DNA of 64,000 nucleotides from Haloplanus sp. XH21. Lineage in GTDB: Archaea > Halobacteriota > Halobacteria > Halobacteriales > Haloferacaceae. The stretch is taken from the NCBI RefSeq assembly GCF_023276355.1, contig NZ_JALLPL010000001.1, positions 372,001 through 436,000 on the forward strand, in the 5' to 3' direction. A model generated the notes under the pieces. It did no database searches, was not told the DNA's origin, and saw nothing but the letters and a program-made list of their open reading frames with translations. The translations under genes were made by a program, and so were the position numbers. Below are positions 1-64,000 of the stretch, piece by piece. Each line of letters begins with the position of its first letter. Positions within the stretch are counted from its first letter, which is position 1.

Positions 1-342
1 GCCGTCATCGGCACCTTCGTCCTCGGACTCGGCGACCAGGTCAGTGAAAACGCACCGCAGGCGAGCTTCAGCTTCGAGTTCTCCATGGGCGATAATGCTA
101 ACGCTAGCAGCGTCACCATCGCCCACGAAGGCGGCGCAACCATCGAGAACTCCACGCTCAGCGTGACCGGAGACGGCACAGACAACCTGACACTCGATAC
201 ATCCAACTGGGGTGGGACGGTCCAAGCGGGTGACCAGATCACCTACAACAACGTTAACACCGGTGAGACCATCCGCGTCATCTGGACCAACCCCTCGGGC
301 GGCAGCACCAACACCATCGCTCGCGCGACTGCTCCGGCATAA
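1..342 (+). CDS. Type IV pilin (3' part; start lies before the window)
   Basis: The reading frame is open from base 1 and ends at TAA 340-342, so only the C-terminal 113 residues are present. It begins AVIGTFVLGLGDQVSENAPQ, the end of the hydrophobic H-domain plus the short linker typical of haloarchaeal pilins with the archaeal type IV pilin N-terminal domain (PF07790). A Ser/Phe strand and a Gly/Thr/Asn-rich beta domain follow. Such pilins are cleaved by the prepilin peptidase PibD and build surface pili for adhesion. The signal peptide and cleavage site lie outside the window. The ATG at base 85 is internal and is not the start. Confidence 0.8.
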   Translation, partial: AVIGTFVLGLGDQVSENAPQASFSFEFSMGDNANASSVTIAHEGGATIENSTLSVTGDGTDNLTLDTSNWGGTVQAGDQITYNNVNTGETIRVIWTNPSGGSTNTIARATAPA

Positions 343-409
343 CTGACCGCGCGGTTTCCGCTTTTTCGCGAACCGAGCCATTGACTAGCGACGGGTGTCT
401 AGAGCAGCC

Positions 410-628
410 ATGGACACCGACGCGTTTCTGACCCGCGATACGCTGCTCATCATCGCCCTGCTGGTGGTCGGCATCGGCGGATCGGGGATCGCACGGGGAC
501 TGCTCGCCGAACAGGGCTACGACGCGCTCGGCTCCGTGGTCTTCGTCCTCGGCTACGGGACGATGGTCGTGCTGCTGTGGTATGGCTGGATCCGACCGCT
601 CGATATCACGGGGCCGAGCGAGCGATAG
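410..628 (+). CDS. Small membrane protein, 72 aa, unknown function
   Basis: The product has two predicted membrane helices, one around residues 9-30 (rich in L, I, V and G) and one around 42-60, with a short polar tail ending GPSER. I place the start at ATG 410; a GTG at 395 in the same frame would add five residues. No catalytic motif or recognised family is visible. It stands between the pilin gene and another small membrane protein on the same strand, but nothing shows a functional link. The acidic/hydrophobic composition and clean frame suggest a real haloarchaeal gene. Confidence 0.6.
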   Translation: MDTDAFLTRDTLLIIALLVVGIGGSGIARGLLAEQGYDALGSVVFVLGYGTMVVLLWYGWIRPLDITGPSER

Positions 629-650
629 TCCGCGCCAGCGGTAAGCGGAA

Positions 651-658
651 CTTTAATG
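651..658 (+). promoter_or_regulatory. TATA box for the gene starting at 687
   Basis: The A/T-rich ctttaatg lies about 30 bases before ATG 687 in otherwise G+C-rich DNA. That spacing fits a leaderless haloarchaeal transcript. Confidence 0.45.
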
Positions 659-686
659 GCCGATTCCGGGCGAGTTGTGAATACGA

Positions 687-938
687 ATGCTCCCGCTACA
701 GGTCATCGACAGTTTCCTGCTCAACTACAACGTCGGGCAGGCGCTCCTGTTGGTCTTCGTTCTCGCGACGGTCGGGGCACTCCCACTGAAGTCCCGGCGG
801 GTCATCGCCGCCAACGTGACGCTGTTCGGCCTCATCTTCATCCTGACGCCACAGGCGCTGGCGCCGGTCCACTACCTGTTTCTCGGCATCGTCATGCTGG
901 TCGTCGGCCCGATCCTGTGGGTGACGGCCGAGGGATAG
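687..938 (+). CDS. Small membrane protein, 83 aa, unknown function
   Basis: Three hydrophobic stretches can be seen (about residues 17-33, 41-54 and 62-79), joined by short loops such as KSRR. That predicts a small integral membrane protein with no large domain outside the membrane. There are no conserved catalytic residues or cofactor motifs. I do not recognise the family. A TATA-like element about 30 bases upstream supports the ATG at 687 as a leaderless start. The next gene begins 40 bases downstream with its own TATA-like ctttaac, so the two are probably transcribed separately. Confidence 0.65.
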   Translation: MLPLQVIDSFLLNYNVGQALLLVFVLATVGALPLKSRRVIAANVTLFGLIFILTPQALAPVHYLFLGIVMLVVGPILWVTAEG

Positions 939-978
939 AGAACGCGGCCTTTAACCGACCGAGCGCGTAACCGCACGC

Positions 979-1518
979 ATGACGAAACCGGGCGTCCCCG
1001 GCGGCGAGACGCGGACGATCGACCTCCCCTGTGGGGAGGACGTCCGCGTCACGGAGTTCGACCTGGGGATGCGGGAGTTCGACTGTCCGTGTGGCGACCG
1101 GCACGCAGTCGTGATGGACGTCCACCCGCCCGAGCGATTCCTGCCGGAGTTCCTCGTCGAGATTCTCCAGGAAACCGTCGAAACCACGAGCGAGGAGATG
1201 CCGGAGTTCGACACGCCGCATCTCCTGGGAGTCGTGTTAGAGGAGTTCCCCGCACAGGTGGCGACGGCGGATCTGAGCGAGGACGGCGACGTCGGCTACG
1301 CGCTCCTGTGGGTGACGGACTTCGACGCCCGTCGCCTCCACGAGGTCATCGTCGAACTCGTCGTGGAGTTGATGGAACACGCCGTGAGCCACGCCGACGA
1401 CGACGCGGCGATCCAGGAGTTCGAACAGCGGATGCTCGATTTCGACGTGTCGGCGTTCGTCGAGCAGTACCGCGAGGAACGCAACCTCGAGGCCGACGAC
1501 GTCTACGGGAGCGTCTGA
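979..1518 (+). CDS. Conserved haloarchaeal protein, 179 aa (DUF5815-like)
   Basis: This is a soluble, very acidic protein. The N-terminal third contains CGEDVR followed by CPCGDRHAVVMDVHP, so three cysteines (C18, C36, C38) and nearby histidines could form a metal site. The rest is helical, with repeated FDVSAF/EFE-type acidic segments. I believe it belongs to the uncharacterised haloarchaeal family DUF5815, but this is from memory. A TATA-like ctttaacc at 951-958 places a leaderless start at ATG 979. No function can be assigned. Confidence 0.7.
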   Translation: MTKPGVPGGETRTIDLPCGEDVRVTEFDLGMREFDCPCGDRHAVVMDVHPPERFLPEFLVEILQETVETTSEEMPEFDTPHLLGVVLEEFPAQVATADLSEDGDVGYALLWVTDFDARRLHEVIVELVVELMEHAVSHADDDAAIQEFEQRMLDFDVSAFVEQYREERNLEADDVYGSV

Positions 1519-1630
1519 ACGCTCTGCGCGGCAGGTCGGGCAGGATCGGACCGTGAACCGCGTCTCGTCTGACAGTCGTCGGACGGTCGTCTCACTGAAC
1601 ACTAAGGCGTTCCCGGCCGTTGTGAGACGT

Positions 1631-1840
1631 ATGCGCCCCCAAACCAAGCACGAGCAACTCCGGGGCGTGCTCTCCGACGCCGACGAGCCACTGACCGCCC
1701 GGGAGATCCTGTCACTCCTCGACGAACAGGACGAGGTCGAAAGTGCCCACCGCGTCGCCACCATCCTCGGCCGGTGGGCGGACGAGGGCGACATCGAGGT
1801 ACTGCAGGGGAGCCCCTATCGATACCGGTTGAGCAACTGA
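1631..1840 (+). CDS. Small winged-helix protein, 69 aa
   Basis: The product starts MRPQTKHEQLRGVLSDADEP and has a helix-turn-helix pattern (LTAREILSLLDEQ, then SAHRVATILGRWADEGDIEVL) closing with a two-strand wing (VLQGSPYRYRL). This is a minimal winged helix-turn-helix covering the whole protein, so DNA binding is likely but the target is unknown. I start at ATG 1631; the frame stays open back to 1553. It lies just before a perfect 20-bp palindrome and carB on the same strand, so it could bind that site. That link is only an inference from position. Confidence 0.65.
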   Translation: MRPQTKHEQLRGVLSDADEPLTAREILSLLDEQDEVESAHRVATILGRWADEGDIEVLQGSPYRYRLSN

Positions 1841-1883
1841 CGCCGCCGTCTGCCGGCGTCGCGCCGCCGCATACGGTGCGGGA

Positions 1884-1903
1884 TACGGATTTCGAAATCC
1901 GTA
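1884..1903. promoter_or_regulatory. Perfect 20-bp palindrome upstream of carB (operator candidate)
   Basis: The sequence tacggatttcgaaatccgta equals its own reverse complement. It is A/T-rich inside G+C-rich DNA and lies about 35 bases upstream of the carB TATA box. A two-fold symmetric site in this place suggests a dimeric regulator. It could also act as a terminator hairpin for the wHTH gene, but no T-run follows. Confidence 0.55.
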
Positions 1904-1936
1904 ATTTTGTTTCGCATCTCGTACTGTTTCGTCGGG

Positions 1937-1943
1937 CTTATTA
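1937..1943 (+). promoter_or_regulatory. TATA box of carB
   Basis: The element cttatta is centred about 28 bases before ATG 1968, which implies a leaderless carB mRNA. Confidence 0.45.
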
Positions 1944-1967
1944 CGATGTGCAGACTCGGATCTGACG

Positions 1968-4900
1968 ATGACCGACGAGGCCACCGTGGCGGACACCGCC
2001 ACCGAATCCGAGGACCGCACGATCCTGTTGATCGGCAGCGGCCCGATCCAGATCGGACAGGCCGCCGAATTCGACTACTCCGGCGCACAGGCCTGCCGAG
2101 CCCTCCAGGAAGAAGGGGCCCGAGTCGTCCTCGTCAACTCGAACCCCGCGACGATCATGACCGACCCCGAGATGGCCGACCGCGTCTACATCGAGCCCAT
2201 CACGACCGAGGCCATCGCGGAGATCATCCGGATGGAGAAGCCGGACGGCGTGATCGCCGGCCTCGGCGGCCAGACGGGGCTGAACGTCACCGCCGCACTC
2301 GCCGAGGAAGGGGTGCTCGAGGAACACGACGTAGAGATCATGGGCACGCCCCTGGACACCATCTACGCGACGGAGGATCGCGACCTCTTCCGCAAGCGGA
2401 TGGAGAACATCGGCCAGCCCGTGCCGGAGTCGACCACCATCTCGCTCGACGACGACGAATCGGTGTCCGGGCTCCACGAGGACGACCTGCGCGAACGCGT
2501 CGGCGACGCCGTCGACGACGTCGGCGGGCTCCCCGTCATCGCGCGGACGACCTACACGCTCGGCGGGTCGGGATCGGGCGTCGTCGACGACATGGACGAG
2601 CTCGTCGAACGCGTCCGGAAGGGCCTGCGCCTCTCGCGGAACAACGAGGTGCTCGTCACCGAATCCATCGCCGGCTGGGTCGAACTCGAGTACGAGGTGA
2701 TGCGCGACGCCGATGACTCGACCATCATCATCTGCAACATGGAGAACATCGACCCGATGGGCATCCACACCGGCGAGTCCGTCGTCGTCACGCCGTCGCA
2801 GGTGATTCCGGACAAGGGCCACCAGGAGATGCGCGACGCCGCGCTCGATGTCATCCGCGAACTCGGCATTCAGGGCGGCTGTAACATCCAGTTCGCGTGG
2901 CACGACGACGGCACGCCCGGCGGCGAGTACCGCGTCGTCGAGGTGAACCCGCGCGTCTCGCGCTCCTCGGCGCTCGCGTCGAAGGCGACTGGGTATCCCA
3001 TCGCCCGCGTCACCGCGAAGGTCGCGCTCGGCAAGCGCCTCCACGAGATCGAAAACGAGATCACCGGCGAGACGACGGCGGCGTTCGAACCCGCCATCGA
3101 CTACGTGGTGACGAAGGTCCCCCGGTGGCCGATAGACAAGTTCGGCGACGTGGACTTCACCCTCGGCCCGGCGATGAAGTCGACGGGCGAGGCGATGTCC
3201 ATCGGGCGCACGTTCGAGGAGTCGCTGCTGAAGGCGCTTCGCTCCTCGGAGTACGACCCGGCCGTCGACTGGGCGACCGTCGACGACGAGACGCTCGAAA
3301 CCGAGTATCTCGAACGCCCCTCGCCGGACCGCCCCTACGCCATCTTCGAGGCGTTCGAGCGCGGCTACACCACCGAGGACGTCGTCGCCCTGACCGACAT
3401 CAAGGAGTGGTACGTCGAGCGGTTCGGCCGCGTCGCGGAGGCGGTCGAAGCGGCGTCGGAGGGCGACTTCACCGAAGCGGCGATCAAGGGCGTCACGAAC
3501 ACGGAGATCGCGGCCGCGGCGGGCGCCGACGTCGGCACCGTCGAGACGGCGGTTCCCGGCCGGAGCTACAAGCAGGTCGACACCTGCGCCGGCGAGTTCG
3601 CCGCCCAGACGCCGTACTACTACTCCTCGCGGAAACCGGAGTTCGTCTCCGGTCCCCTCGAGGGCGAATCGGCCGCGGACGAACTCCGCGTCGACCGCGA
3701 TGTCGAGAGCGTCGTCGTCGTCGGCGGGGGTCCCATCCGCATCGGACAGGGCGTCGAGTTCGACTACTGCTCGGTCCACGCCATCCAGGCGCTGCGCGAC
3801 GAGGGTATCGACGCCCACGTCGTCAACAACAACCCCGAGACGGTGTCGACGGACTACGACACCTCCGACGGCCTCTTCTTCGAGCCCATCACCGCCGAGG
3901 AAGTGGCGGACGTCATCGAGGCCGCCGACGCCGACGGCGTGATGGTGCAGTTCGGCGGCCAGACCTCCGTCAACATCGGCCACCCGCTGGAGGCAGAGCT
4001 CAAGCGCCGGGATCTGGACTGTGAGATTCTGGGTACGAGCGTCGACGCGATGGACCTCGCGGAGGACCGCGACCGGTTCAACCGCCTGATGGACAAGCGC
4101 GGCATCGCCCAGCCGGAAGGCGGTTCCGCGACCAGCGAGAGCGAGGCGCTCGAACTCGCCAACGACATCGGCTACCCCGTGCTGGTGCGTCCGTCCTACG
4201 TCCTCGGCGGCCGCGCGATGGACGTCGTCTACGACGACGAGGAACTGAAGGAGTACATCGAGGAAGCCGTCCGGGTCAGTCCGGACAAACCGATCCTCAT
4301 CGACGAGTTCCTCGCCGACGCGGTGGAACTCGACGTCGACGCCGTCGCCGACGGCGAGGATGTCCTCATCGGCGGCGTGATGGAACACGTCGAGAGCGCC
4401 GGCGTCCACTCCGGCGACTCGGCGTGCATGATCCCGCCGCAGGCTGACGAAATCACGGGTGTCATGGACCGCGTGCGCGAGGTGACGCTGGAAATCGCCC
4501 GTGCGCTCGACACCGTGGGCCTGCTGAACGTCCAGCTCGCCGTCAAGGACGGCACGGTGTACGTCCTCGAGGCCAACCCGCGCTCCTCGCGGACGGTCCC
4601 CTTCGTCTCGAAGGCGACGGGCGTCCCCATCGCCAAGATCGCGGCGAAGGTGATGGCGGGCCACAGCCTCGACGAACTCGACGTGGACGAGCAGATTCCG
4701 GAGAAAGTGAGCGTGAAGGAAGTCGTCCTACCGTTCGACCGTCTGGCGGGCAGCGACCCACGTCTCGGCCCGGAGATGAAGTCGACGGGCGAGGTGATGG
4801 GCACGGCCCAGCACTTCGGCAAGGCCTACGAGAAGGCCCAGGCCGCGACGGGCAAGGCCATTCCCGAGGAGGGGACGGCCGTCGTCGACCTCTCGGCGTC

Positions 4901-5195
4901 GGAGTTCCCCGGTCCCGGCACCGAGGAGGGACAGGCGCTCATCGACGGATTCAGCGACTTCTTCGACGTGCAGGAGTTCGACGACCTCCGGACGGCCATC
5001 CGCGCTGGCAAGGTCGATGTCATCGTTTCGCGGAACCGGGACGCGCTCGAAGTCGCCGTCGAGGAGGACATCACGTACTTCTCGACGCACGCGTCGGCGA
5101 AGGCGGTCCTCGAGGGACTGCGCCACCGTGACGACCCCATCGACGTGGAGGCCATCTCGGACCGCCCGCGCCGGCAGACGAACTGGGGCGCCTAG
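1968..5195 (+). CDS. carB: Carbamoyl-phosphate synthase large subunit
   Basis: CarB makes carbamoyl phosphate from ammonia (delivered by CarA), bicarbonate and two ATP, for pyrimidine and arginine synthesis. The 1075 residues show the expected duplication. The first ATP-grasp half (about 1-400) has [20 protein letters not shown] and [18 protein letters not shown] near 326. A helical linker (about 400-560) follows. The second half has [20 protein letters not shown] near 585 and [16 protein letters not shown] near 868. A shortened MGS-type regulatory domain forms the last ~110 residues. carA is not in the window. The end overlaps the convergent NAD kinase gene by 4 bases. The length is normal and the gene looks intact. 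Confidence 0.97.
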
Positions 5196-6013
5196 TCCAG
5201 TTTTCCGAGCGCTTCGAAGAAATCCGAGGTCGGCCCGGCGATCCGCACCGGCGAATCGGCGCGGCTGATCCGCACCTCGGTCGGCGGATCGAGTTCGCGA
5301 AGCACGCGCCCGTCGCCGATGACGACGGCGCGGTCGGCGTCCGTGACGCCGACGGTTATCTCACTGTCCGGCGCGACGGCGAGCGGCGGCATTCCCTCTC
5401 GGGCGCACATCTCGTTGACGACGAGAGCGTCGACGTCGGGGTGGATCAGCGGGCCGGACTCGCTGAGGTTGTAGGCCGTGCTCCCGGTCGGCGTAGCCAC
5501 GAGAACGCCGTCGGCGCGTCCCACGGAGTACTGCGACCCGTCGACACGGACATCGATGTCGACGCCGCCGCCGGGACCGCGGATCGGCCCCTGCACCACG
5601 AGTTCGTTGGTCGTCGCCGCCGTGGTCCATCCGTCGCCGCTGGCGGAGAGGCGAGGGGCCTCGCGGACCGTCAACTCGCCGGCGCGGAAGACCGCCACCT
5701 CGTCGAGGACCGTCTCGACGGCCTCGTCCGGGCCGACGGCGTTGAGAAAGCCGACTTCGCCGAGGTTGACGCCGAGGATGGGCGTGCCGTCGGCGCCGCG
5801 GGCGGCATAGAGGAAGGTACCGTCGCCGCCGATGCTGATCACGAGGTCGCAGGCGTCGAACGACTCGACCGGCGAGCCGTCGAGGTCGAGCGTCTCGGCC
5901 GTCGTCGTGTCGACGGCGACAGAGACATCTTCCTCGCGGAGTCGCCGCCGCAACTCGGCGGCGAGAAATGCCGCACGACTGTTGTCCCGCTGTGCAACGA
6001 TCCCGACGTACAT
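5192..6013 (-). CDS. nadK: NAD kinase
   Basis: It phosphorylates NAD+ to NADP+ in the cytoplasm. The ATP/polyphosphate-binding GGDGT motif is at residues 62-66, followed by [10 protein letters not shown]. The second conserved block (TNELVVQGP) and the substrate block [19 protein letters not shown] are present. Length is 273 aa, normal for archaeal PpnK. I use ATG 6013 ([10 protein letters not shown]); an in-frame extension to 6061 would add 16 basic, atypical residues. The gene converges on carB with a 4-base overlap of stop codons. Confidence 0.93.
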
Positions 6014-6153
6014 ACGTCGCTCTTGCAGTCGGGGAAAAAAAGCCCACCGGACGGACAACATTCATGGGACAGGGCACCGGAGTTTGCACCGATGGCGCAG
6101 CGAGCGGAGCCAGGGTCGGCGATGATCACTGCGGCCGGATCGGACGGCCGTCG

Positions 6154-7287
6154 ATGAGCGACGACGACGAGGACTGGTTCGAACGGGCGCTCAGGGAGGC
6201 CGAGAGCGACGAGCAGGGCGCGGCGGAAGCGGACGAGACGGAAAGCGAGGGCGAAACGAGCGAAGGCGAGGGGGAAGAAGCGCCCGAAGGCGAGGGGGAA
6301 ACGGAGCGCGAATCGGCCGAGACGCCACCCGAACCGTCGTCGGACGAAACCCCGCTATCGCCCGAGGAGGGTGACGAATCACCGTTCGACGAGGACTTCG
6401 CCAGCGCCTTCGACAACGCGCCCGAACCGGAGGGGGGGTTCGGCGGCGGTCCGGGATCGGGCCCCGAGTCGGGCGGCAGTCCGGGGACGGAACCCGGGAC
6501 CGGCGAATTCGGCGGCGAAGAGCCGGCGGCCGAGTTCGGCGGAGGACCGCCTGCCGAGGAGTCGTTCGACGAGGAGTCGTTCGAATCCGAGATCGATCGG
6601 GTCGACATCGGCATCGACGGCCTAGACGACATGATCCTCGGCGGGGTACCGAAGCGGTCGCTCATCTCGGTCATCGGCTCCGCCGGAACCGGGAAGACCA
6701 CGTTCGGCCTCCAGTTTCTCGATCAGGCGCTCCGGAACGGGGACCGCGGCGTCTATCTCACGCTCGAAGAGAGCACGGATCGGATCTTCGATACGGCCAA
6801 GGAGAAGGGCTGGCCGTTCGAGCGGTACGCCGAGGAGGGACGGCTCGCCATCGTCCACCTCGATCCCATCGAGATGGCGAACAGTCTGACGAGCATCCGG
6901 AGCGACATGCCGGAACTGATCGACGAGTTCGACGCGGACCGACTCGTCCTCGACTCGGTATCGCTGCTGGAGATGATGTACGACCGCCCGTCTGAACGCC
7001 GGAGCGAAGTGTATCAGTTCAGTCGCTCGCTCAAGGAGTCGGGCGTGACGACGCTCGTGACCAGCGAGGCCAGCGGCGACAACCCCTACAGTTCGCGCTA
7101 CGGTATCATCGAGTATCTCGCCGACGCGGTGTTCGTCCTGCAGTACGTCCGTCCCTCCGATTTTCAGGAGACGCGGCTGGCCGTCGAAATCCAGAAGATC
7201 CGCGACGCGAACCACTCCCGGGAGACGAAGCCCTACGAGATAACGAACGAGGGGCTCAACGTCTACCGGCAGGCGAACATCTTCTAG
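6154..7287 (+). CDS. RAD55/KaiC-like RecA-fold ATPase with long acidic N-terminal tail
   Basis: The C-terminal ~220 residues form a single KaiC/RAD55 domain: IDGLDDMILGGVPKRSLISV, Walker A GSAGTGKTTFG (about 175-185), a Walker B-like strand DADRLVLDSVSLLE, and SREASGDNP-like downstream loops. The first ~145 residues are low complexity, rich in Glu/Asp and then Gly/Pro, and probably disordered. Proteins of this type in haloarchaea are often signalling or DNA-associated ATPases, but no partner is encoded beside it. I chose ATG 6154 (MSDDDEDWFERAL); the frame runs back to 5968 through non-acidic sequence. The stop overlaps the convergent nitroreductase gene by 4 bases. Confidence 0.85.
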   Translation: MSDDDEDWFERALREAESDEQGAAEADETESEGETSEGEGEEAPEGEGETERESAETPPEPSSDETPLSPEEGDESPFDEDFASAFDNAPEPEGGFGGGPGSGPESGGSPGTEPGTGEFGGEEPAAEFGGGPPAEESFDEESFESEIDRVDIGIDGLDDMILGGVPKRSLISVIGSAGTGKTTFGLQFLDQALRNGDRGVYLTLEESTDRIFDTAKEKGWPFERYAEEGRLAIVHLDPIEMANSLTSIRSDMPELIDEFDADRLVLDSVSLLEMMYDRPSERRSEVYQFSRSLKESGVTTLVTSEASGDNPYSSRYGIIEYLADAVFVLQYVRPSDFQETRLAVEIQKIRDANHSRETKPYEITNEGLNVYRQANIF

Positions 7288-7955
7288 TCGTCGCTGGCGA
7301 CGCTGGCGTCAGCCGGCGCGGCCACGGGGTCGAACTCGCCGAAGTGGACGAACTCCTCGGTGGGGCGGCGGAACTTCCGGGGGCGTTCGACGTCGGCGGC
7401 TTCGTCTTCGGGGTAGCCGAGGGTGACGATCAACACGGGTTCGTAGTCGGTGGGCACGTCGAACGTCTCGTGGAGCGCATCGGCGTCGAACCCACCCATC
7501 GGACAGGAGGCGATGCCCCGCCCCCAGGCCGCGTGCATGAGCGCCATCGCGGCGAGCGTACAGCTCTGGACGGTCCAGACGCGGCGCGTCTCGCTGTCGG
7601 CGTTCGCGAGACCGTCGATGGTGTCGAGACGCGCGTCAGCGGCCTCCTCGTCGGGGAGGTAGCCTTTCTCCAGTAGGTCCGCAGTGACGCGGTCGGCGTG
7701 GTCGCTCGGGTCGAGCGTCCCGAGGACGACCACGGCGGCCGCGGCGTCGGTGACGTGTTCCTGTCCGTAGGCGACCGACTGCAACCGGTCGAGGTCGTCG
7801 CCCTGAACGACGAGGAACTCCCAGGGCTGGAGGTTGAACGAGGAGGGCGCGTATCGGACGCTCTCGAAGAGTTCGGCGAGCGTGTCGTCGCCGATGTCTT
7901 CGTCGGCGTACTGGTGAACGGATCGGCGGGTGCGGATGACATCGTCGAAATGCAT
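7284..7955 (-). CDS. Nitroreductase-family FMN oxidoreductase
   Basis: This 223-aa protein has the nitroreductase fold signatures: the N-terminal FMN-binding TRRSVHQYADEDI, SSFNLQPWEFLVV about residues 38-50, a central helix with AAMALMHAAWGRGIASCPMG, and the C-terminal GYPEDE...RKFRRPTEEFVHF. Family members bind FMN as dimers and reduce nitro compounds, quinones or flavins with NAD(P)H; the physiological substrate cannot be read from sequence. The short acidic/Ala tail after the last domain strand is typical of halophiles. It is transcribed alone, converging on the KaiC-like gene. Confidence 0.88.
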   Translation of the reverse strand: MHFDDVIRTRRSVHQYADEDIGDDTLAELFESVRYAPSSFNLQPWEFLVVQGDDLDRLQSVAYGQEHVTDAAAAVVVLGTLDPSDHADRVTADLLEKGYLPDEEAADARLDTIDGLANADSETRRVWTVQSCTLAAMALMHAAWGRGIASCPMGGFDADALHETFDVPTDYEPVLIVTLGYPEDEAADVERPRKFRRPTEEFVHFGEFDPVAAPADASVASDD

Positions 7956-8038
7956 TATGCGCCGATACGGGGTGGACGGACAAGAACCGGCTGAAATCGG
8001 CCGAACTCGCCGGGTGGGTTCCGGTGTCGCGGTTCGCG

Positions 8039-8455
8039 TTACCGAACGACGGTCACGGGGACGGGCGACCGACGCACCACCTCCTCGGCGACGCTGCCGA
8101 GCAAGATGCGGGTGACGCCCTCGCGGCCGTGGCTCCCGACGACGACGTGGTCGAACGGCCCCGCCTCGGCGACGTCGACGACGACCCGTGCGGGCTTTCC
8201 CACCTCGATTCGGGTGTCGACGGGGTGGCGCACGAGTTCGCGGGCCTCGTCGAACTGCGCTCGACCCGTCTCCCGGGCGTGTTCGTACCAGTTCTCGCTG
8301 CTGCCGGGAAGCGCACGCTGGCCGAGCCCGGACGTGACGGGGTCAACGACGTACAGCAGGGTGAAGGACGCGTCGGGCCACTCGTCGACGGCGAACGTCA
8401 GCGCCGATTCGGCCTGGGGGGAGCCGTCGAACGGAACGAGGATGTGCGTTGGCAT
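8039..8455 (-). CDS. Universal stress protein (UspA family)
   Basis: The 138-aa product starts MPTHILVPFDGSPQAESAL and carries the nucleotide-binding C-terminal signature GSHGREGVTRILLGSVAEEV followed by PVPVTVVR, the classical single-domain UspA arrangement. The G-x2-G-x9-G(S) loop is present, so ATP binding is likely. I start at ATG 8455; a longer frame adds nine residues before the conserved first strand. Haloarchaea encode many such proteins, used in stress adaptation and possibly as small regulatory ATP sensors. The gene stands alone between convergent/divergent neighbours. Confidence 0.9.
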   Translation of the reverse strand: MPTHILVPFDGSPQAESALTFAVDEWPDASFTLLYVVDPVTSGLGQRALPGSSENWYEHARETGRAQFDEARELVRHPVDTRIEVGKPARVVVDVAEAGPFDHVVVGSHGREGVTRILLGSVAEEVVRRSPVPVTVVR

Positions 8456-8553
8456 ACCACGCCGTACGGAGAGCGGGCACAAAAACGGTGGCCGATTGCG
8501 ACCCGAACGGAATCGGGAGATGGGTTACCATCCCCGGGCGCGTAGCGCCGCCG

Positions 8554-8856
8554 ATGCCCGAACGAACCAGTCTCGCAGACCTGGACGAAACGCCACACGC
8601 AGAGGTGTTCGAACGGCGGCAACCGCGAACCGTCCGTCTCCAGCTCGAAGCCGACGAACGCGTGCCCCGACACACCCACGAGGGGACGAACGTCGTCCTC
8701 CATCTGGTGGCCGGCCACCTCGAACTGACGCTCGACGACGAGACGTACGACCTCGATGCGGGCGACGTGATCCGGTTCAGCGGCGACCGGGAGGTGTCGC
8801 CGCGGGCAACCGAGTCGAGTACTGCCACCGTCGTCTTCGCGCCGGCCGAAACGTAG
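8554..8856 (+). CDS. Small cupin-domain protein
   Basis: The 100-aa product is one cupin barrel. Motif 1 is seen in RVPRHTHEGTNVVLHLVAG with two histidines (HTH) and a Glu; motif 2 is less conserved, LDAGDVIRFSGD followed by VSPRATE, and the usual second-motif His is not obvious. Metal binding may therefore be partial. The likely start is ATG 8554 (MPERTSLADL). No enzyme function can be deduced; small cupins of this type act as sensors or isomerases. No operon partner is visible. Confidence 0.8.
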   Translation: MPERTSLADLDETPHAEVFERRQPRTVRLQLEADERVPRHTHEGTNVVLHLVAGHLELTLDDETYDLDAGDVIRFSGDREVSPRATESSTATVVFAPAET

Positions 8857-8867
8857 TCCGGTCGCGG

Positions 8868-9515
8868 TCAGTGCCGACCCAGGTCGAACGTCGATCCGTC
8901 CTCGACCAGCACGCCGCGCTCGACGGCCGTCTCCAGGATTCGATCACACTGCGACGGCGAGACGTCGTAAGCGGCCGTCACCAGCGACGTCAGGTCGGCG
9001 CGCTCCATCGGGAACTCGCGGTTCTGGAGCAGTCGGAGGACTTTGTAGTACTCCTCCGGCACGTCCGCGTCGTCGGCGTCGGCGGACGACCCCTCGTTCG
9101 CAGACGGTTCGGCGGCGGCTTCCTCGGCGTCGCTGTTCGACCCGTCGACATCGGGCGCAGCGTTCACGACGGACGCACCGTCGTCCGGCCCATCGGCGTC
9201 CCCGGTGGAAACGTCGTCGGCAGTATCGGCCTCGGCGTCCGCGCCGACGCCGTTCTCGTCAGCGACGACGCCGTCGTCCCGGTCACCGCTCGAATCGAAA
9301 GTGACCTCTTGGAGGGAGGACCCCGACGCCGACACGGCCGGCCGGTCGGGGGCGTCCGACCCGGCGAACGGTTCGAGCACGCGGCGGAGTTTCTCGTGAC
9401 AGGTCGAACACAGCACCGCCGAGCGTGACTCGGCGGGCGCGACGCCGGGAATCGCGTACTCCTGAAGCGAGTCTCCGACGGCGCCACAGAAATAACAGGA
9501 CCGCAACTGGGACAT
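8868..9515 (-). CDS. Zinc-finger / winged-helix protein with acidic linker
   Basis: The product (215 aa) has three parts. Residues 1-45 hold two Cys pairs, CYFC and CSTC, likely one zinc ribbon. Residues ~55-140 are a low-complexity Asp/Ala/Glu/Ser linker. The C-terminal ~65 residues (EEYYKVLRLLQNREFPMERA ... GRHstop) look like a winged helix. It could be a DNA- or RNA-binding regulator. ATG 9515 (MSQLRSCYF) is preferred over an upstream in-frame TTG at 9521. I do not know a characterised homologue. Confidence 0.75.
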   Translation of the reverse strand: MSQLRSCYFCGAVGDSLQEYAIPGVAPAESRSAVLCSTCHEKLRRVLEPFAGSDAPDRPAVSASGSSLQEVTFDSSGDRDDGVVADENGVGADAEADTADDVSTGDADGPDDGASVVNAAPDVDGSNSDAEEAAAEPSANEGSSADADDADVPEEYYKVLRLLQNREFPMERADLTSLVTAAYDVSPSQCDRILETAVERGVLVEDGSTFDLGRH

Positions 9516-9637
9516 GTGCAACGGCTTCGGGAGCCGCGTGCTAAGTGTTTGCGTTCCCTTCCAGCCGGGGCATTACCACCCGTACGTCCCGATAAAATCG
9601 TAGAAGAGATACATGCGTAGTGAATACCTACGAAAAT

Positions 9638-9647
9638 GTTTAATTGG
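9638..9647 (+). promoter_or_regulatory. TATA box for the 37-aa zinc-finger gene
   Basis: The element gtttaattgg is centred about 29 bases before ATG 9672, consistent with a leaderless start. A short inverted repeat (cgtag...ctacg, 9613-9629) lies just upstream. Confidence 0.4.
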
Positions 9648-9671
9648 ACGCGAAACGAATGGGCAGGTGTG

Positions 9672-9785
9672 ATGGCACGCTACGTCTGTCCAGGCTGTGA
9701 TCGGGAACTCGAAGCGGGCCCGTTTCGGATGACCTGCCCGACCTGCGGCGGACGACTCGTAAACTATCGTCGGTCCCGGTCCTGA
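9672..9785 (+). CDS. CPxCG-type zinc-finger microprotein, 37 aa
   Basis: Bases 9672-9785 encode MARYVCPGCDRELEAGPFRM then TCPTCGGRLVNY and a basic tail ending SRS. The two CPxC knuckles (CPGC and CPTC) form a complete four-cysteine zinc ribbon that occupies most of the protein. Haloarchaea are known to encode many such CPxCG microproteins, several of which affect growth or biofilm. A TATA-like element at the right distance upstream supports expression. The partner is unknown. The FilR1-type gene on the opposite strand ends 14 bases away. Confidence 0.75.
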   Translation: MARYVCPGCDRELEAGPFRMTCPTCGGRLVNYRRSRS

Positions 9786-9798
9786 CGGACGTGCCAGG

Positions 9799-10593
9799 TC
9801 AGGACGGGAGGTCCTCGCGGTCGACGGGCGTGGCGGCGGCCCAGTAGCGCTCGAACGTCTCGTCGGCCCACTGCCGAACGGCGTCGGCATCGCTGTCGAC
9901 CGACGCCTGCAGAACGCCGTTCGCGTCCCGCAAGAGCAGATGGACCATGTCGTCTGCGGTCGTCACTGCTAGTGGAATCTCCGCCTCGCGAACCCGGAGG
10001 GCCGCGCCGCTGGCGTCGAGCAGCGATTCGAGCCGTCGCCGCAGGCCGGCGTCGTCGGCCACGGCGTCGATGGCACGGCGGGAGAACACCCCCTGAAACG
10101 TCATCTCACCGGCGGTGACGCGCTGCTCGATGACGGTGAGACTCCCCTCGTTGAACGCGTGCGAGAACGCGCGGGCCTCGTCGGCATCGCGCAGGAAGCC
10201 CAGGAGGCGCTGTACCGGCGCGTTGGGGCGTGTCCCGCTCGGCATGGTGATGGTGGCGTCACCCAGGTGTCGCAGGTCGAACCCGAGGGCGTCGGTGGGC
10301 AGGTACGGCACCACGTTCCGGAGGTCCGCCTCGGTCTGCATGATGTCGAGCAGGTCGAGAAATCCCTCGGCGACAAGCTCACCCGTGGCGGTGGCGACGT
10401 AGCCGCCCTCCGTCCGCCGGATCCACGAGCGCTCCTCGAAATCCCGCAGGATCCGCCCGAGCGTCGCCTGCGAGGCGCCCGTCTCGCGTGCCAGTTCGGT
10501 TCGCGTCCGCCGTTCCTGTGCGAGATGCCGGAGCACAGCCACCCGGTTCGGCGAAAGGGCGAGAAATTCGATTTCCGACAGCGCCGACTCCAT
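9799..10593 (-). CDS. HTH regulator with FilR1-like sensor domain
   Basis: This 264-aa protein is a predicted transcription factor. Residues ~8-75 are a winged helix (FLALSPNRVAVLRHLAQERR, TELARETGASQATLGRILRD, EERSWIRRTEGGYVAT). The remainder matches the layout of the archaeal FilR1 middle domain (PF08350, formerly DUF1724), ending with the strand-rich DMVHLLLRDANGVLQASV. The ligand is unknown. I start at ATG 10593 (MESALSEIEF) because the N-terminal extension to 10653 is not conserved-looking. It is divergent from an EamA exporter 211 bases away and might regulate it. Confidence 0.82.
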   Translation of the reverse strand: MESALSEIEFLALSPNRVAVLRHLAQERRTRTELARETGASQATLGRILRDFEERSWIRRTEGGYVATATGELVAEGFLDLLDIMQTEADLRNVVPYLPTDALGFDLRHLGDATITMPSGTRPNAPVQRLLGFLRDADEARAFSHAFNEGSLTVIEQRVTAGEMTFQGVFSRRAIDAVADDAGLRRRLESLLDASGAALRVREAEIPLAVTTADDMVHLLLRDANGVLQASVDSDADAVRQWADETFERYWAAATPVDREDLPS

Positions 10594-10804
10594 ACCACGT
10601 CTGGTGACCGACGTGACAAACCACTTTCGCACCGTGGAACCATTGCACGTCACGAATGTCCCACGTCGGGTGCGGCCATTTCTTGCTTTGAAATTTTTTA
10701 CGAATTAAACTATACGGCTCCGACCAGTACGGATACGTAATGAGTTCCCTCCATCCGCCATCGGTGTTCGGATCGAGCAGCGTACCGCCCCAGTGGGGTG
10801 AAGA

Positions 10805-11794
10805 GTGACGACGGCGAGCCGTCGCGCCCTCGTCGCGTTCGTGGTGACGGGCGTCCTCTTCGGTGGGACGTTCGTCGCGGCGAAAGCCGGTCTGGAGCAT
10901 TTCCCGCCGCTCCTGTTCGTCGCCCTCCGGTTCGACGTGGCAGCGGTCGCACTGCTCGGCTACGCGGCGCTCACGACGCCGCGTGCCGACCTCGTTCCGC
11001 GGACCTGGAGCGACGCGGCCGGTATCCTGGCGACGGGCGTGTTCGCCATCGGCCTGACGAACGCCCTCCTGTTCGTGGGCCAGGAGTACACCACCAGTGC
11101 CGTCGCCGCCATCGTCTTCAGCCTCAATCCGATCCTGACGCCCATCCTCGCGGCGTTCCTGCTGTCGGACGAACGCCTCTCGCTCCGGGGCGTCGTCGGG
11201 ATGGCCCTCGGCGTCGCCGGCGTCGCCCTCGTCGTCAACCCCGACCCGGCGAGTTTCTTGAGCGGTGGCGTCGGCAAAGCGATCCTGTTCACCGGCGCAG
11301 TCAGCGGTGCGCTCGGCAGCGTCCTCATTCGACGAGCAGGTGGCGACCTATCGAGCACGGTGCGCACCGCCTGGGGGCTTCCGTTCGGGGCGCTTCTCTG
11401 TCACCTCCTCAGCATCGGCGCCGGCGAATCCCCCAGTGCGATCAGCTGGACGCCGGAGGCGTTCGCCGCGCTGGCGTACGTCGGCCTCTTCGCCGGTGCC
11501 ATCGCCTACATCGCCTACTTCGGCCTCCTCGACACCGCGGGCGCGATCAGGGCGAACCTCGTCTTCTATCTCGTCCCGGTCGTCGCGGCGGTCGGCGGCT
11601 GGGCGCTCCTCGGCGAGACCATCTCGACGCTGGCCGTCGCCGGCTTCCTCACCATCTTCGCGGGGTTCGCGGTGCTCGGCAGCGAATCGATCGACACGCA
11701 CCGTCAGTACCGGCGGCTCGCTGGTCGGGTCACTGACCGGTCCGCCGAGACCGTCGACCCCGCCGAGGAACCGCGCGGGTTCGAAGCGGACTGA
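10805..11794 (+). CDS. EamA/DMT-family drug/metabolite transporter
   Basis: The 329-aa product has about ten membrane helices arranged as two EamA repeats. The first opens with FVVTGVLFGGTFVAAKAGLE and ends near VVNPDPASFLSG. The second runs from ILFTGAVSGALGSVLIRRAG to the LLGETISTLAVAGFLTIFAG signature. The hydrophilic tail is acidic. Members export metabolites or small molecules across the cell membrane; the substrate is unknown. The start is GTG 10805 (MTTASRRAL). The 211-bp gap to the divergent regulator includes an A/T-rich promoter stretch around 10690-10725. Confidence 0.9.
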   Translation: MTTASRRALVAFVVTGVLFGGTFVAAKAGLEHFPPLLFVALRFDVAAVALLGYAALTTPRADLVPRTWSDAAGILATGVFAIGLTNALLFVGQEYTTSAVAAIVFSLNPILTPILAAFLLSDERLSLRGVVGMALGVAGVALVVNPDPASFLSGGVGKAILFTGAVSGALGSVLIRRAGGDLSSTVRTAWGLPFGALLCHLLSIGAGESPSAISWTPEAFAALAYVGLFAGAIAYIAYFGLLDTAGAIRANLVFYLVPVVAAVGGWALLGETISTLAVAGFLTIFAGFAVLGSESIDTHRQYRRLAGRVTDRSAETVDPAEEPRGFEAD

Positions 11795-11852
11795 ACCTGT
11801 ATCAGTCCGTCTAGACCGTACGTTTACAGCATCGCATCACGAAAAGTCGGTG

Positions 11853-12773
11853 ATGACACACCGCCGTGGATCGGATCCCCGCTGGACACAGCTACTCGCA
11901 GTCGGCACCGTCTGCCTCCTGATCGCGAGCGTGTTCGCCCTTCCGGTCGTCGCGGTGAACGAACCCCGATCGGAGCCAACCAACACGTCGCCGCCGGTCA
12001 CCGTGTACGTCGGCGAGCAGCTGGATGTCTCGGACGTTCAGTTGACAGGGGCGACGGACGGCGAGATCAACGACGGCCCGCTCACGCTGCAGCAAGTCGA
12101 CGGGAACGCGTCGGTCGATGTCGACGATCCGACGAACGCTGATTTCGCCGGCGTGGATCCGGGTCGCTACTACGTGACGCGGGACAACGACCAGCGACCG
12201 GAGATTCACGTCGTCGAACCACACGTGACCAGTCTCCTCCTGCGGAGCGGCGACGGCCGGAACGTCACCGATCAAACGGTGCGGTCGCTCTCCTCGCTCA
12301 TCGTTCGCGCCGAGTACGACTTCGACAACGTCGACCGTCTCGACGTGACGATCCGGGGACCCGACGGCGAGCCACTGGGACTGAACCCGCAGAGCGCCCG
12401 GATCACCGAGAGCGGCGAGCGGATGAGCGTCTACATGGCCGACCGCGCACCCGGAACCTACACCGTCACGGTCCGGGGCAGCATCGTCGCCGGACAGCGG
12501 TCCGCGACCGTCACGATCCGGGGCGACCGAACGGCGACCCCGTCGCCGACGCCGACCGCGACACCCTCGGCGACGCCGACCGCCACCGCCTCACCGACGC
12601 CGACCGCCACCGCCTCACCGACGCCGACCGCCACCGCCTCGGCGACGCCAACGGCGAACGCGACGACCACGTCGCCGGCCACGCCGACGGAGATGCCGGC
12701 GACCGGCTTCGGCTTCGGTCTCGCCGCAGTCGCCGTGTTCGGACTGGCGCTCGCGGCGCTCCGGCGTCGGTAG
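11853..12773 (+). CDS. Secreted surface protein with Thr/Pro-rich linker and PGF-CTERM-like anchor
   Basis: This 306-aa protein has a Sec-type signal peptide (LLAVGTVCLLIASVFALPVVA after the basic HRRGSDPRW) and a beta-rich extracellular part of about 190 residues. A Pro/Thr/Ala repeat region, the likely O-glycosylated stalk, follows. The C-terminus, ATGFGFGLAAVAVFGLALAA then RRR, is a PGF-CTERM-like tripartite signal handled by archaeosortase ArtA with lipid attachment. The middle is PGF-like (TGFG) rather than canonical PGF. The start is ATG 11853. The function is unknown; it resembles small BGTF-type surface-domain proteins. Confidence 0.82.
   Translation: MTHRRGSDPRWTQLLAVGTVCLLIASVFALPVVAVNEPRSEPTNTSPPVTVYVGEQLDVSDVQLTGATDGEINDGPLTLQQVDGNASVDVDDPTNADFAGVDPGRYYVTRDNDQRPEIHVVEPHVTSLLLRSGDGRNVTDQTVRSLSSLIVRAEYDFDNVDRLDVTIRGPDGEPLGLNPQSARITESGERMSVYMADRAPGTYTVTVRGSIVAGQRSATVTIRGDRTATPSPTPTATPSATPTATASPTPTATASPTPTATASATPTANATTTSPATPTEMPATGFGFGLAAVAVFGLALAALRRR
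12571..12642 (+). repeat. Three tandem 24-bp repeats in the Pro/Thr stalk
   Basis: Units begin at 12571, 12595 and 12619. The first two are identical and the third differs in its last two bases. They encode the peptide repeat TPTATASP of the surface-protein stalk. Confidence 0.85.
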
Positions 12774-12822
12774 CGGCCCGGCCGCTGCCGCGGGCGTGAG
12801 ATCACTCGAAGAACGGAGCGAA

Positions 12823-12895
12823 GCCAGGGGTGGGATTCGAACCCACGAAGTCTCGATTACAAGTCGAGTGCATGAACCGCCCATGCTCCCCTGGC
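12823..12895 (-). tRNA. tRNA-Thr (anticodon UGU)
   Basis: On the minus strand, the acceptor stem GCCAGGG pairs with CCCTGGC. The D-arm GCAT/ATGC, the anticodon stem CTCGA/TCGAG with loop CTTGTAA, and the T-arm GTGGG-TTCGAAT-CCCAC are complete. Loop positions 34-36 read TGT. There is no intron and CCA is not encoded. Confidence 0.95.
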
Positions 12896-12906
12896 GCGAT
12901 AACAGG

Positions 12907-13395
12907 TTATCGGTCCCGCCGTGAGCGTTTATCGGTTTCGACCTCCAGTTCGAACTCGATCCGATGCGGGCGGTAGCCCCGCCGCTCGTAGAAGCGAACG
13001 GCGTCGTCGTTGCGGGCCATCGCGTCGAGCGTGATTACCTCGGCACCCCGGTCTCGGAGGCACGACTCGGCAGCGTCGAGGAGGGTCCCGCCGACGCCCT
13101 CGCGGCGCCGCGACGGGACGACGAAGAGGTCGCGGACGACCCCGCGGGTGGCGTCCTGTGTCAACGGCCCGCTGTCGATGCCGTACCGAACGAACCCGAC
13201 GAGATCGCCGTCCTCGTCGCGGGCGACCGTGAGCGACCCGTCGGCGGCGTGGCGAGCCATCGAGGCGCGGACTGCGGCGTAGTTCGCCTCGCCGCGGAGA
13301 TGCGATCCGTGCCGGCGCTGATCGCGGGCGAGCGCCACCCAGAGGTCGGCGACGGCCCCCGCCTCGTCCGGCGACGGCGTTTCGACCGTGACCAT
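12907..13395 (-). CDS. GNAT-family N-acetyltransferase
   Basis: The 162-aa product has the GNAT core: strand-turn GFVRYGIDSGPL, then RGVVRDLFVVPSRRREGVGG with the acetyl-CoA pyrophosphate loop RRREGVGG (Q/R-x2-G-x-G/A), then helix LLDAAESCLRDRGAEVITLD and the C-terminal NDDAVRFYERRGY signature. These residues indicate transfer of an acetyl group from acetyl-CoA to an amine. The substrate cannot be deduced. It lies just downstream of tRNA-Thr on the same strand and appears monocistronic. Confidence 0.9.
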   Translation of the reverse strand: MVTVETPSPDEAGAVADLWVALARDQRRHGSHLRGEANYAAVRASMARHAADGSLTVARDEDGDLVGFVRYGIDSGPLTQDATRGVVRDLFVVPSRRREGVGGTLLDAAESCLRDRGAEVITLDAMARNDDAVRFYERRGYRPHRIEFELEVETDKRSRRDR

Positions 13396-13521
13396 ACCCG
13401 GCGTAGGGCCACCTGGGGCAAGTGAGTTCCGGCGCAGCCCTCAGACGGCGTATTGTAACCGTCTTCCGGCGGGTCGCCAGGACGGGTCGGCGACCCACGT
13501 ACTGACGTACGATAAACCGTC

Positions 13522-13836
13522 TCAGGCGCCGTCGACGAACGCCTCGGGACCCTCGTAGAACCAGTAGTCGTTCGCTCGCATCGATTCGCCGAGCGCCTGA
13601 TGCAGCGTGGGGAAGTCGTCGAACTCCGCGGCGTCGACGCCCTCGAAGAGGTCACGCACGGGAACGACCGTCTCGGCGTCGATACGGACGGGGTCGTCGC
13701 CATACTCGTCGAGGAACGCCGCGACGTCGAGCGGGAAGTCGGACTCCTCGTCGATTTTCTTGGCGACGATAGCGTGGCCGTACTTTCGCCGGCCCTCGCT
13801 CCCCTGCTCGCCGTCGGGGTCGTGTGGCCAGTCCAT
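13522..13836 (-). CDS. Conserved haloarchaeal protein, 104 aa (DUF5785-like)
   Basis: The product is a very acidic soluble protein beginning MDWPHDPDGEQGSEGRRKYG and containing KKIDEESDFPLDVAAFLDEY, then VVPVRDLFEGVDAAEF and a C-terminal NDYWFYEGPEAFVDGA. No catalytic or metal-binding pattern is evident. I think this is the haloarchaeal family DUF5785, from memory only. It is a single gene between the acetyltransferase and the small C2H2 protein. Its conservation within haloarchaea suggests a housekeeping role, but none can be assigned. Confidence 0.7.
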   Translation of the reverse strand: MDWPHDPDGEQGSEGRRKYGHAIVAKKIDEESDFPLDVAAFLDEYGDDPVRIDAETVVPVRDLFEGVDAAEFDDFPTLHQALGESMRANDYWFYEGPEAFVDGA

Positions 13837-13881
13837 ACCCGCCTCTCGGACGGGTGACCCAAAGCCGTTACGCTCAGCCCG

Positions 13882-14001
13882 TTACCAGGGGGAGAAGCGG
13901 TGTACGTGGCGCGCGTGCTGGAGAAGTGCCTCGGTCGAGTCGAACGTCTCGCCACAGCCACATCGGTGCGTCGCCGTCGGTGTCGACCGCTGTGTCGACA
14001 T
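13882..14001 (-). CDS. C2H2-type zinc-finger microprotein, 39 aa
   Basis: The frame starts at ATG 14001 (MSTQRSTPTATHRCGCGETF) and ends at TAA. After a short Ser/Thr-rich lead it contains CGCGETFDSTEALLQHARHVH, a single finger. The Cys pair is tight (C-x-C, not the usual C-x2-C) and the histidines are spaced H-x3-H, with the aromatic F and the L at the usual finger core positions. It may bind nucleic acid or a protein. A TATA-like attatgta lies about 30 bases upstream. Confidence 0.65.
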   Translation of the reverse strand: MSTQRSTPTATHRCGCGETFDSTEALLQHARHVHRFSPW

Positions 14002-14116
14002 ATGGGATCCAACGAGTCGCAGATACATAATGATTGTTAATGTTAGATGAGCGGGGCTCTGATTCGAACCACCAGTCGTACTCGGCCGTCGCGCCAGAAA
14101 CGGGGGCGACGGCCAC

Positions 14117-14200
14117 CGGTGGGACTGGGATTCGAACCCAGGAAGCCGTGAGGCTACCTGCTTTCAAGGCAGGCGCAATAGGCCGCTCTGCCATCCCACC
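14117..14200 (-). tRNA. tRNA-Ser (anticodon UGA)
   Basis: A class II tRNA on the minus strand. The acceptor GGTGGGA pairs with TCCCACC, discriminator G. The anticodon stem is CCTGC/GCAGG with loop CTTGAAA (anticodon TGA). The long variable arm AGCCTCACGGCTT and T-arm CTGGG-TTCGAAT-CCCAG are present. Confidence 0.94.
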
Positions 14201-14249
14201 GCGGCCGGACGTTCGGCATCGCGCGGCTAAGGCCTGTCGATATCCCGCA

Positions 14250-15005
14250 TCACTCCCGGACCAGGTGCGCCCCGTCGTCGCCGTAGTCGACGCGGAGCCC
14301 CACCTCGTCGAGAAACGCCGCGGTGTTCGTGGGGACGATCCGTTCGGCGTCGACGCGGGCGTTCACCAGGGGCAGGACGTCGAGCAGGTCGGCGCCCGTC
14401 TCGATGACTGGCTGGATGGGGATGAAATCCACGTCGTGGCCGGCGTCCCGCGCCCGCGCGGTCAACGTCTCCATCGCCGGAGGCTGGAACGCGTCCGCGA
14501 AGTCGACCGGTTCGGTGAAGCCGGCGTAGTAGGTCCGGCCGCGCGTCGACGGGCCGAGAACGACTTCCGAGCGCCGGAGTTTCATCGCCGCGTTGTCGAT
14601 CAGCGGGCGAGTGAGAAAGGCGGCGGCTCCGTCGACGACGGCCACCGAGTTGACCGCCTCCTCCCGCAGGAGGTGGGTGACGGTGTTGCCGGCGCGAGCG
14701 TCGAACGACGATCCGACCTGTGGCTCGAAACGGACGTCGCTCACGTCCTCGAGCGCGGCGGCCGCGAGCGCCCGGACGGCCGCTTCCGACTCCGTCTCCG
14801 TAACGAGTTCGTCGGGGAGCAGGTCGTCGGATCGGTAGTTGACGAGCAGGTCGCCACCGGAGCGTTCGACCGCGACGAGGACATCACGGAGGGCCGCTGC
14901 GTAACACTCCGCGGCCTCGGACTCGGTGAGCGGACTCGTCGCCGCGAGTTCGGTGCCAACGAGGCCGGCCCGCGGGGGGTCGGCAAGCACGGCGATCGTG
15001 GTCAT
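14250..15005 (-). CDS. GT-A-fold transferase-like protein (DUF2064-like)
   Basis: The 251-aa product begins with a Rossmann-type strand (MTTIAVLADPPRAGLVGTEL) and has LLVNYRSDDLLP and VNSVAVVDGAAAFLTRPLID about residues 120-140. The order, with a short nucleotide-sugar-like D-x-A site and the later EVVLGPSTRGRTYYAGF, resembles GT-A glycosyl/nucleotidyl transferases of the DUF2064 type. The canonical DxD and the usual N-terminal K/R-rich loop are weak, so activity is uncertain. A TIM-like alternative is not supported. It is followed downstream by tRNA-Ser and preceded upstream by the uracil-DNA glycosylase on the same strand. Confidence 0.6.
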   Translation of the reverse strand: MTTIAVLADPPRAGLVGTELAATSPLTESEAAECYAAALRDVLVAVERSGGDLLVNYRSDDLLPDELVTETESEAAVRALAAAALEDVSDVRFEPQVGSSFDARAGNTVTHLLREEAVNSVAVVDGAAAFLTRPLIDNAAMKLRRSEVVLGPSTRGRTYYAGFTEPVDFADAFQPPAMETLTARARDAGHDVDFIPIQPVIETGADLLDVLPLVNARVDAERIVPTNTAAFLDEVGLRVDYGDDGAHLVRE

Positions 15006-15062
15006 GGCGTGCGCTCGTGGCGGCGTGGCCTTGAACGCGCCGGTCCGCGGCGGGGCGGACGC

Positions 15063-15704
15063 TCAGTCCCGCGCACCGCTTCGCCCCTTGGTCTGGCGGT
15101 AGTCGCGGTTGAGTACCGACTCGCCGACGTGCTCGACGAAGGCCGCCGTCTCGGCGTCGGTCTGCTCGGCCGGATCGAGCATGGGCACGAGTTCGAATCC
15201 GCGGCCACGGATGGTCGTGGCGTGACAGTCCGCGACGTCGAGCGTCGACGCGTCGCGGGTCGTGTGTTCGACGGCGACGTGGCGAAGCGCCAACTGGCCG
15301 ACCGGCACGATGATTTCGGGGTTGATCATGCGCACGTCGGCGGTGAGATAGGCGTCGCACGTGGCGACCTCCTCGTCGGTCGGGCCGCGCTCCGGGTGCC
15401 GACACCGGGTGACGTAGGTGAGGTAGGCGCCGTCGAGTTCCGGCTGGTCGGCGTCGGGCGGCGACGACGAGAAACCGAGGTCGCCGAGAATGCGCTGCAG
15501 CCGTCGGCCGGCCGGGTCGCCCGTGAAGGGGACGCCGGTGCGGTCCGCACCGGGACCGGGTCGCCCACCCACGAACAGGAAGTCGGCCGCCACGTCGCCG
15601 TAGCCGTGGACGACGGTCGTGCGCTCGTCACAGAGGTCCGGACAGTTCCGACAGTCGGCGTCCATGCCGAACGGGTTGTCGGGGTGTTCCTGTGCTGGAT
15701 CCAC
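15063..15704 (-). CDS. Fe-S uracil-DNA glycosylase, family 4/5 type
   Basis: This 213-aa protein removes uracil from DNA in base excision repair. The [4Fe-4S] cysteines are recognisable: CRNC (18-21) near the start, the RCRHP motif about residue 99, and TCDAYL about 117. The active region is FLFVGGRPGPGADRTGVPFTG. The usual GE/GQAPG is here GGRPG, with an Arg and no Glu, a notable deviation that could affect catalysis. I prefer GTG 15704 because a GGGGAG sequence lies upstream; a TTG at 15731 would add nine residues. Confidence 0.82.
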   Translation of the reverse strand: MDPAQEHPDNPFGMDADCRNCPDLCDERTTVVHGYGDVAADFLFVGGRPGPGADRTGVPFTGDPAGRRLQRILGDLGFSSSPPDADQPELDGAYLTYVTRCRHPERGPTDEEVATCDAYLTADVRMINPEIIVPVGQLALRHVAVEHTTRDASTLDVADCHATTIRGRGFELVPMLDPAEQTDAETAAFVEHVGESVLNRDYRQTKGRSGARD

Positions 15705-15752
15705 GAGCGACGGAAGGCTCCCCGGGCACAAAAGCGGTCGGCTACGGCGACG

Positions 15753-16781
15753 CTACCGATTCGAGACGCGCCGCCGGTTGACGGCGCCGACGTTGTTGGC
15801 GACCTCCTCGGTGACGACACGGAACGCGTCGGCGGTCGGGTTGTCGTCTTTCAACACCATCGGCTCCTCGCCGGTTCTGATCTCGGGATCGAGCGGGAGG
15901 TCGCCGAGATAGGGAATGTCGTTGGTCTCTGCCAGGGACCGACCGCCGCCCTCGCCGAACACGTCGTGTTGGCTCCCGCAGTCGGGGCAGACGAAGGAAC
16001 TCATGTTCTCGACCAGGCCGAGGACGTTCGTGTCGTGTTTGCCGAACATCCGAACGCCCTTCCGGGCGTCGTCGACGGCGACCTCCTCGGGCGTCGTGAC
16101 GATGACGGCGCCGGTCAGTGGCAACGTCTGCAGGATGGTCAGTTGGGTGTCGCCGGTGCCGGGTGGGAGGTCGAGCACGAGGTAGTCGAGTTCGCCCCAC
16201 TCCACGTCGTCGACGAGCTGGGTGAGCACCTGATGCACCATCGGCCCGCGCCAGATGACGGGGTCGTCCTCCCCGACGAGATAGGCCATGCTGATGAGTC
16301 GCACGCCGTAGCGCTCCGGCGGGATGATGGTGTCCTCCTCGGTCGCGTCGGGCGGGTCGTCGGCGCCGAGCATCCGCGGGACGTTCGGCCCGTAGACGTC
16401 GGTGTCGAACAGGCCGACGCGCGCGCCGAGCTTCGACAGGCCGGCCGCGAGGTTGACCGCCACGGTCGACTTGCCGACGCCGCCTTTCCCGCTCGCGACG
16501 GCGATGATGTTCTTGACGCCGGGCAACACCTCGTCGTCGCGCTCGCCGGCCGGGAGTTTGGCGGTGAGGTCGGCCGAGAGGCCGGCTTCGGCGAGCGTCT
16601 CGCGAATGTCGGCGGCGATGGCGCTCTCCCTGGGGGCGTAGGGCGCGCCGAGCGCGAGCGACACCTTCGCAGTGTCGCCCTCGACGGCGATACCGTTGAC
16701 CAGGCCGAGCGACACGATGTCGTCGCCGAGGTCCGGGTCCTCGACCCGGCGGAGCAGCGCCCGTACGTCGGCTTCGTCCAT
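15753..16781 (-). CDS. Mrp/NBP35-family Fe-S carrier P-loop ATPase
   Basis: The 342-aa protein loads or carries iron-sulfur clusters in the cytoplasm. Residues 1-75 are a MIP18 (DUF59) domain (VRALLRRVEDPDLGDDIVSL). The deviant Walker A GKGGVGKS is at 98-105. DTDVYGPNVPRML, the switch DLPPGTGDTQLT and the cluster-binding CPDC near residue 262 complete the family pattern. The start is ATG 16781; upstream in-frame residues are basic and unlike the family. The gene lies upstream of the glycosylase on the same strand, 48 bases apart. Confidence 0.93.
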   Translation of the reverse strand: MDEADVRALLRRVEDPDLGDDIVSLGLVNGIAVEGDTAKVSLALGAPYAPRESAIAADIRETLAEAGLSADLTAKLPAGERDDEVLPGVKNIIAVASGKGGVGKSTVAVNLAAGLSKLGARVGLFDTDVYGPNVPRMLGADDPPDATEEDTIIPPERYGVRLISMAYLVGEDDPVIWRGPMVHQVLTQLVDDVEWGELDYLVLDLPPGTGDTQLTILQTLPLTGAVIVTTPEEVAVDDARKGVRMFGKHDTNVLGLVENMSSFVCPDCGSQHDVFGEGGGRSLAETNDIPYLGDLPLDPEIRTGEEPMVLKDDNPTADAFRVVTEEVANNVGAVNRRRVSNR

Positions 16782-16926
16782 GCGACGTTCTCGGCGTGAG
16801 CGGCGGATAAGGGTTTTGTCGCGGGACTCTGGCAGCCACAGCGGCACCGAACACGGAACCGCGCGCCGTGACCCACGGCCGGGGGAAGTAACCGTTCGAC
16901 GTTACACGGACCGGCACCGATGGGCC

Positions 16927-16933
16927 TAATTTA
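16927..16933 (+). promoter_or_regulatory. TATA box of moaA
   Basis: The element taattta stands 29-35 bases before ATG 16962, giving a leaderless or near-leaderless transcript. Confidence 0.5.
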
Positions 16934-16961
16934 AGCGTCTCCGGACGAAGGCACTGATAGA

Positions 16962-17930
16962 ATGCTGGAGGACGATTTCGGTCGAGAGGTGTCGGGTGTG
17001 CGGGTCTCCCTCACCGATCGGTGCAACTTCGACTGTGTCTACTGTCACAACGAGGGGCTCGGTGACACGCGCGGCCCGATGGAACCACAGGACGACGAGA
17101 TGTCGACCGACGACATCGTTCGGTTCCTCGAGGTCGCCGCGGAGTTCGACGTCGACAGCGTGAAGTTCACCGGCGGCGAGCCGATGCTCCGAGACGACCT
17201 GGAGGAGATCATCCGCCGAACGCCCGACTCGATGGAGGTATCGATGACGACCAACGGCACCTATCTCCCCGGCCGGGCCGAGGCGCTCGTCGACGCCGGC
17301 CTCGAACGCGTCAACGTCTCCCAGGACGCGCTCGATCCCGACGAGTTCGCCGAGATCACGAAATCGGGGGCCTACGACAAGGTGATGGAGGGTGTCGACG
17401 CGGCGCTCGACGCCGGGCTCGCCCCCGTCAAGCTGAACATGGTCGTGTTCGAGCACACCGCGGGCTACGTCGAGGGGATGGTGGACCACGTCGCCGAGAA
17501 CGACGGGCTGCAGCTCCAGCTCATCGAGTACATGCCCGAACTGACAGGCAAGCCGGAGTGGAACATCGACATCGGTCGCGTCCACGACTGGCTGGCGGAC
17601 ATCGCCGACGAAATCGAGCACCGCGAGATGCACGACCGCAAGCGCTACTGGGTCAACGGCGGCATGGTCGAGATCGTCGACCCCGTCGAGAACCCGACGT
17701 TCTGTGCCAACTGCCACCGGGTTCGCGTCACCCACGAGGGCTACCTCAAGGGCTGTCTCAACCGCAACGACGACCTCCGGTCGATGGGCGAGATGACCCG
17801 CGACGAGATCCGCGAGACCTTCCGCGAGACGGTCGCCAACCGCGTCCCCTACTACGGCGAGTACATGGTCCAGAACGACGAGGGCGAGTGGGAGATCAAC
17901 GAGGAGTATCTCGGCGCCCCGACGGTCTGA
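16962..17930 (+). CDS. moaA: GTP 3',8-cyclase MoaA (molybdenum cofactor biosynthesis)
   Basis: This radical SAM enzyme turns GTP into the precursor of cyclic pyranopterin. The SAM-binding cluster motif CNFDCVYC is at C21, C25 and C28, followed by [11 protein letters not shown] (SAM contact) around 71. The second [4Fe-4S] site is CANC (C248, C251) plus C265 in KGCL. The 322-aa length fits archaeal MoaA. The GTP-contact region [14 protein letters not shown] is intact. No other molybdopterin gene lies nearby. Confidence 0.95.
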
Positions 17931-17988
17931 GCTGTTCCTTCTTTGCAACCGTGTGACGCCGTTCCACGACCCCCGGGCTTTCGTGATG

Positions 17989-17994
17989 TTTAAG
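17989..17994 (+). promoter_or_regulatory. TATA box of the tRNA-Ser/ribosomal protein cluster
   Basis: The element tttaag occurs in gatgtttaagtagc, about 90 bases before tRNA-Ser(GCU). It is the best promoter candidate for the cotranscribed tRNA-rps13 unit. A 5' leader of about 60 bases would be trimmed from the tRNA. Confidence 0.45.
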
Positions 17995-18080
17995 TAGCGC
18001 CCCCGGGTTGATTCGAACTGCATACGCTGCAGGGGCGCCCGGCCCCGAGTCCGAGTAGGGCGACGATACGAAACGCAGGT

Positions 18081-18165
18081 GTTGCGGTAGCCAAGCCTGG
18101 CCCAAGGCGCAGGGTTGCTAACTCTGTGGCGTCAAGCCTCCGGGGTTCGAATCCCCGCCGCAACG
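18081..18165 (+). tRNA. tRNA-Ser (anticodon GCU)
   Basis: The acceptor GTTGCGG pairs with CCGCAAC, discriminator G. The anticodon stem CAGGG/CTCTG has loop TTGCTAA with anticodon GCT. The long variable arm and T-arm CGGGG-TTCGAAT-CCCCG are clear. rps13 starts 18 bases after the gene, so it probably heads the cluster transcript. Confidence 0.95.
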
Positions 18166-18182
18166 CTCGCACATTCAAACCA

Positions 18183-18704
18183 ATGAGTGCAGAAGAACCA
18201 CAGGACGGCTCCCCCGAGGACGACGAAGACCTTCGGTACTTCGTCCGAATCGGCCAGACCGACCTCGACGGGACGAAGGCCGTCGAGCGGAGCCTCACCG
18301 ACATGAACGGCATCGGCAAGCGCACGGCGCGCATCGTCGCCGACGCGGCCGACGTGGATCGAACCGCCACGTTCGGGCGCCTCGACGACGACGAAATCGA
18401 CCGCGTGATCGAGGTCGTAGAGCACTTCGACGACGAGGTTCCGGAGTGGATGGTCAACCGGCGAAACGACTTCTTCACCGGCGAGAGTGACCACCGCACC
18501 GGCTCCGAACTCAGCCAGACGCGCACGCAGGACATCAATCGGATGAAGATGATCGACTGCTACCGCGGCGTCCGGCACAAGCGCGGACAGAAGGTGCGCG
18601 GCCAGCGGACGAAGTCCACCGGCCGCACCGAAGGCACCATCGGCGTCAACGTCGAGGCCATCAAGGAAGACATGGCCGAAGAAGCAGCTGAGGAAGAAGA
18701 ATGA
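18183..18704 (+). CDS. rps13: 30S ribosomal protein uS13
   Basis: The 173-aa protein of the small-subunit head contacts the P-site tRNA and uL5. The helix-hairpin-helix region [20 protein letters not shown] (about 40-60) and the basic C-terminal tail with [20 protein letters not shown] are typical. Haloarchaeal features are the acidic N-terminal tail and the Glu-rich end. ATG 18183 follows tRNA-Ser closely. The stop overlaps the rps4 start by four bases (ATGA), so translation is probably coupled. Confidence 0.97.
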
Positions 18705-19228
18705 CGACCGGCAAGAACACCAAGTTCTACGAGACGCCGAACCACCCGTACCAGGGCGAGCGCATCGCCGAGGAGGCCGACCTCCTCGGGCGCTACGGCC
18801 TGAAGAACAAGCAGGAACTCTGGCGGTCGCAGTCCGAACTGCGATCGATGCGCCGCGAGGCGCGACGCCTGCTTGGCGAGGCCCAGGGCGATGTCGAGGT
18901 CGCGGGCGAGGCAGGCAGCGAGTTCGTCGCCCGCCTCCAGCGGCTCGGCATCCTCGGGAGCGAGGACGACATCAGCGACGTCCTGTCGCTGGAAGTGACG
19001 GACCTGCTCGAACGACGGCTGCAGACGGTCGTCTACCGGAAGGGGCTGGCAAACACGCCCCATCAGGCCCGTCAGTTCGTCAACCACGGCCACATCACGG
19101 TCGACGGCGCGCGCGTCCAGCGCCCGTCGAAGAAAGTGGAGGTCGACGAGCAGGACGCCGTCGCGTTCGACGAGACGAGTCCGCTCGCCGACGAACTCCA
19201 TCCTGAACGCGCGGAGGCCCAAGAATGA
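18701..19228 (+). CDS. rps4: 30S ribosomal protein uS4
   Basis: This primary 16S rRNA-binding protein (175 aa) has the N-terminal [20 protein letters not shown] segment. The S4 RNA-binding domain is around residues 104-150 ([29 protein letters not shown]). The archaeal form lacks the bacterial zinc knuckle. Overlaps of four bases with rps13 and rps11 show a tight operon. Confidence 0.97.
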
Positions 19229-19617
19229 GTGCTGAAGAACAAGAGAGCAAGTGGGGCATCGCCCACGTCCACGCATCGTTCAACAACACCCTCATCACCA
19301 TCACGGATCAGACGGGAGCCGAAACCCTCGCCAAGTCGAGCGGTGGAACCGTCGTGAAGCAGAACCGCGACGAAGCATCGCCGTACGCCGCGATGCAGAT
19401 GGCCGAAGTGGTCGCCGAGGAAGCCCTCGACGCCGGCGTCGAGGGCGTGCACGTTCGCGTGCGCGGTCCCGGGGGCAACGACAACAAGTCCCCCGGGCCG
19501 GGCGCACAGGCGACGATCCGAGCGCTGGCCCGTGCCGGGCTCGAAATCGGCCGCATCGAGGACGTAACGCCGATGCCACACGACGGCACCCGCGCGCCGA
19601 AAAACAGCCGCCTCTAA
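19225..19617 (+). CDS. rps11: 30S ribosomal protein uS11
   Basis: The 130-aa platform protein has the family signatures [40 protein letters not shown] and [20 protein letters not shown], ending [16 protein letters not shown]. Length and residues are normal. It sits in the conserved archaeal order rps13-rps4-rps11-rpoD. It overlaps rps4 by four bases and is followed by rpoD after four bases. Confidence 0.98.
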
Positions 19618-19621
19618 CATC

Positions 19622-20371
19622 ATGGTAGCCGACTTCGACGTCGAGTTCATCGAACGAGACGACCGGAACGCACGCTTCCTCGTGCGAGGAGCCACGCCGG
19701 CGCTCGCCAACGGCATCCGCCGGGCGATGATCGCCGACGTGCCGACCTTCTCCATCGACACCGTTCGGTTCGTGGAGAACTCGTCGGTGATGTTCGACGA
19801 GATGATCGCGCTGCGTCTGGGGCTGGTGCCGCTGACGACCCCCCTCGACGACTTCGAGGAGGGCGACGAAGTGACGCTGGCGCTAGACGTCGACGGCCCG
19901 GCAACGGCCTACTCGGGCGACATCGAGACGTCCGACGAGATGGTCGAACCGGCCGACGACAACGTCCCGGTCATCGAACTCAAAGAGCAACAGCGGATCG
20001 AACTCGAGGCGGACGCCGTACTCGACAGCGGTCGGGAACACGCCAAACATCAGGGCGGCGTGGCCGTCGGCTACCGCCATCTCCAGCGCATCGAAGTCGT
20101 CGGCGACGCCGGCGAGTTCGACGAGCAGGAGCCGAACATCCTTCGCGGGGTCATCGAGACGGAGGACGGCGAACTCGTCGCGACAAGCGAGTTCGACCAC
20201 GACCTCACGAACCGGTATCCCGACAAGGAAATCGAGGTACACGACGTGTCCGACGCGTTCGTCTTCCACGTGGAAACGGACGGGTCGTTCAGCGTCGAGG
20301 AACTGGTCACGCGCGCCGCCGAATCCATCGGCGACCGCGCGGCGGAACTAGAAACGAAAGTCGCAGCTTAG
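19622..20371 (+). CDS. rpoD: DNA-directed RNA polymerase subunit D (Rpo3)
   Basis: Subunit D (249 aa) is the alpha/Rpb3-like assembly platform of archaeal RNA polymerase and pairs with L, N and P. The dimerisation segments [20 protein letters not shown] and [15 protein letters not shown] are clear, as is the inserted domain at about 85-190. The protein contains no cysteine at all, so it cannot carry the [4Fe-4S] cluster found in some archaeal D subunits; this is known for haloarchaea. It is four bases from rps11 and followed by tRNA-Leu(CAG). Confidence 0.97.
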
Positions 20372-20498
20372 GACCCCACTATGCCCCGGACCCCAACCCA
20401 ATCGACGTCCGCCGCCGTCGGGAGCGCACGCTGTGCGTCCCGGCGCGGGGTGGCTATCGAAAGTGGTTTGAAGGGGCGCCCGGTACTGCGACGTGCGT

Positions 20499-20583
20499 GC
20501 AGGGATAGCCAAGTCAGGCCAACGGCGCAGCGTTCAGGGCGCTGTCCCATAGGGGTCCGCAGGTTCAAATCCTGCTCCCTGCA
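20499..20583 (+). tRNA. tRNA-Leu (anticodon CAG)
   Basis: The acceptor GCAGGGA pairs with TCCCTGC, discriminator A. The anticodon stem CAGCG/CGCTG carries loop TTCAGGG (anticodon CAG). The long variable arm TCCCATAGGGGTCC and T-arm GCAGG-TTCAAAT-CCTGC are complete. It lies 21 bases before rpl18e within the conserved cluster. Confidence 0.95.
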
Positions 20584-20603
20584 CTCCCTTTTGGAGGTAG
20601 ACA

Positions 20604-20954
20604 ATGAGTAAGACGAATCCGAGACTCAATAGTCTCATCGCCGAGTTGAAGGCGGTCGCGCGCGAATCCGGCGCCAACGTCTGGCAGGATGTCGCGACCC
20701 GCCTGGAGAAGCCACGGCGCACCCACGCGGAGGTCAACCTCGGGCAGATCGAACGATACGCCCGAGAGGACGAGACCGTCGTCGTGCCCGGCAAGGTGCT
20801 GGGCAGCGGTGTGCTCGAAAAGAACGTAACCGTCGCCGCTGTCGACTTCTCGTCGACGGCGCGCACGAAGATCGAACAGGTCGGTGACGCCGTGACGCTG
20901 GATCGGATCGCCGAACAGAACCCCGAAGGCTCCAACGTGCGGGTGATCCGATGA
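20604..20954 (+). CDS. rpl18e: 50S ribosomal protein eL18
   Basis: The 116-aa protein starts [20 protein letters not shown] and contains the conserved [10 protein letters not shown] and [20 protein letters not shown] segments; eL18 binds domain II of 23S rRNA. A strong GGAGGT Shine-Dalgarno-like sequence at 20591-20596 precedes the ATG, fitting its position after a tRNA on a polycistronic mRNA. It overlaps rpl13 by four bases. Confidence 0.96.
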
Positions 20955-21388
20955 GTCTCGCCGAGTTCGACGCGGACGTCGTCGTCGACGCCCGGGACTG
21001 CATCATGGGTCGGGTCGCCAGCGAGGTGGCCCAGCGCGCCCTCGGCGGCGATCGCGTCGCCGTCATCAACGCCGAGGACGCGGTCATCACCGGCAACGAG
21101 GAGGACACGATGGCAACCTACCGCAAGCGCACGGAACTCGGCTCCGACAGCGGGCCGTACTACCCCAAGCGCCCCGACCGCATCTTCAAGCGGGCGGTTC
21201 GCGGGATGGTGCCGTACAAGACGTCGCGTGGACGCGAGGCGTTCGAGAACGTCCGCATCTACGTCGGCAACCCCTTCGACGAGGACGGCGACGTGCTCGA
21301 GGGCACGTCGCTGGACCGCCTCTCGAACATCAAATTCGTCTCCCTCGGAGACGTCTCCGAACAACTGGGTGCGAACGTCACATGGTAA
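20951..21388 (+). CDS. rpl13: 50S ribosomal protein uL13
   Basis: This early-assembling large-subunit protein (145 aa) shows [20 protein letters not shown] at the N-terminus, then [16 protein letters not shown] and the [20 protein letters not shown] region characteristic of archaeal uL13. It overlaps rpl18e by four bases and rps9 by seven bases, the usual rpl13-rps9 pair. Confidence 0.97.
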
Positions 21389-21780
21389 CTAACACGAGCG
21401 GCAAGAAGAAGACGGCCGTCGCCCGCGCTACGGTGCGCGATGGGGAAGGCCTCGTGCGTATCAACTCCCAGCCCGTCGAGCTGGTCGAACCGGAGCTGTC
21501 CCGCCTGAAGATGCTGGAGCCGTTCCGCATCGCGGGCGAGGACCTGCGCGAGACGGTCGATATCGACATCAGCGTCTCCGGCGGCGGCTTCGCGGGCCAG
21601 GCGGACGCGGTGCGGACCGCCATCGCCCGCGGGCTGGTGCAACACAACAACGACGCCGAACTCCGCGACGCGTTCATGGAGTTCGATCGGTCGCTGCTGG
21701 TCAACGACGTCCGGCAGTCCGAACCCAAGAAGTGGGGCGGCCCCGGCGCACGGGCCCGTTACCAGAAGTCCTACCGCTGA
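21382..21780 (+). CDS. rps9: 30S ribosomal protein uS9
   Basis: The 132-aa protein begins [20 protein letters not shown] and ends with the conserved [17 protein letters not shown], whose C-terminal arginine reaches the P-site tRNA anticodon. The [20 protein letters not shown] block is intact. Its first seven bases overlap the end of rpl13, and rpoN follows after 12 bases. Confidence 0.97.
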
Positions 21781-21792
21781 GGTGATCCACCC

Positions 21793-21984
21793 ATGATGAT
21801 TCCAGTCCGGTGTTTCACGTGCGGCAAGGTCATCGGCGAGCACTGGGAGGAGTACCAGGCCCGCCTCGACGACGACGAGGACCCCGCAGAAGTCCTCGAC
21901 GACCTGGGCGTGACCCGGCACTGCTGTCGACGGATGTTCGTCTCGCACAAAGACCTGGTCGACGTGGTGTCACCCTACCAATGA
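21793..21984 (+). CDS. rpoN: DNA-directed RNA polymerase subunit N (Rpo10)
   Basis: This small zinc-binding polymerase subunit (63 aa, Rpb10-like) contacts subunits D and L. The signature CFTCGKVIG near residue 7 and the vicinal CCRRMF near 45 form the zinc site CxxC...CC. Two adjacent ATGs (21793, 21796) could serve as start. The gene overlaps rpoK by four bases. Confidence 0.97.
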
Positions 21985-22160
21985 GCCAGGGACGCTACAA
22001 CCGCTACGAGAAGGCGCGGATCCTCGGGGCGCGAGCCCTGCAGGTGTCCTACGGCGCGCCCGTTCTCGTCGAGACCGAGCAGTCCGAACCGATCCTCGTT
22101 GCGGCCGAGGAGTACGACGCCGGCGTGCTTCCCTTCACGGTCAGGCGGGAGGGCAAATGA
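21981..22160 (+). CDS. rpoK: DNA-directed RNA polymerase subunit K (Rpo6)
   Basis: The product has 59 residues, starting [20 protein letters not shown], and contains the conserved Rpb6/omega-like core ([20 protein letters not shown] and the C-terminal PFTVRREGK). Omega-type subunits hold the largest polymerase subunit in its fold. The start ATG 21981 overlaps the rpoN stop; the stop overlaps the enolase start. Confidence 0.97.
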
Positions 22161-23362
22161 CGCTGATTCGCTCGGTGAGTCTGCGCCGCATCCTCGACTC
22201 GCGGGGGAACCCGACGGTCGAGGCAGACGTCCTGACGGAGTCCGGCGGCTTCGGCCGCGCGGCCGCACCGAGCGGTGCGTCGACCGGCGAGTACGAGGCG
22301 ATCGAACTACCGCCCGGCGAGGCCATCGCCGCGGCGCGCCAGCACGCCAGCCCCCGCCTCGTCGACGAGGTGTACGCGGGCAACCAGCGCGACGTCGACG
22401 CCGCCCTGCACGGAGCGGACGGCACCGACGACTTCTCGGGCATCGGCGCCAACAGCGCGGTCGCCATCTCGATGGCGGCGGCAAAAGCCGGCGCCGACGT
22501 TCTTGGTGCGCCGCTGTACCAGCATCTCGGCGGCACGTTCCGCGGAGAGAACTTCCCGATTCCGCTGGGGAACGTCCTCGGCGGCGGGGAACACGCCAAA
22601 GCGGCCACCGACATCCAGGAGTTCCTGGCGGTGCCCCTCGGCGCGCCGAGCGTCTCCGAGGCCATCTTCGCCAACGCCGCGGTCCACGAGCGTATCGGCG
22701 AGATCCTCGACGAACGCGACGTGCCCGCCGGCAAGGGCGACGAGGGCGCGTGGGCGCCCGCCGTCACGGACGCCGAGGCGTTCGAAATCGTCGACGAAGC
22801 GACCGACGACGTGGCCGACGACATCGGCTTCGACATCGGCGTCGGCCTCGACGTGGCGGCCTCCGAACTCTACGACGCCGACGCCGGCGTCTACCGCTAC
22901 GGCGACGGCGAGCGGACGCCCGACGAACAGATCGACTACATGGCCGACCTGGTCGAGGAGTACGACCTGGCCTACGTCGAGGACCCCGTCGAGGAGGACG
23001 ACTTCGACGGCTTCGCGACGCTGACCGAACGGGTCGGCGACCGGACGGTCCTCTGTGGCGACGACCTCTTCGTGACCAACGTCGAGCGACTGCAGCGCGG
23101 CATCGACGCGGGGGCGGGCAACGCCATCCTCGTCAAGCCGAACCAGATCGGGACGCTCTCCGACGCCGTCGACGCGGTCGAGATGGCGTCCCGAAACGGC
23201 CTCGACGTGGTCGTCTCACACCGCTCGGGCGAAACCGAGGACGCGACCATCGCACACCTCGCCGTGGCGACCGACGCCCCCTTCATCAAGACGGGGACGG
23301 TCGGTGGCGAGCGAACTGCCAAACTCAACGAACTCATCCGCATCGCGGAGGACGCTGTATGA
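22157..23362 (+). CDS. eno: Enolase (phosphopyruvate hydratase)
   Basis: Enolase converts 2-phosphoglycerate to phosphoenolpyruvate. The N-terminal [20 protein letters not shown] and [12 protein letters not shown] are family hallmarks. Metal ligands lie in the [26 protein letters not shown] and CGDDLFVTN segments. The catalytic Lys is in [12 protein letters not shown], and [19 protein letters not shown] closes the site. The 401-aa length is normal. The gene is embedded in the polymerase/ribosome cluster with four-base overlaps on both sides, a conserved archaeal arrangement. Confidence 0.97.
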
Positions 23363-24126
23363 CAGACAACGACAACGAACTCGAAGACCCGGATGTCGAC
23401 GAGGGTGAGGCGGCCCCCGAGGCCGACGCCGCCCCCGACGCCGGAACGGAGGACGAACCGACCGCCGAGGCGGCCGACGAGGCGGCCGAGGCCGAAGAGG
23501 AAGAGGCGGGCTCCCCGTTCGACGAGAACGTGATGCCCGACGAGGAGGCCGACCTCCTCATCCCCGTCGAGGATTATCTCGGCGCTGGGGTCCACATCGG
23601 CACTCAGCAGAAGACCCAGGACATGGACCGGTTCATCCACCGCGTCCGTGACGACGGGCTGTACGTGCTCGACGTGAGCCAGACCGACAAGCGCATCCGC
23701 ACGGCGGCGGATTTCCTGGCCAACTACTCGCCGGAGCAGGTGCTGGTGACCTCCTCGCGACAGTACGGCCGGTTCCCGGCCGAGAAGTTCGCGGAGGCCA
23801 TCGGTGCCCGCGCCCGCACCGGGCGGTTCATCCCGGGGACGCTGACGAACCCCGACTACGCCGGCTACATCGAGCCCGACGTGGTCGTCGTCACCGACCC
23901 CATCGGCGACGCACAGGCGGTCAAGGAGGCCATCACGGTCGGCATCCCCGTCATCGCCATGTGTGACTCGAACAACCAGCTCAGCAATGTCGACCTCGTC
24001 ATTCCGACGAACAACAAGGGTCGACGCGCGCTGTCGGTCGTCTACTGGCTGCTCGCCAACGAGACGCTCGACCGCCGCGGTGCCGAACCGGCCTACGCCC
24101 TCGAGGACTTCGAGGCCGGCATCTAA
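23359..24126 (+). CDS. rps2: 30S ribosomal protein uS2
   Basis: Residues ~65-255 match uS2: [60 protein letters not shown] and [21 protein letters not shown] 60-residue Glu/Asp/Ala-rich N-terminal extension is a haloarchaeal feature. The start ATG 23359 overlaps the eno stop by four bases. It is the last gene of the cluster; the next gene has its own upstream gap. Confidence 0.96.
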
Positions 24127-24219
24127 CCGGTCACCGATCACTTTTGCTGCTGCCACGCGGGGAGCGGCGGCCATGGATCGGCGCGGAAGCGTTTTCCGTC
24201 GGTGCCGACTCGCAACCGT

Positions 24220-25173
24220 ATGGATCTCTTTCGGAGCGCCAGAGCCGTCACCGGCGCGTCGGGGCGCGGCCACGTCGACTGGACCGCGGTCGCGGAGGCC
24301 GCGAAAGCCAGCACCGACGCGGGCGATCTGGCGCTGAGCGACGCCGAGCTGTCGGGCTACGCGACCGACGTTCGGGAGGCCCGCGAGCGACTCCAGACGC
24401 TCGGCGACGTCGAATTCGAGCTGCCCGACGTGATCGAGATCCAGAACCGGCACCACTGGATCGACGCCAACGTCGACACCTTCCGGCGCGTCATGGCGCC
24501 GGTCGAGGAACACGGCACCACCCCGCTGCTCCCCGACCTCACCCGCGTCATCAACACGGGGACGCTGTCCGTGCTGCTGGCCTTCCTCGGGCGGAACGTC
24601 CTCGGACAGTACGATCCGCTCCTGCTCGCGGAAGGTGATCAGGACCACGGCCTCTATTTCGTCCACCCGAACATCGAGCACGTCGCCGAAACGCTCGACG
24701 TGTCAGTGCCCCGGTTCCGGCGATGGATCGCGTTCCACGAAGTGTCGCACGCCGCGGAGTTCGGGGCCGCCCCCTGGCTGTCCGACCACCTCGAAACCCG
24801 CCTCGAACACGGCATCGAGGCGCTCGTGGCGGGCGACCTCGACCGGGAGGCGTTCGCGGAACTCGACACGACCATGACCGCCGTCGAGGGGTACGCCGAA
24901 CTGCTGATGGACCGCGCGTTCGACGACGACTACGCCGACCTGCGAGCCAAACTCGACGCGCGCCGGAGCGGCGGCGGCCCGATCCAGCGTCTGGCCCGCC
25001 GCCTGCTGGGCCTGGGGCTGAAACGGCGGCAGTACGAGCGCGGCGCCGCGTTCTTCCGTGCCGTCGCCGACGAGCGCGGGCTCGCAGGGGCGAGCGCCGT
25101 CTGGGACCGGCCGGAGAACCTGCCGACCGACGCCGAACTCGACGATCCCGAGCAGTGGCTCGCGCGGGTTTAG
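24220..25173 (+). CDS. Zinc-dependent metalloprotease-like protein (DUF2342/PF10103 type)
   Basis: This 317-aa protein contains a zincin active-site motif in RRWIAFHEVSHAAEF (HEVSH about residues 174-178), with a downstream Glu (AVEGYAELLMDR) as a plausible third ligand. The order of segments (PDVIEIQNRHHWIDANVDTF, then VLGQYDPLLL, then HP-NIEHVAETLDV) matches the family of putative zinc proteases sometimes listed as F420-biosynthesis associated. Actual proteolysis has not been shown for the family as far as I know. ATG 24220 is preferred over 24202. Its stop overlaps the convergent small membrane gene by 4 bases. Confidence 0.85.
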   Translation: MDLFRSARAVTGASGRGHVDWTAVAEAAKASTDAGDLALSDAELSGYATDVREARERLQTLGDVEFELPDVIEIQNRHHWIDANVDTFRRVMAPVEEHGTTPLLPDLTRVINTGTLSVLLAFLGRNVLGQYDPLLLAEGDQDHGLYFVHPNIEHVAETLDVSVPRFRRWIAFHEVSHAAEFGAAPWLSDHLETRLEHGIEALVAGDLDREAFAELDTTMTAVEGYAELLMDRAFDDDYADLRAKLDARRSGGGPIQRLARRLLGLGLKRRQYERGAAFFRAVADERGLAGASAVWDRPENLPTDAELDDPEQWLARV

Positions 25174-25394
25174 CGCCGCGTACCGCGCCACTCCCGGCCG
25201 ACGCGGACGAGATAGAAGAGGAGCACGGCGCCGACGAGGAGGCCACCGCCGACGGCCGCGAGCGCTGTCTCGGGCGTCGCCCCGGTGGCGAGCGCGACGA
25301 ACCCACCGGAGAGCCCCACCAGCGCGACGAAGACGATCCTGAGCCGTCGGGACGCCGCCCGTCGTTTCTCCTCCGTGAGGCTCGATTCGACCAT
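25170..25394 (-). CDS. Small membrane protein, 74 aa
   Basis: The product starts MVESSLTEEKRRAASRRLRI, a charged cytoplasmic N-terminus. Two hydrophobic helices follow, VFVALVGLSGGFVALATGA and AALAAVGGGLLVGAVLLFYL-like, and the tail RVGREWRGTRR is basic. This is a typical haloarchaeal two-helix membrane protein without known function. The frame continues upstream but the ATG at 25394 gives a sensible start and lies one base after the stop of the NTF2-like gene, so the two are probably cotranscribed. Confidence 0.7.
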   Translation of the reverse strand: MVESSLTEEKRRAASRRLRIVFVALVGLSGGFVALATGATPETALAAVGGGLLVGAVLLFYLVRVGREWRGTRR

Positions 25395-25395
25395 C

Positions 25396-25770
25396 TCAGT
25401 CCACGTACGGCGTGCTGACGTGCATGCCGACGAAGCGCCAGTCGCCGTCCGATCGTTCCATGGTCCCGCTCCACCGCGTGGAGAGGGCGTACTCGTGGTC
25501 AGCGTCGGTGTCGGTCCAGGACATGAACACCGCATCGGAGAACCAGGCGTGGTCGTCGCGTTCGGTGACCCGAAGCGCCTGGCTCTCGACGGTCCAGTCC
25601 TCGGTGGACCGGGTCTGGGCGCGCAGTCCGTCAGCGATCGCCTCGTAGCCGACGAGTCGCTCGCCGACGCCGAACTTGACGACATCGGGACGCTCCGCGA
25701 AGTAGGGATGGAGCGGGTCGCCGTTGCGGAGCGCCGCGTAGTACGCCTCGATGGTCCCCGCCGCGTTCAT
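25396..25770 (-). CDS. NTF2-like / SnoaL-like domain protein
   Basis: The 124-aa protein starts MNAAGTIEAYYAALRNGDPL and has the cone-shaped NTF2 pattern: N-terminal helices, PYFAERPDVVKFG, a central VGYEAIADGLRAQ helix, then three long beta strands with HAWFSDAVFMSW and RWSGTMERSDGDWRFVGMHV. This matches calcium/calmodulin kinase association-type or DUF4440-type domains. These may be small enzymes or dimer modules; no catalytic site is identifiable. It is followed by the two-helix membrane gene on the same strand. Confidence 0.82.
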   Translation of the reverse strand: MNAAGTIEAYYAALRNGDPLHPYFAERPDVVKFGVGERLVGYEAIADGLRAQTRSTEDWTVESQALRVTERDDHAWFSDAVFMSWTDTDADHEYALSTRWSGTMERSDGDWRFVGMHVSTPYVD

Positions 25771-25804
25771 GCGGGGAACGTCGCGCCGGCGGAGGTTAAC
25801 TCTT

Positions 25805-26395
25805 TCAGGACGATCGAACGCTCGCGACGGCCCGGCGAACCGTCCGCACGCCGACGAATCGGGGAACGCGTGCAGCGTACTGATCGTACGCGTCGCCGAA
25901 CTCGGCGCGCAGATGCGGCTCCTCGGCCCGCGGCAACAGGAGGACCCAGCCGACGTGTATCGCCGCGAGGACGGCAAGCAGCAGCGAATCGGCAGCCAGC
26001 GCGAAGCCGGCGACGCCGACGATCATCCCCAGATACTGCGGGTTCCGGGTGTAGGCGTACGGTCCGTCGGTGTAGAGGTTGCCGGTCACTCCCATCGTCT
26101 CCGCCGACCGCATCGTCCGAGCACCCCACGCGAACAGCGCGGTGCCGAGAACGGTGAGACCGACGCCGGCCAGCGAGAGCGGGGCGGCAAGCCTCCAGCT
26201 CCCCCAGTCGAGGTCGGCGACGGCGAGCAACGCCACGTCGAACACGCCGACGAGCGTCCAGTGACAGTAGTACGCCGGCGTGCGATCACCGGGCGGCCAC
26301 CACTCGTGGTCGGTCAGCAGCGTTCCGAGGACGATGCCGTAGACGCCGGCGGCCGACACGAGGCCGGCGCCGAAGGCGAGTTGTATCGGCGTCAT
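25805..26395 (-). CDS. Isoprenylcysteine carboxyl methyltransferase-like membrane protein
   Basis: The 196-aa product has about five membrane helices. Its C-terminal part contains the SAM-binding signature TDGPYAYTRNPQYLGMIVG, followed by LPRAEEPHLRAEFGDAYDQY, where the E-E-x2-L-x3-F-x2-Y pattern is diagnostic of the ICMT/PEMT (phospholipid methyltransferase) superfamily. It probably methylates a lipid or small molecule at the membrane; the substrate is unknown because archaea lack prenylated CaaX proteins. It lies 34 bases upstream of the NTF2-like gene on the same strand. Confidence 0.85.
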   Translation of the reverse strand: MTPIQLAFGAGLVSAAGVYGIVLGTLLTDHEWWPPGDRTPAYYCHWTLVGVFDVALLAVADLDWGSWRLAAPLSLAGVGLTVLGTALFAWGARTMRSAETMGVTGNLYTDGPYAYTRNPQYLGMIVGVAGFALAADSLLLAVLAAIHVGWVLLLPRAEEPHLRAEFGDAYDQYAARVPRFVGVRTVRRAVASVRSS

Positions 26396-26447
26396 ATGTC
26401 GGCCATCGGCCCGGGAGCCGGAGTGCCGACTGCCTCAGCACCGAGGT

Positions 26448-26457
26448 TTTTATTTAT
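26448..26457 (+). promoter_or_regulatory. TATA box of the Bat-type regulator
   Basis: The element tttatttata occupies 21-30 bases before ATG 26478, implying leaderless transcription. Confidence 0.5.
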
Positions 26458-26477
26458 ACATTCATCACATCGTCCCG

Positions 26478-27134
26478 ATGAAACAGCTCCAGCTGCGGAT
26501 CCACCACGCGGGCGAACAGATCCACCCGATGCACGCCTTCGAGATGGAACACGAGCGCGTCGAGTGGGCGGAACTCCGCCACTGGAACACGGTGTTCGAC
26601 GAGACGAACGCCCAGGTGTTCCGGGTCCGGGGCGACCCCGAGGTGTTCCGGGCGAAGTTGGCAGAGCGCGACGCCACGGTGGCCTACAGCGTCACCGAGG
26701 CGGTCGATGGCGTGTTCTACTGCTGTGTGCGTGACCGGGTGACGGCGGCCGACCGGCGGTATCTCGACGCGTTCGCCCGTGGGACGCTGGTCGTGGTACC
26801 ACCGATTCGCTTCAACGGCGACGGGACGACGGAGCTGACGCTCGTGGGGACGGCTCCCGACCTCGACGCCGCCGTCAACGCGTTACCGGACGGGATGCGA
26901 GCGACCGTCCAGTCGATCGGACCGTACCGCCGCCGGGCCGGGACGCCGGAGGCAGGCCTGACGGACAGGCAGTACGAAGCGGTCGCCGCCGCCGTCGAGA
27001 GCGGCTACTACGACTCGCCACGCGAGGGGTCGGTGGCGGACGTAGCCAGGGAGATGGGTATCGCGCCCGGGACCGCGGCCGAACATCTCCGGAAGGCCGA
27101 AGCGACGGCCATGCAGCGGCTTTGTCGCCGTTAG
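26478..27134 (+). CDS. Bat-type HTH_10 transcription regulator
   Basis: The 218-aa protein has an N-terminal sensor-like beta domain (MKQLQLRIHHAGEQIHPMHA, VEWAELRHWNTVFDETNAQV) and a C-terminal HTH_10 domain of bacterio-opsin-activator type: LTDRQYEAVAAAVESGYYDS, PREGSVADVAREMGIAPGTA, AEHLRKAEATAMQRL. HTH_10 regulators are abundant in haloarchaea. The target is not deducible from context; the neighbours are phoU (convergent) and an ICMT-like gene (divergent). The stop overlaps the end of phoU by four bases. Confidence 0.88.
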   Translation: MKQLQLRIHHAGEQIHPMHAFEMEHERVEWAELRHWNTVFDETNAQVFRVRGDPEVFRAKLAERDATVAYSVTEAVDGVFYCCVRDRVTAADRRYLDAFARGTLVVVPPIRFNGDGTTELTLVGTAPDLDAAVNALPDGMRATVQSIGPYRRRAGTPEAGLTDRQYEAVAAAVESGYYDSPREGSVADVAREMGIAPGTAAEHLRKAEATAMQRLCRR

Positions 27135-27814
27135 TACAGCAGTTCGTCGTCGTTCTCGACCATGTAGAGCGTGCGGGCCGCGACGTTGACGGCGTGGTCG
27201 CCCACCCGTTCCAGGTCGCGGATGGTGAGCAGGAGTCGGGAGACGTCCTGCATGAGCACCTCGATGTCCTCGTCGGCTTCCTCATCGGCGAGATAGTCGC
27301 CCTCGATGAGGTCGCGCACGACGAGTTCGCTCGCGGCCTCACACATCGCGTCCACGTCGTCGTCGCGGTCCGCGACGGCGTAACACGCGTCGACGTCCTC
27401 GTTGGCGTAGGCGTCCATCGCGTCTTGGAGCATCTCCAGGGTCGTCCGACCGATGCGTTGCATGTCCACGTCGGGGAAGAGGTCACGCTCCGCGTCGAGC
27501 GTGTAGCCGCCGAGGTTCACCGCGAGGTCGGCGATGCGTTCGAGGTCCGTGATGATCTTGAACGACGCCGCGATGAAGCGCAGGTCGCTGGCGACGGGTT
27601 GTTGGAGGGCGATCAGGTCGACACAGGTGCCCTCGAGTTCGAGGTACATCTCGTTGATCTCGTCGTCGCCCTCGATGACCTCTCGAGCGAGTCGTTCGTC
27701 TTTCCGTTCCAGTGCGTCGAGTCCCGCTCTGAGCCGCTCCGCAACCACCTCACTCATGTAGAGAACGTCGTCGCGGAGGTCCTCGAGCGACGACTGATAA
27801 TCGGTTCGAGCCAT
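27131..27814 (-). CDS. phoU: Phosphate-transport regulator PhoU
   Basis: PhoU (227 aa) controls phosphate uptake through the Pst transporter. Two PhoU repeats are visible, each a three-helix bundle with the D/E-x2-x-D metal-ligand pattern: EVIEGDDEINEMYLELEGTC with SDLRFIAASFKIITDLERIAD, then VADRDDDVDAMCEAASELVV with LLTIRDLERVGDHAVNVAAR. The start is ATG 27814 (MARTDYQSSLEDL). It is the last gene of the pst cluster but separated from pstB by 143 bases that include an inverted repeat and A/T-rich sequence, so it may also have its own promoter. Confidence 0.95.
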   Translation of the reverse strand: MARTDYQSSLEDLRDDVLYMSEVVAERLRAGLDALERKDERLAREVIEGDDEINEMYLELEGTCVDLIALQQPVASDLRFIAASFKIITDLERIADLAVNLGGYTLDAERDLFPDVDMQRIGRTTLEMLQDAMDAYANEDVDACYAVADRDDDVDAMCEAASELVVRDLIEGDYLADEEADEDIEVLMQDVSRLLLTIRDLERVGDHAVNVAARTLYMVENDDELLY

Positions 27815-27884
27815 ACGTCCTGTCTCGTCTCAACTACCCTAAGCGTTATCCCCTACGTACTGATGCGGTTTATTGTACGTCAGC

Positions 27885-27922
27885 ACCGGTGGGTCTCCAC
27901 TCCGTCTTGGTGACCCACCGGT
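27885..27922 (-). terminator. 11-bp perfect inverted repeat between pstB and phoU
   Basis: accggtgggtc (27885-27895) and gacccaccggt (27912-27922) can form a stable hairpin with a 16-base loop. No T-run follows on the minus strand, so it could be a processing site, attenuator or weak terminator after pstB rather than a classical terminator. Confidence 0.5.
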
Positions 27923-27957
27923 AGACAGTTACAATAATCTGTATGAAGGCGGCGCAG

Positions 27958-28836
27958 TCAGCCGAACTTGCCCGTGATGTAGTCCTCGACGCGCTGGCTC
28001 TCGGGGTTCTCGAAGATCTTCTCGGTGTCGTCGAACTCGACGAGTTCGCCACCGGTCAGGAACACGGCCGTCTTGTTCGAGATGCGCGCCGCCTGCTGCA
28101 TGTTGTGCGTGACGATGACGACCGTATACTCCTCGGCGAGTTCGGAGATGAGGTCCTCGATCTGGGAGGTGGCGACGGGGTCGAGCGCGGAGGCGGGTTC
28201 GTCCATCAGGATGACTTCGGGGTCGGGGGCGATGGCCCGCGCGATACAGAGGCGCTGCTGTTGGCCGCCGGAGAGTTCGAGGCCGGACTCGTCGAGTTGG
28301 TCTTTGACTTCGTCCCACAGCGCCGCCCGCTTCAGCGACTCTTCGACGATTTCGTCGTGGTCGCCCTCCTTGTCCTGGATCTTCAGGCCGTAGGCGACGT
28401 TGTCGTAGATGCTCTTGGGGAAGGGGTTGGGGGACTGGAACACCATGCCGACGCGGCGGCGGAGCGCCACGGGGTCGACATCGTCGTCGTAGACGTTCTT
28501 CCCGCGCAGGTAGAGGTCGCCCTCGACGCGGGCGGCGTCGATGAGGTCGTTCATCCGGTTGATACACCGGAGGAACGTCGACTTGCCACAGCCCGAGGGG
28601 CCGATCATGGCCGTCACCTGGTTCTCGGGGATTTCGAGGCTGATGTCCTGCAGCGCCTGGTCGTCGTTGTACCAGACGTCGACGTTCTCCGCGCGGACGA
28701 CGGTGTCGGCCTGCATCGTGGGGCTGGTGGAACTCACGCTGTCGCTGACGTCGGTCTGGATGGCCATGTCGTCGGCCGTCGGATCGTCGGACGATTCGTC
28801 GGCGGCAAACGACGTCTTGGGGTCACTGTCTGTCAT
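27958..28836 (-). CDS. pstB: Phosphate ABC transporter ATP-binding protein PstB
   Basis: The ATPase of the high-affinity phosphate importer. After a ~45-residue acidic, Ser-rich extension, the ABC domain shows Walker [10 protein letters not shown] (about 80-88), the Q-loop [18 protein letters not shown], the signature [15 protein letters not shown], Walker [14 protein letters not shown] and the H-loop VTHNM. The C-terminal EDYITGKFG is typical of PstB. The stop of pstA lies 3 bases before the ATG, so pstA and pstB are cotranscribed. Confidence 0.97.
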
Positions 28837-28839
28837 GGG

Positions 28840-30438
28840 TTACTGATCACTCTGGTATTTGTTGCGCAGCACGATCGCGATCGAGTTCATGCTGAGCAGG
28901 ACGATGAGGAGGACGACGACGCCCGCGGGGACGGCGGCCTGATAGAACGGTTCGCTGGCGAACAGACTCGCCCAGGCGTACACCTGCAGGGGCATCGCGC
29001 TCACTTTCGAGGAGAAACCGGTCGGCAGCGAGAAGAGGACGTTCGGCGCGCCGATCATGATGAGTGGCGCCGTCTCGCCGATGGCGCGGCCGAGCGCCAG
29101 GATCGTCCCCGTCAGAATCCCGGGAAACGCCCGCGGCAGGACGACGTTTTTGATGGTCTGCCAACGCGTCGCCCCCATGCCGTAGGAGGCCTGACGCATC
29201 TCGTCGGGGACGCTCCGAAGCGCCTCGCGGGCGGAGATGATGACGATGGGCAGGATCAGGAGCGCGAGCGTCGCGCCGCCGATGAGGACGGTCCCGGTCG
29301 GCTGGCCGAGATACGTGACGAACACGCCGAGACCGAGCAGCCCGTAGACGACGGAGGGGACGCCCGCCAGGTTCGAGATGTTGACGTCGATGAACCGGGT
29401 GAAGCGGTTGTCGGGGGCGTACTCTTCGAGATAGACCGCGGCGCCGACACCGAGGGGAAAGGAGAGGGCAGCGACGGTGACCATCAGCAGGATCGAGCCC
29501 CCGATGGCGGGGTAGAGGCCGGCCTGGGCGGCGGTCCCGCTGTGGGCGTTCGTGAGGAACTGCCAGTCGAGCCACGATCGGGGGCCGTGAAAGCCCAGGG
29601 CATCGACCGCCACGGCACCGACGAGGGCGCCGCCGAGGATCACACCGGCGAAGGCCAGTCCAGTCTGGCGGTCGGCGTTGCGCCGGACGGTGCCCACGGC
29701 GTAGCCACCAGTCGGGACGACGGCGACCGCCATCACGACCAGACCGGGAACGGAACTGACGCCGACGAGCGGGCCGGCGATGCCCGCGAGCACGATGGCC
29801 GCGACGGCGACGACGAACGCCAGGGCGAGGGCCCGGCGGCCGCCCTCGGCGGCGACGTAGCGGCCAACGAGGGCGGCGACGGGGATACCGATCGAGAGCG
29901 TCAGCATGATCCAGTCGCTCGGATAGACGGGCAGTGATCGGACGAAAGCGGGGACGAACAGCACCGACAGGACGACCACCGCCCCCGCGAGGCCGAAGCG
30001 AGCGAGGAAGGGAAGCCGCCGGTCGAGGCGTTCGAGGCCGACGACGGCCGCGAGCGAGATGCCGAGCGCGAGCACGTAGCCGAACCAGGTGACCGGTTCG
30101 ACGATGTCGACGAAGATCATCGCCGCGCCGCCGGCGAACATGGTGCTGACGGCGAGCATACCGACGACCGCGGCGCCGAATTTGAGCGAGGGAACGTCGG
30201 TGCGGAGGAGATAGCTACCGGCTACGAGCGTCGGAAGGACGAGCGTCAGGAAGAAGGTGAGATGCCAGCCGGGGTCGGCGGTCAGCGGCTGGATGGCGTC
30301 GTTGGCGACGTAGATCAGGAGGATCGTCAGCGCGACGATGCCGAAGAGCGTCGCCGCGAGCAGGAGATACCGGAAGACGGTCCCGACGGTTCGGCTAACG
30401 TGGCCGAAGCCCTCAATGCGGTTGTCACCCGTTGCCAT
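28840..30438 (-). CDS. pstA: Phosphate ABC transporter permease PstA, with long N-terminal membrane extension
   Basis: The last ~220 residues form the PstA permease with the EAA-type loop DEMRQASYGMGATRWQTIKN and VVLPRAFPGILTGTILALGR. The first ~300 residues add about eight further hydrophobic helices (for example LLLAATLFGIVALTILLIYV), making 532 aa against about 280-300 for bacterial PstA. Such enlarged forms occur in haloarchaea; the extra part could anchor or regulate the transporter. It is one base from pstC. Confidence 0.92.
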   Translation of the reverse strand: MATGDNRIEGFGHVSRTVGTVFRYLLLAATLFGIVALTILLIYVANDAIQPLTADPGWHLTFFLTLVLPTLVAGSYLLRTDVPSLKFGAAVVGMLAVSTMFAGGAAMIFVDIVEPVTWFGYVLALGISLAAVVGLERLDRRLPFLARFGLAGAVVVLSVLFVPAFVRSLPVYPSDWIMLTLSIGIPVAALVGRYVAAEGGRRALALAFVVAVAAIVLAGIAGPLVGVSSVPGLVVMAVAVVPTGGYAVGTVRRNADRQTGLAFAGVILGGALVGAVAVDALGFHGPRSWLDWQFLTNAHSGTAAQAGLYPAIGGSILLMVTVAALSFPLGVGAAVYLEEYAPDNRFTRFIDVNISNLAGVPSVVYGLLGLGVFVTYLGQPTGTVLIGGATLALLILPIVIISAREALRSVPDEMRQASYGMGATRWQTIKNVVLPRAFPGILTGTILALGRAIGETAPLIMIGAPNVLFSLPTGFSSKVSAMPLQVYAWASLFASEPFYQAAVPAGVVVLLIVLLSMNSIAIVLRNKYQSDQ

Positions 30439-30439
30439 C

Positions 30440-31399
30440 TCAGTACTCCTCCCGATACCGCTGTGCGACGAGGTCGCTGATGATGTTCATGATGAGCGTG
30501 ATAATGAAGAGAGTGAGACCGATGGCGAAGAGACTCCGGTAGGCGATCCCGCCGCCCGTGATGTCGCCGGTGAGGAGGTTCACCATTGCGGCGGTCATCG
30601 GGAGGGCGCCTTCGAGATACGCGGCGGGATTGAGCGGGTTGATGAGGTTGGCCTGTGAGCCGGCGGCGACGGTGACGGCCATCGTCTCGCCGATGGCCCG
30701 CGAGAGCGCGAGGATGAACGAGGAGAAGATGCCCGAGAGGGACGCCGGGACGACGATGCCGACGGAGACGTCGAACTTCGTCGCACCCATGCCGTAGCCC
30801 GCCTGCCGGAGGGAGTCGGGGACGGCGGACATCGCGTCCTCGCTGATGGAGGCGACCATCGGGATGATCATGATTCCGACGACGATGCTGGCCGAGAGCA
30901 TGTTGAACGTGCCGAGTTGCGGGATGATCGTCTGCAACGCGGGCGTGATGTAGACGACGGCGAAGAAGCCGTAGACGACGGTCGGCACCCCCGCGAGCAC
31001 CTCCAGCGCGGGCTTCAGTATCGATTGGGCGCGCGCGCTTGCGTACTCGCTGAGGTAGATGGCCGTCGCGACGCCGAGCGGAAGGGCGACGACAGCGGAG
31101 CCGATGGTGATCGCGAGCGTCGCCGAGACCAGCGGCAGGACGCCGAACTGCTGGTTGTTGATGATCCACTTGGTCCCGGTGAGGAAGTCGACGACCGACG
31201 CGGTGGCCCCTTCGACGCCCATCAGGGGCGCCGTGATGGTGAAGAACTTGGCCGCCTCGGTGGTCAGCAGGACGATAATGCTGATCGTCGTGACGATCGA
31301 AAGCACCGCACACAGGAAGAAAAACGACCGCGTTAGGAGTTCCTGTGGCGCGTTCTCCGTCCGGCGGGTGAGGTCCTGTCCGATATCGTCCGTGCTCAT
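30440..31399 (-). CDS. pstC: Phosphate ABC transporter permease PstC
   Basis: The 319-aa inner permease has six membrane helices and the conserved loop VPDSLRQAGYGMGATKFDVS followed by VGIVVPASLSGIFSSFILAL. ISEDAMSAVPDSLRQ and RAIGETMAVTVAAGSQ are the family signatures, with the Arg/Glu pair in the RAIGET helix linked to phosphate passage. It follows pstS by 52 bases and precedes pstA by one base. Confidence 0.95.
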   Translation of the reverse strand: MSTDDIGQDLTRRTENAPQELLTRSFFFLCAVLSIVTTISIIVLLTTEAAKFFTITAPLMGVEGATASVVDFLTGTKWIINNQQFGVLPLVSATLAITIGSAVVALPLGVATAIYLSEYASARAQSILKPALEVLAGVPTVVYGFFAVVYITPALQTIIPQLGTFNMLSASIVVGIMIIPMVASISEDAMSAVPDSLRQAGYGMGATKFDVSVGIVVPASLSGIFSSFILALSRAIGETMAVTVAAGSQANLINPLNPAAYLEGALPMTAAMVNLLTGDITGGGIAYRSLFAIGLTLFIITLIMNIISDLVAQRYREEY

Positions 31400-31451
31400 C
31401 TAGTACGTGGTCGCTTTCTCGTTGGGGCGAAAAAACTCTTCGTTCGCCCGG

Positions 31452-32447
31452 TCAGCCCTGTGCGTTCTCGATCGCCGATTCGAGTCGCTCCATCGCTTCG
31501 GCCTGGTCGTCGTCGCTGAGGGGGACATAACCCACTTCCTCGGCGACGATCTCCTGGCTCGTCGCGTTCTCGAGCCAGAACCGGGCGAACTCGGCGACGT
31601 GCTCCTCGGCCAGCGCCGACTGATTGGCGTAGGTGAAGAGTGGTCGGGAGAGGGGCGTGTACTCGCCCGCACGGGCGGTCTCCAGCGAGGGTTCCACACA
31701 GCCGTCACCGTCGTCGACGCCGAGTGCTTTCACGCTGTCCGAGTTCTGGGAGTAGTACGCGAAGCCGAGGTAGCCGATGGCGCCCTCGGAGCCCTCGACG
31801 CCCTGAATGATAGTGCGGTCCTGCTCGGTCGCGGAGTAGTCCTGTCGGTGACCGGCCTCCTCGCCGAGGATAGATTCGATGAAGTAGTCGTACGTGCCCG
31901 AGGCGTCGGTCGGCCCGTAGAGTTCGAGCTCCCGATCGGGCCAGTCGTCGTTCACCTCGCTCCAGGTCGAGGGCGGATCGTCCGCCGCCCAGATTTCGGC
32001 GAGTTCCTCGACGGTGATGCAGTCGATCCAGTCGGCCTCGTTGTTGACGATGACCGTCAGCGCGTCGGTGGCGACGGTGAGTTCGACGGGGGTGACGCCG
32101 TTGTCGGCACAGGCCTGCTCCTCCTCGGGGCGAATCGGTCGGGAGGCGTTGTTGAAGTCGGTGCGGCCGGGACAGAAGTGGTTCGCGAAGCCACCACCGG
32201 ATCCCGTCGACTGGAGGTTGATATTGACGCCCGAATGTTCGGACTGGAACCGCTCGGCCATCGCCGTCGCCAGCGGAAAGACGGTCGAACTGCCGGCGAT
32301 GTCGATGGTTCCGGACAGGCCGTCATCGGACCCGTTTCCACCGCTCCCGCTCTGGGTGCAGCCAGCGAGACCGACGGCGCCGACCGAACCGGTCGCCGCC
32401 AGGAACTTTCGTCGCGACACGGACCCGCTCGTAGGTTCGTCCGTCAT
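31452..32447 (-). CDS. pstS: Phosphate-binding protein PstS (TAT lipoprotein)
   Basis: The extracellular phosphate receptor (331 aa). The N-terminus carries the twin-arginine motif SRRKFLAATG and a lipobox LAGC, so it is exported folded and lipid-anchored, as is usual in haloarchaea. The mature part has TIDIAGSSTVFPLATAMAER (phosphate site), FANHFCPGRTDFNNASRPIR and the later SEGAIGYLGFAYY. The start is ATG 32447; a longer frame adds eight residues before the TAT motif. It is first in the pst operon. Confidence 0.95.
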   Translation of the reverse strand: MTDEPTSGSVSRRKFLAATGSVGAVGLAGCTQSGSGGNGSDDGLSGTIDIAGSSTVFPLATAMAERFQSEHSGVNINLQSTGSGGGFANHFCPGRTDFNNASRPIRPEEEQACADNGVTPVELTVATDALTVIVNNEADWIDCITVEELAEIWAADDPPSTWSEVNDDWPDRELELYGPTDASGTYDYFIESILGEEAGHRQDYSATEQDRTIIQGVEGSEGAIGYLGFAYYSQNSDSVKALGVDDGDGCVEPSLETARAGEYTPLSRPLFTYANQSALAEEHVAEFARFWLENATSQEIVAEEVGYVPLSDDDQAEAMERLESAIENAQG

Positions 32448-32491
32448 CACCAGAAAGTGATCTTCTGTCACATAAGTACCCTTCTATTAGA

Positions 32492-32505
32492 ACTATATAG
32501 ATATA
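32492..32505 (-). promoter_or_regulatory. TATA box region of the pst operon
   Basis: The sequence actatatagatata lies about 45-58 bases before the pstS ATG. On the minus strand it reads tatatctatatagt. It shares 11 bases (tatatagatat) with the divergent AbrB-PhoU promoter at 32701-32711. Confidence 0.45.
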
Positions 32506-32698
32506 GGTACGTGAATTGATGGCGTGGCGTCGTCAGTCGGTCGTCAGCGGAGAGAGCGGCGAATATCCGCCACAGAACGGTTAAACGCCCATTTCAACCA
32601 GAACGGGGCGTGTCGGTGCTCCGGACCCAGCAACATACCACGCCGAACACGGGATGAAAAACCCCGATTTCGTCGCTGATGAACCACACGTCCAGAGG

Positions 32699-32711
32699 AG
32701 TATATAGATAT
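32699..32711 (+). promoter_or_regulatory. TATA box region of the AbrB-PhoU gene
   Basis: gtatatagatatg is centred about 44 bases before ATG 32749; a second A/T stretch (tttatttt, 32719-32726) is nearer. The 301 bases between pstS and this gene contain no other ORF. Confidence 0.4.
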
Positions 32712-32748
32712 GAGCAGATTTATTTTGAGTCGCCCAACAGTTCCGGGT

Positions 32749-33750
32749 ATGGTCGAGACCCGCAAGGTGCAGGTGACCGGCGGATCGACGTACACGGTGT
32801 CGCTTCCGAAAGACTGGGCGAACGAGAACGACGTCTCGGCGGGAAGCGAGGTGGCGTTCTACCCCGAAGGCGACTCCCTCTTCATGACGCCCCGGACGAG
32901 CGAAGAGCGGACCGAGGGCACCCTCGACGTGGGTGACCTCGAAGGTCCCGAACTCGTCCGGGCCGTCATGACGATGTACGTCAGCGGCTTCGACATCATC
33001 GCCCTCGAAAGCCAGCGCATCACGACCGACCAGCGGCGGACGATCCGCCAGGCGACCCAGAGCCTCGTCGGCCTCGAGGTGCTCGAAGAGACGCGTGACC
33101 GCATGGTGATCCGTGACCTGCTCGACTCCTCGGAGCTCTCCATCAACAACGCGGTGACGCGGATGCGCCTCATCGCCCTCTCGATGCTCGAAGACGCGGT
33201 CGCGGCGCTGGTCGAACTCGACACCGACCTGGCGCGGGACGTGATCCAGCGCGACGACGACGTCGACCGCCTGTGGATGGTCGTTTCGCGGATCTTCCGC
33301 GCGACGCTGCGGAGCCCACGGGCCGCCGAGGAACTCGGCGTCACCCGCGAGGTCTGTTTCGACTACCAGTCGGCGGCGCGACAGCTCGAGCGCATCGCGG
33401 ACCACGCGACAAAGATTGCCCACCTCGCGCTCGAATTCGACGACCCCGTGCCCGACGACGTGGCCGACGCACTCGAAGAACTCCACGACGACGCCGCCGC
33501 GGTGACCGACCTCGCGATGGACGCGCTCTTTCTCGAGGACAACGAGGAGGCCACGCGGCAGGCCAACGAGGCCCGGGAGTCGGTCCAGAAGATCGACAGC
33601 CACGCCCGAACCATCGACGAACTCCTCCGGGAACTCGACCCCACGCGGGCACAGCTACTCGGTCTCGTCGTGGACTCGCTGTCACGGAGCGCCGACTACG
33701 GTGGCAACGTCGCGGAGACGGCGTTACAGAAAGCAGCGCCGACGCCGTGA
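32749..33750 (+). CDS. AbrB-PhoU fusion, phosphate-uptake regulator
   Basis: This 333-aa protein joins an N-terminal SpoVT/AbrB swapped-hairpin DNA-binding domain (residues ~1-45: MVETRKVQVTGGSTYTVSLP, KDWANENDV) to two PhoU repeats (about 115-215 and 220-325) with helices such as DFDYQSAARQLERIADHATK-like. It has the DNA-binding plus sensor layout expected of a phosphate-responsive regulator, and it is divergent from pstSCAB. The downstream gene rps8e is convergent. I start at ATG 32749; an upstream ATG at 32710 lies within the promoter A/T stretch. Confidence 0.88.
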   Translation: MVETRKVQVTGGSTYTVSLPKDWANENDVSAGSEVAFYPEGDSLFMTPRTSEERTEGTLDVGDLEGPELVRAVMTMYVSGFDIIALESQRITTDQRRTIRQATQSLVGLEVLEETRDRMVIRDLLDSSELSINNAVTRMRLIALSMLEDAVAALVELDTDLARDVIQRDDDVDRLWMVVSRIFRATLRSPRAAEELGVTREVCFDYQSAARQLERIADHATKIAHLALEFDDPVPDDVADALEELHDDAAAVTDLAMDALFLEDNEEATRQANEARESVQKIDSHARTIDELLRELDPTRAQLLGLVVDSLSRSADYGGNVAETALQKAAPTP

Positions 33751-33779
33751 GAAGGTCGGAAGATTACCGAGACGCCCGA

Positions 33780-34151
33780 TTACTCCAGCAGAACGGCGTT
33801 GACCTGGCCGGTCTGGCCGGGTCGGGAGGTGACGCGGGCACGCCCCTCGCTCGTCTCGATGATCGCCCCTTTCGTGATGATGTTTCGCCGCACGTAGTTG
33901 ATGTTCGAGGGGTTCTCGACCACGTTCTCGATTTCGGCTTCGACCGTCTCCCCGCCGTCGGCGACGTGGGCGACGTTCGTCGCGAGCGCTCGCGTCTTCG
34001 TTTCGGTGCCCCGCGCGTCGACGGTCTGGAACCGAGGCTCACCGAGCGTCGTTTCGGCCGGCTCGCGGCCGAGCTGGTAGCGCTTCTTGTTTCGGAAGGG
34101 GCGCAGGCGGCCTCCCGTACGCTTGCGTGTCGAGCGTCCCTGATCTTTCAT
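33780..34151 (-). CDS. rps8e: 30S ribosomal protein eS8
   Basis: The 123-aa archaeal/eukaryotic-specific protein begins MKDQGRSTRKRTGGRLRPFR and has NKKRYQLGREPAETTLGE and VRRNIITKGAIIETSEGRAR, all family hallmarks, ending GQVNAVLLE. The basic N-terminal part fits the rRNA contact. It is monocistronic here and convergent with the AbrB-PhoU gene. Confidence 0.96.
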   Translation of the reverse strand: MKDQGRSTRKRTGGRLRPFRNKKRYQLGREPAETTLGEPRFQTVDARGTETKTRALATNVAHVADGGETVEAEIENVVENPSNINYVRRNIITKGAIIETSEGRARVTSRPGQTGQVNAVLLE

Positions 34152-34251
34152 ACACCTATCCAGTCCCAGGAACTACTTGAATCGCTCGAAACGAACGGGC
34201 GCCGCGGCGCCGATCCGTACGCTTTAGTGGGCCGTCGGCGCTGTCTGGACC

Positions 34252-34716
34252 ATGAGCCTCGAGGTGGCCGTCGCCGCACCCTTCCGCGACCGGGGACAGT
34301 CCCGACTCGGCGAAGGGGAGTTCGTGGTCGCCCTCTCGCTGGACCGCGACTGGTTCACGCCCGACCAGGCCAAACGCCTCGTCGACGTGGCGGCCGGGCG
34401 CGGTCTGGTCTCCCGCGACGACGACGCCCTCGTCGCGGAGTTCGACCCCGCGAGCGTCACCATCCCCGACGGGTTCACGCCCGACGAATCCGTCCTGCGC
34501 GAGCAGTCCACGTTCGAGCGCGTCCTCTCCGCGCTCGTCGAGGACGGCGTCGAGAAACAGGAGGCGGTCGCAGCGATCAACGAGCGCCAGCGCGAACTCG
34601 GCGTCACCATCGAAGCCGCCGCCGTCGTCTACGCCCGCGGCCGCGGCGTCGACGTCGACGGCACCGCCGACCGAGCCCTCGCGGAACTCGAACCCGCCGT
34701 CGACGAGGAGCGTTGA
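34252..34716 (+). CDS. DUF2240 family protein
   Basis: The 154-aa protein starts MSLEVAVAAPFRDRGQSRLG and has EGEFVVALSLDRDWFTPDQA, VDVAAGRGLVSRDDDALVAE and FDPASVTIPDGFTPDESVL, the order I know from archaeal DUF2240. The N-terminal half resembles a small winged helix (LTPDQAKRLVDVAAGRGLVS); the C-terminal half is helical. The family's function is unknown. A TATA-like gctttagtgg 28 bases before the ATG supports a leaderless start. The next gene follows after 25 bases. Confidence 0.82.
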   Translation: MSLEVAVAAPFRDRGQSRLGEGEFVVALSLDRDWFTPDQAKRLVDVAAGRGLVSRDDDALVAEFDPASVTIPDGFTPDESVLREQSTFERVLSALVEDGVEKQEAVAAINERQRELGVTIEAAAVVYARGRGVDVDGTADRALAELEPAVDEER

Positions 34717-34741
34717 AACCGCTCGGGCGCGTAGCCGGCGT

Positions 34742-35119
34742 ATGGTCGAAGACAGCCTCGACGACGGCGTCCGCATCGCCCAGTTACTCGCCTCGGACCT
34801 CGCCGGCCACGAGGGGTCGCTCACTGCCGTGACGGTGACGGATGCCGACCCGGACGCCGAACCGACGGCGGACGGATCGCGCGCCTACCGGGTGCGCGCC
34901 GACGGCGATCCCCTGGCGACGGTGTTCGTCCACCCGGAACGGATCCGGATCGAGTTCGAGAGCGGGCACGAAACGGCGCTCGCCGCGGCGCGCGACGCCG
35001 ACCTACGCGTTCGACCGAAGGCGAGCGAGGCACCCCGAACGGTCGTCTTCGTGGAGAACGGCGCGGCGGTCAAGCGGGCGCTCGACGTCGTCGAGCAGGT
35101 CGTCGAGGCGGACGCGTAA
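34742..35119 (+). CDS. Conserved haloarchaeal protein, 125 aa, unknown function
   Basis: The product is acidic and probably alpha/beta: MVEDSLDDGVRIAQLLASDL, HEGSLTAVTVTDADPDAEPT, then YRVRADGDPLATVFVHPERI and RIEFESGHETALAAARDADL. The charge and codon pattern match the surrounding genes, so it is likely real. No motif allows a function. It follows the DUF2240 gene closely on the same strand and is probably cotranscribed with it. Confidence 0.7.
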   Translation: MVEDSLDDGVRIAQLLASDLAGHEGSLTAVTVTDADPDAEPTADGSRAYRVRADGDPLATVFVHPERIRIEFESGHETALAAARDADLRVRPKASEAPRTVVFVENGAAVKRALDVVEQVVEADA

Positions 35120-35144
35120 GGCGCCAGATCGCCGCGAGAATCAG

Positions 35145-35804
35145 TCACAGCGCGTCGATAATCGCCGGGAGACGCTCGGCCAGGTCCGCCCGGTCGACGT
35201 GGACCGTCGCGACCGAACTCGGGGACGGCCCGTCCGGATAGCCCACCTGCACGGCGACGAGACCGGCGTCCGCCGCGCCCTGGATGTCGGCGGTCACGTC
35301 GTCGCCGACGAACACCGTCTCCGCCGGGTCGGTGCCGAGCGCGTCCACGAGCGCCGTGAAGGCCGAGGCGTCCGGCTTGCCGGCGTCGAGGTCACCCGTC
35401 ACGAGCGCCACGTCGAAGGCGTCCGCCCAGCCCAGGGCGCGGAGCTTCGACCGCTGGGCGATGACCGGGCCGTTGGTCAACAGACCGAGTCGGTAGCGCT
35501 CGCGCAGCGTCGAGAGCATCTCTTCGACGCCCGGAACCGGTTCGAGCGCCGTGTTGATCCGTGAGCGGTACGCCGCCGCGAGATCGGTGGGGTCCGCGTC
35601 GGTGTCCACGTCATCGAGCAGTCGCTCGAACACGGGTTCGCGACTCCGGGCGGTCAGATGTTCGGCGTGGGCGTCGAGATACGCGTCCCGTGAGCGCGGC
35701 GGTGCACCGACGGCGCGCATCGACTCCGTCAACAGCGTCTCGCGATCCCTGCGCGTGACCGCGAGCGTGTCGTCGAGGTCGAACGCGACCGCGGCCGGTT
35801 CCAT
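35145..35804 (-). CDS. HAD-superfamily hydrolase
   Basis: The 219-aa protein has all HAD motifs: I FDLDDTLAVT (nucleophile Asp about residue 9 and acid/base Asp 11), II LLTNG (about 115), III the lysine in GDLDAGKPDASAF, and IV VFVGDDVTADIQGA. The cap lies between motifs I and II (subclass I). These enzymes dephosphorylate small phosphorylated substrates; the specific substrate is unknown. The start is ATG 35804 (MEPAAVAFDL); it is divergent from nurA 78 bases away. Confidence 0.92.
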   Translation of the reverse strand: MEPAAVAFDLDDTLAVTRRDRETLLTESMRAVGAPPRSRDAYLDAHAEHLTARSREPVFERLLDDVDTDADPTDLAAAYRSRINTALEPVPGVEEMLSTLRERYRLGLLTNGPVIAQRSKLRALGWADAFDVALVTGDLDAGKPDASAFTALVDALGTDPAETVFVGDDVTADIQGAADAGLVAVQVGYPDGPSPSSVATVHVDRADLAERLPAIIDAL

Positions 35805-35882
35805 ACCAGCCGTAGTCCGGCGACGGGTATGAGCGTGCTGGCTTCCGGCGGGGTTTTTGCGTCTCCGCGGGGAGAGTGGAGT

Positions 35883-37106
35883 ATGACACTCGATCCGGTC
35901 CACGTCGACGGGATCGCGGACATCGCCGGCGTGCTCGCGTCCCGCGTCGACGACACCGACCACGACGACCTGGCGCGGACGGCGTTCGAGGAGTGGCTCG
36001 ATCCGCTCCAGGTCGACGGCCGGACGGTGCTCGAGCCGCTCGGCGAGCGACGCCTGCGCTCGGTCGCCATCGACGACGTGGCGCTGATCGACCCGCCGTT
36101 TCCGACCGTCCACGGCCTCGATTCGGGGACGATCAACCCCACCACGTTCAAAAACGGGTTGGTGCTCGACGTGGCCCACGCCGCGATGGCGGTCACGCCG
36201 ACCGATCTCGACCTCCACCGCGCGCGAAGCCTCGTCACGACCGTCCACGCCAACGACCCGACCCTCTCGCTGGACACCGACTGGGTGCGCCGCGACGAGG
36301 GGTATCTCCGGCGCAAGATCCTGCACGCCCCACGGGTGAACCGCTACGCCGAGGGCGTCGTCCACGCGCTCGCGCTCTATCTCGCCGAGAGTTCTCACGC
36401 GCTCGAGCACGCCGACGCCGTCGACGACTGTCTCCTGCTCGACGGGCCACTGTACCCGAAAGAACTGCTCAACTGGCAGGACCGCGACGCCGAACTCGGC
36501 GCGCTGACGACCGAGGCCAAACCCCGCGCCATCGTCGAGAACTACGTCCGACTGGTCGAGCGCCTCCTCGACCGAGACGTTACCATCGCCGGCTTCGTCA
36601 AGAACCCGTCGGCGAAACTCGTCACCCGGACGCTCCGGGAGAAGGGCGTCGACGCGCCCTGGGTCGACGACACCGCGCTGTTCACGCGCCTGTTGGAACC
36701 CGGCGACACCGACCGGCTCACGTTCACCAACTGGTTCGTCTCCCGCGGCGGCTCGGACCGCACCCTCGCCGCGGACGGTGACGCCCTCGGCGTCGACCGA
36801 CAGCACGACCCTGAGACGTACGAAGTGACGTTTTTCGTCGTCTACGACCCGCGAACCGAACTCTGTTACCGGATCGAAGCCCCGGCGGGACTCACGAGCG
36901 ACGCGGACGACCGCGACCGGCTCACGCGACAGCTCCTCCGCGACGTGGCGACCGCCCGCGGGCCGCCACCCGTCATCGAACGCGCGGACGCCCTCGCCCG
37001 GATCGGCGTCGACGAGAAGGCAGCGCTCAGACGGAAGTTCGAGGAGCGACTGGACTCGCCGTTCGTCAGTACGTACGACGACCGGCGGTGGGGCGAGGAG
37101 TTCTGA
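35883..37106 (+). CDS. nurA: NurA-domain DNA repair nuclease
   Basis: NurA is a 5'-3' nuclease that works with the HerA ATPase and Mre11-Rad50 in DNA end resection. The 407-aa product has the NurA active-site layout with the acidic residue in VHGLDSGTINPTTFKNGLVL and the downstream LLLDGPLYPKELLNW, followed by VLDRDVTIAGFVKNPSAKL-type strands. herA, mre11 and rad50 are not in this window, so it is separated from its usual partners. I start at ATG 35883 (MTLDPVHVDG). Confidence 0.88.
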   Translation: MTLDPVHVDGIADIAGVLASRVDDTDHDDLARTAFEEWLDPLQVDGRTVLEPLGERRLRSVAIDDVALIDPPFPTVHGLDSGTINPTTFKNGLVLDVAHAAMAVTPTDLDLHRARSLVTTVHANDPTLSLDTDWVRRDEGYLRRKILHAPRVNRYAEGVVHALALYLAESSHALEHADAVDDCLLLDGPLYPKELLNWQDRDAELGALTTEAKPRAIVENYVRLVERLLDRDVTIAGFVKNPSAKLVTRTLREKGVDAPWVDDTALFTRLLEPGDTDRLTFTNWFVSRGGSDRTLAADGDALGVDRQHDPETYEVTFFVVYDPRTELCYRIEAPAGLTSDADDRDRLTRQLLRDVATARGPPPVIERADALARIGVDEKAALRRKFEERLDSPFVSTYDDRRWGEEF

Positions 37107-37172
37107 ACCGGGTCGGTGGCGCTACTCCCCGGCGATCACCGGAACCGACGCACCCGATCGTCGAACCAGCCG

Positions 37173-37511
37173 TCAGTCGATCGGATCGGCCTTCTCGACC
37201 TCGATCGTCACCGTCGATTCGGGGATGCCGACGCGGGCGAACTGGGTCCGGAGGTGTTCTTTCGCCGCCTCGATGGCCTGCTCACGGGTGTCGAACCCGC
37301 GTGGCATGGGCGATTCGAAGGCGATCTGTATCTCGCGGCCGTCGATTTCGGTGGTCGACCCGCCGCTCTCGACCTCGTAGAACTCGTCACAGACCCAGAC
37401 GTACGCGGCGTCCTCGTCGGGCGCCCCCTGGAAGGACGGGGCCTGCTCGCCCCGCTCGTAAACGGTTCCGGTGAGCGTCGTCTCGCCACCGTTGCCGCGA
37501 ATCAGTAGCAT
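37173..37511 (-). CDS. Conserved haloarchaeal protein, 112 aa
   Basis: The protein starts MLLIRGNGGETTLTGTVYER and has VWVCDEFYEVESGGSTTEID, then IQIAFESPMPRGFDTREQAI and the helix EAAKEHLRTQFARVGIPEST, with the strand TVTIEVEKADPID at the end. The composition is halophilic. I cannot assign it to a characterised family. It stands alone after the convergent nurA gene. Confidence 0.75.
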   Translation of the reverse strand: MLLIRGNGGETTLTGTVYERGEQAPSFQGAPDEDAAYVWVCDEFYEVESGGSTTEIDGREIQIAFESPMPRGFDTREQAIEAAKEHLRTQFARVGIPESTVTIEVEKADPID

Positions 37512-37650
37512 AGTGAAGATACGAGCGCACGACGTAAAAGGCGTCTGTGACTGCTCCCGGCAGCCACACGCATCGGGATTATCGTAACGGTCCAGAGAGT
37601 CTCGCCGTGACGGTCCGGCGAGAACCTCCGACGACTTCCGATAAACCCTA

Positions 37651-38595
37651 TCACTCGTCGCCGAAGGTGGCCTGCAGGTCGGCCGCGATCCGCCGGCGCG
37701 CGTCCGTCGCCCGTTCGAGGTCGGGGAAGGAGGCAAAGACGTGGACCATCCCCGGATAGTGGGCGTGGGTCACCGACACGCCGGCCGCCTGCAGGCGATC
37801 GGCGTAGGCCGCCCCCTCGTCGCGGAGCGGATCGTAGCCCGCCGTGACGACCGTCGCCGTCGGGAGATCGGAGAGATCCCGCGCCCGCAACGGCGACGCG
37901 TAGGGGTTCGCGCCGTCGATGTCGTCGGCGAGATACCGCGCCCAGTACCAGCGCATGCTCGCCTGCGAGAGCAGGTAGCCCTCGGCGTTCTCGGCGTAGG
38001 AGTCGGTGTCGAACGCGTGGTCCGTGATCGGATAGAGCAGCACCTGGTGGTCGATGGATGGCCCGCCGTGCTCGCGCGCCAGGAGCGTCACGGCGGCCGC
38101 GAGGTTCCCACCGGCGCTGTCGCCGCCGACGGCCACGCGGCCCGGGTCGCCGCCGGCGATGGCGGCGTGTTCGGCCGCCCACGCCGTTGCGGCGTAGGCG
38201 TCGTGGACCGGCGTCGGAAACGGATGCTCCGGGGCCCGTCGGTAGTCGACGGAGACGACGACGCAGTCGGCCGCCCGCGCGAGGAGGCGACAGATGCCGT
38301 CGTGGGTGTCCAGATCGCCCCGCACCCAGCCGCCGCCGTGGAAGTAGACGAGGACGGGGTGGCCGTCACCGGGTGGCGTGTACGTCCGCACGGACAGGGG
38401 CGTCGTGGGGTCGCCGCCCGGCCCCGGAATCGAGAGGGTCCGAACCGTCAGGTCGTCGTCCGGTGGCTCCGACACCAGTTGGGAACGGAGCGCCTCCCGG
38501 GCGCCCGAAACCGACAGCGCGTGCGTCGGCGGAAGGTCGATCCGGTCGAGGATGGTTCGGGCCTCGGGATGCAAGTCGTCGGCGCGCCCGGTCAC
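37651..38595 (-). CDS. HSL-family alpha/beta hydrolase (esterase/lipase-like)
   Basis: This 314-aa serine hydrolase has the hormone-sensitive-lipase oxyanion motif YFHGGGWVRGDL and the nucleophile elbow VAVGGDSAGGNLAAAV. The catalytic Asp and His are probably in TAGYDPLRDEG and GMVHVFASFPDL. The GDSAG plus HGGG pair defines the family; the likely substrates are short-chain esters. The start is uncertain; I use GTG 38595 because a GCGGAGGACG sequence precedes it. An upstream GTG at 38721 would add 42 residues. It is divergent from the FKBP gene. Confidence 0.88.
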   Translation of the reverse strand: MTGRADDLHPEARTILDRIDLPPTHALSVSGAREALRSQLVSEPPDDDLTVRTLSIPGPGGDPTTPLSVRTYTPPGDGHPVLVYFHGGGWVRGDLDTHDGICRLLARAADCVVVSVDYRRAPEHPFPTPVHDAYAATAWAAEHAAIAGGDPGRVAVGGDSAGGNLAAAVTLLAREHGGPSIDHQVLLYPITDHAFDTDSYAENAEGYLLSQASMRWYWARYLADDIDGANPYASPLRARDLSDLPTATVVTAGYDPLRDEGAAYADRLQAAGVSVTHAHYPGMVHVFASFPDLERATDARRRIAADLQATFGDE

Positions 38596-38729
38596 GGGAC
38601 TCGTCCTCCGCGACGGCCGTCCGTCAGGATCATACGCGACCGTACTCGATCCGGATAGATAAAGTTCGACGGCGGGCCGACCGGAACCCAGGTCCAAGCC
38701 CTTATGGGTGCGACGAGTCACAGACGGAT

Positions 38730-39197
38730 ATGGCGATTGCTACTGGTGACTCCGTCACCATCGCGTACACCGGTCGGCTCGACGATGGCACCGTCTTCGA
38801 CACCACCGACGAATCCACCGCGGAGGAAGCCGGCCTGCTCGACCAGCAGCCGGATCGCGAGTTCGAACCGCTCACGGTGACCGTCGGCGAGGGGAACCTC
38901 ATCGAGGGGCTCGAATCGGCCCTGCTCGGCCTCGAAGAGGGCGACTCCGAGACGATCACGGTCCCGCCCGAGGAGGCCTACGGCGAAGCGACTGGCGACA
39001 GCGTCCGCGAGTTCGACGCCGAGGACTTCGAAGGCATGGTCGGGCAGGAGCCGGTCGAAGGGATGGAAGTGCGGGCCCAGGGCGGCGCCGTCGGAACCGT
39101 CGTCGAAATCGACGGAGACGTCGTGCGCGTCGACTTCGAACATCCGCTGGCCGGCGAGACGCTGACGTTCGACGTGGACGTGCTGAACGTCGAGTAA
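38730..39197 (+). CDS. FKBP-type peptidyl-prolyl isomerase (SlyD-like)
   Basis: The 155-aa protein catalyses proline cis-trans isomerisation and probably acts as a folding helper. The FKBP half shows VTIAYTGRLDDGTVFDTTDE, then the GLLDQQPDREFEPL insert and LIEGLESALLGLEEGDSETI, with the conserved VPPEEAYG. The C-terminal half (GMEVRAQGGAVGTVVEIDGD, HPLAGETLTFDVDVLNVE) is the archaeal extension found in long FKBPs. The start is ATG 38730. It is divergent from the esterase gene. Confidence 0.93.
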   Translation: MAIATGDSVTIAYTGRLDDGTVFDTTDESTAEEAGLLDQQPDREFEPLTVTVGEGNLIEGLESALLGLEEGDSETITVPPEEAYGEATGDSVREFDAEDFEGMVGQEPVEGMEVRAQGGAVGTVVEIDGDVVRVDFEHPLAGETLTFDVDVLNVE

Positions 39198-39254
39198 GCA
39201 CGTCGCCGGCACCGCACCCTTGCCTTGATAGGGTAACCCGTCGTGGATGGTGTC

Positions 39255-41318
39255 GTGAGCGAGACGCCGACGATCCACGCACTCGACGACGCGACGGTTC
39301 GCCGCATCGCCGCCGGCGAGGTGGTCGAACGCCCCGCCAGCGTCGTGAAAGAACTCGTCGAGAACAGCCTCGACGCCGACGCCTCGCGGATCACGGTCGC
39401 CGTCGACGGCGGCGGGACGGACGGCATCCGCGTCCGCGACGACGGCGTCGGCATGACCGACGCGGACCTCGAACGCGCTGTCGAGGAACACACTACGAGC
39501 AAGATCACCGATAGCGACGACCTCGACGGGGGCGTCGGCACCCTCGGCTTCCGCGGCGAGGCGCTGCACACCATCGGCGCGGTGTCGCGCCTGACGATCC
39601 GGAGTCGCCCCCGGGACGGCGGGCGCGGACACGAACTCACCGTCGACGGCGGCGACGCGGGCGACGTTACTCCCTCGGGCTGTCCGCCGGGGACCGCCGT
39701 CGAAGTCGAAGACCTGTTCTACAACACGCCGGCGCGAAAGAAGTTCCTCAAGACCGAGGCCACGGAGTTCGATCACGTCAACCGCGTGGTCACGCAGTAC
39801 GCCCTCGCCAACCCCGACGTGGCGATGGCGCTGGAACACGACGGCCGCGAAGTGTTCGCCACCGAGGGGAGCGGCGACCTCGAATCGACCGTCCTCGCCG
39901 TCTACGGCCGCGAGGTGGCGTCGTCGATGGTCGCCGTCGAGGGGGACCCCACGGACGCCCCCGTCGCGTCGGTGTCGGGACTGGTGAGCCACCCCGAAAC
40001 CACGCGGGCCGGCCGCGAGTACCTCTCCACGTTCGTCAACGGCCGCTATGTCACCGCCGGCACGCTCCGCGAGGCCGTCCTCGACGCCTACGGCGGCCAG
40101 CTCGCGCCGGACCGCTACCCCTTCGCCGTCCTCTTCATCGAGGTGCCGCCGGACACCGTCGACGTGAACGTCCACCCCCGCAAGATGGAAGTTAGATACA
40201 ATAAACCGGAAGCCGTCAAGCATCAAGTCCGTAGCGCCGTGGAAGATGCGCTCCGCGAAGAGGGCATCCTTCGCTCGTCGGCACCGCGCGGGCGAAGCGC
40301 CCCCGAGGAAACGCCCATCGATCCGACATCGTCAATCGAGGAAGTGACGACCGCCGACGTTGACGTCAACAGTACGGAAGCCGACGAATCGGCACTGGAT
40401 GAACCGAGTACGGCCGGTCCCGACGATGTCGAAGAGTCCCCGAATGATACGGGTTCGTCTCGGTCGACGCCTTCGACACAGTCGCCGCAGTCGGAGTTGG
40501 CATCGTCATCCGAGGAAGCACCGGACACGTCGTCGGACTCATCGGCAGGGACGACGACACAGTCATCGGAGTCGACGGCACGAGAGTCGAAGGCTCCCGA
40601 ATCAACACGACCATCCACGCTCTCCGATTCGTATCGGACACCGTCTACCGAGAAATCAGAGACGGATACGCAAACGTCCCTAACCGGCGGCGACGCGTCC
40701 CAGCCGACCGAATACGACAACTTCCCCAATCTTCGCGTATTGGGGCAGCTACACGATACGTACGTCGTTACCGAGTCCGACGACGGTCTCATTCTTGTCG
40801 ACCAGCACGCTGCCGACGAGCGGGTGAACTACGAACGTCTTCGGAAACAATTTGATGGCGACACGACAACCCAAGTGTTGGCGGAACCGGTCGAAATCGA
40901 ATTAACCGCCCGCGAAGCAGCGGTATTCGACGCCTACAGAGACGCAGTAGCGCAGTTAGGCTTCCATGCCGATCTCGTCGACGACCGAACTGTCCGCGTG
41001 ACGACCGTGCCCGCCATCGTTGCCGAATCGGTAGGACCGACGCTGATACGCGACGTTCTGACCAACTTCGTCGACGATGAACGAACAGCCGAAGAAACGG
41101 TCGACGCAGTGGCCGACGACCTGTTGGCAGATATGGCGTGTCACCCGTCGATTACGGGGAATACGTCGCTGACCGAAGGGTCGGTATTCGACCTCCTGTC
41201 AGCGCTCGACGACTGTGAAAATCCGTGGTCGTGTCCACACGGCCGTCCGGTGTTGATTCAGATCGATTCCGAGGAGATTGACGATCGCTTCGAACGTGAC
41301 TACCCTGGGCACCAATAA
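39255..41318 (+). CDS. mutL: DNA mismatch repair protein MutL (mosaic gene)
   Basis: MutL couples mismatch recognition to strand cutting. The GHKL ATPase is complete: RIAAGEVVERPASVVKELVE, NSLDADA, DDGVGMTDADL, TSKITDSDDL and GTLGFRGEALHTIGAVSRL. The C-terminus carries the endonuclease signature DQHAADERVNYE (from residue 516), ACHPSITGN and CPHGRP. From about base 40190 (MEVRYNKPEAVK) the gene turns A/T-richer with different codon use, through a Ser/Thr/Glu-rich linker to the stop. A second, G+C-rich copy of the 3' end lies at 42473-42790. The start could be GTG 39255 or GTG 39243. mutS is not in the window. Confidence 0.93.
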   Translation: MSETPTIHALDDATVRRIAAGEVVERPASVVKELVENSLDADASRITVAVDGGGTDGIRVRDDGVGMTDADLERAVEEHTTSKITDSDDLDGGVGTLGFRGEALHTIGAVSRLTIRSRPRDGGRGHELTVDGGDAGDVTPSGCPPGTAVEVEDLFYNTPARKKFLKTEATEFDHVNRVVTQYALANPDVAMALEHDGREVFATEGSGDLESTVLAVYGREVASSMVAVEGDPTDAPVASVSGLVSHPETTRAGREYLSTFVNGRYVTAGTLREAVLDAYGGQLAPDRYPFAVLFIEVPPDTVDVNVHPRKMEVRYNKPEAVKHQVRSAVEDALREEGILRSSAPRGRSAPEETPIDPTSSIEEVTTADVDVNSTEADESALDEPSTAGPDDVEESPNDTGSSRSTPSTQSPQSELASSSEEAPDTSSDSSAGTTTQSSESTARESKAPESTRPSTLSDSYRTPSTEKSETDTQTSLTGGDASQPTEYDNFPNLRVLGQLHDTYVVTESDDGLILVDQHAADERVNYERLRKQFDGDTTTQVLAEPVEIELTAREAAVFDAYRDAVAQLGFHADLVDDRTVRVTTVPAIVAESVGPTLIRDVLTNFVDDERTAEETVDAVADDLLADMACHPSITGNTSLTEGSVFDLLSALDDCENPWSCPHGRPVLIQIDSEEIDDRFERDYPGHQ

Positions 41319-41327
41319 TGACGGGGA

Positions 41328-41573
41328 TTAGATTCGGAATTTGAATATGTCGCCACGATATCGGTCTTCGATATCTTCGTCGTAAGTGTGAATATAGGAG
41401 TCGATTGCGTCGCGGGGCGAGCGGATTTTACCGCCAGATTGGATATCTCCCCGTAGATACTTGACGAGGTCACGAGGCCAGTTCTGTTCGACCTTGAACC
41501 ATGCCGTCCCGACGTACTCCCGTAATGCGACATCACGACTCCACACAACACGCTCGTCAACTGTCAGTTTCAA
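41328..41573 (-). CDS. Orphan ORF, 81 aa, in the inserted low-G+C block
   Basis: The frame begins at TTG 41573 within the CRISPR-like repeat and encodes KLTVDERVVWSRDVALREYV, GTAWFKVEQNWPRDLVKYLR, GDIQSGGKIRSPRDAIDSYI and HTYDEDIEDRYRGDIFKFRI. It has no ATG start, so the 5' part may have been lost at the repeat. The short REYVGTAW resembles LEYVGTEW at the end of the neighbouring DUF5615 ORF, perhaps by shared ancestry. Function unknown; it may be a gene fragment. Confidence 0.4.
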   Translation of the reverse strand: MKLTVDERVVWSRDVALREYVGTAWFKVEQNWPRDLVKYLRGDIQSGGKIRSPRDAIDSYIHTYDEDIEDRYRGDIFKFRI

Positions 41574-41603
41574 TTCCGTGCTGGATTTTCTCCCTGTCGC
41601 GAC
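41567..41603 (-). repeat. CRISPR-like 37-base repeat, copy A
   Basis: On the minus strand the sequence begins GTCGCGACAGGGAGAAAA and ends CACGGAATTGAAAC. The ATTGAAAC end, the 37-base length and the inner CC...GG part are typical of CRISPR repeats. It matches copy B (42444-42480) at 33 of 37 positions. There is no adjacent array. Confidence 0.6.
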
Positions 41604-41676
41604 CCGAGAAGCGTACCTCGGAACTTACTCGACGAAAGCAAAAACCCGCGCTCGGGAGAAAGTCGACTGGCTCTAA

Positions 41677-42021
41677 CTACAGCCACTCTGTCCCGACGTA
41701 TTCGAGACCGCCGACCTCTTCTTGGGCGTATACCTGTGACACTCGATGGACCACGTCTGCGACCTGCTTGGCCGAAAGGGTCGCGTCGGCGAAGTAGAAC
41801 GCCGCTCGATAGTCGTCATCATCGAGTTCGAGGACGAAATCGTCGTCGTAGGTGACGATGATGCGGTCGGTGTCCCGAGAGTACCGAGCGATAGGCCGGT
41901 CGTCGGTTCCCTTCCCGAGTTCGTCCGCAAAGTCGATGTGTTCGACGTCGTGGCCGTAGTTTTCGAGTCGGTGAAGCACCTCATGCTCGACGTTCTCGTC
42001 GAGCATCAGCCGATACGCCAT
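41677..42021 (-). CDS. DUF5615 PIN-like protein (toxin candidate)
   Basis: The 114-aa product starts MAYRLMLDENVEHEVLHRLE and shows the PIN-like acidic residues D8-E9-N10 at the N-terminus, a central DDRPIARYSRDTDRIIVTYD and DDFVLELDDDDYRAAFYFAD. DUF5615 (Mut7-C-like PIN) proteins are predicted RNases and are usually paired with DUF433 partners as toxin-antitoxin systems. The DUF433 gene lies three bases upstream, giving a tight pair. The A/T-richer base composition marks it as part of the inserted block. Confidence 0.82.
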   Translation of the reverse strand: MAYRLMLDENVEHEVLHRLENYGHDVEHIDFADELGKGTDDRPIARYSRDTDRIIVTYDDDFVLELDDDDYRAAFYFADATLSAKQVADVVHRVSQVYAQEEVGGLEYVGTEWL

Positions 42022-42024
42022 CCA

Positions 42025-42315
42025 CTATTCCCCGGGAGGCGTCAGCGTCGACCGACGTTTGGCTTCCTCGACGGCCCGCTCGTGGCGCTCCTCGACCTGC
42101 TTCATCTCCTCGGGGTTGTTATGGAAGTAGGCCAGCGCCTCGTACACGTCCGCGACATCGAGGCCGTGACGGTCCGCAACCGTCTCCGGACGAAGTCCTC
42201 GCTCCTCGACGCGCTCGTGGACGTACCGGACGGTAATTCGACTTCCCTCGATGTGGGGCTCATCGTGGACCGACGACTCCTCGCTCGACACGATCCGGTA
42301 TGTTTGCGTCGCCAT
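42025..42315 (-). CDS. DUF433 protein (antitoxin candidate)
   Basis: The 96-aa product contains EPHIEGSRITVRYVHERVEE, RGLRPETVADRHGLDVADVY and EALAYFHNNPEEMKQVEERH. The DUF433 core is a HTH-like domain (GTRITV...A...L....VY.AL.Y.) found in putative VapB-type antitoxins. It directly precedes the DUF5615 gene by three bases in the same orientation. Function as an antitoxin is inferred from family and context. The start is ATG 42315. Confidence 0.83.
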   Translation of the reverse strand: MATQTYRIVSSEESSVHDEPHIEGSRITVRYVHERVEERGLRPETVADRHGLDVADVYEALAYFHNNPEEMKQVEERHERAVEEAKRRSTLTPPGE

Positions 42316-42443
42316 TCTGCTTCCATCTACGGTGTCGATACTGAAATAGGTTCGCGGGAGGGAGAAAATCGCTCGGTTCTAATCGTCTCCGCCTGTCTCC
42401 ATCTCGTCACCGAGGATGTCACCCATGATAGCCCCGAAAACAG

Positions 42444-42480
42444 ATTTCAATCCCGTGCAGGGTTTTCTCCCTGTCGCGAC
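42444..42480 (-). repeat. CRISPR-like 37-base repeat, copy B
   Basis: On the minus strand it begins GTCGCGACAGGGAGAAAA and ends CACGGGATTGAAAT. It ends exactly where the displaced mutL 3' copy resumes (gtcgcgaccgtcccggcg). Four differences from copy A. The GGGATTGAAA end and the CCC-TGCAC-GGG mini-stem are CRISPR-repeat features. Confidence 0.6.
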
Positions 42481-42790
42481 CGTCCCGGCGGTGTTCGACG
42501 CGGCGCTCGATCCGTCGCTCCTCCGGGACGCGCTGACGGGCGTCGCCGACGGCACCGTCGACGCCGTGGCCGACTCCCTGCTCGCGGATCTGGCGTGTTA
42601 CCCCTCGATCACGGGGAACACGTCGCTCACGGAGGGGTCGGTCGTCGACCTGCTGGCATCGCTCGACGCCTGCGAGAACCCGTACGCGTGTCCGCACGGC
42701 CGCCCCGTCGTCGTCGCGTTCGACCGCGAGGAGATCACGGATCGGTTCGAGCGCGACTACCCGGGTCACGGCGGCCGCCGCTCCGAGTGA
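42473..42790 (+). pseudogene. Displaced 3' end of the native mutL (headless remnant)
   Basis: The frame (about 105 residues) reads VATVPAVFDAALDPSLLRDA, then DAVADSLLADLACYPSITGN, TSLTEGSVVDLLASLDACEN and CPHGRPVVVAFDREEITDRF, ending with an Arg-rich tail RRSE. It closely matches the C-terminus of MutL at 41318 but is G+C-rich like the host genome. It has no start of its own and no ATPase or linker, so it is a remnant of the original mutL left after recombination brought in another 3' half. It cannot make a functional MutL alone. Confidence 0.85.
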
Positions 42791-42829
42791 CGAACGCACC
42801 TTTTTCCGACCGTCGGCCGAACGGCGACT

Positions 42830-43771
42830 GTGACCGATCTCGTGACCGTCGGCGAGGCGACGCTTCGGCTCTCGCCACCGCGCGGCGAGCGCATCGAGAC
42901 GGCGGGGACGTTCGACGCCCACGTTGGCGGCCCGGAGAGCAACGTCGCCGTCGCGACCGCGACGCTCGGCCTCGACGCCGCCTGGCTGTCGAAACTCCCG
43001 GACACGGCGCTCGGCCGACGCGTCATCGGCGACCTGCGCCGTCACGGCGTCCGGACCGGCGTCGTGTGGACCGACACCGGCCGCGTGTCGACATCGTTCG
43101 TCGACCGCGGCGGCCCGACCGATTCGACCGATGTCTCCGACCGCGAGGACGCCGCGATCACGACCACGACGCCCGACGACCTCCCGATGGGGGCGGTTCG
43201 CGACGCCAAGACGCTGTTCGTCAGCGGAGCGACCCCCGCCCGCTCGGAGACGCTCTTGGAGACGACCGAGACGCTCCTCGACGTGGCCGGCGAGGCCGAC
43301 ACGACGCGAGCGTTCGACACGCGATACGACGCGACGGGACTCGCACCCGCGACCGCCCGTGAGCTGTACGACCGCCTGCTCGATCGGGTCGACGTGCTGA
43401 TCATCGACGAAGCCGACGCCCAGGCCGTCTTCGACCTCGACAGCGACGTGGTCCAGGCGGGACACAGCCTCCGGACGCGCTACGACTGCGCGACCGTCGT
43501 CATCACGCGCCGGCGGTGGGAACAGCCGACGATTGGCCTGCAGGGCGAGGAGATCTACGAGGTGCCGGCCTTCGAAACGGCACTGCGCGATCCGGCCGGC
43601 GTCCACGACGCGTTCGTCGGTGGCTTCCTCTCCGGCCGCCTCCGCGGCGACGACGTGAAGGAGGCGTTGACCGAGGGCGTCGCGACGGCGGCGCTCAAAC
43701 GAACCATCGTCGGCGACACCGTCGTCGGCTCACGCGCAGATGTCGCCGCCATCCGCGACGGACGGAACTGA
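42830..43771 (+). CDS. PfkB-family sugar kinase
   Basis: The 313-aa protein has the PfkB/ribokinase fold: N-terminal VTVGEATLRLSPPRGERIET, the glycine-rich substrate site HVGGPESNVAVATATLGLDA, and the C-terminal ATP/anion-hole region. The usual GAGD signature there is changed to AGVHDAFVGGFLSG: the catalytic Asp is kept but the preceding GAG is not. The substrate may be a keto-deoxy sugar acid or a nucleoside; I cannot tell. GTG 42830 is the start. It lies 40 bases after the mutL remnant. Confidence 0.85.
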   Translation: MTDLVTVGEATLRLSPPRGERIETAGTFDAHVGGPESNVAVATATLGLDAAWLSKLPDTALGRRVIGDLRRHGVRTGVVWTDTGRVSTSFVDRGGPTDSTDVSDREDAAITTTTPDDLPMGAVRDAKTLFVSGATPARSETLLETTETLLDVAGEADTTRAFDTRYDATGLAPATARELYDRLLDRVDVLIIDEADAQAVFDLDSDVVQAGHSLRTRYDCATVVITRRRWEQPTIGLQGEEIYEVPAFETALRDPAGVHDAFVGGFLSGRLRGDDVKEALTEGVATAALKRTIVGDTVVGSRADVAAIRDGRN

Positions 43772-43904
43772 CGGGCGCGTCTCGAACGGTTACGCCAGTA
43801 GCTGGCCGTCTTCCGGAGGTGTATTATGAACGTCGTAGCGGTGCCCACGTTAGCACCGAGCACGGAGTACGAAACGAACGGATGGCTCTGTCGGGGGAGG
43901 TTCG

Positions 43905-43941
43905 ATAAAAGAAAGCCGCGTGAAGACCGCTTTCGGCGGTC
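43905..43941 (-). terminator. Hairpin plus T-rich stretch after the S-layer gene
   Basis: On the minus strand GACCGC-CGAAA-GCGGTC (43941 to 43925) is followed by ttcacgcggctttctttta. The stem-loop and trailing T-run form a clear transcription terminator candidate just past the csg stop. Confidence 0.6.
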
Positions 43942-43956
43942 AGTCGTGATTAGTCG

Positions 43957-46851
43957 TTAGTTGTCGCGCCGCGTGGCCAGCAGTGCAGCCGCGAGCAGCG
44001 CGATGACTGCGACGATGGCACCGAAGCCAGGACCGCCGCCCTCGGTCGTTTCCGTGGGCGTTGCCGTACCGGGCTCGGGCGTCGCCGTGGCCGTTGCGGG
44101 CTCAGGCGTTGCCGTTGCGGTCGCGGTCGGCTCAGGCGTTGCCGTCGGTTCCGGCGTCGGTGTCGAGACCGACTGGACGATCTGGACTTCGACGAGGTCC
44201 GTGTTCTCGCCGTCGTCAGCTTCGAGGTTGTACGTGCCCGTCTGCACGTCCTCGAGTTCCAGCGACACCATGTACTGACCATCGTAGCCCCACTCCTCGG
44301 TCGTCGTCAGTGCGACCGAGTTGCCGGCCTGCGTCTGGAGTTCCACGGTGATCGAGTTGTCGTCTGGTCGGAGGTTCGTGGTGCCCTCGACGACCATCGT
44401 GTCGTCGACAGCGACCGGGTTGACACCCGAGGCCTGCATGCCTTCGGGGTAGACGTTCTGGATGGACGTCCGCGGTTCCGCGAGGCGGAAGTTCTGCGTG
44501 ACAATCCGGTCGTCGCTTGCAACCTCTTCAGTCGTCTGGTCGAGCAGGCGTGCGCGCATCTGGTCTCCCGTGAGGCCCGCAGTGCTCAGGTTCTTCTCAA
44601 CGAAGTCCGAGAGGGTACCGCCGGGGACGTCACCGTCACCGTAGTCACCGTCTCGACCGGGCGTCAGGACGTGGACGCTGATCTGACCAGTAGCAAGGTT
44701 GCCGAGACTGACTTCGTTGTCCTCGAACGTGTTGTCATCCTCGACGTTGATCGTTTCGTGGTTCGCGTTGCCGCGCTCGTCGAAGAACACCACGTCGACA
44801 CTCTGCGTGCCGAGCGAGGTGCCCGAGACGTTCACTTCGTTGTCGATGGTGGACACCTGTCCACCGACCGTCTTGACGCTAGCGGACAGTTCGGTGTCGA
44901 CAACACGGAGCGACTTCTGGTTGCTCGTGCCCGTGTTGAACTCGGACACCGTGACGTTCTGACGGACGGTTCCAGTGCCACCGACGTCAGCAGCGTCAAT
45001 CACGCCGATGCGGTAGGTGCCGGGCAGCGACAGGAGCTGGCTGCCAGGGCTGGGATCATTCGAGAGGATAACGTCTTCCTTCTCGAAGGTGTCGTCAGCG
45101 TCCACCGAGATCGTTTCGTCACCGTCGAGGGTGAGGAGCTGGTAGCGGCCTTCACGGCGGACGTAGAGTGCAACGTCTTCGACACCTTCCGAGGCGGTGC
45201 CGTTGACGTCGACTTCGCTACCGACAACGTACGTGTTGCCGGGCGTGTTGAGGGAGACGTCGCCCTCTTCGATCGTCAGCGAGGGGTCGTCTTCGAGATT
45301 ACTTTCGGTGATTTGGTTCACGAGATCGCTGCGCGGGATGCTCGAGTTGTTAGCCTGGTAGACGTTGACATCAACGTCAGTCGTGTCCAGGCTGCTCGTG
45401 TCGATCTGACCGACGCCGACACCGGTGTCGTCGTCGACCTCGACAACTGCGTAGGCGTAGTTGCCCTGCGACAGGCTGATCGAGCCGCGTCGGACGGTGT
45501 CGCCAACCTGGCGGAAGGTGCCGTTAGCGGCACTGCCGCCGACGGAGACACCGTCACGGAAGTCGTCTGCCTCGATGGCAACGACGTGGAAGTCGCCAGC
45601 GTTCGAGCCTCGGATCGAGAAGGTCACGTCCTGACCGCGCGTGACCGTCTCCGAGTCAAGGTCGAGCGAGACGTCGTCGTCGCCGGTCACGGTGACCGTC
45701 GTCGATTGCGTTGCACGACCGAAGTCGAGGTCGTCAGCACCAGCAACTTCGAACGTGAAGGTGCCAGTGTTGAGGTTGGAGAGATCGACACCCCACTCAA
45801 CCTGACCGTTCGAGTTAGCCTTCGTGGCACCCTGGGTGCCCGTCAGGGCGTCGCCGGTGACATCAAGGCCGTCATCGTTTTCGACGGTCAGTTCAAGTTC
45901 TTCAGCCTCTTCGTAGTTGTAGTGCGCGTCGACAGTGAGCGCACCAGAACCGGAGGTACTGTCGCCCTGCGGGACAGATCCGCCGGAGATGTCCGCATCG
46001 TTCACGTTGTCGACTTCAAGCTGGGTGATGCGCGGTTCAAGGACCGTTGCGTTGAACCCGCCGTCGCCAGCGTCCGGTCCGTTAGCGTCGTACTGGCCCG
46101 TTGCCTGGTCTTGGTCGATCGGGAACGTGAGGGTCTGACCCTCTGCGTCACCGCTCGAGCCGATCAGGGAACTCGTGGAGCCAGCGAACTGGAGGTCTTC
46201 CTCGCCCTGGAAGACGGTTGCACCCGAGTAGATGGTGACAGTCGTGTCATCATCGACAGGGTCGGCCGGGTCTCGGTTCGAGGTCCCCGGTGCACTGACA
46301 TCCCGGATGGTGAAGGACGTAGACGCGCTGGTCGATGTCCCATCGTTACTGTCCTGGAGAGTGCTGGTAACTGTCGCGGTAGTATCGGATGAGACCTGTT
46401 CAGTCTGGACGTCAACAGTCACGTTGACGCTACCGCTGAGGTTCCCGGATCCAACAGCACTGGAGTCCGGCTGGAAGGTGACGAGGAACTGCTCCGGCGA
46501 TCCGTCACTATCAGGGTCGTTAGTGCTCGTACCGGTCGTGACACTAGACCCATTAATGATGACGCTATTCACGGCAGTCGAGGTTACATTGGCACCGCTT
46601 GCTGGGCTGACATCAAGTGTGTAGGTGTCAGTATTACCATCAGCCGTGTAACCATCGAATGTGAAATTAACCGTGTGTGTTCGAGTTGTCTCTTCGTCCA
46701 CGTCAGTGGCATTGGTGAACACGCTGTGCGCACCAGAACCACTGTTAACCGCAGCAGCAGATCCAGACAGCGCCACGGTTCCAGCGAAGACGCTGAAAAC
46801 CATGAGCGCCGCGAGGACTACTGCGCGGATCTGATCGTTATAGTCTGTCAT
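43957..46851 (-). CDS. csg: S-layer glycoprotein with PGF-CTERM anchor
   Basis: This 964-aa secreted protein is the likely main cell-envelope protein. It has a signal peptide (IRAVVLAALMVFSVFAGTVA, cleaved near SAAA), a long acidic beta-rich body with many N-x-S/T sites (for example NATD, NFTF, NVTS, NGSS), a Pro/Thr/Glu stalk (PTPEPTATPEPTATATAT) and a PGF-CTERM tail GGGPGFGAIVAVIALLAAAL with ATRRDN. Archaeosortase processing and lipid attachment are expected. The start is ATG 46851; the 5' leader seems long and contains a tight 15-base hairpin. A terminator follows the stop. Confidence 0.93.
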   Translation of the reverse strand: MTDYNDQIRAVVLAALMVFSVFAGTVALSGSAAAVNSGSGAHSVFTNATDVDEETTRTHTVNFTFDGYTADGNTDTYTLDVSPASGANVTSTAVNSVIINGSSVTTGTSTNDPDSDGSPEQFLVTFQPDSSAVGSGNLSGSVNVTVDVQTEQVSSDTTATVTSTLQDSNDGTSTSASTSFTIRDVSAPGTSNRDPADPVDDDTTVTIYSGATVFQGEEDLQFAGSTSSLIGSSGDAEGQTLTFPIDQDQATGQYDANGPDAGDGGFNATVLEPRITQLEVDNVNDADISGGSVPQGDSTSGSGALTVDAHYNYEEAEELELTVENDDGLDVTGDALTGTQGATKANSNGQVEWGVDLSNLNTGTFTFEVAGADDLDFGRATQSTTVTVTGDDDVSLDLDSETVTRGQDVTFSIRGSNAGDFHVVAIEADDFRDGVSVGGSAANGTFRQVGDTVRRGSISLSQGNYAYAVVEVDDDTGVGVGQIDTSSLDTTDVDVNVYQANNSSIPRSDLVNQITESNLEDDPSLTIEEGDVSLNTPGNTYVVGSEVDVNGTASEGVEDVALYVRREGRYQLLTLDGDETISVDADDTFEKEDVILSNDPSPGSQLLSLPGTYRIGVIDAADVGGTGTVRQNVTVSEFNTGTSNQKSLRVVDTELSASVKTVGGQVSTIDNEVNVSGTSLGTQSVDVVFFDERGNANHETINVEDDNTFEDNEVSLGNLATGQISVHVLTPGRDGDYGDGDVPGGTLSDFVEKNLSTAGLTGDQMRARLLDQTTEEVASDDRIVTQNFRLAEPRTSIQNVYPEGMQASGVNPVAVDDTMVVEGTTNLRPDDNSITVELQTQAGNSVALTTTEEWGYDGQYMVSLELEDVQTGTYNLEADDGENTDLVEVQIVQSVSTPTPEPTATPEPTATATATPEPATATATPEPGTATPTETTEGGGPGFGAIVAVIALLAAALLATRRDN

Positions 46852-46910
46852 GTTTTGCGTTGTTACGGATGGCAATCCTGAGCTGCCCTCTTTCATGCCG
46901 AGTTCGTGGT

Positions 46911-46925
46911 CTGGCGCTGCGCCAG
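46911..46925 (-). promoter_or_regulatory. Tight hairpin in the csg 5' leader
   Basis: ctggcgctgcgccag is nearly palindromic (7-base arms around one base). It lies 60-74 bases upstream of the csg ATG, inside the probable untranslated leader, and could affect mRNA stability or translation. Confidence 0.35.
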
Positions 46926-47150
46926 CCACCGGTAGGGGTATCCAAAATGTCCCTTCGGTGTAGTAAATGCTTTGTGGTCTGTAGGGGTGTATGACGCGTG
47001 TCAGACCCTCACACGCCAGTAGGACCGGGTTTGTGGTACTCGGCTGCGGAGGCGCTCCCGTGAAAAGGGATAACCGGGGAGCCCGCCGGAGAGGCCGGCT
47101 CGGAACGACGCCGAATTCGGCGTCCAGCCTCGTGTTCTGTCGGTATGCCC

Positions 47151-47786
47151 TCAGTTCGGTGGACCGATCCATGCGAGTTCGTGTCCGGGATGCTGCACGA
47201 CCAGTCCCCACTCGATGGCGATGTCGACGAAGGGCTTGACCTGCTCTGCCCACCAGACATCCGCCGAGTCGTCCGGATCAGTGGCATCACGCCGAATCTC
47301 CGTCTGGAGTTCGTCTATCGAGACCCGGCGGCGCTCGCGAAGCAGTTCCAGCGCTTCCCGGCCCACGGCGACCTGCGATTCCGCGGCGCCGAACTCCGCC
47401 CGGGCCATGGCGACGACATCATCGATGTCCGCGACCGATTCGGGCACCTCGCGGCCGCCGCCCTCGGCAGCCGTTCGCTGCTCACCTTGCGACGAATCGA
47501 CCGTTCGCGCCGTCAGTCCCGACATCTGCGCCTCCAGTCGGTCGAGACACTCTTCCAGTTCGTCGATCTGCTCCGTCCGCTGTTCAAGCTGTTCGACACG
47601 CTGCTCGAGTTTCTCGACGCTGTCCTCGACGGCGTTGATCCGGCTGTAGATGTCCTGTACGTCCTGCTGGATCGCCTGCCGGCAGATTTCCCGGAGGTGC
47701 TCTGCCGTAGTCCGGTTCCGCTGTTCGGCGTCCTGTTCCAGCGCCGCCCACAGTTCCTTCGGCATCCGGACCGATTGAGGTTTCAT
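47151..47786 (-). CDS. Ribbon-helix-helix / coiled-coil protein, 211 aa
   Basis: The N-terminus (MKPQSVRMPKELWAALEQDA, EQRNRTTAEHLREICRQAIQ) has the beta strand plus two helices of an RHH (CopG-type) DNA-binding domain. Residues ~65-105 form a coiled coil with heptads of Glu/Leu/Gln (VEKLEQRVEQLEQRTEQIDE). The C-terminal third ends in SIDELQTEIRRDATDPDDSA, DVWWAEQVKPFVDIAIEWGL and a short wing, possibly a second winged helix. It probably binds DNA as a dimer or tetramer. It precedes csg in the same orientation and could control it, but this is only positional. Confidence 0.72.
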   Translation of the reverse strand: MKPQSVRMPKELWAALEQDAEQRNRTTAEHLREICRQAIQQDVQDIYSRINAVEDSVEKLEQRVEQLEQRTEQIDELEECLDRLEAQMSGLTARTVDSSQGEQRTAAEGGGREVPESVADIDDVVAMARAEFGAAESQVAVGREALELLRERRRVSIDELQTEIRRDATDPDDSADVWWAEQVKPFVDIAIEWGLVVQHPGHELAWIGPPN

Positions 47787-48165
47787 CGTGCGGAAATATC
47801 CGACTTCACGCCTTGTTGTGGGGCAAAACTGCGTTCCGAACGTACCGCGCCGAGCGGAGCGAGGCGCGGTTTCACCGGACGCGACCGAAGGGAGCGTCCG
47901 GAGGTTTTTCCCAAATTTTTGCAAGGAGTGGTTCCCGCAGCGAGCGAAGCGAGCGAGGAAACCCGACGCAACAAAAAGTGGAATGCCGCCTCCCCGATTT
48001 GAACTCGCCGAGACGGTCGGCCTCACTTCGTCGCCGGCTGCCAGCGGGACCTCCGATCCCGCCTCGTTCGGCCGCTGCGACTCGTCTGCTCAAATCGTGT
48101 CGGGAGCAGTTTCGCGGCCGACGGCTCACTCGCTACGCTCGTTCGCGTTGTCGGCCGCAGAAACA
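47787..48165. other. Non-coding region with a copy of the tRNA-Phe 3' end
   Basis: No acidic open frame occurs here; the frames present are antisense tRNA or repeat shadows. Besides the tRNA 3' copy, it contains agcgagcgaagcgagcgagg-like sequence near 47940-47960 and a 9-base inverted repeat gcggccgac/gtcggccgc (48114-48122 and 48150-48158). Confidence 0.6.
47983..48004. repeat. Copy of the tRNA-Phe 3' end (att-like)
   Basis: The 22 bases atgccgcctccccgatttga plus ac are identical to 48165-48186, the last part of tRNA-Phe (discriminator, acceptor 3' strand and part of the T-arm). Integrases often duplicate this part of a tRNA gene. The two copies are 182 bases apart. Confidence 0.75.
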
Positions 48166-48186
48166 TGCCGCCTCCCCGATTTGAAC
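48165..48186. repeat. tRNA-Phe 3' end, partner of the 47983 copy
   Basis: Same 22 bases as at 47983-48004, here belonging to the intact tRNA-Phe gene. Confidence 0.75.
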
Positions 48187-48239
48187 GGGGGACAGCTCGA
48201 TCTTCAGTCGAGTGCTCTCCCAGTCTGAGCTAAGGCGGC
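48166..48239 (-). tRNA. tRNA-Phe (anticodon GAA)
   Basis: On the minus strand the acceptor GCCGCCT pairs with AGGCGGC, discriminator A. The D-arm GCTC/GAGC, anticodon stem CTCGA/TCGAG with loop CTGAAGA (anticodon GAA), and T-arm CCCCG-TTCAAAT-CGGGG are complete. Confidence 0.96.
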
Positions 48240-48326
48240 GCACTTGCTGGGAGGTGAATCGGAGCCAAAAGGATTTCGGAACACGGCGGCCGGGTGACCG
48301 CGCCTCTCCCGCGCGCACGCGACGAC

Positions 48327-48851
48327 TCACGATAGTCGATACGTATCGATGTCGTCGCCGGTGCCGGCGTCGCGTTCGGCCGCCGCGTCGAGCGCCCGCC
48401 GGGTGAGCTCCGCTGCGTCGTCCAGCGACGCGTCGGGGTCGTGGCCGGCTTCGAGGACGCCGAGCGCGACCGACGCGCCGCTGCCGAACGCCGCCACGTC
48501 GTCCTCGGTGACGCTGCCGGGGGTGATCGACCGAAGCGCCGGCTCGCCGTCGGCGTCCGGCGCGGCCACGACGCCGGAAACACCGCGGTCGTCGGCCAGG
48601 TCGCTGGCCAGCCGTGCGAACGGGTCGATCCGAAGTTGGCCCCGTTCGGTGCGATACGAGCGGATCTCAGCGTCGAGGCGGTCGGCGAAGGCGTCCACGT
48701 CACCGGGCGCACCGACGATGGCCGCGCCGGCCTCGCCGAACTCGAAGACGTGTCGGTGGGAACGACTCCGGACGTGGCCGTCGGTAACTGCGAGCCGATC
48801 ACCCGCGAGGACGACGCCCTCCGCACACGCCACGCCAATGACGGTACTCAT
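48327..48851 (-). CDS. Proteasome-like Ntn-hydrolase, probably with N-terminal Ser
   Basis: The 174-aa product begins MSTVIGVACAEGVVLAGDRL, which aligns with the start of processed proteasome beta/HslV subunits (nucleophile, V-x-G, D17 in AGDR). Counting back from AGDR, the nucleophile position is Ser2 after removal of Met, with no propeptide. The usual catalytic Lys33 seems replaced by His (in SHRHVFEF). It could be an inactive or altered proteasome homologue. The normal proteasome genes are not in this window. It is 38 bases downstream of ftsY on the same strand, so possibly in the same transcript. Confidence 0.7.
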   Translation of the reverse strand: MSTVIGVACAEGVVLAGDRLAVTDGHVRSRSHRHVFEFGEAGAAIVGAPGDVDAFADRLDAEIRSYRTERGQLRIDPFARLASDLADDRGVSGVVAAPDADGEPALRSITPGSVTEDDVAAFGSGASVALGVLEAGHDPDASLDDAAELTRRALDAAAERDAGTGDDIDTYRLS

Positions 48852-48889
48852 GCGTGAGGGTAGGAAAGCAAGCGGGGTATGTGTAGGGG

Positions 48890-49984
48890 CTACGCGCCGA
48901 GGAGGTCGTCGACCAACGCTTCGGGGTCGAATCGGTCGAGGTCCTCGTACCCCTGTCCGGTGCCGAGAAAGAGCACGGGCTTGCCAGTCACGTAGGCGAC
49001 GGAGATGGCGGCGCCGCCCTGGGAGTCGGCGTCCGCTTTCGTGAGGACGGCGCCGTCGATTTCGGCGGCGGCGTCGAACTGCTGGGCGCGCTCGACGGCG
49101 TCCTGGCCCGCGACCGCCTCGTCGACGAACAGGGTGAGGTCGGGAGCGACCACGCGGTCGATCTTCTCCAACTGGGCCATGAGATCACTGGAGGTGTGCA
49201 GTCGACCGGCAGTGTCGCCGAGCACCACGTCGATGTCGTTGGCCTCGGCGTACTCCACGCCGTCGTAGATGACGGCCGCGGGGTCGCCGCCCTGTTCGTG
49301 GGCGATGAGACGCTTGCCCAGCGCGTCGGCGTGTTCCTGAATCTGCTCGTTCGCGCCCGCGCGGTACGTATCACCGTTGGCGAGCACCGACGAGTAGCCC
49401 TGCTCCTCCAGGTAGCGCGCCATCTTGGCGATGGTGGTCGTCTTGCCGACGCCGTTGACGCCGGTGAAGACGATGGTGACGGGCTTGTCCGCCTGTGCGA
49501 TGCGCTCCTCGAAGTCGAACTGGCCGACGCTGATGACGTCGAGAAGCGCGTCGCGCAGGGCGTCCTCCACGAGGTCGCCCGTGCTGGCCATCTGGGATTT
49601 GGTCTCGCCGACGAGGTTCGACCGGATCTGGTCGAGAATCGCCTCGGCGACGCCCATCTCGACGTCGCTCTCGAGCAACGCCATCTCCAGGTTCCAGAGC
49701 GGGTCTTCGAGGTCCTCCTCTTCGAGAACGACCTTGCCGGTGGCGAAGGCCTTGGCGCGCTGGAGACGGCCGGGACCGTCGCTGCCCTCGTCCGCCTCGG
49801 CGTCACCCTCCGGTGCGGCGGGGGTCGGCGCGTCGGTGTCCGTCGATTCGGATTCCGTTTCGGCCGCGACCTCGGATTCAGCCTCGGCTTCCGCGTCGGC
49901 GTCCTCCGGCTCCGGCTCGACATCGGCGCTCTCCTCGACGTCGCTCCGGAAACTGTCCAACTTGTCTTTCAGTCCGTCGAACAT
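48890..49984 (-). CDS. ftsY: Signal recognition particle receptor FtsY
   Basis: FtsY (364 aa) is the SRP receptor GTPase that brings ribosomes to the membrane. After a ~65-residue Glu/Asp-rich A domain, the N domain (GKVVLEEEDLEDPLWNLEMA) and G domain follow: GVNGVGKTTTIAKMARYLE (G1), DTYRAGANEQ (I-box area), DTAGRLHTSSDLM (G3), TKADADSQGGAAIS (G4), and GTGQGYEDLDRF near the C-terminus. It is downstream of the prefoldin gene by nine bases. Confidence 0.97.
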   Translation of the reverse strand: MFDGLKDKLDSFRSDVEESADVEPEPEDADAEAEAESEVAAETESESTDTDAPTPAAPEGDAEADEGSDGPGRLQRAKAFATGKVVLEEEDLEDPLWNLEMALLESDVEMGVAEAILDQIRSNLVGETKSQMASTGDLVEDALRDALLDVISVGQFDFEERIAQADKPVTIVFTGVNGVGKTTTIAKMARYLEEQGYSSVLANGDTYRAGANEQIQEHADALGKRLIAHEQGGDPAAVIYDGVEYAEANDIDVVLGDTAGRLHTSSDLMAQLEKIDRVVAPDLTLFVDEAVAGQDAVERAQQFDAAAEIDGAVLTKADADSQGGAAISVAYVTGKPVLFLGTGQGYEDLDRFDPEALVDDLLGA

Positions 49985-49993
49985 CAGCCTGCG

Positions 49994-50455
49994 TTACTCG
50001 TCCTGCTCTTGTTGCTGTTGCATCTGCTGCATCTGCTGTTGTTGCATCTGCTGTTGCATCTGCTGGGCCTCCTGCTCGAGTTCGGCGCTCTCAGCTTCGA
50101 GTTCCGCGATCTCCTCCTGCACGTCCTCGATACGGTCGTCGAGCACGTCCTGTTTGCGTTCGAGCGCCTCGATGGCGTCGCCCTGGGGCTGTTCGGCCGC
50201 GTAGCCACCGCCGAGGTCCACGATCACTTCGTCGATGTCCTGGACTTCGGCACGGAGGTACGCGCCACCGCCGAGGGGCACCTGCACCGTCGACCCGGTG
50301 TCGAGCGTCTGGATGGCCTCGATGGCCTCGTCGATTTCGGTTTTGCGCGTCTGGAGGTCCTCGACCTCCTCTTCGAGCTCCTCGATCTCCTCTTCGATCG
50401 CCTGCATCTCCTGGGAGAGCTGCTGAAGTTGCTGCTGACCACCGCCACCCATCAT
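49994..50455 (-). CDS. pfdA: Prefoldin alpha subunit
   Basis: Prefoldin (alpha2-beta4) holds unfolded proteins and hands them to the thermosome. The 153-aa protein has an N-terminal coiled coil (QQQLQQLSQEMQAIEEEIEE), the beta-hairpin core with VQVPLGGGAYLRAEVQDIDE and VIVDLGGGYAAEQ, and a C-terminal coil ending in a Met/Gln-rich tail (QQMQQQMQQQQMQQMQQQQ). It overlaps rpl18a by four bases and precedes ftsY. Confidence 0.95.
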   Translation of the reverse strand: MMGGGGQQQLQQLSQEMQAIEEEIEELEEEVEDLQTRKTEIDEAIEAIQTLDTGSTVQVPLGGGAYLRAEVQDIDEVIVDLGGGYAAEQPQGDAIEALERKQDVLDDRIEDVQEEIAELEAESAELEQEAQQMQQQMQQQQMQQMQQQQEQDE

Positions 50456-50628
50456 GCGGCGGTCACCTCCTCGACCTCGACTTGCGTGCGCTTGAGGCCG
50501 TGCTCGCTCCCGAGCTGTGAGAGCGTGTGCTCGCGCGCGACGTTCTCGTTCGGGGCCTCGATCGTCTTCTGGAAGCTACGATACCCGGTTCGGTCCTGAA
50601 AGCGTCCGCTGACGGCGAACTGACTCAT
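50452..50628 (-). CDS. rpl18a: 50S ribosomal protein eL20 (L18a/LX type)
   Basis: The 58-aa archaeal protein starts MSQFAVSGRFQDRTGYRSFQ and continues KTIEAPNENVAREHTLSQLG, SEHGLKRTQVEVEEVTAA. This matches the short archaeal LX/eL20 form. The ORF is too short for usual cutoffs but is confirmed by position between eif6 and pfdA and by the four-base overlap with pfdA. Confidence 0.94.
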   Translation of the reverse strand: MSQFAVSGRFQDRTGYRSFQKTIEAPNENVAREHTLSQLGSEHGLKRTQVEVEEVTAA

Positions 50629-50664
50629 GTACTGGATGGTCGTGAGGAAGCGGGAAGTATCTTC

Positions 50665-51336
50665 CTACTGGCGCTCGATATAACCGAGCGTCTCCTCGAT
50701 GCGGCCAAGTTCCGGGCCGGTGGTGTCGGTGCCCACGACGTAGCCGTTGTCGTTGGCGATGAGCCCGGAGCCGACGAGCGGCGCGCCGTAGTTGATGGTG
50801 CCGATGTCGGCCCGGATATCGAGGGCCTCTTCGATGGCTTCGAGCTCCGGTTCGCGCGATTTCGGATGGCAGAGCACGCCCTCGTTGGTCGCGACGGCGG
50901 CGGTGCCGACCGTCCGGACGTCCGCCAGGTCGCCGCGCTCGACTGGGACGTCGAGCGCCGTCTTCACCGTCTGTACCGCCTCGCGGCTGAGGTCGGGGTG
51001 AACGTAGGCGCCGTAGTCGTTCGCGAGAACGACGTTGCCGGCGGCGTTGATGCGGCCGGGCAGTTCAGTGACGGTCCGTCCCGTCGCGTCCTCGATGGCC
51101 GACACCTCGCGGTCGGTCGCGCGACTAGAGACGAGCAGCCCCGCCTCGTTGCCGACGGCGAGCGCGCCGACGGTGCCGGAGCCGGCGACCGTCGTCGTCA
51201 CTGGCTCGACATCGAGTTCGTCTGCGATGTCGTCGACGGTGTCGCTGTCGGCGTCGGGCCGGACGAGCAAGCAGTCGTTGGTCGCGCGGGCGAACACACC
51301 CACGTACGGGGAGCCGGCGAAGGAGGCGCGTAACAC
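50665..51336 (-). CDS. eif6: Translation initiation factor aIF6
   Basis: This ribosome anti-association factor (223 aa) binds the 50S subunit. It shows the five-fold repeated pentein fold: [80 protein letters not shown] and [20 protein letters not shown]. The start is GTG 51336, one base after rpl31e. Order rpl31e-eif6-rpl18a is conserved in archaea. Confidence 0.97.
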
Positions 51337-51337
51337 G

Positions 51338-51616
51338 TTACTCGGCGGTCTCTGCTTCGACGATCGGTTCCCCGTCCTCGACGAAGCGTGCGGCCCGAAC
51401 CCGAAGCTTGCTCGGCGGGTTGTTCCGACCCTGCTTCCAGACGGCCTCGTTGATGTCGGGGTCCAGACGAACGTCGCTCTCGTCGACCTTGAAATGCTGT
51501 GCGAGGTGCTCGCGAACGAGCGTCATCGCCCGGTCCGCTTGCTTGTTCGACGGCGCGGCCTTCATTTCGCGGAGCGGGACGGTGACGACGCGCTCCTCGA
51601 AGTCGTTGGCGCTCAT
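51338..51616 (-). CDS. rpl31e: 50S ribosomal protein eL31
   Basis: The 92-aa protein begins [20 protein letters not shown] and has [20 protein letters not shown], the family helix, and [20 protein letters not shown], the conserved WxxGRNxPPxKLRV rRNA-binding stretch. It starts at ATG 51616 and is directly preceded by rpl39e, with no gap between them. Confidence 0.97.
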
Positions 51617-51769
51617 TTATTCGTCCGTGTCGTTTCGGCGCCAGTGGCGCCGCTTCGGATTTCGCGTTACCTGTCGGTCCGTCTTGAGCATGACCCACGC
51701 GGGAACGCGGCTGTTCTGGTTCTCCAGTTTGGCGAGCCGCTTTTTCTTCGCCTTCGATTTCTTACCCAT
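51617..51769 (-). CDS. rpl39e: 50S ribosomal protein eL39
   Basis: The 50-aa protein [50 protein letters not shown] is a typical eL39, lining the exit tunnel. It is too short for common ORF cutoffs but unmistakable. It heads the operon rpl39e-rpl31e-eif6-rpl18a-pfdA-ftsY; a TATA box 25-33 bases upstream fits a leaderless start. Confidence 0.97.
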
Positions 51770-51793
51770 AGTGGGCCATCTACCCCGGCGCCG

Positions 51794-51802
51794 CATAAAA
51801 TC
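51794..51802 (-). promoter_or_regulatory. TATA box of the rpl39e operon
   Basis: cataaaatc on the plus strand reads gattttatg on the minus strand and is centred about 29 bases before the rpl39e ATG. Confidence 0.55.
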
Positions 51803-51964
51803 TTGTTCTTTCGGCCGTCACGCGCCGCCGTCGTCGGCGCTTCCGACTCGCCACGGATCCGCGAAGTCGAGAGCATCGGACGATTCGGTCTCACACCGGT
51901 CGTCCGCCCCGAAGCGGCTGGACTCGTCGACGGCACGATCGGGAGGGGTGCCACAGCCCCACCG

Positions 51965-52482
51965 ATTCGATATAGCGATATAGAATTTATCTCGTCGGTG
52001 GCATAGTCGGAGGCCCCCTCGGTGTAGATGACCCGAGGAGATCGCCCGTGCTACGGGGCCATACGTCATCGACGGTAAGGAAGCGCCGGAAGCCCGATCA
52101 AGCTCAAATGCAGGGCGCCTCGCGGACATCTCTGTCGCGTGCGAACCCCCACCGAGACGACAGTGCTTGGGGGGAGCTCTGAGTTCCCGGCACACCGCGA
52201 ACGATTCTCGGCGAGTCGCGGAAGGATTGGGACCATCAGGGTGGTACAGTAGTCACTCCCCCTCGAACTCATCGGAGCGAGGACGATCCGACGATCGTGA
52301 CTGCACCCCGCGGGAGATCGGCCGAACTACAGCCAGACATCACCGCGCTCCCCACAGCACGCCGAGGATTCGCCCGCAGAGCAGGCCAGGCACGGCGACA
52401 GTGCCGCCCGGTACGGAATGCACCCGAAGCGTGTTGACACCGCCTCGATCCCCTGAATAAATCATATATCGCTATAGAGAAT
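51965..52482. repeat. 518-bp non-coding segment bounded by 26-bp inverted repeats
   Basis: The left arm (51965-51990, attcgatatagcgatatag then aatttat) and the reverse complement of the right arm (52457-52482) agree at 22 of 26 positions, sharing the exact core tatagcgatata. Both arms are A/T-rich inside G+C-rich DNA. The interior has no acidic ORF. It may be a MITE-like element or a pair of inward-facing TATA promoters; no clear target-site duplication is visible. The remaining DNA between rpl39e and thpR (51770-51964 and 52483-52534) holds only the operon promoter and nothing else I recognise. Confidence 0.6.
51992..52074 (+). ncRNA. Possible structured RNA (weak)
   Basis: A near-complementary pair gtcggtggcata (near 51994) and tacgtcatcgac (near 52063-52074) can close a stem with wobble pairs. 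Inside are smaller hairpins: cctcgg...ccgagg, cccgt-gct-acggg and ggcccc...ggggcc. The inverted-repeat TATA element lies just upstream. No known RNA family is recognised. Confidence 0.25.
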
Positions 52483-52534
52483 TGTCCCGTCAGCCGGAGA
52501 CTCATCGTCGCATCGCACCGAAAGAAATCGCCGA

Positions 52535-53086
52535 TTACAGCGGGTATCGCGCCACAGTGCGGTACTCCGGGCCCTCCGCCGTGAGCGTGCTCTCCGTGAG
52601 CCGGAGTGCGCTCACTTCGAGACGGCCCAGGGTGGGATCATCGTCCCGAACCACGCGCTGGACGGCTTCTTTCCCCCGCGCGTCGTCCATGCGGGCCAGG
52701 GTGACGTGCGGCGTGAAGTCGTGGTCTTCGGGATCGAACCCCAGCGCCGTCATCTCGCGTTCGACGGCCTCGTGGAGGCGCGTGAGTTCCGCGCGCCCCT
52801 CGCGGACGCCGGCCCAGACGACGCTGATGTATTCGAGGGAGGGGAAGACGCCGAATCCGGCGACGGTCATCGCGAACGGATCGACGCCGGCGTCGTCGAC
52901 GGCGGACGCGATTCCGCCCTCCACGGCGTCGAGGCGGTCGGGATCGACCTCGCCCAGGAACTTGATCGTGATGTGGGCGTTCTCCGGATCGACTGGGCGA
53001 ATACCGCCGGCGTCGGGCAGGCGTGACTGCGCGGCGGCGAGGGTGTCGGCCAGCGCGTCGACGGCGACGCTGACGAACAGACGCAT
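52535..53086 (-). CDS. thpR: RNA 2',3'-cyclic phosphodiesterase / 2'-5' RNA ligase
   Basis: The 183-aa protein has the 2H phosphoesterase pair of HxT/S motifs: HITIKFLGEV around residue 38 and HVTLARMDD around 130. Length and order match archaeal ThpR (LigT), which opens 2',3'-cyclic phosphates on RNA. The start is ATG 53086 (MRLFVSVAVD); upstream in-frame sequence is not acidic. It is divergent from the TPR gene, 163 bases away. Confidence 0.93.
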   Translation of the reverse strand: MRLFVSVAVDALADTLAAAQSRLPDAGGIRPVDPENAHITIKFLGEVDPDRLDAVEGGIASAVDDAGVDPFAMTVAGFGVFPSLEYISVVWAGVREGRAELTRLHEAVEREMTALGFDPEDHDFTPHVTLARMDDARGKEAVQRVVRDDDPTLGRLEVSALRLTESTLTAEGPEYRTVARYPL

Positions 53087-53249
53087 ACGAACGGGTGTCG
53101 GAAGCCGGCGAGGTAATACTAACGTCTGTAAGTCCGTGGAACGATTCGGTACCTCGGGGTACGAATCGTTCCATACAGTCACAGCCGACAGTATGAGTGC
53201 TTGGCCGGGTGACGCAGGCCTTAACCCGTCCGACACCCAATCACGACGC

Positions 53250-53987
53250 ATGGAAGACGACCGTCCTCACCAGTTCTCCGAAGGGCAGGGGTTCGACGAG
53301 GACTACGAGGAGTTCTCGCTCGACCCGCCCGAACTCTCGGTCGACCCGGCCGAAGTCGACCCCGTCGACTCACGGGTCCTGACCGACCTGCTCGACCGAC
53401 GCAACGTCGCCAGCGACCAGGTCGACGCCGAGCAGCTCGTCGATGTCGGGCTATCGTACATGGGCATCAACCGCTTCGAGGAGGCCACCGAAACCTTAGA
53501 GCGGGCGGCGAGTTTCGCCGATGACGACCAGATCGAACAGGAAGCCTGGGTGAACAAGGGCGCGGCCCACGCCGAACTCGACGAGTTCGACGAGGCCGTC
53601 GGCGCTTACAAGGAAGCGCTCTCCATCGACGAGGAGTCCGAACACGCCGCCACCGCGCACACCAACCTTGCGTACGCGCTCTGGGAGTGGGGCCGAACCG
53701 AACAGGCACTGGAACACGCCGAACGCGCCGTCGAGGTCGACCCGCGATTCGGCCAGGCCTGGTACAACCGCGGCTTCTTCCTCACCGAACGCGGCCTCCA
53801 CGAGAGCGCCGTCGACTGCTTCGACAACGCCATCCGCCTCGGGATGCGCACGACCGCGGTGCTCGAAGAGAAAGCGCGGGCGCTGGAGGAGATGGGCGAA
53901 CAAGAGGAAGCCGAACGCGTCCAGAAGCAGGCGGACGAACTTCGCGAGGAGGCGGAGCAGGAACTGGTCGAGGATCAGCAGCCGTGA
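53250..53987 (+). CDS. Tetratricopeptide-repeat protein
   Basis: The 245-aa product has an acidic N-terminal region (MEDDRPHQFSEGQGFDEDYE) and then about four to five TPR units such as VGLSYMGINRFEEATETLER, AWVNKGAAHAELDEFDEAVG, NLAYALWEWGRTEQALEHAE and YNRGFFLTERGLHESAVDCF, with a capping helix ending QELVEDQQP. TPR proteins mediate protein contacts. The next gene starts within the stop codon, so the pair is coupled. Partners cannot be deduced. Confidence 0.88.
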   Translation: MEDDRPHQFSEGQGFDEDYEEFSLDPPELSVDPAEVDPVDSRVLTDLLDRRNVASDQVDAEQLVDVGLSYMGINRFEEATETLERAASFADDDQIEQEAWVNKGAAHAELDEFDEAVGAYKEALSIDEESEHAATAHTNLAYALWEWGRTEQALEHAERAVEVDPRFGQAWYNRGFFLTERGLHESAVDCFDNAIRLGMRTTAVLEEKARALEEMGEQEEAERVQKQADELREEAEQELVEDQQP

Positions 53988-54277
53988 TGCGGGTTCAGGA
54001 GCGTGACACACCCGAGGGACTGCTTGTCGCCGTCTGCGACGAGGAGTGTCTCGGCGAGACCTACGAAGACGGCGAGGTGTCGCTGACCGTGACCGAGGAG
54101 TTCTACGGCGGGAGCGAGGCCGACGCCGACGACGTGGTCGACTCGCTCACCCGTGCGACGGTCGCGAACCTCGTCGGCGACCGGTGTGTGACCGTCGCCA
54201 TCGAGGCCGGCCTCGTCGACGAAGAGCGCGTTCTCGACCTGGGCGGCGCGCGCCACGCGCAGTTGCTCTGGCTTTGA
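53987..54277 (+). CDS. DUF424 family protein
   Basis: This 96-aa archaeal protein starts MRVQERDTPEGLLVAVCDEE and has CLGETYEDGEVSLTVTEEFY, GGSEADADDVVDSLTRATVA and NLVGDRCVTVAIEAGLVDEE, the DUF424 pattern (PF04242). The start (ATG 53987) shares one base with the TPR stop, so translation is probably coupled; GTG 53984 is an alternative. The family is conserved across archaea but its function is not known to me. A hairpin follows the stop. Confidence 0.85.
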   Translation: MRVQERDTPEGLLVAVCDEECLGETYEDGEVSLTVTEEFYGGSEADADDVVDSLTRATVANLVGDRCVTVAIEAGLVDEERVLDLGGARHAQLLWL

Positions 54278-54282
54278 CATCC

Positions 54283-54298
54283 TCCCGCCCTGAAGGGC
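54283..54298 (+). terminator. Hairpin after the DUF424 gene
   Basis: ccgccctgaagggcgg forms a 6-bp stem with a TGAA loop and is followed by ctttctcctc. A second hairpin, tcgggg...ccccga (54326-54343), lies close by between the two convergent genes. Confidence 0.5.
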
Positions 54299-54355
54299 GG
54301 CTTTCTCCTCGCACTTCCGTAATCATCGGGGGCATCGCCCCGAGAAGAATCGCTA

Positions 54356-55003
54356 TCAGAATCTCGAACTCTGCAGTTCCTCAACGTCCGAAATAGCCCC
54401 GATAGGCACGTAATGCGTCTCGCCCGAATCACCCGTGGGATGAATCCGGATCCGATAGGACCGGTCGGGGTCGAGGTCGAACACCAGGGCGCCCGCCTTT
54501 GACGACCCGCTGAGCACCGTCGCGGTGGCGAGCGGCGCCACGTCGAGACGCTCGTCGTCGGCGATTTTCGGCGTCGCCCCGGTGTCGACGTACCGAAGTT
54601 GGTCCTCGTTGCCGACGATGAACGCGTTCTGCGGGAACGAGATGGCCTCCTCCTGTGGGTTACTGAGTTCCAGCAGGATGATCAGATAGGTGCCGTCGGC
54701 GGTTGCGTTGTTCGCGCTACTGCCGATCCGGTCGGCGCGATAGAAGTCGATGATGCGGTAGCCGATGTGGTCCGGTTCGGTGCCGACGACGAACGACTCG
54801 TCGAGGTCGTGGGTCGGCCCGTCGGGACCGGGCGTCGCCGTCGGCGTTGCGGTCGCCGTCTCTGTTGCCGTCGCCGTCGGCGTTGCGGTCGCCGTCTCTG
54901 TTGCCGTCGCCGTGGCTGTTGCATCGGTACCGCCGCCACCACAGCCGGCGAGAAGACCGGTCGCGAGGGCGCCACACGTCGCCAGAATCTGTCGTCGTTG
55001 CAT
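54356..55003 (-). CDS. Lipoprotein with Thr/Ala-rich stalk
   Basis: The 215-aa product has a lipobox-bearing signal peptide (RRQILATCGALATGLLAGC), followed by a glycine cluster and a Thr/Ala/Pro/Glu repeat (ATATATETATATPTATATE), then an immunoglobulin-like domain of about 130 residues (HIGYRIIDFYRADRIGSSAN, YLIILLELSNPQEEAISFPQ) similar to DUF4352-type folds. The lipobox Cys anchors it outside the membrane. The function is unknown. The start is ATG 55003, divergent from sufS. Confidence 0.82.
   Translation of the reverse strand: MQRRQILATCGALATGLLAGCGGGGTDATATATATETATATPTATATETATATPTATPGPDGPTHDLDESFVVGTEPDHIGYRIIDFYRADRIGSSANNATADGTYLIILLELSNPQEEAISFPQNAFIVGNEDQLRYVDTGATPKIADDERLDVAPLATATVLSGSSKAGALVFDLDPDRSYRIRIHPTGDSGETHYVPIGAISDVEELQSSRF
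54834..54905 (-). repeat. Two perfect 36-bp repeats in the lipoprotein stalk
   Basis: Units 54834-54869 and 54870-54905 are identical on the plus strand and encode the repeated Thr/Ala/Glu/Pro stalk. Confidence 0.85.
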
Positions 55004-55135
55004 AGATCAACTCCCGTGAGTCTACCTAAAGAAAGTGTCGAGGCGGCGACCGATTCTGCCAGAGTAACCGAATCCGGTTCAGCGAAAGGTAAGACACCGA
55101 AGGGGTGTTATCCCTCCGGAACCTACGCCGCTCCA

Positions 55136-56413
55136 ATGGGAGTCCAGGAATCGTATCCGATCGACGTAGAGGCCATCCGGGCCGATTTCCCGATCCTCGA
55201 CCGACAGGTCGGCGGGAACGTGGAGTCGCCCGGTGAGAGCGACGACGACGACCAGCCGCTCTACTATCTGGACAACGCCGCGACGAGTCAGACGCCCGAA
55301 CCCGTCATCGAGACGATCAGCGACTACTACCGCAACTACAACGCCAACGTCCACCGCGGTATTCACCAGTTGAGTCAGGAGGCCTCGGTGGCCTACGAGG
55401 AGGCCCACGACACCGTCGCCGACTTCATCGGCGCCGACGGACGTGAGGAGATCGTCTTCACCAAGAACACGACCGAAAGCGAGAACCTCGTGGCCTACGC
55501 CTGGGGGTTGGCCGAGCTCGGCCCCGGCGACTCCGTCGTCCTCTCCGAGATGGAACACCACGCCTCGCTCGTGACGTGGCAGCAGATAGCCAAGCGGACT
55601 GGTGCCGAGGTGCGGTACATCCGCATCACCGACGACGGCTATCTCGACATGGACCACGCCGCCGAACTCATCGACGACTCCACGAAGATGGTGTCGGTCG
55701 TCCACATCTCGAACACGATGGGTGCGGTCAACCCCGTGTCCGACCTGGCCGACATGGCCCACGACCACGACGCGCTGATGTTCGTCGACGGCGCGCAGTC
55801 GGCGCCGACTCACCCCGTCGACGTCCAAGACATCGACGCCGACTTCTTCGCCTTCTCCGGCCACAAGATGTGTGGGCCGACCGGCATCGGCGTCCTCTAC
55901 GGCAAGGAGCATCTCCTCGAATCGATGCAGCCGTATCTCTACGGCGGGGAGATGATCCGCAGCGTCACCTACGAGGACGCGACGTGGGAGGACCTCCCCT
56001 GGAAGTTCGAGGCCGGCACGCCCTCCATCTCCCAGGGCATCGCGCTCGCGGCCGCCATCGAATACCTGGAGGATATCGGCATGGCGTCGATCCGTGACCA
56101 CGAGGAACTGCTCGCGGAGTACGCCTACGACCGCCTCAGCGAGTTCGACGACGTCACCATCTACGGCCCGCCGGGCGACGACCGGGGCGGTCTCGTCGCG
56201 TTCAACGTCGACGGCGTCCACGCCCACGACCTCTCCAGCATCTGCAACGATCACGGCGTGGCCATCCGCGCCGGCGACCACTGTACGCAGCCGCTGCACG
56301 ACAAACTCGGCGTCCCCGCCTCCGCCCGCGGCTCGTTCTACATCTACAACACGCGGGAGGAGATCGACGCCCTCGTCGACGCCGTCGCCGACGCTCGCGA
56401 CCTGTTCGCGTAG
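55136..56413 (+). CDS. sufS: SufS-type cysteine desulfurase
   Basis: The 425-aa pyridoxal-phosphate enzyme takes sulfur from cysteine for Fe-S cluster assembly. The PLP lysine is in SGHKMCGPTGIGVLYG (about residue 245); the catalytic Cys is in RAGDHCTQPLHDKLG (about 382), the SufS-type place. YLDNAATSQTPEPVIETISD at the start and TKNTTESENLVAYAWGLAEL are typical. The suf scaffold genes are not in this window. ATG 55136 is the start; a small hairpin lies upstream. Confidence 0.94.
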   Translation: MGVQESYPIDVEAIRADFPILDRQVGGNVESPGESDDDDQPLYYLDNAATSQTPEPVIETISDYYRNYNANVHRGIHQLSQEASVAYEEAHDTVADFIGADGREEIVFTKNTTESENLVAYAWGLAELGPGDSVVLSEMEHHASLVTWQQIAKRTGAEVRYIRITDDGYLDMDHAAELIDDSTKMVSVVHISNTMGAVNPVSDLADMAHDHDALMFVDGAQSAPTHPVDVQDIDADFFAFSGHKMCGPTGIGVLYGKEHLLESMQPYLYGGEMIRSVTYEDATWEDLPWKFEAGTPSISQGIALAAAIEYLEDIGMASIRDHEELLAEYAYDRLSEFDDVTIYGPPGDDRGGLVAFNVDGVHAHDLSSICNDHGVAIRAGDHCTQPLHDKLGVPASARGSFYIYNTREEIDALVDAVADARDLFA

Positions 56414-56544
56414 GCTGGCGCTGTTTTTCGTGCTGACTCGATACCGACAGCGACGGCGCTACGAGCGCAGCGTCTCGAAAAAATACGGAACTCGGTCGAC
56501 CGGACGATGCTGGAGACGGGAGAGAGATGGGGTGCGCGCCTATC

Positions 56545-58233
56545 CTACATCGCGCCGCCCATGCCACCCATACCGCCCATGCCGCCCATGCCGCCGCCCA
56601 TACCGCCGCCGGGGGCGCCACCTTCGTCGCCGCCGTCGTCGGTGCCGCCGCCCTTGAGGTCGCCGGCAGCGATGACGTCGTCGATGCGGAGGATCATGAC
56701 GGCCGCCTCGGTGGCGGACTCGATCGCCTGGGTCTTGACGCGGAGGGGTTCGACAACGCCCTCTTCCTCCATGTCGATGATGTCGCCCGTGTAGGCGTCC
56801 AGGCCGGCCGTGAGGTCGCCAGCGTCGTGCTGGGCGCGGAGGTCGACCAGCGAGTCGATGGGGTCGAGACCCGCGTTCTCGGCGAGCGTGCGCGGGATGA
56901 CGTCGAGTGCCTCAGCGAAGGCTTCGACGGCGAGCTGCTCGCGTCCCCCAACGGAGTCGGCGTAGTCGCGCAGACCGAGCGCGAGTTCGGCTTCGGGTGC
57001 GCCGCCGCCCGGCAGCACCTTGCCGTCTTCGAGGGTCGTGCGCACGACGCCAAGGGAGTCCTCGACGGCGCGCTCGACCTCGTCGACCACGTGCTCGGTC
57101 CCACCGCGGAGGACGAGCGTGACGGACTTGGCTTCGGCCACGTCCTCGACGAAGATGCGCTCGTCGCCGCCGATGTCCTTCTGACCGACGGAGCCGGCGA
57201 AGCCGAGGTCGTCCTCGGTGATGTCGTCGACGGAGCCGACGACCGTGCCGCCGGTGGAGCGGGCGAGTCGCGAGAGGTCGCTGTCCTTCGCACGGCGGAC
57301 GGCGAGGATGCCCTCCTGTGCGAGGTAATGCTGAGCCATGTCGTCGATGCCGCTACCGACGAAGACGACATCGGCGCCGACCGACTTCAGCTGATCGACC
57401 ATCTCTCGGAGCTGCTTCTCCTCCTGGTCGAGGAACTGCTGAAGCTGGTCGGGGTCGGTGACGTTGACCTCGGCGTCGATTTCGGTCTCCTTGACTTCGA
57501 TTGCGCCGTCGATCAGCGCGATGTCGGCGTCCTCGACCGCGTAGGGCATGCTGTCGCTGACGCGTTCCTTGTCGACGATGACGCCCTCGATGAGTTCGGA
57601 GTTACCGATGGCGCCACCGACGACCTTCTCGACGGAGATGTTGTCGGTGTCGACGTTGCCGTCGTCGTCGCGCACGGCGAGCACGGCGTCGACGAGCAGG
57701 TCGGCGAGCTGGTCTTTGGCGCTCTCGGCGCCCTTGCCCGTCATCGCCGTCGCGGCGATCTTGATGAGCGTCTCGCGGTCGTCGGGCGAGACGTCGATGG
57801 CGTTCTCTTCCAGGATCTCCTCGGCCTTCTCCGCGGCCTGACGGTAGCCCTGAGCGAGCGTCGTCGGGTGAATGTCCTGGTCGATGAGCTCCTCGGCCTC
57901 GTCGAGGAGTTCGCCCGCAATGACGACGGCCGACGTCGTGCCGTCTCCGACTTCCTCTTCCTGCGTCTCGGAGACTTCGACGATCATGTTCGCCGCGGGG
58001 TGGTCGATGTCCATCTCCTTCAGGATCGTGACGCCGTCGTTCGTGACGACGACGCTCCCGCCGGAGTCGACCAGCATCTTGTCCATTCCCTTCGGACCGA
58101 GCGTGGTCCGTACGGATTCTGCGACGGCCTTGCCAGCCGTGATGTTCATCGTCTGGGCGTCTTTCCCCTGTGTCCGCTGGGAATCCTCGCCGAGAATGAT
58201 CATCGGCTGTCCCTGCTGCATTCGCTGAGACAT
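56545..58233 (-). CDS. thsA: Thermosome (group II chaperonin) subunit
   Basis: The 562-aa subunit of the archaeal chaperonin refolds proteins with ATP. Signatures are [57 protein letters not shown] (phosphate loop), and [20 protein letters not shown]. The C-terminus is the flexible GGM tail ([16 protein letters not shown]...AM). ATG 58233 is the start; a GTG 58239 variant adds two residues. A heat-shock-like TATA box and an inverted repeat overlap the start region. Confidence 0.97.
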
Positions 58234-58248
58234 AATCACTCAGTGATT
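58234..58248. promoter_or_regulatory. 7-bp inverted repeat at the thermosome transcription start
   Basis: aatcact-c-agtgatt lies immediately upstream of the ATG, about where the RNA should start relative to the TATA box. A symmetric site here could bind a repressor. Confidence 0.45.
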
Positions 58249-58259
58249 GATTGTGATTC

Positions 58260-58268
58260 TATAAAAAT
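58260..58268 (-). promoter_or_regulatory. TATA box of the thermosome gene
   Basis: tataaaaat on the plus strand reads atttttata on the minus strand, about 31 bases before the ATG. The 264 bases between the KH gene and the thermosome contain no other ORF. Confidence 0.55.
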
Positions 58269-58497
58269 GTTTCGTTTCTTCGTGTTCCCCACCGCGCTGC
58301 AGTCGGGTGATTAGCGGTTCGAATGAGGGTTGTTGGCACGGGGGAATACCGTTGTCCGGTCGCGTGGCTCGACGGTGAAAGTCGCCACGGCGAGCAGCCG
58401 TTAGCGTCGCGAAAGGACGGTGCGCTCGGAGAGTGATCGGCAGTCAGGGGTGATTCTCGTCGGCCAACGAAACGCTATCGACGGGATCGATACGCCG

Positions 58498-59040
58498 TCA
58501 GTTCGACGGCTGGAGGCCCGCGTTCCGCGTGAGCTCGTTGTGTTTGCGTTCGAGGTAGCCGTACACTGCGCCGTGGGGCGCGCCGTCGAGCAGCATCTCG
58601 GCGGCCCGGCGGACGGCCTGGACCTCTTCCGGCTGGCCGATGACGCCGAGGGTCGTGCCGTAGATGACGACTTCGGCGCCCGAGAGCTCCTCCATGAGTT
58701 CGCGGGTGCGACCGTTCTCGCCGATGAGTCGCCCCTTCTTCCGCTGGAGGTCGTTCTTGTTTCGGGTGGCCTCGTCGATGTCGATCAGGTCGAACATCCG
58801 CATCTCGTCGTCGAGGAGGGAGAGCGCGGCGTCCGGCGGGAACCCGCGGCCGATCGCCCGAACGATGTCCGGAGCGACCATCGCGGTGACGGGGTCGCCC
58901 GAGGTGTCGATGGCGACGCTGCCGCTCTCGGAGTCGATGTCGAGACGGACCTCGGCGCGTCGCTCGATCTCGCGCATGGTCTCGCCGCCCTCACCGATGA
59001 GAACGCCGAGTCGGTCCTGCGGAACCTTCACGTGTTGCAT
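58498..59040 (-). CDS. KH-domain RNA-processing protein (Pno1/Krr1-like)
   Basis: The 180-aa protein has two KH domains: the first with VPQDRLGVLIGEGGETMREI (GxxG loop IGEGG), the second with KKGRLIGENGRTRELMEELS (IGENG). This two-KH architecture is typical of the archaeal relatives of Pno1/Dim2, which act in small-subunit rRNA maturation with Rio1. In related genomes it usually follows rio1; here the two are separated by an IS element. The start is ATG 59040. Confidence 0.9.
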   Translation of the reverse strand: MQHVKVPQDRLGVLIGEGGETMREIERRAEVRLDIDSESGSVAIDTSGDPVTAMVAPDIVRAIGRGFPPDAALSLLDDEMRMFDLIDIDEATRNKNDLQRKKGRLIGENGRTRELMEELSGAEVVIYGTTLGVIGQPEEVQAVRRAAEMLLDGAPHGAVYGYLERKHNELTRNAGLQPSN

Positions 59041-59083
59041 ACCCGATGTACCGGGTGTAGCGGTTTAACTCTTACAGGCTAAG

Positions 59084-59144
59084 TCCCCGTCCTCAAGGAG
59101 CAACGCAACGAGCGAAGTGAGTGAGTAGCGCAGTAGGACGGGGA
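59084..59144. repeat. Left hairpin of the IS element
   Basis: tccccgtcct (59084-59093) pairs with aggacgggga (59135-59144) around a loop containing gagcgaagtgagtgag. It is similar to the right hairpin. Confidence 0.75.
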
Positions 59145-59211
59145 TACAGCCGTGAGCTATCGTCACTCTCCACCGAAACACATAATATATATATTAGATA
59201 TATATTCACGT

Positions 59212-59370
59212 ATGGGCACGTTCGAACTGGAAGGCGAAGAAATCATTGACCGTGAAGCGAAGGAGTTCGGCGGGAGTGCCCACGTTACCGTTCCCAAAGA
59301 CTGGCGCGGCGCAGACGTGAAAGTCATCCGCGTCAGCGACCCCGACGAAACCGACGACCAAGACGAGTAA
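59212..59370 (+). CDS. DUF2080 transposon-associated protein
   Basis: The 52-aa protein MGTFELEGEEIIDREAKEFG, GSAHVTVPKDWRGADVKVIR, VSDPDETDDQDE is a DUF2080 (PF09853) member. Its GSAHVTVPKDW segment looks like a swapped-hairpin AbrB strand, so it may bind DNA. It is always found with TnpB in haloarchaeal elements and lies four bases before tnpB. A TATA-like tatatattagatatat precedes it. Confidence 0.82.
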   Translation: MGTFELEGEEIIDREAKEFGGSAHVTVPKDWRGADVKVIRVSDPDETDDQDE

Positions 59371-59374
59371 CACG

Positions 59375-60634
59375 ATGAACTACAACTACAGGTATCGTAT
59401 CGACCCCGACGAAGCCGTTCAATCTGAACTAGAACGGCACATAGATGCCTGTAGGCAACTCTACAACCACTACTTGTACGAACTCCGCAACACGGGCGAG
59501 TACCTGTCGTATACCGCGATGCAGAATATGCTTCCCGACCTGAAAGATTGGTGGGACGATCTCAACGACGTGTACTCGAAAGTGTTACAGATGGTTGCCC
59601 GCCGTGTCAGCGACAACCTCGACCGCCTCAAAGAAAAGAAAGACAACGGGTGCAAAGTCGGGATGCTCAAGTGGAAATCACCGCGAGAGTATCGGAGCCT
59701 CACCTACAACCAGTCTGGTTTCGAACTCAAGAACACGAGTGACCAGACCATCCTTTCTCTTTCCAAGATTGGTGAGATACCGATACACCTCCACCACGAC
59801 GTCCCCGATAACGCCCGCGTGAAACAAGTCACAGTCAAACAAGAGAAAACGGGCGAGTGGTACGTCATCTTCGGCATCGAAACCGAAGACGACGCGCCCG
59901 AAAAACCCGTTCTGGATGAGGTTGACTGCGACGACATGGTCGGCATCGACGTGGGTATCATCAAGTACGCTCACGACACCGACAGCACGATGGTCGGCAG
60001 TCTTGACCTCGAATCCGAGTACAAGCGGCTCGAACGCGAGCAACGAGCGTTGAGTCGCAAACAGGAAGGCTCGCAGAACTGGCACGAGCAACGCCGCCGC
60101 GTGGCCTGTAACCACGCTCGTATTGTACGGAAACGCCGCGACTTCCTGCACAAACTCTCAAACTACTACGCTCGGGAGTACGATCTCGTGGCAGTCGAAG
60201 ACCTCGACGTTCACGGGATGATGCAACTGCCGTCGAACAGTCGCAACCGAGCGTCGGCGTCGTGGCGGACATTCATCGACTTCCTCGAATACAAATGCGA
60301 GCGCGAGGGCACGCACTTTGTGAAAGTCGAACCTGAGGGCACGACACAAGAGTGTGCCGAGTGCGGGGTTGTGGTTAAGAAAGAACTGTGGGTGCGCGAG
60401 CATTCCTGCCCGACCTGTGGGTTCGAGACCGACCGCGACGAGAACGCCGCCTACAACGTGCTACAACGCGGTCTTTCAGAGTTAGGCGTGGGATACGCCG
60501 AAGTGACGCCTGCGGAGACTGCACTCCCTACGTCCGCGACTGGTGGGTCGTCCACCGTCGTGGATGCAAAGTGCGTCGTTGAAACAGGAAGCCCCACCCT
60601 CAAGGAGCGAACGGCGTTAGCCGTGAGCGAGTAG
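59375..60634 (+). CDS. tnpB: TnpB RNA-guided nuclease (IS1341-type)
   Basis: The 419-aa OrfB protein has the RuvC triad: D192 in VGIDVGIIKYAHD, E275 in VAVEDLDVHGM and the DRDEN motif at 353-357. The zinc finger is CAEC...CPTC. TnpB proteins are RNA-guided nucleases that help keep the element; the guide RNA (omega-RNA) is expected from the 3' end, which here overlaps the right hairpin and the stop codon. No frameshift or truncation is visible, so it is probably active. Confidence 0.92.
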   Translation: MNYNYRYRIDPDEAVQSELERHIDACRQLYNHYLYELRNTGEYLSYTAMQNMLPDLKDWWDDLNDVYSKVLQMVARRVSDNLDRLKEKKDNGCKVGMLKWKSPREYRSLTYNQSGFELKNTSDQTILSLSKIGEIPIHLHHDVPDNARVKQVTVKQEKTGEWYVIFGIETEDDAPEKPVLDEVDCDDMVGIDVGIIKYAHDTDSTMVGSLDLESEYKRLEREQRALSRKQEGSQNWHEQRRRVACNHARIVRKRRDFLHKLSNYYAREYDLVAVEDLDVHGMMQLPSNSRNRASASWRTFIDFLEYKCEREGTHFVKVEPEGTTQECAECGVVVKKELWVREHSCPTCGFETDRDENAAYNVLQRGLSELGVGYAEVTPAETALPTSATGGSSTVVDAKCVVETGSPTLKERTALAVSE

Positions 60635-60641
60635 GGTGGGG
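60592..60641. repeat. Right hairpin of the IS element (omega-RNA 3' region)
   Basis: ccccaccct (60592-60600) pairs with agggtgggg (60633-60641). It contains the tnpB stop codon. The conserved omega-RNA scaffold of TnpB elements lies in this position in other systems. Confidence 0.7.
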
Positions 60642-60645
60642 TAGT

Positions 60646-61524
60646 TCACGCGTTCTCGCTTTGGGACTCGTCGGCCGTCACGAACGCCCGCAGATCATCG
60701 GGGTCGACGTCGGTACCTTGCCGGGTGAAGAAGGCGGCCACGTTTCGACAGTCCCGATCCAGAAAGTCGTCGGCGTTGGGGTGATGGACCGTCACCGCTT
60801 GGCCGAGGTCGATGATGACCAGTTCCCCGTCGTGGATGATGCAGTTGTACTCCGAGAGGTCGCCGTGGACGAGACCGGCCCGGTAGAGGCGGCGCATGTA
60901 CTCACGGACCACCTCGAAGGCCGTCTCCGGGTTCTCGACATCGACCTCCGCCAATCGGCGGGCGCGGTCCTCCACCAGTCCCACGAGTTCCATCACGAGC
61001 GTGTTCCGCTGGACGGCGATGGGTTCGGGAACTCTGACGCCCGCGGCCTGCGCCCGCCGCAGGTTGGCGAACTCCTTTTTCGTCCACGCCAGGACCACCT
61101 TCTTCTTGTCCGAGCCGATGCCCTCGAACCGCGGGTCGCCCTCGAGATACTCCCGCATGTGCTGGAAGTTCGAGGCGTTGATGCGGTAGATCTTCACCGC
61201 CACGTCCCGATCGTCGGCGCCGAGCGCCTCGTAGACGTTCGCCTCCTTCCCCGTCGAGATGGGGCCGCCGAACGCCTCGATGTAGCCGTCCTGGACGAGT
61301 TTGTAGATGGCGGCGAAGGTGGCGTCGTCGAACACCGACTGCTCGACTTTGAACTGGTCGGCGTCTTTCAGGCGTTTGCGAAACTCCGCAAACTCCCGGT
61401 CGCGACGGCGGGCGATACGGTCGGCTTCCGTATCGGAGACATCGATCTCCTCCCACTCGTCGCCGAAGTCCTCGCCCGCCCCCTCCTCGGGGGCGAGCAG
61501 GCCAAACTCCTCGCGATCACTCAT
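60646..61524 (-). CDS. rio1: Serine protein kinase Rio1
   Basis: The 292-aa atypical kinase/ATPase acts in small ribosomal-subunit maturation. Rio features: the ATP loop GGPISTGKEANVYEALGADD, the lysine in VAVKIYRINASNF, the flexible loop, the catalytic LVHGDLSEYNCIIHDGELVI (HGDLSEYN) and the metal motif IDLGQAV. An acidic N-terminal tail precedes the wHTH-like part. aIF1A lies upstream; the KH gene that should follow is displaced by the IS element just after the stop codon. Confidence 0.96.
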   Translation of the reverse strand: MSDREEFGLLAPEEGAGEDFGDEWEEIDVSDTEADRIARRRDREFAEFRKRLKDADQFKVEQSVFDDATFAAIYKLVQDGYIEAFGGPISTGKEANVYEALGADDRDVAVKIYRINASNFQHMREYLEGDPRFEGIGSDKKKVVLAWTKKEFANLRRAQAAGVRVPEPIAVQRNTLVMELVGLVEDRARRLAEVDVENPETAFEVVREYMRRLYRAGLVHGDLSEYNCIIHDGELVIIDLGQAVTVHHPNADDFLDRDCRNVAAFFTRQGTDVDPDDLRAFVTADESQSENA

Positions 61525-61563
61525 TCACCGACGCTACGTCGTCAGGCCGTAAAAGACCCCTCG

Positions 61564-61854
61564 CTACTCGATGTGGCCTTCGCGGCGCAACTGGTCTGCC
61601 TCCGATTTCTCGTAGCGCCACGTGATGTCCGCCTTCTCGTCCTGCCAGTCCCAGGGTTCGACGAGGACCACGTCGTCCTCGCGGATCCAGATGCGTTTCT
61701 GCATCCGCCCCGGAATACGGGCGGTCCGCTCCTTGCCGTCGGCACAACGCACCTTCACCCGGTTCGCCCCGAGCATGTCCAAGACGACGGCGAACACCTC
61801 GTCGTCGTCGGGCATTCGAAGGTCCTGTCGCCCGCCGTTCTCGTCGTCGCTCAT
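61564..61854 (-). CDS. eif1A: Translation initiation factor aIF1A
   Basis: The 96-aa OB-fold factor promotes 48S-like complex formation and start-codon scanning. It starts [20 protein letters not shown] and has [40 protein letters not shown] and [20 protein letters not shown], all typical. It precedes rio1 by 39 bases, the usual order in haloarchaea. Confidence 0.97.
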
Positions 61855-61913
61855 GGACGCCGATTCGGGGGCGTGATGTTTAAAACCGACGCGTCGCGCC
61901 GAGCACCGGCGGT

Positions 61914-62912
61914 CTACGCGTCCGCGCTCTCGCGGAGCTTTTCGCGGCCCGGCGCGATGAGGTCGTCCAGATACGACGCGAGCGCGCCCTTGGCGTCCGC
62001 GGGATGGAGTTCGCCCGACTCCAGATCCGCCGCCAGCGACTCGTAGTCGCCGTACTCGAGATTGCCGCCGTACTGCTCGGGGCGCTCGACGACCACCGTC
62101 TCGTAGCGCGGGAAGACGTGATATTCGAAGATCTGGAGCACCGGATTCTCGCGCTCGTTCCCGTCGTCGTCGGGGGCGGGGTCCCGCGTCGGCGGGCAGA
62201 AGGCGTCGTTGACCTTGCGCTCGATGTCGGCCGTCGAATCCTCCATCGAGATGGAGGTGCCAGAACTCGACGACATCTTTCCGACGCCGGTGTCGAGGTC
62301 GGCGATCAGCGGCGTGTGCAGACAGGTGGGCGCGTCCTCACCGATCTTCGGCAGGGTGTCTCGGGCGAGCATGTGGACCTTCCGCTGTTCCATCCCGCCG
62401 ACCGCGAGGTCGACATCGAGATAGACGATGTCGAGCGCCTGCATCAGGGGGTAGACCGCCTGCGAAACCGTCACCGAATCGCCGCTCTTGATCTCGGACA
62501 TCGCCCGCTCGGCCCGCGAGAGCGTCGTCTCCAGTTCCAGCGCGTGCAGGTCGAGGACGTACTCGCGGTCGAACTGGAACGCGGAGCCGTAGACGAACTC
62601 CGTCTGTGCTTCGTCGAGACCGTACGCGAGGAACTGCGCTTTCATCCGCTCGGCGGTCTCTCGGATCTCCTCGAAGGTCCCCTTGTCGTTGAGATAGGCG
62701 TGAACGTCCGCGAGCAGGACCGTCACCTCGAAGCCGGCGTCCTGGAGGTCCATGAGTTTCGTCGCGGTGAGCATGTGACCGATGTGGAGCACACCGGACG
62801 GTTCGTAGCCGACGTACGCCCGCTTACCCTCGGGGTCCTCGGCCAGCGCCCGTCCCTCCGCCTCGGTGACCACCTCGGGAGCGTTCCGGGTGATCCGCTC
62901 GTAGACGTCCAT
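61914..62912 (-). CDS. tyrS: Tyrosyl-tRNA synthetase
   Basis: The 332-aa class I synthetase charges tRNA-Tyr. Archaeal TyrRS motifs are [20 protein letters not shown] (HIGH at about 43-46), [20 protein letters not shown] and [12 protein letters not shown] (KMSSS at about 211-215). The protein is short, without the bacterial S4 tail. It stands between the aIF1A gene and the DUF2391 gene, all on the minus strand. Confidence 0.97.
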
Positions 62913-62948
62913 ATCCTGTAGAACGGGACCGCGGAAATATGACTTCTG

Positions 62949-63545
62949 TTACGACCCTGGCAGGAGGTCGCCGAGTGCCGCGCCGATGCTCATGGGGACG
63001 AAGGCAACGACGACGTTTGCGACGGCGAGATACGGCGCGCTCCAGTCGACTCGCCCCCATCCCGTCAACAGGAGGGTGGCGGTGAGCAGGGAGACGCCGA
63101 CCACGCCGACGAGGCGCCGCGGTATCAGGCCGAACAGCGGCTGGTGAACGCGCACGTCCTGGATGTCGGCGACGTAGATGATGCCGACGACGAGACCCAC
63201 GGAGAACAGGAACGTTCCCGCGAGCGCGCCGGTATGGGCGGCGAGAAACACGGCCACCTCCTGGGTGCCGCCCTCGACGGCCATCGGGATGCCAAAGAGG
63301 AGTGCCCCGAGAAGTGCCTCCGCGAGGTCGCCCCGGTCGTACCCTCTGATGACCCGCCCGAACGGGCTCGTCGCCTTCGAGGCCACCATCGCGGCTCGCA
63401 TCGTCTCGCGCACCTGCTCCCGTTCGGCTGGCGTGTCGACGATGTCCTCCAGTTCTTCGAGTTCGTCGAAGAGATCGCCCATGTCGGCGTCCGCGGCGGT
63501 GTCATCGTCGGCGCCGATGTCGGACTGCCCCTCGGCGTCGCTCAT
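62949..63545 (-). CDS. DUF2391 family membrane protein
   Basis: The 198-aa product has a long acidic N-terminal part (MSDAEGQSDIGADDDTAADA, DELEELEDIVDTPAEREQVR) and then four to five membrane helices, including LAEALLGALLFGIPMAVEGG, AVFLAAHTGALAGTFLFSVG and VVGVSLLTATLLLTGWG. I assign it to DUF2391 (integral membrane, unknown function). ATG 63545 lies about 25 bases after a TATA-like ctttatcc (minus strand), fitting a leaderless start; an in-frame ATG at 63566 is less likely. Confidence 0.78.
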   Translation of the reverse strand: MSDAEGQSDIGADDDTAADADMGDLFDELEELEDIVDTPAEREQVRETMRAAMVASKATSPFGRVIRGYDRGDLAEALLGALLFGIPMAVEGGTQEVAVFLAAHTGALAGTFLFSVGLVVGIIYVADIQDVRVHQPLFGLIPRRLVGVVGVSLLTATLLLTGWGRVDWSAPYLAVANVVVAFVPMSIGAALGDLLPGS

Positions 63546-63569
63546 GCGTTGGGACACGACACCCATTCG

Positions 63570-63577
63570 GATAAAGA
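63570..63577 (-). promoter_or_regulatory. TATA box of the DUF2391 gene
   Basis: ctttatcc on the minus strand, about 28 bases before ATG 63545. Confidence 0.4.
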
Positions 63578-63588
63578 GGTGTGGCCGA

Positions 63589-64000
63589 CTAGTCGCCGCT
63601 CTCGGCGCGGTGCTCGCTGATGATCTGATCGACCATCGCCGATTTCTGTTCCTGTTCGCGCTCGTCGGCGCGCTGTGCCCAGTCCGCGATGGCGGCCTCG
63701 ACCTCGCTCTCGCGGGCGACGGCGAGTTCGTCCACCTCCTGAATCGTCACGCTGTCGGCGGGTGCGACGGGGATGTCGTGATCGAAGAGCACCTGATCGG
63801 CGGCGTCGGAGAGGTTGCCGTCGCGGAGGACGACCCGTGGCCCGGTCGACGCGAGCCGCTCCGCGGTCGAGCGCCCGGCCCCGCTCGCGTCGCGGAGGTA
63901 CACCACGTCGCCGGCGGCGAGACCGTAGGCCTCGTCGGCGGCATCGATGGCGTCGCGGGTGAACTGCTCGATCACTTTCACCGGCACGAGGTCGCGACCC
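63589..64000 (-). CDS. DUF460 protein, C-terminal part (gene continues past the window)
   Basis: The frame is open to the last base of the window. The visible 136 residues (GRDLVPVKVIEQFTRDAIDA, ADEAYGLAAGDVVYLRDASG, AGRSTAERLASTGPRVVLRD, then SVTIQEVDELAVARESEVEA and a Glu-rich tail) match the C-terminal half of archaeal DUF460 (COG2433) proteins, which carry an RNase H-like N-terminal half not seen here. The GTG at 63987 is internal. Function unknown. Confidence 0.72.
   Translation of the reverse strand, partial: GRDLVPVKVIEQFTRDAIDAADEAYGLAAGDVVYLRDASGAGRSTAERLASTGPRVVLRDGNLSDAADQVLFDHDIPVAPADSVTIQEVDELAVARESEVEAAIADWAQRADEREQEQKSAMVDQIISEHRAESGD

Follow-up and report, generated by a model that had tools for sequence, protein, structure and literature searches.

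The window, that is, the whole 64,000-nt stretch of Haloplanus sp. XH21 DNA that was analyzed, carries an inverted repeat that brackets non-coding DNA, with thpR on one side and rpl39e on the other (Table 1). The repeat lies exactly where the original prediction had placed it, with 26-nt arms that are complementary at 22/26 positions (85%) and are separated by 466 nt. Both arms share the exact core TATAGCGATATA, and a search of the whole 2.94-Mb genome found this core confined to them. The interior, said in the original prediction to have no halophile-like ORF, contained no conserved ORF, and, as had also been claimed, no target duplication was seen around 51965/52482. No Rfam family matched in the window region at a low threshold, and when relatives of the interior were sought in the own genome and in 148 genomes of the family, the end sites alone matched. 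Thus, the predicted 518-bp unit held up as an inverted repeat, but what is conserved is the two end sites and not what lies between them; the interiors of other Haloplanus pairs differ in length and sequence. Beyond the pair, a near-perfect inverted repeat (TGGAACGATTCGGTACC...GGTACGAATCGTTCCA, 53137-53174) was observed between thpR and a divergently oriented TPR-protein gene; it came up as a chance Rfam match and looks like an operator or a hairpin.

Table 1. Features at the paired sites, in window coordinates.
Feature	Position	Strand	Remark
Left 26-bp site, ATTCGATATAGCGATATAGAATTTAT	51965..51990	+	Inward-facing, ATTTA side pointing to the interior
Right 26-bp site, ATTCTCTATAGCGATATATGATTTAT	52457..52482	-	Inward-facing
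Enclosed stretch, 466 bp	51991..52456		Without conserved ORF or Rfam family
rpl39e (ribosomal protein L39e)	51617..51769	-	First in the L39e-L31e-eIF6 cluster; adjoins the left site
thpR-like RNA 2',3'-cyclic phosphodiesterase (LigT_PEase)	52535..53086	-	3' end towards the right site

The same locus was compared among relatives. Upstream of rpl39e, 8 of 12 Haloplanus genomes had a clear inward pair, 2 had one clear site and 2 had none, and a pair was also present at this locus in one genome of another genus. The paired stretches ranged from 171 to 679 bp and were unrelated in sequence. Since the pairs recur while their interiors are unrelated, the sites were kept while the contents drifted. 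One of these pairs (L140 2676-3354, genome G090) contained ggattcgaaccac, which resembles a tRNA 3' end, repeated in tandem.

When the whole window region was used for a search of the family, many of the best matches elsewhere fell on the arms, and the arm query matched in 118/148 family genomes. Alignment of 78 copies gave a sharply bounded 26-bp logo with the consensus ATTCGATATAGCGATATACRATTTAY and unconserved flanks; its core is quasi-palindromic around TATAGC|GATATA. The window arms scored 47.9 and 42.0 bits against a motif of the site, compared with 12.7 bits for the next-best place in the window. A motif built without Haloplanus seeds scored the arms at 47.8 and 40.7 bits, and 3 Mb of simulated sequence topped out at 7.2 bits with it. 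Allowing at most three mismatches, the site was found in 113/243 Halobacteriales genomes and 50/77 genera, and the reversed control gave no match in the same 243 genomes at this threshold. Copies of the arms therefore occur across Halobacteriales, contrary to the possibility, named in the original prediction, that they are not repeated elsewhere. One consensus was shared by the sites at xerA, at rio2 and at two plasmid-recombinase families, with the centre being the most conserved part and its GC nearly invariant. The tenth position was C in 84% of the rio2 sites (L107-L136) and A in most others.

Next, the arrangement of the copies was analyzed. Neighbouring copies faced inward in 72/78 cases, with 2 same-strand and 4 outward, at spacings from 170 bp to several kb. 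The own genome has four inward pairs, all on the chromosome: the window pair and those enclosing xerA, rio2-rpl15e, and a DUF7838 ORF plus gcvT. Random placement of its 15 sites would give an expected 0.05 inward pairs. Among 86 distinct pairs, the commonest enclosed unit was a XerA-like tyrosine recombinase with DUF5805 (35), followed by rio2 (33) and DUF5783/NifU (four), and about a dozen pairs had no conserved ORF inside. Rfam at the gathering threshold identified no RNA family in the related pairs. The rio2 gene is present in 145/148 family genomes, and inward sites lay on both sides of it at 27-28 of 30 loci; one site, polarity inward, falls at the rio2 stop, and the orientation of rio2 within its neighbourhood is constant across species. 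Many sites point at the 3' end of a gene. Three gene-less pairs of 887-899 bp were observed in other families (L227 4199-5086, L240 4957-5843 and L194 1501-2399), and their interiors are similar in length and unrelated in sequence. In three loci (L061 5172-5543, L069 5675-6414 and L074 7316-7708), a MarR-like gene lies just outside a pair, and in L069 it is followed by a PemK/MazF-like gene.

The xerA gene was present in 145/148 family genomes. Across 80 named xerA loci, which represent many genera, an inward site was found 3' of the gene in 77 and 5' in 64, and a reversed site in none; the 3' site lies 11-100 bp past the stop codon. The XerA-like protein (PF00589) conserves the catalytic R...HxxR...Y pattern across 12 diverse sequences and scores below the cut-off of the NCBIfam XerA_Arch equivalog (104.4 versus 220 bits). 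A RaiA-labelled database chain that matched XerA proved to be a recombinase-like sequence, only its name being odd. The order of the flanking genes raised the possibility of a site-specific inversion of the xerA module. This was rejected; the xerA tree has two clades that match the orientation. As two paralogue clades exist and Halorussus ruber (L259 3901-6999) keeps both divergently, the apparent flip is mostly differential loss. A second locus with divergent paralogues was observed in another genus (G103:C1:850030-853270), and only one of the two paralogues seems to survive in most lineages. Halorussus halobius (L299) has a clade-B xerA in a clade-A flank arrangement and is the only case left in which the module may really have flipped.

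DUF5805 is made from the xerA operon, which is itself enclosed by a site pair. The protein gave a weak NikA-like ribbon-helix-helix (RHH) match, under the Pfam cut-off, and its predicted structure combines an N-terminal RHH with a C-terminal winged helix at moderate quality (pLDDT 72, pTM 0.35). Comparison of this model with solved structures gave weak fold matches, none of which was significant. Sites occurred in 112/227 genomes with DUF5805 and in 1/16 genomes without it, that one being incomplete and the genomes lacking DUF5805 being mostly small or incomplete. This co-occurrence cannot separate DUF5805 from xerA because both travel together. Haloferax volcanii carries DUF5805. The stretch from the 5' site to DUF5805 (L252-L331) is a fast-evolving non-coding gap of ~0.25-2.3 kb, which is unusual for genomes as dense as these, and in Haloferax it contains a tRNA T-arm-like fragment.

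The plasmids of the own genome carry four sites, each of which precedes a tyrosine-recombinase gene by 86-250 bp and faces it. For homologues of two of these plasmid recombinases across the family, an inward 5' site was found at 37-40 of 60 loci and an outward one at 1, the sites lying 130-210 bp upstream; some of the homologues also have a 3' partner site. Many loci of the intC family of recombinases have no recognizable site. The same upstream arrangement was seen in 3/5 plasmids of other families; in plasmids of Halobacterium, Natrarchaeobaculum and Haloarcula, the site is ~200 bp upstream of the recombinase gene.

In the open-access literature, we found no published description of the site, nothing relevant on DUF5805, and no described haloarchaeal dif site or Xer partner. 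The window arms are two copies of a 26-bp site that is previously undescribed in the open literature searched. To the reading that they are protein-binding sites used in inward-facing pairs and recognized by one shared binder, with DUF5805 as the candidate, we assign a probability of roughly 45% on the basis of sequence comparison and structure prediction. One chromosomally encoded protein would bind all copies of the site, and DUF5805, with its predicted N-terminal RHH and C-terminal winged helix, may be that protein. Two bound sites would act jointly by bridging or looping the intervening DNA, such that the bridged pair sets apart and controls the enclosed unit, and a plasmid recombinase gene would be controlled by the lone site that precedes it. 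The window pair would be a stand-alone pair, since no gene is enclosed, and its spacing and orientation would count more than its contents. Of the three meanings offered originally, sites at both ends for a single regulator are the best supported, given the hundreds of copies, their strict inward orientation and their link to tyrosine-recombinase genes. However, for an ordinary transcription regulator, inward sites at gene 3' ends and pairs around gene-less DNA would be odd.

As the main alternative, the sites may be dif- or res-like core recombination sites for XerA and the plasmid tyrosine recombinases, serving, for example, chromosome or plasmid dimer resolution in which a site on one molecule would recombine with its counterpart on the sister. 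We regard this as possible and somewhat doubtful. The site is tied to tyrosine-recombinase genes of several families, it is like dif in length and in having A/T-rich arms on either side of a short centre, and the XerA-like protein retains the R, HxxR, Y pattern. Also, xer genes adjoining their site are already known: the xer gene lies beside its site in XerS/difSL (PMC5357621), and dif sites were predicted near xerA in Sulfolobales (PMC2958812). However, dif has inverted arms of 11 nt that are separated by a 6-nt spacer (PMC8371274), whereas the present site is 26 bp long, with its dyad at TATAGC|GATATA, and is conserved most strongly at this centre, which is thus unlike a free spacer. Descriptions of dif give it one copy per chromosome, at the replication terminus, and the chromosome studied here has at least four pairs. 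Moreover, divergent recombinases share one consensus. The common consensus and the most-conserved centre therefore favour one shared binder over recombinase-specific core sites. Exchange between paired sites was rejected because their identity excess vanished on within-genus shuffling, a test that covers exchange within a pair and not between sister sites. The fixed rio2 orientation and the hidden paralogy that mostly accounts for the apparent xerA-module flip also speak against recombination at these sites.

It is less likely that the sites are polar boundary elements, at which a bound site would stop RNA polymerase or other traffic and thereby insulate the enclosed unit. Such a role would suit the sites that closely follow the stop codon of xerA or fall at that of rio2, and the fixed inward polarity at either edge of a unit. 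Nevertheless, each genome has only a few such loci, and the idea would leave unexplained both the gene-less pairs and the sites that precede plasmid recombinase genes by 130-210 bp.

The original prediction had also offered two inward-facing promoters that make overlapping RNAs. The ATTTAY end can be read as a TATA-like box and nearly all pairs face inward, but rio2 and SRAP carry their own TATA-like box, which lies between the site and the start codon, ~30 bp from the latter, and 247 copies showed no common downstream promoter pattern. For these reasons, the sites are probably not promoters, and with copies facing gene 3' ends as well, we consider the two-promoter reading very unlikely. Even less probable is that the arms form the closing stem of a non-coding RNA spanning the enclosed stretch. 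Both strands do fold with a z of about -3, with the arms closing the fold. However, single sites also occur, the sequence itself is conserved beyond mere pairing, the arms of a pair resemble each other no more than they resemble arms of congeneric species, and the interiors are unrelated and without an Rfam match. The least probable reading, which the data contradict, is a MITE or other terminal-inverted-repeat transposon, to which a non-coding unit with terminal inverted repeats would correspond: the genome has a single full-length copy and no second interior, no target is duplicated, no exact site occurs in 2.9 million viral contigs, the pair is old (8/12 Haloplanus genomes and one of another genus), and across the order, single-copy core genes are bracketed by these same sites. 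Nor are the ends those of an autonomous transposon: they recur at xerA, at rio2 and at further core units, and at no transposase.

Returning to the shared binder, the pairs around the recombinase and a few core genes point to an unstudied DNA-binding system common to chromosomes and plasmids. More tentatively, we propose an order-wide DNA system in which convergent 26-bp pairs would be bound by one chromosomal protein from the DUF5805-XerA operon and form small loops or boundaries whatever they enclose, bracketing gene-less loci as well as a small number of core genes, and marking plasmid recombinase genes. A XerA-like gene is present in nearly every haloarchaeal genome examined, yet the searched literature describes no dif for it. 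A widespread, polar, paired site that is linked with plasmid recombinases as well as with xerA and DUF5805 thus offers a handle on recombinase and plasmid management, and in polyploid haloarchaea it possibly bears on chromosome dimers or loops.

Among known systems, archaeal XerA/dif of Pyrococcus, Thermoplasma and Sulfolobales similarly combines a XerA-like tyrosine recombinase with a short, A/T-rich, partly palindromic site, which adjoins xerA as predicted in Sulfolobales. It differs in its 11-6-11 organization, compared with 26 bp here, and in having one site per chromosome instead of many inward-paired copies; in the haloarchaea, conservation of the site peaks at its centre and the protein falls under the XerA_Arch cut-off. 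XerS/difSL and XerH/difH likewise have a single recombinase gene with its site directly adjoining, whereas the haloarchaeal site is also found at rio2, gcvT and gene-less DNA, and upstream of unrelated recombinases. In the pdif modules of Acinetobacter plasmids, gene units also lie between inverted sites, of Xer type in that case. In contrast, the haloarchaeal units are mostly vertically kept core genes within inward-facing pairs, and rio2 gives no sign of module shuffling. Finally, the operators of RHH proteins of the CopG/Arc/ParG/NikA type share with the present sites a short palindromic A/T-rich core and an adjoining RHH-protein operon; the haloarchaeal sites are distinguished by being paired inward at both ends of a unit, with DUF5805 as the candidate RHH binder.
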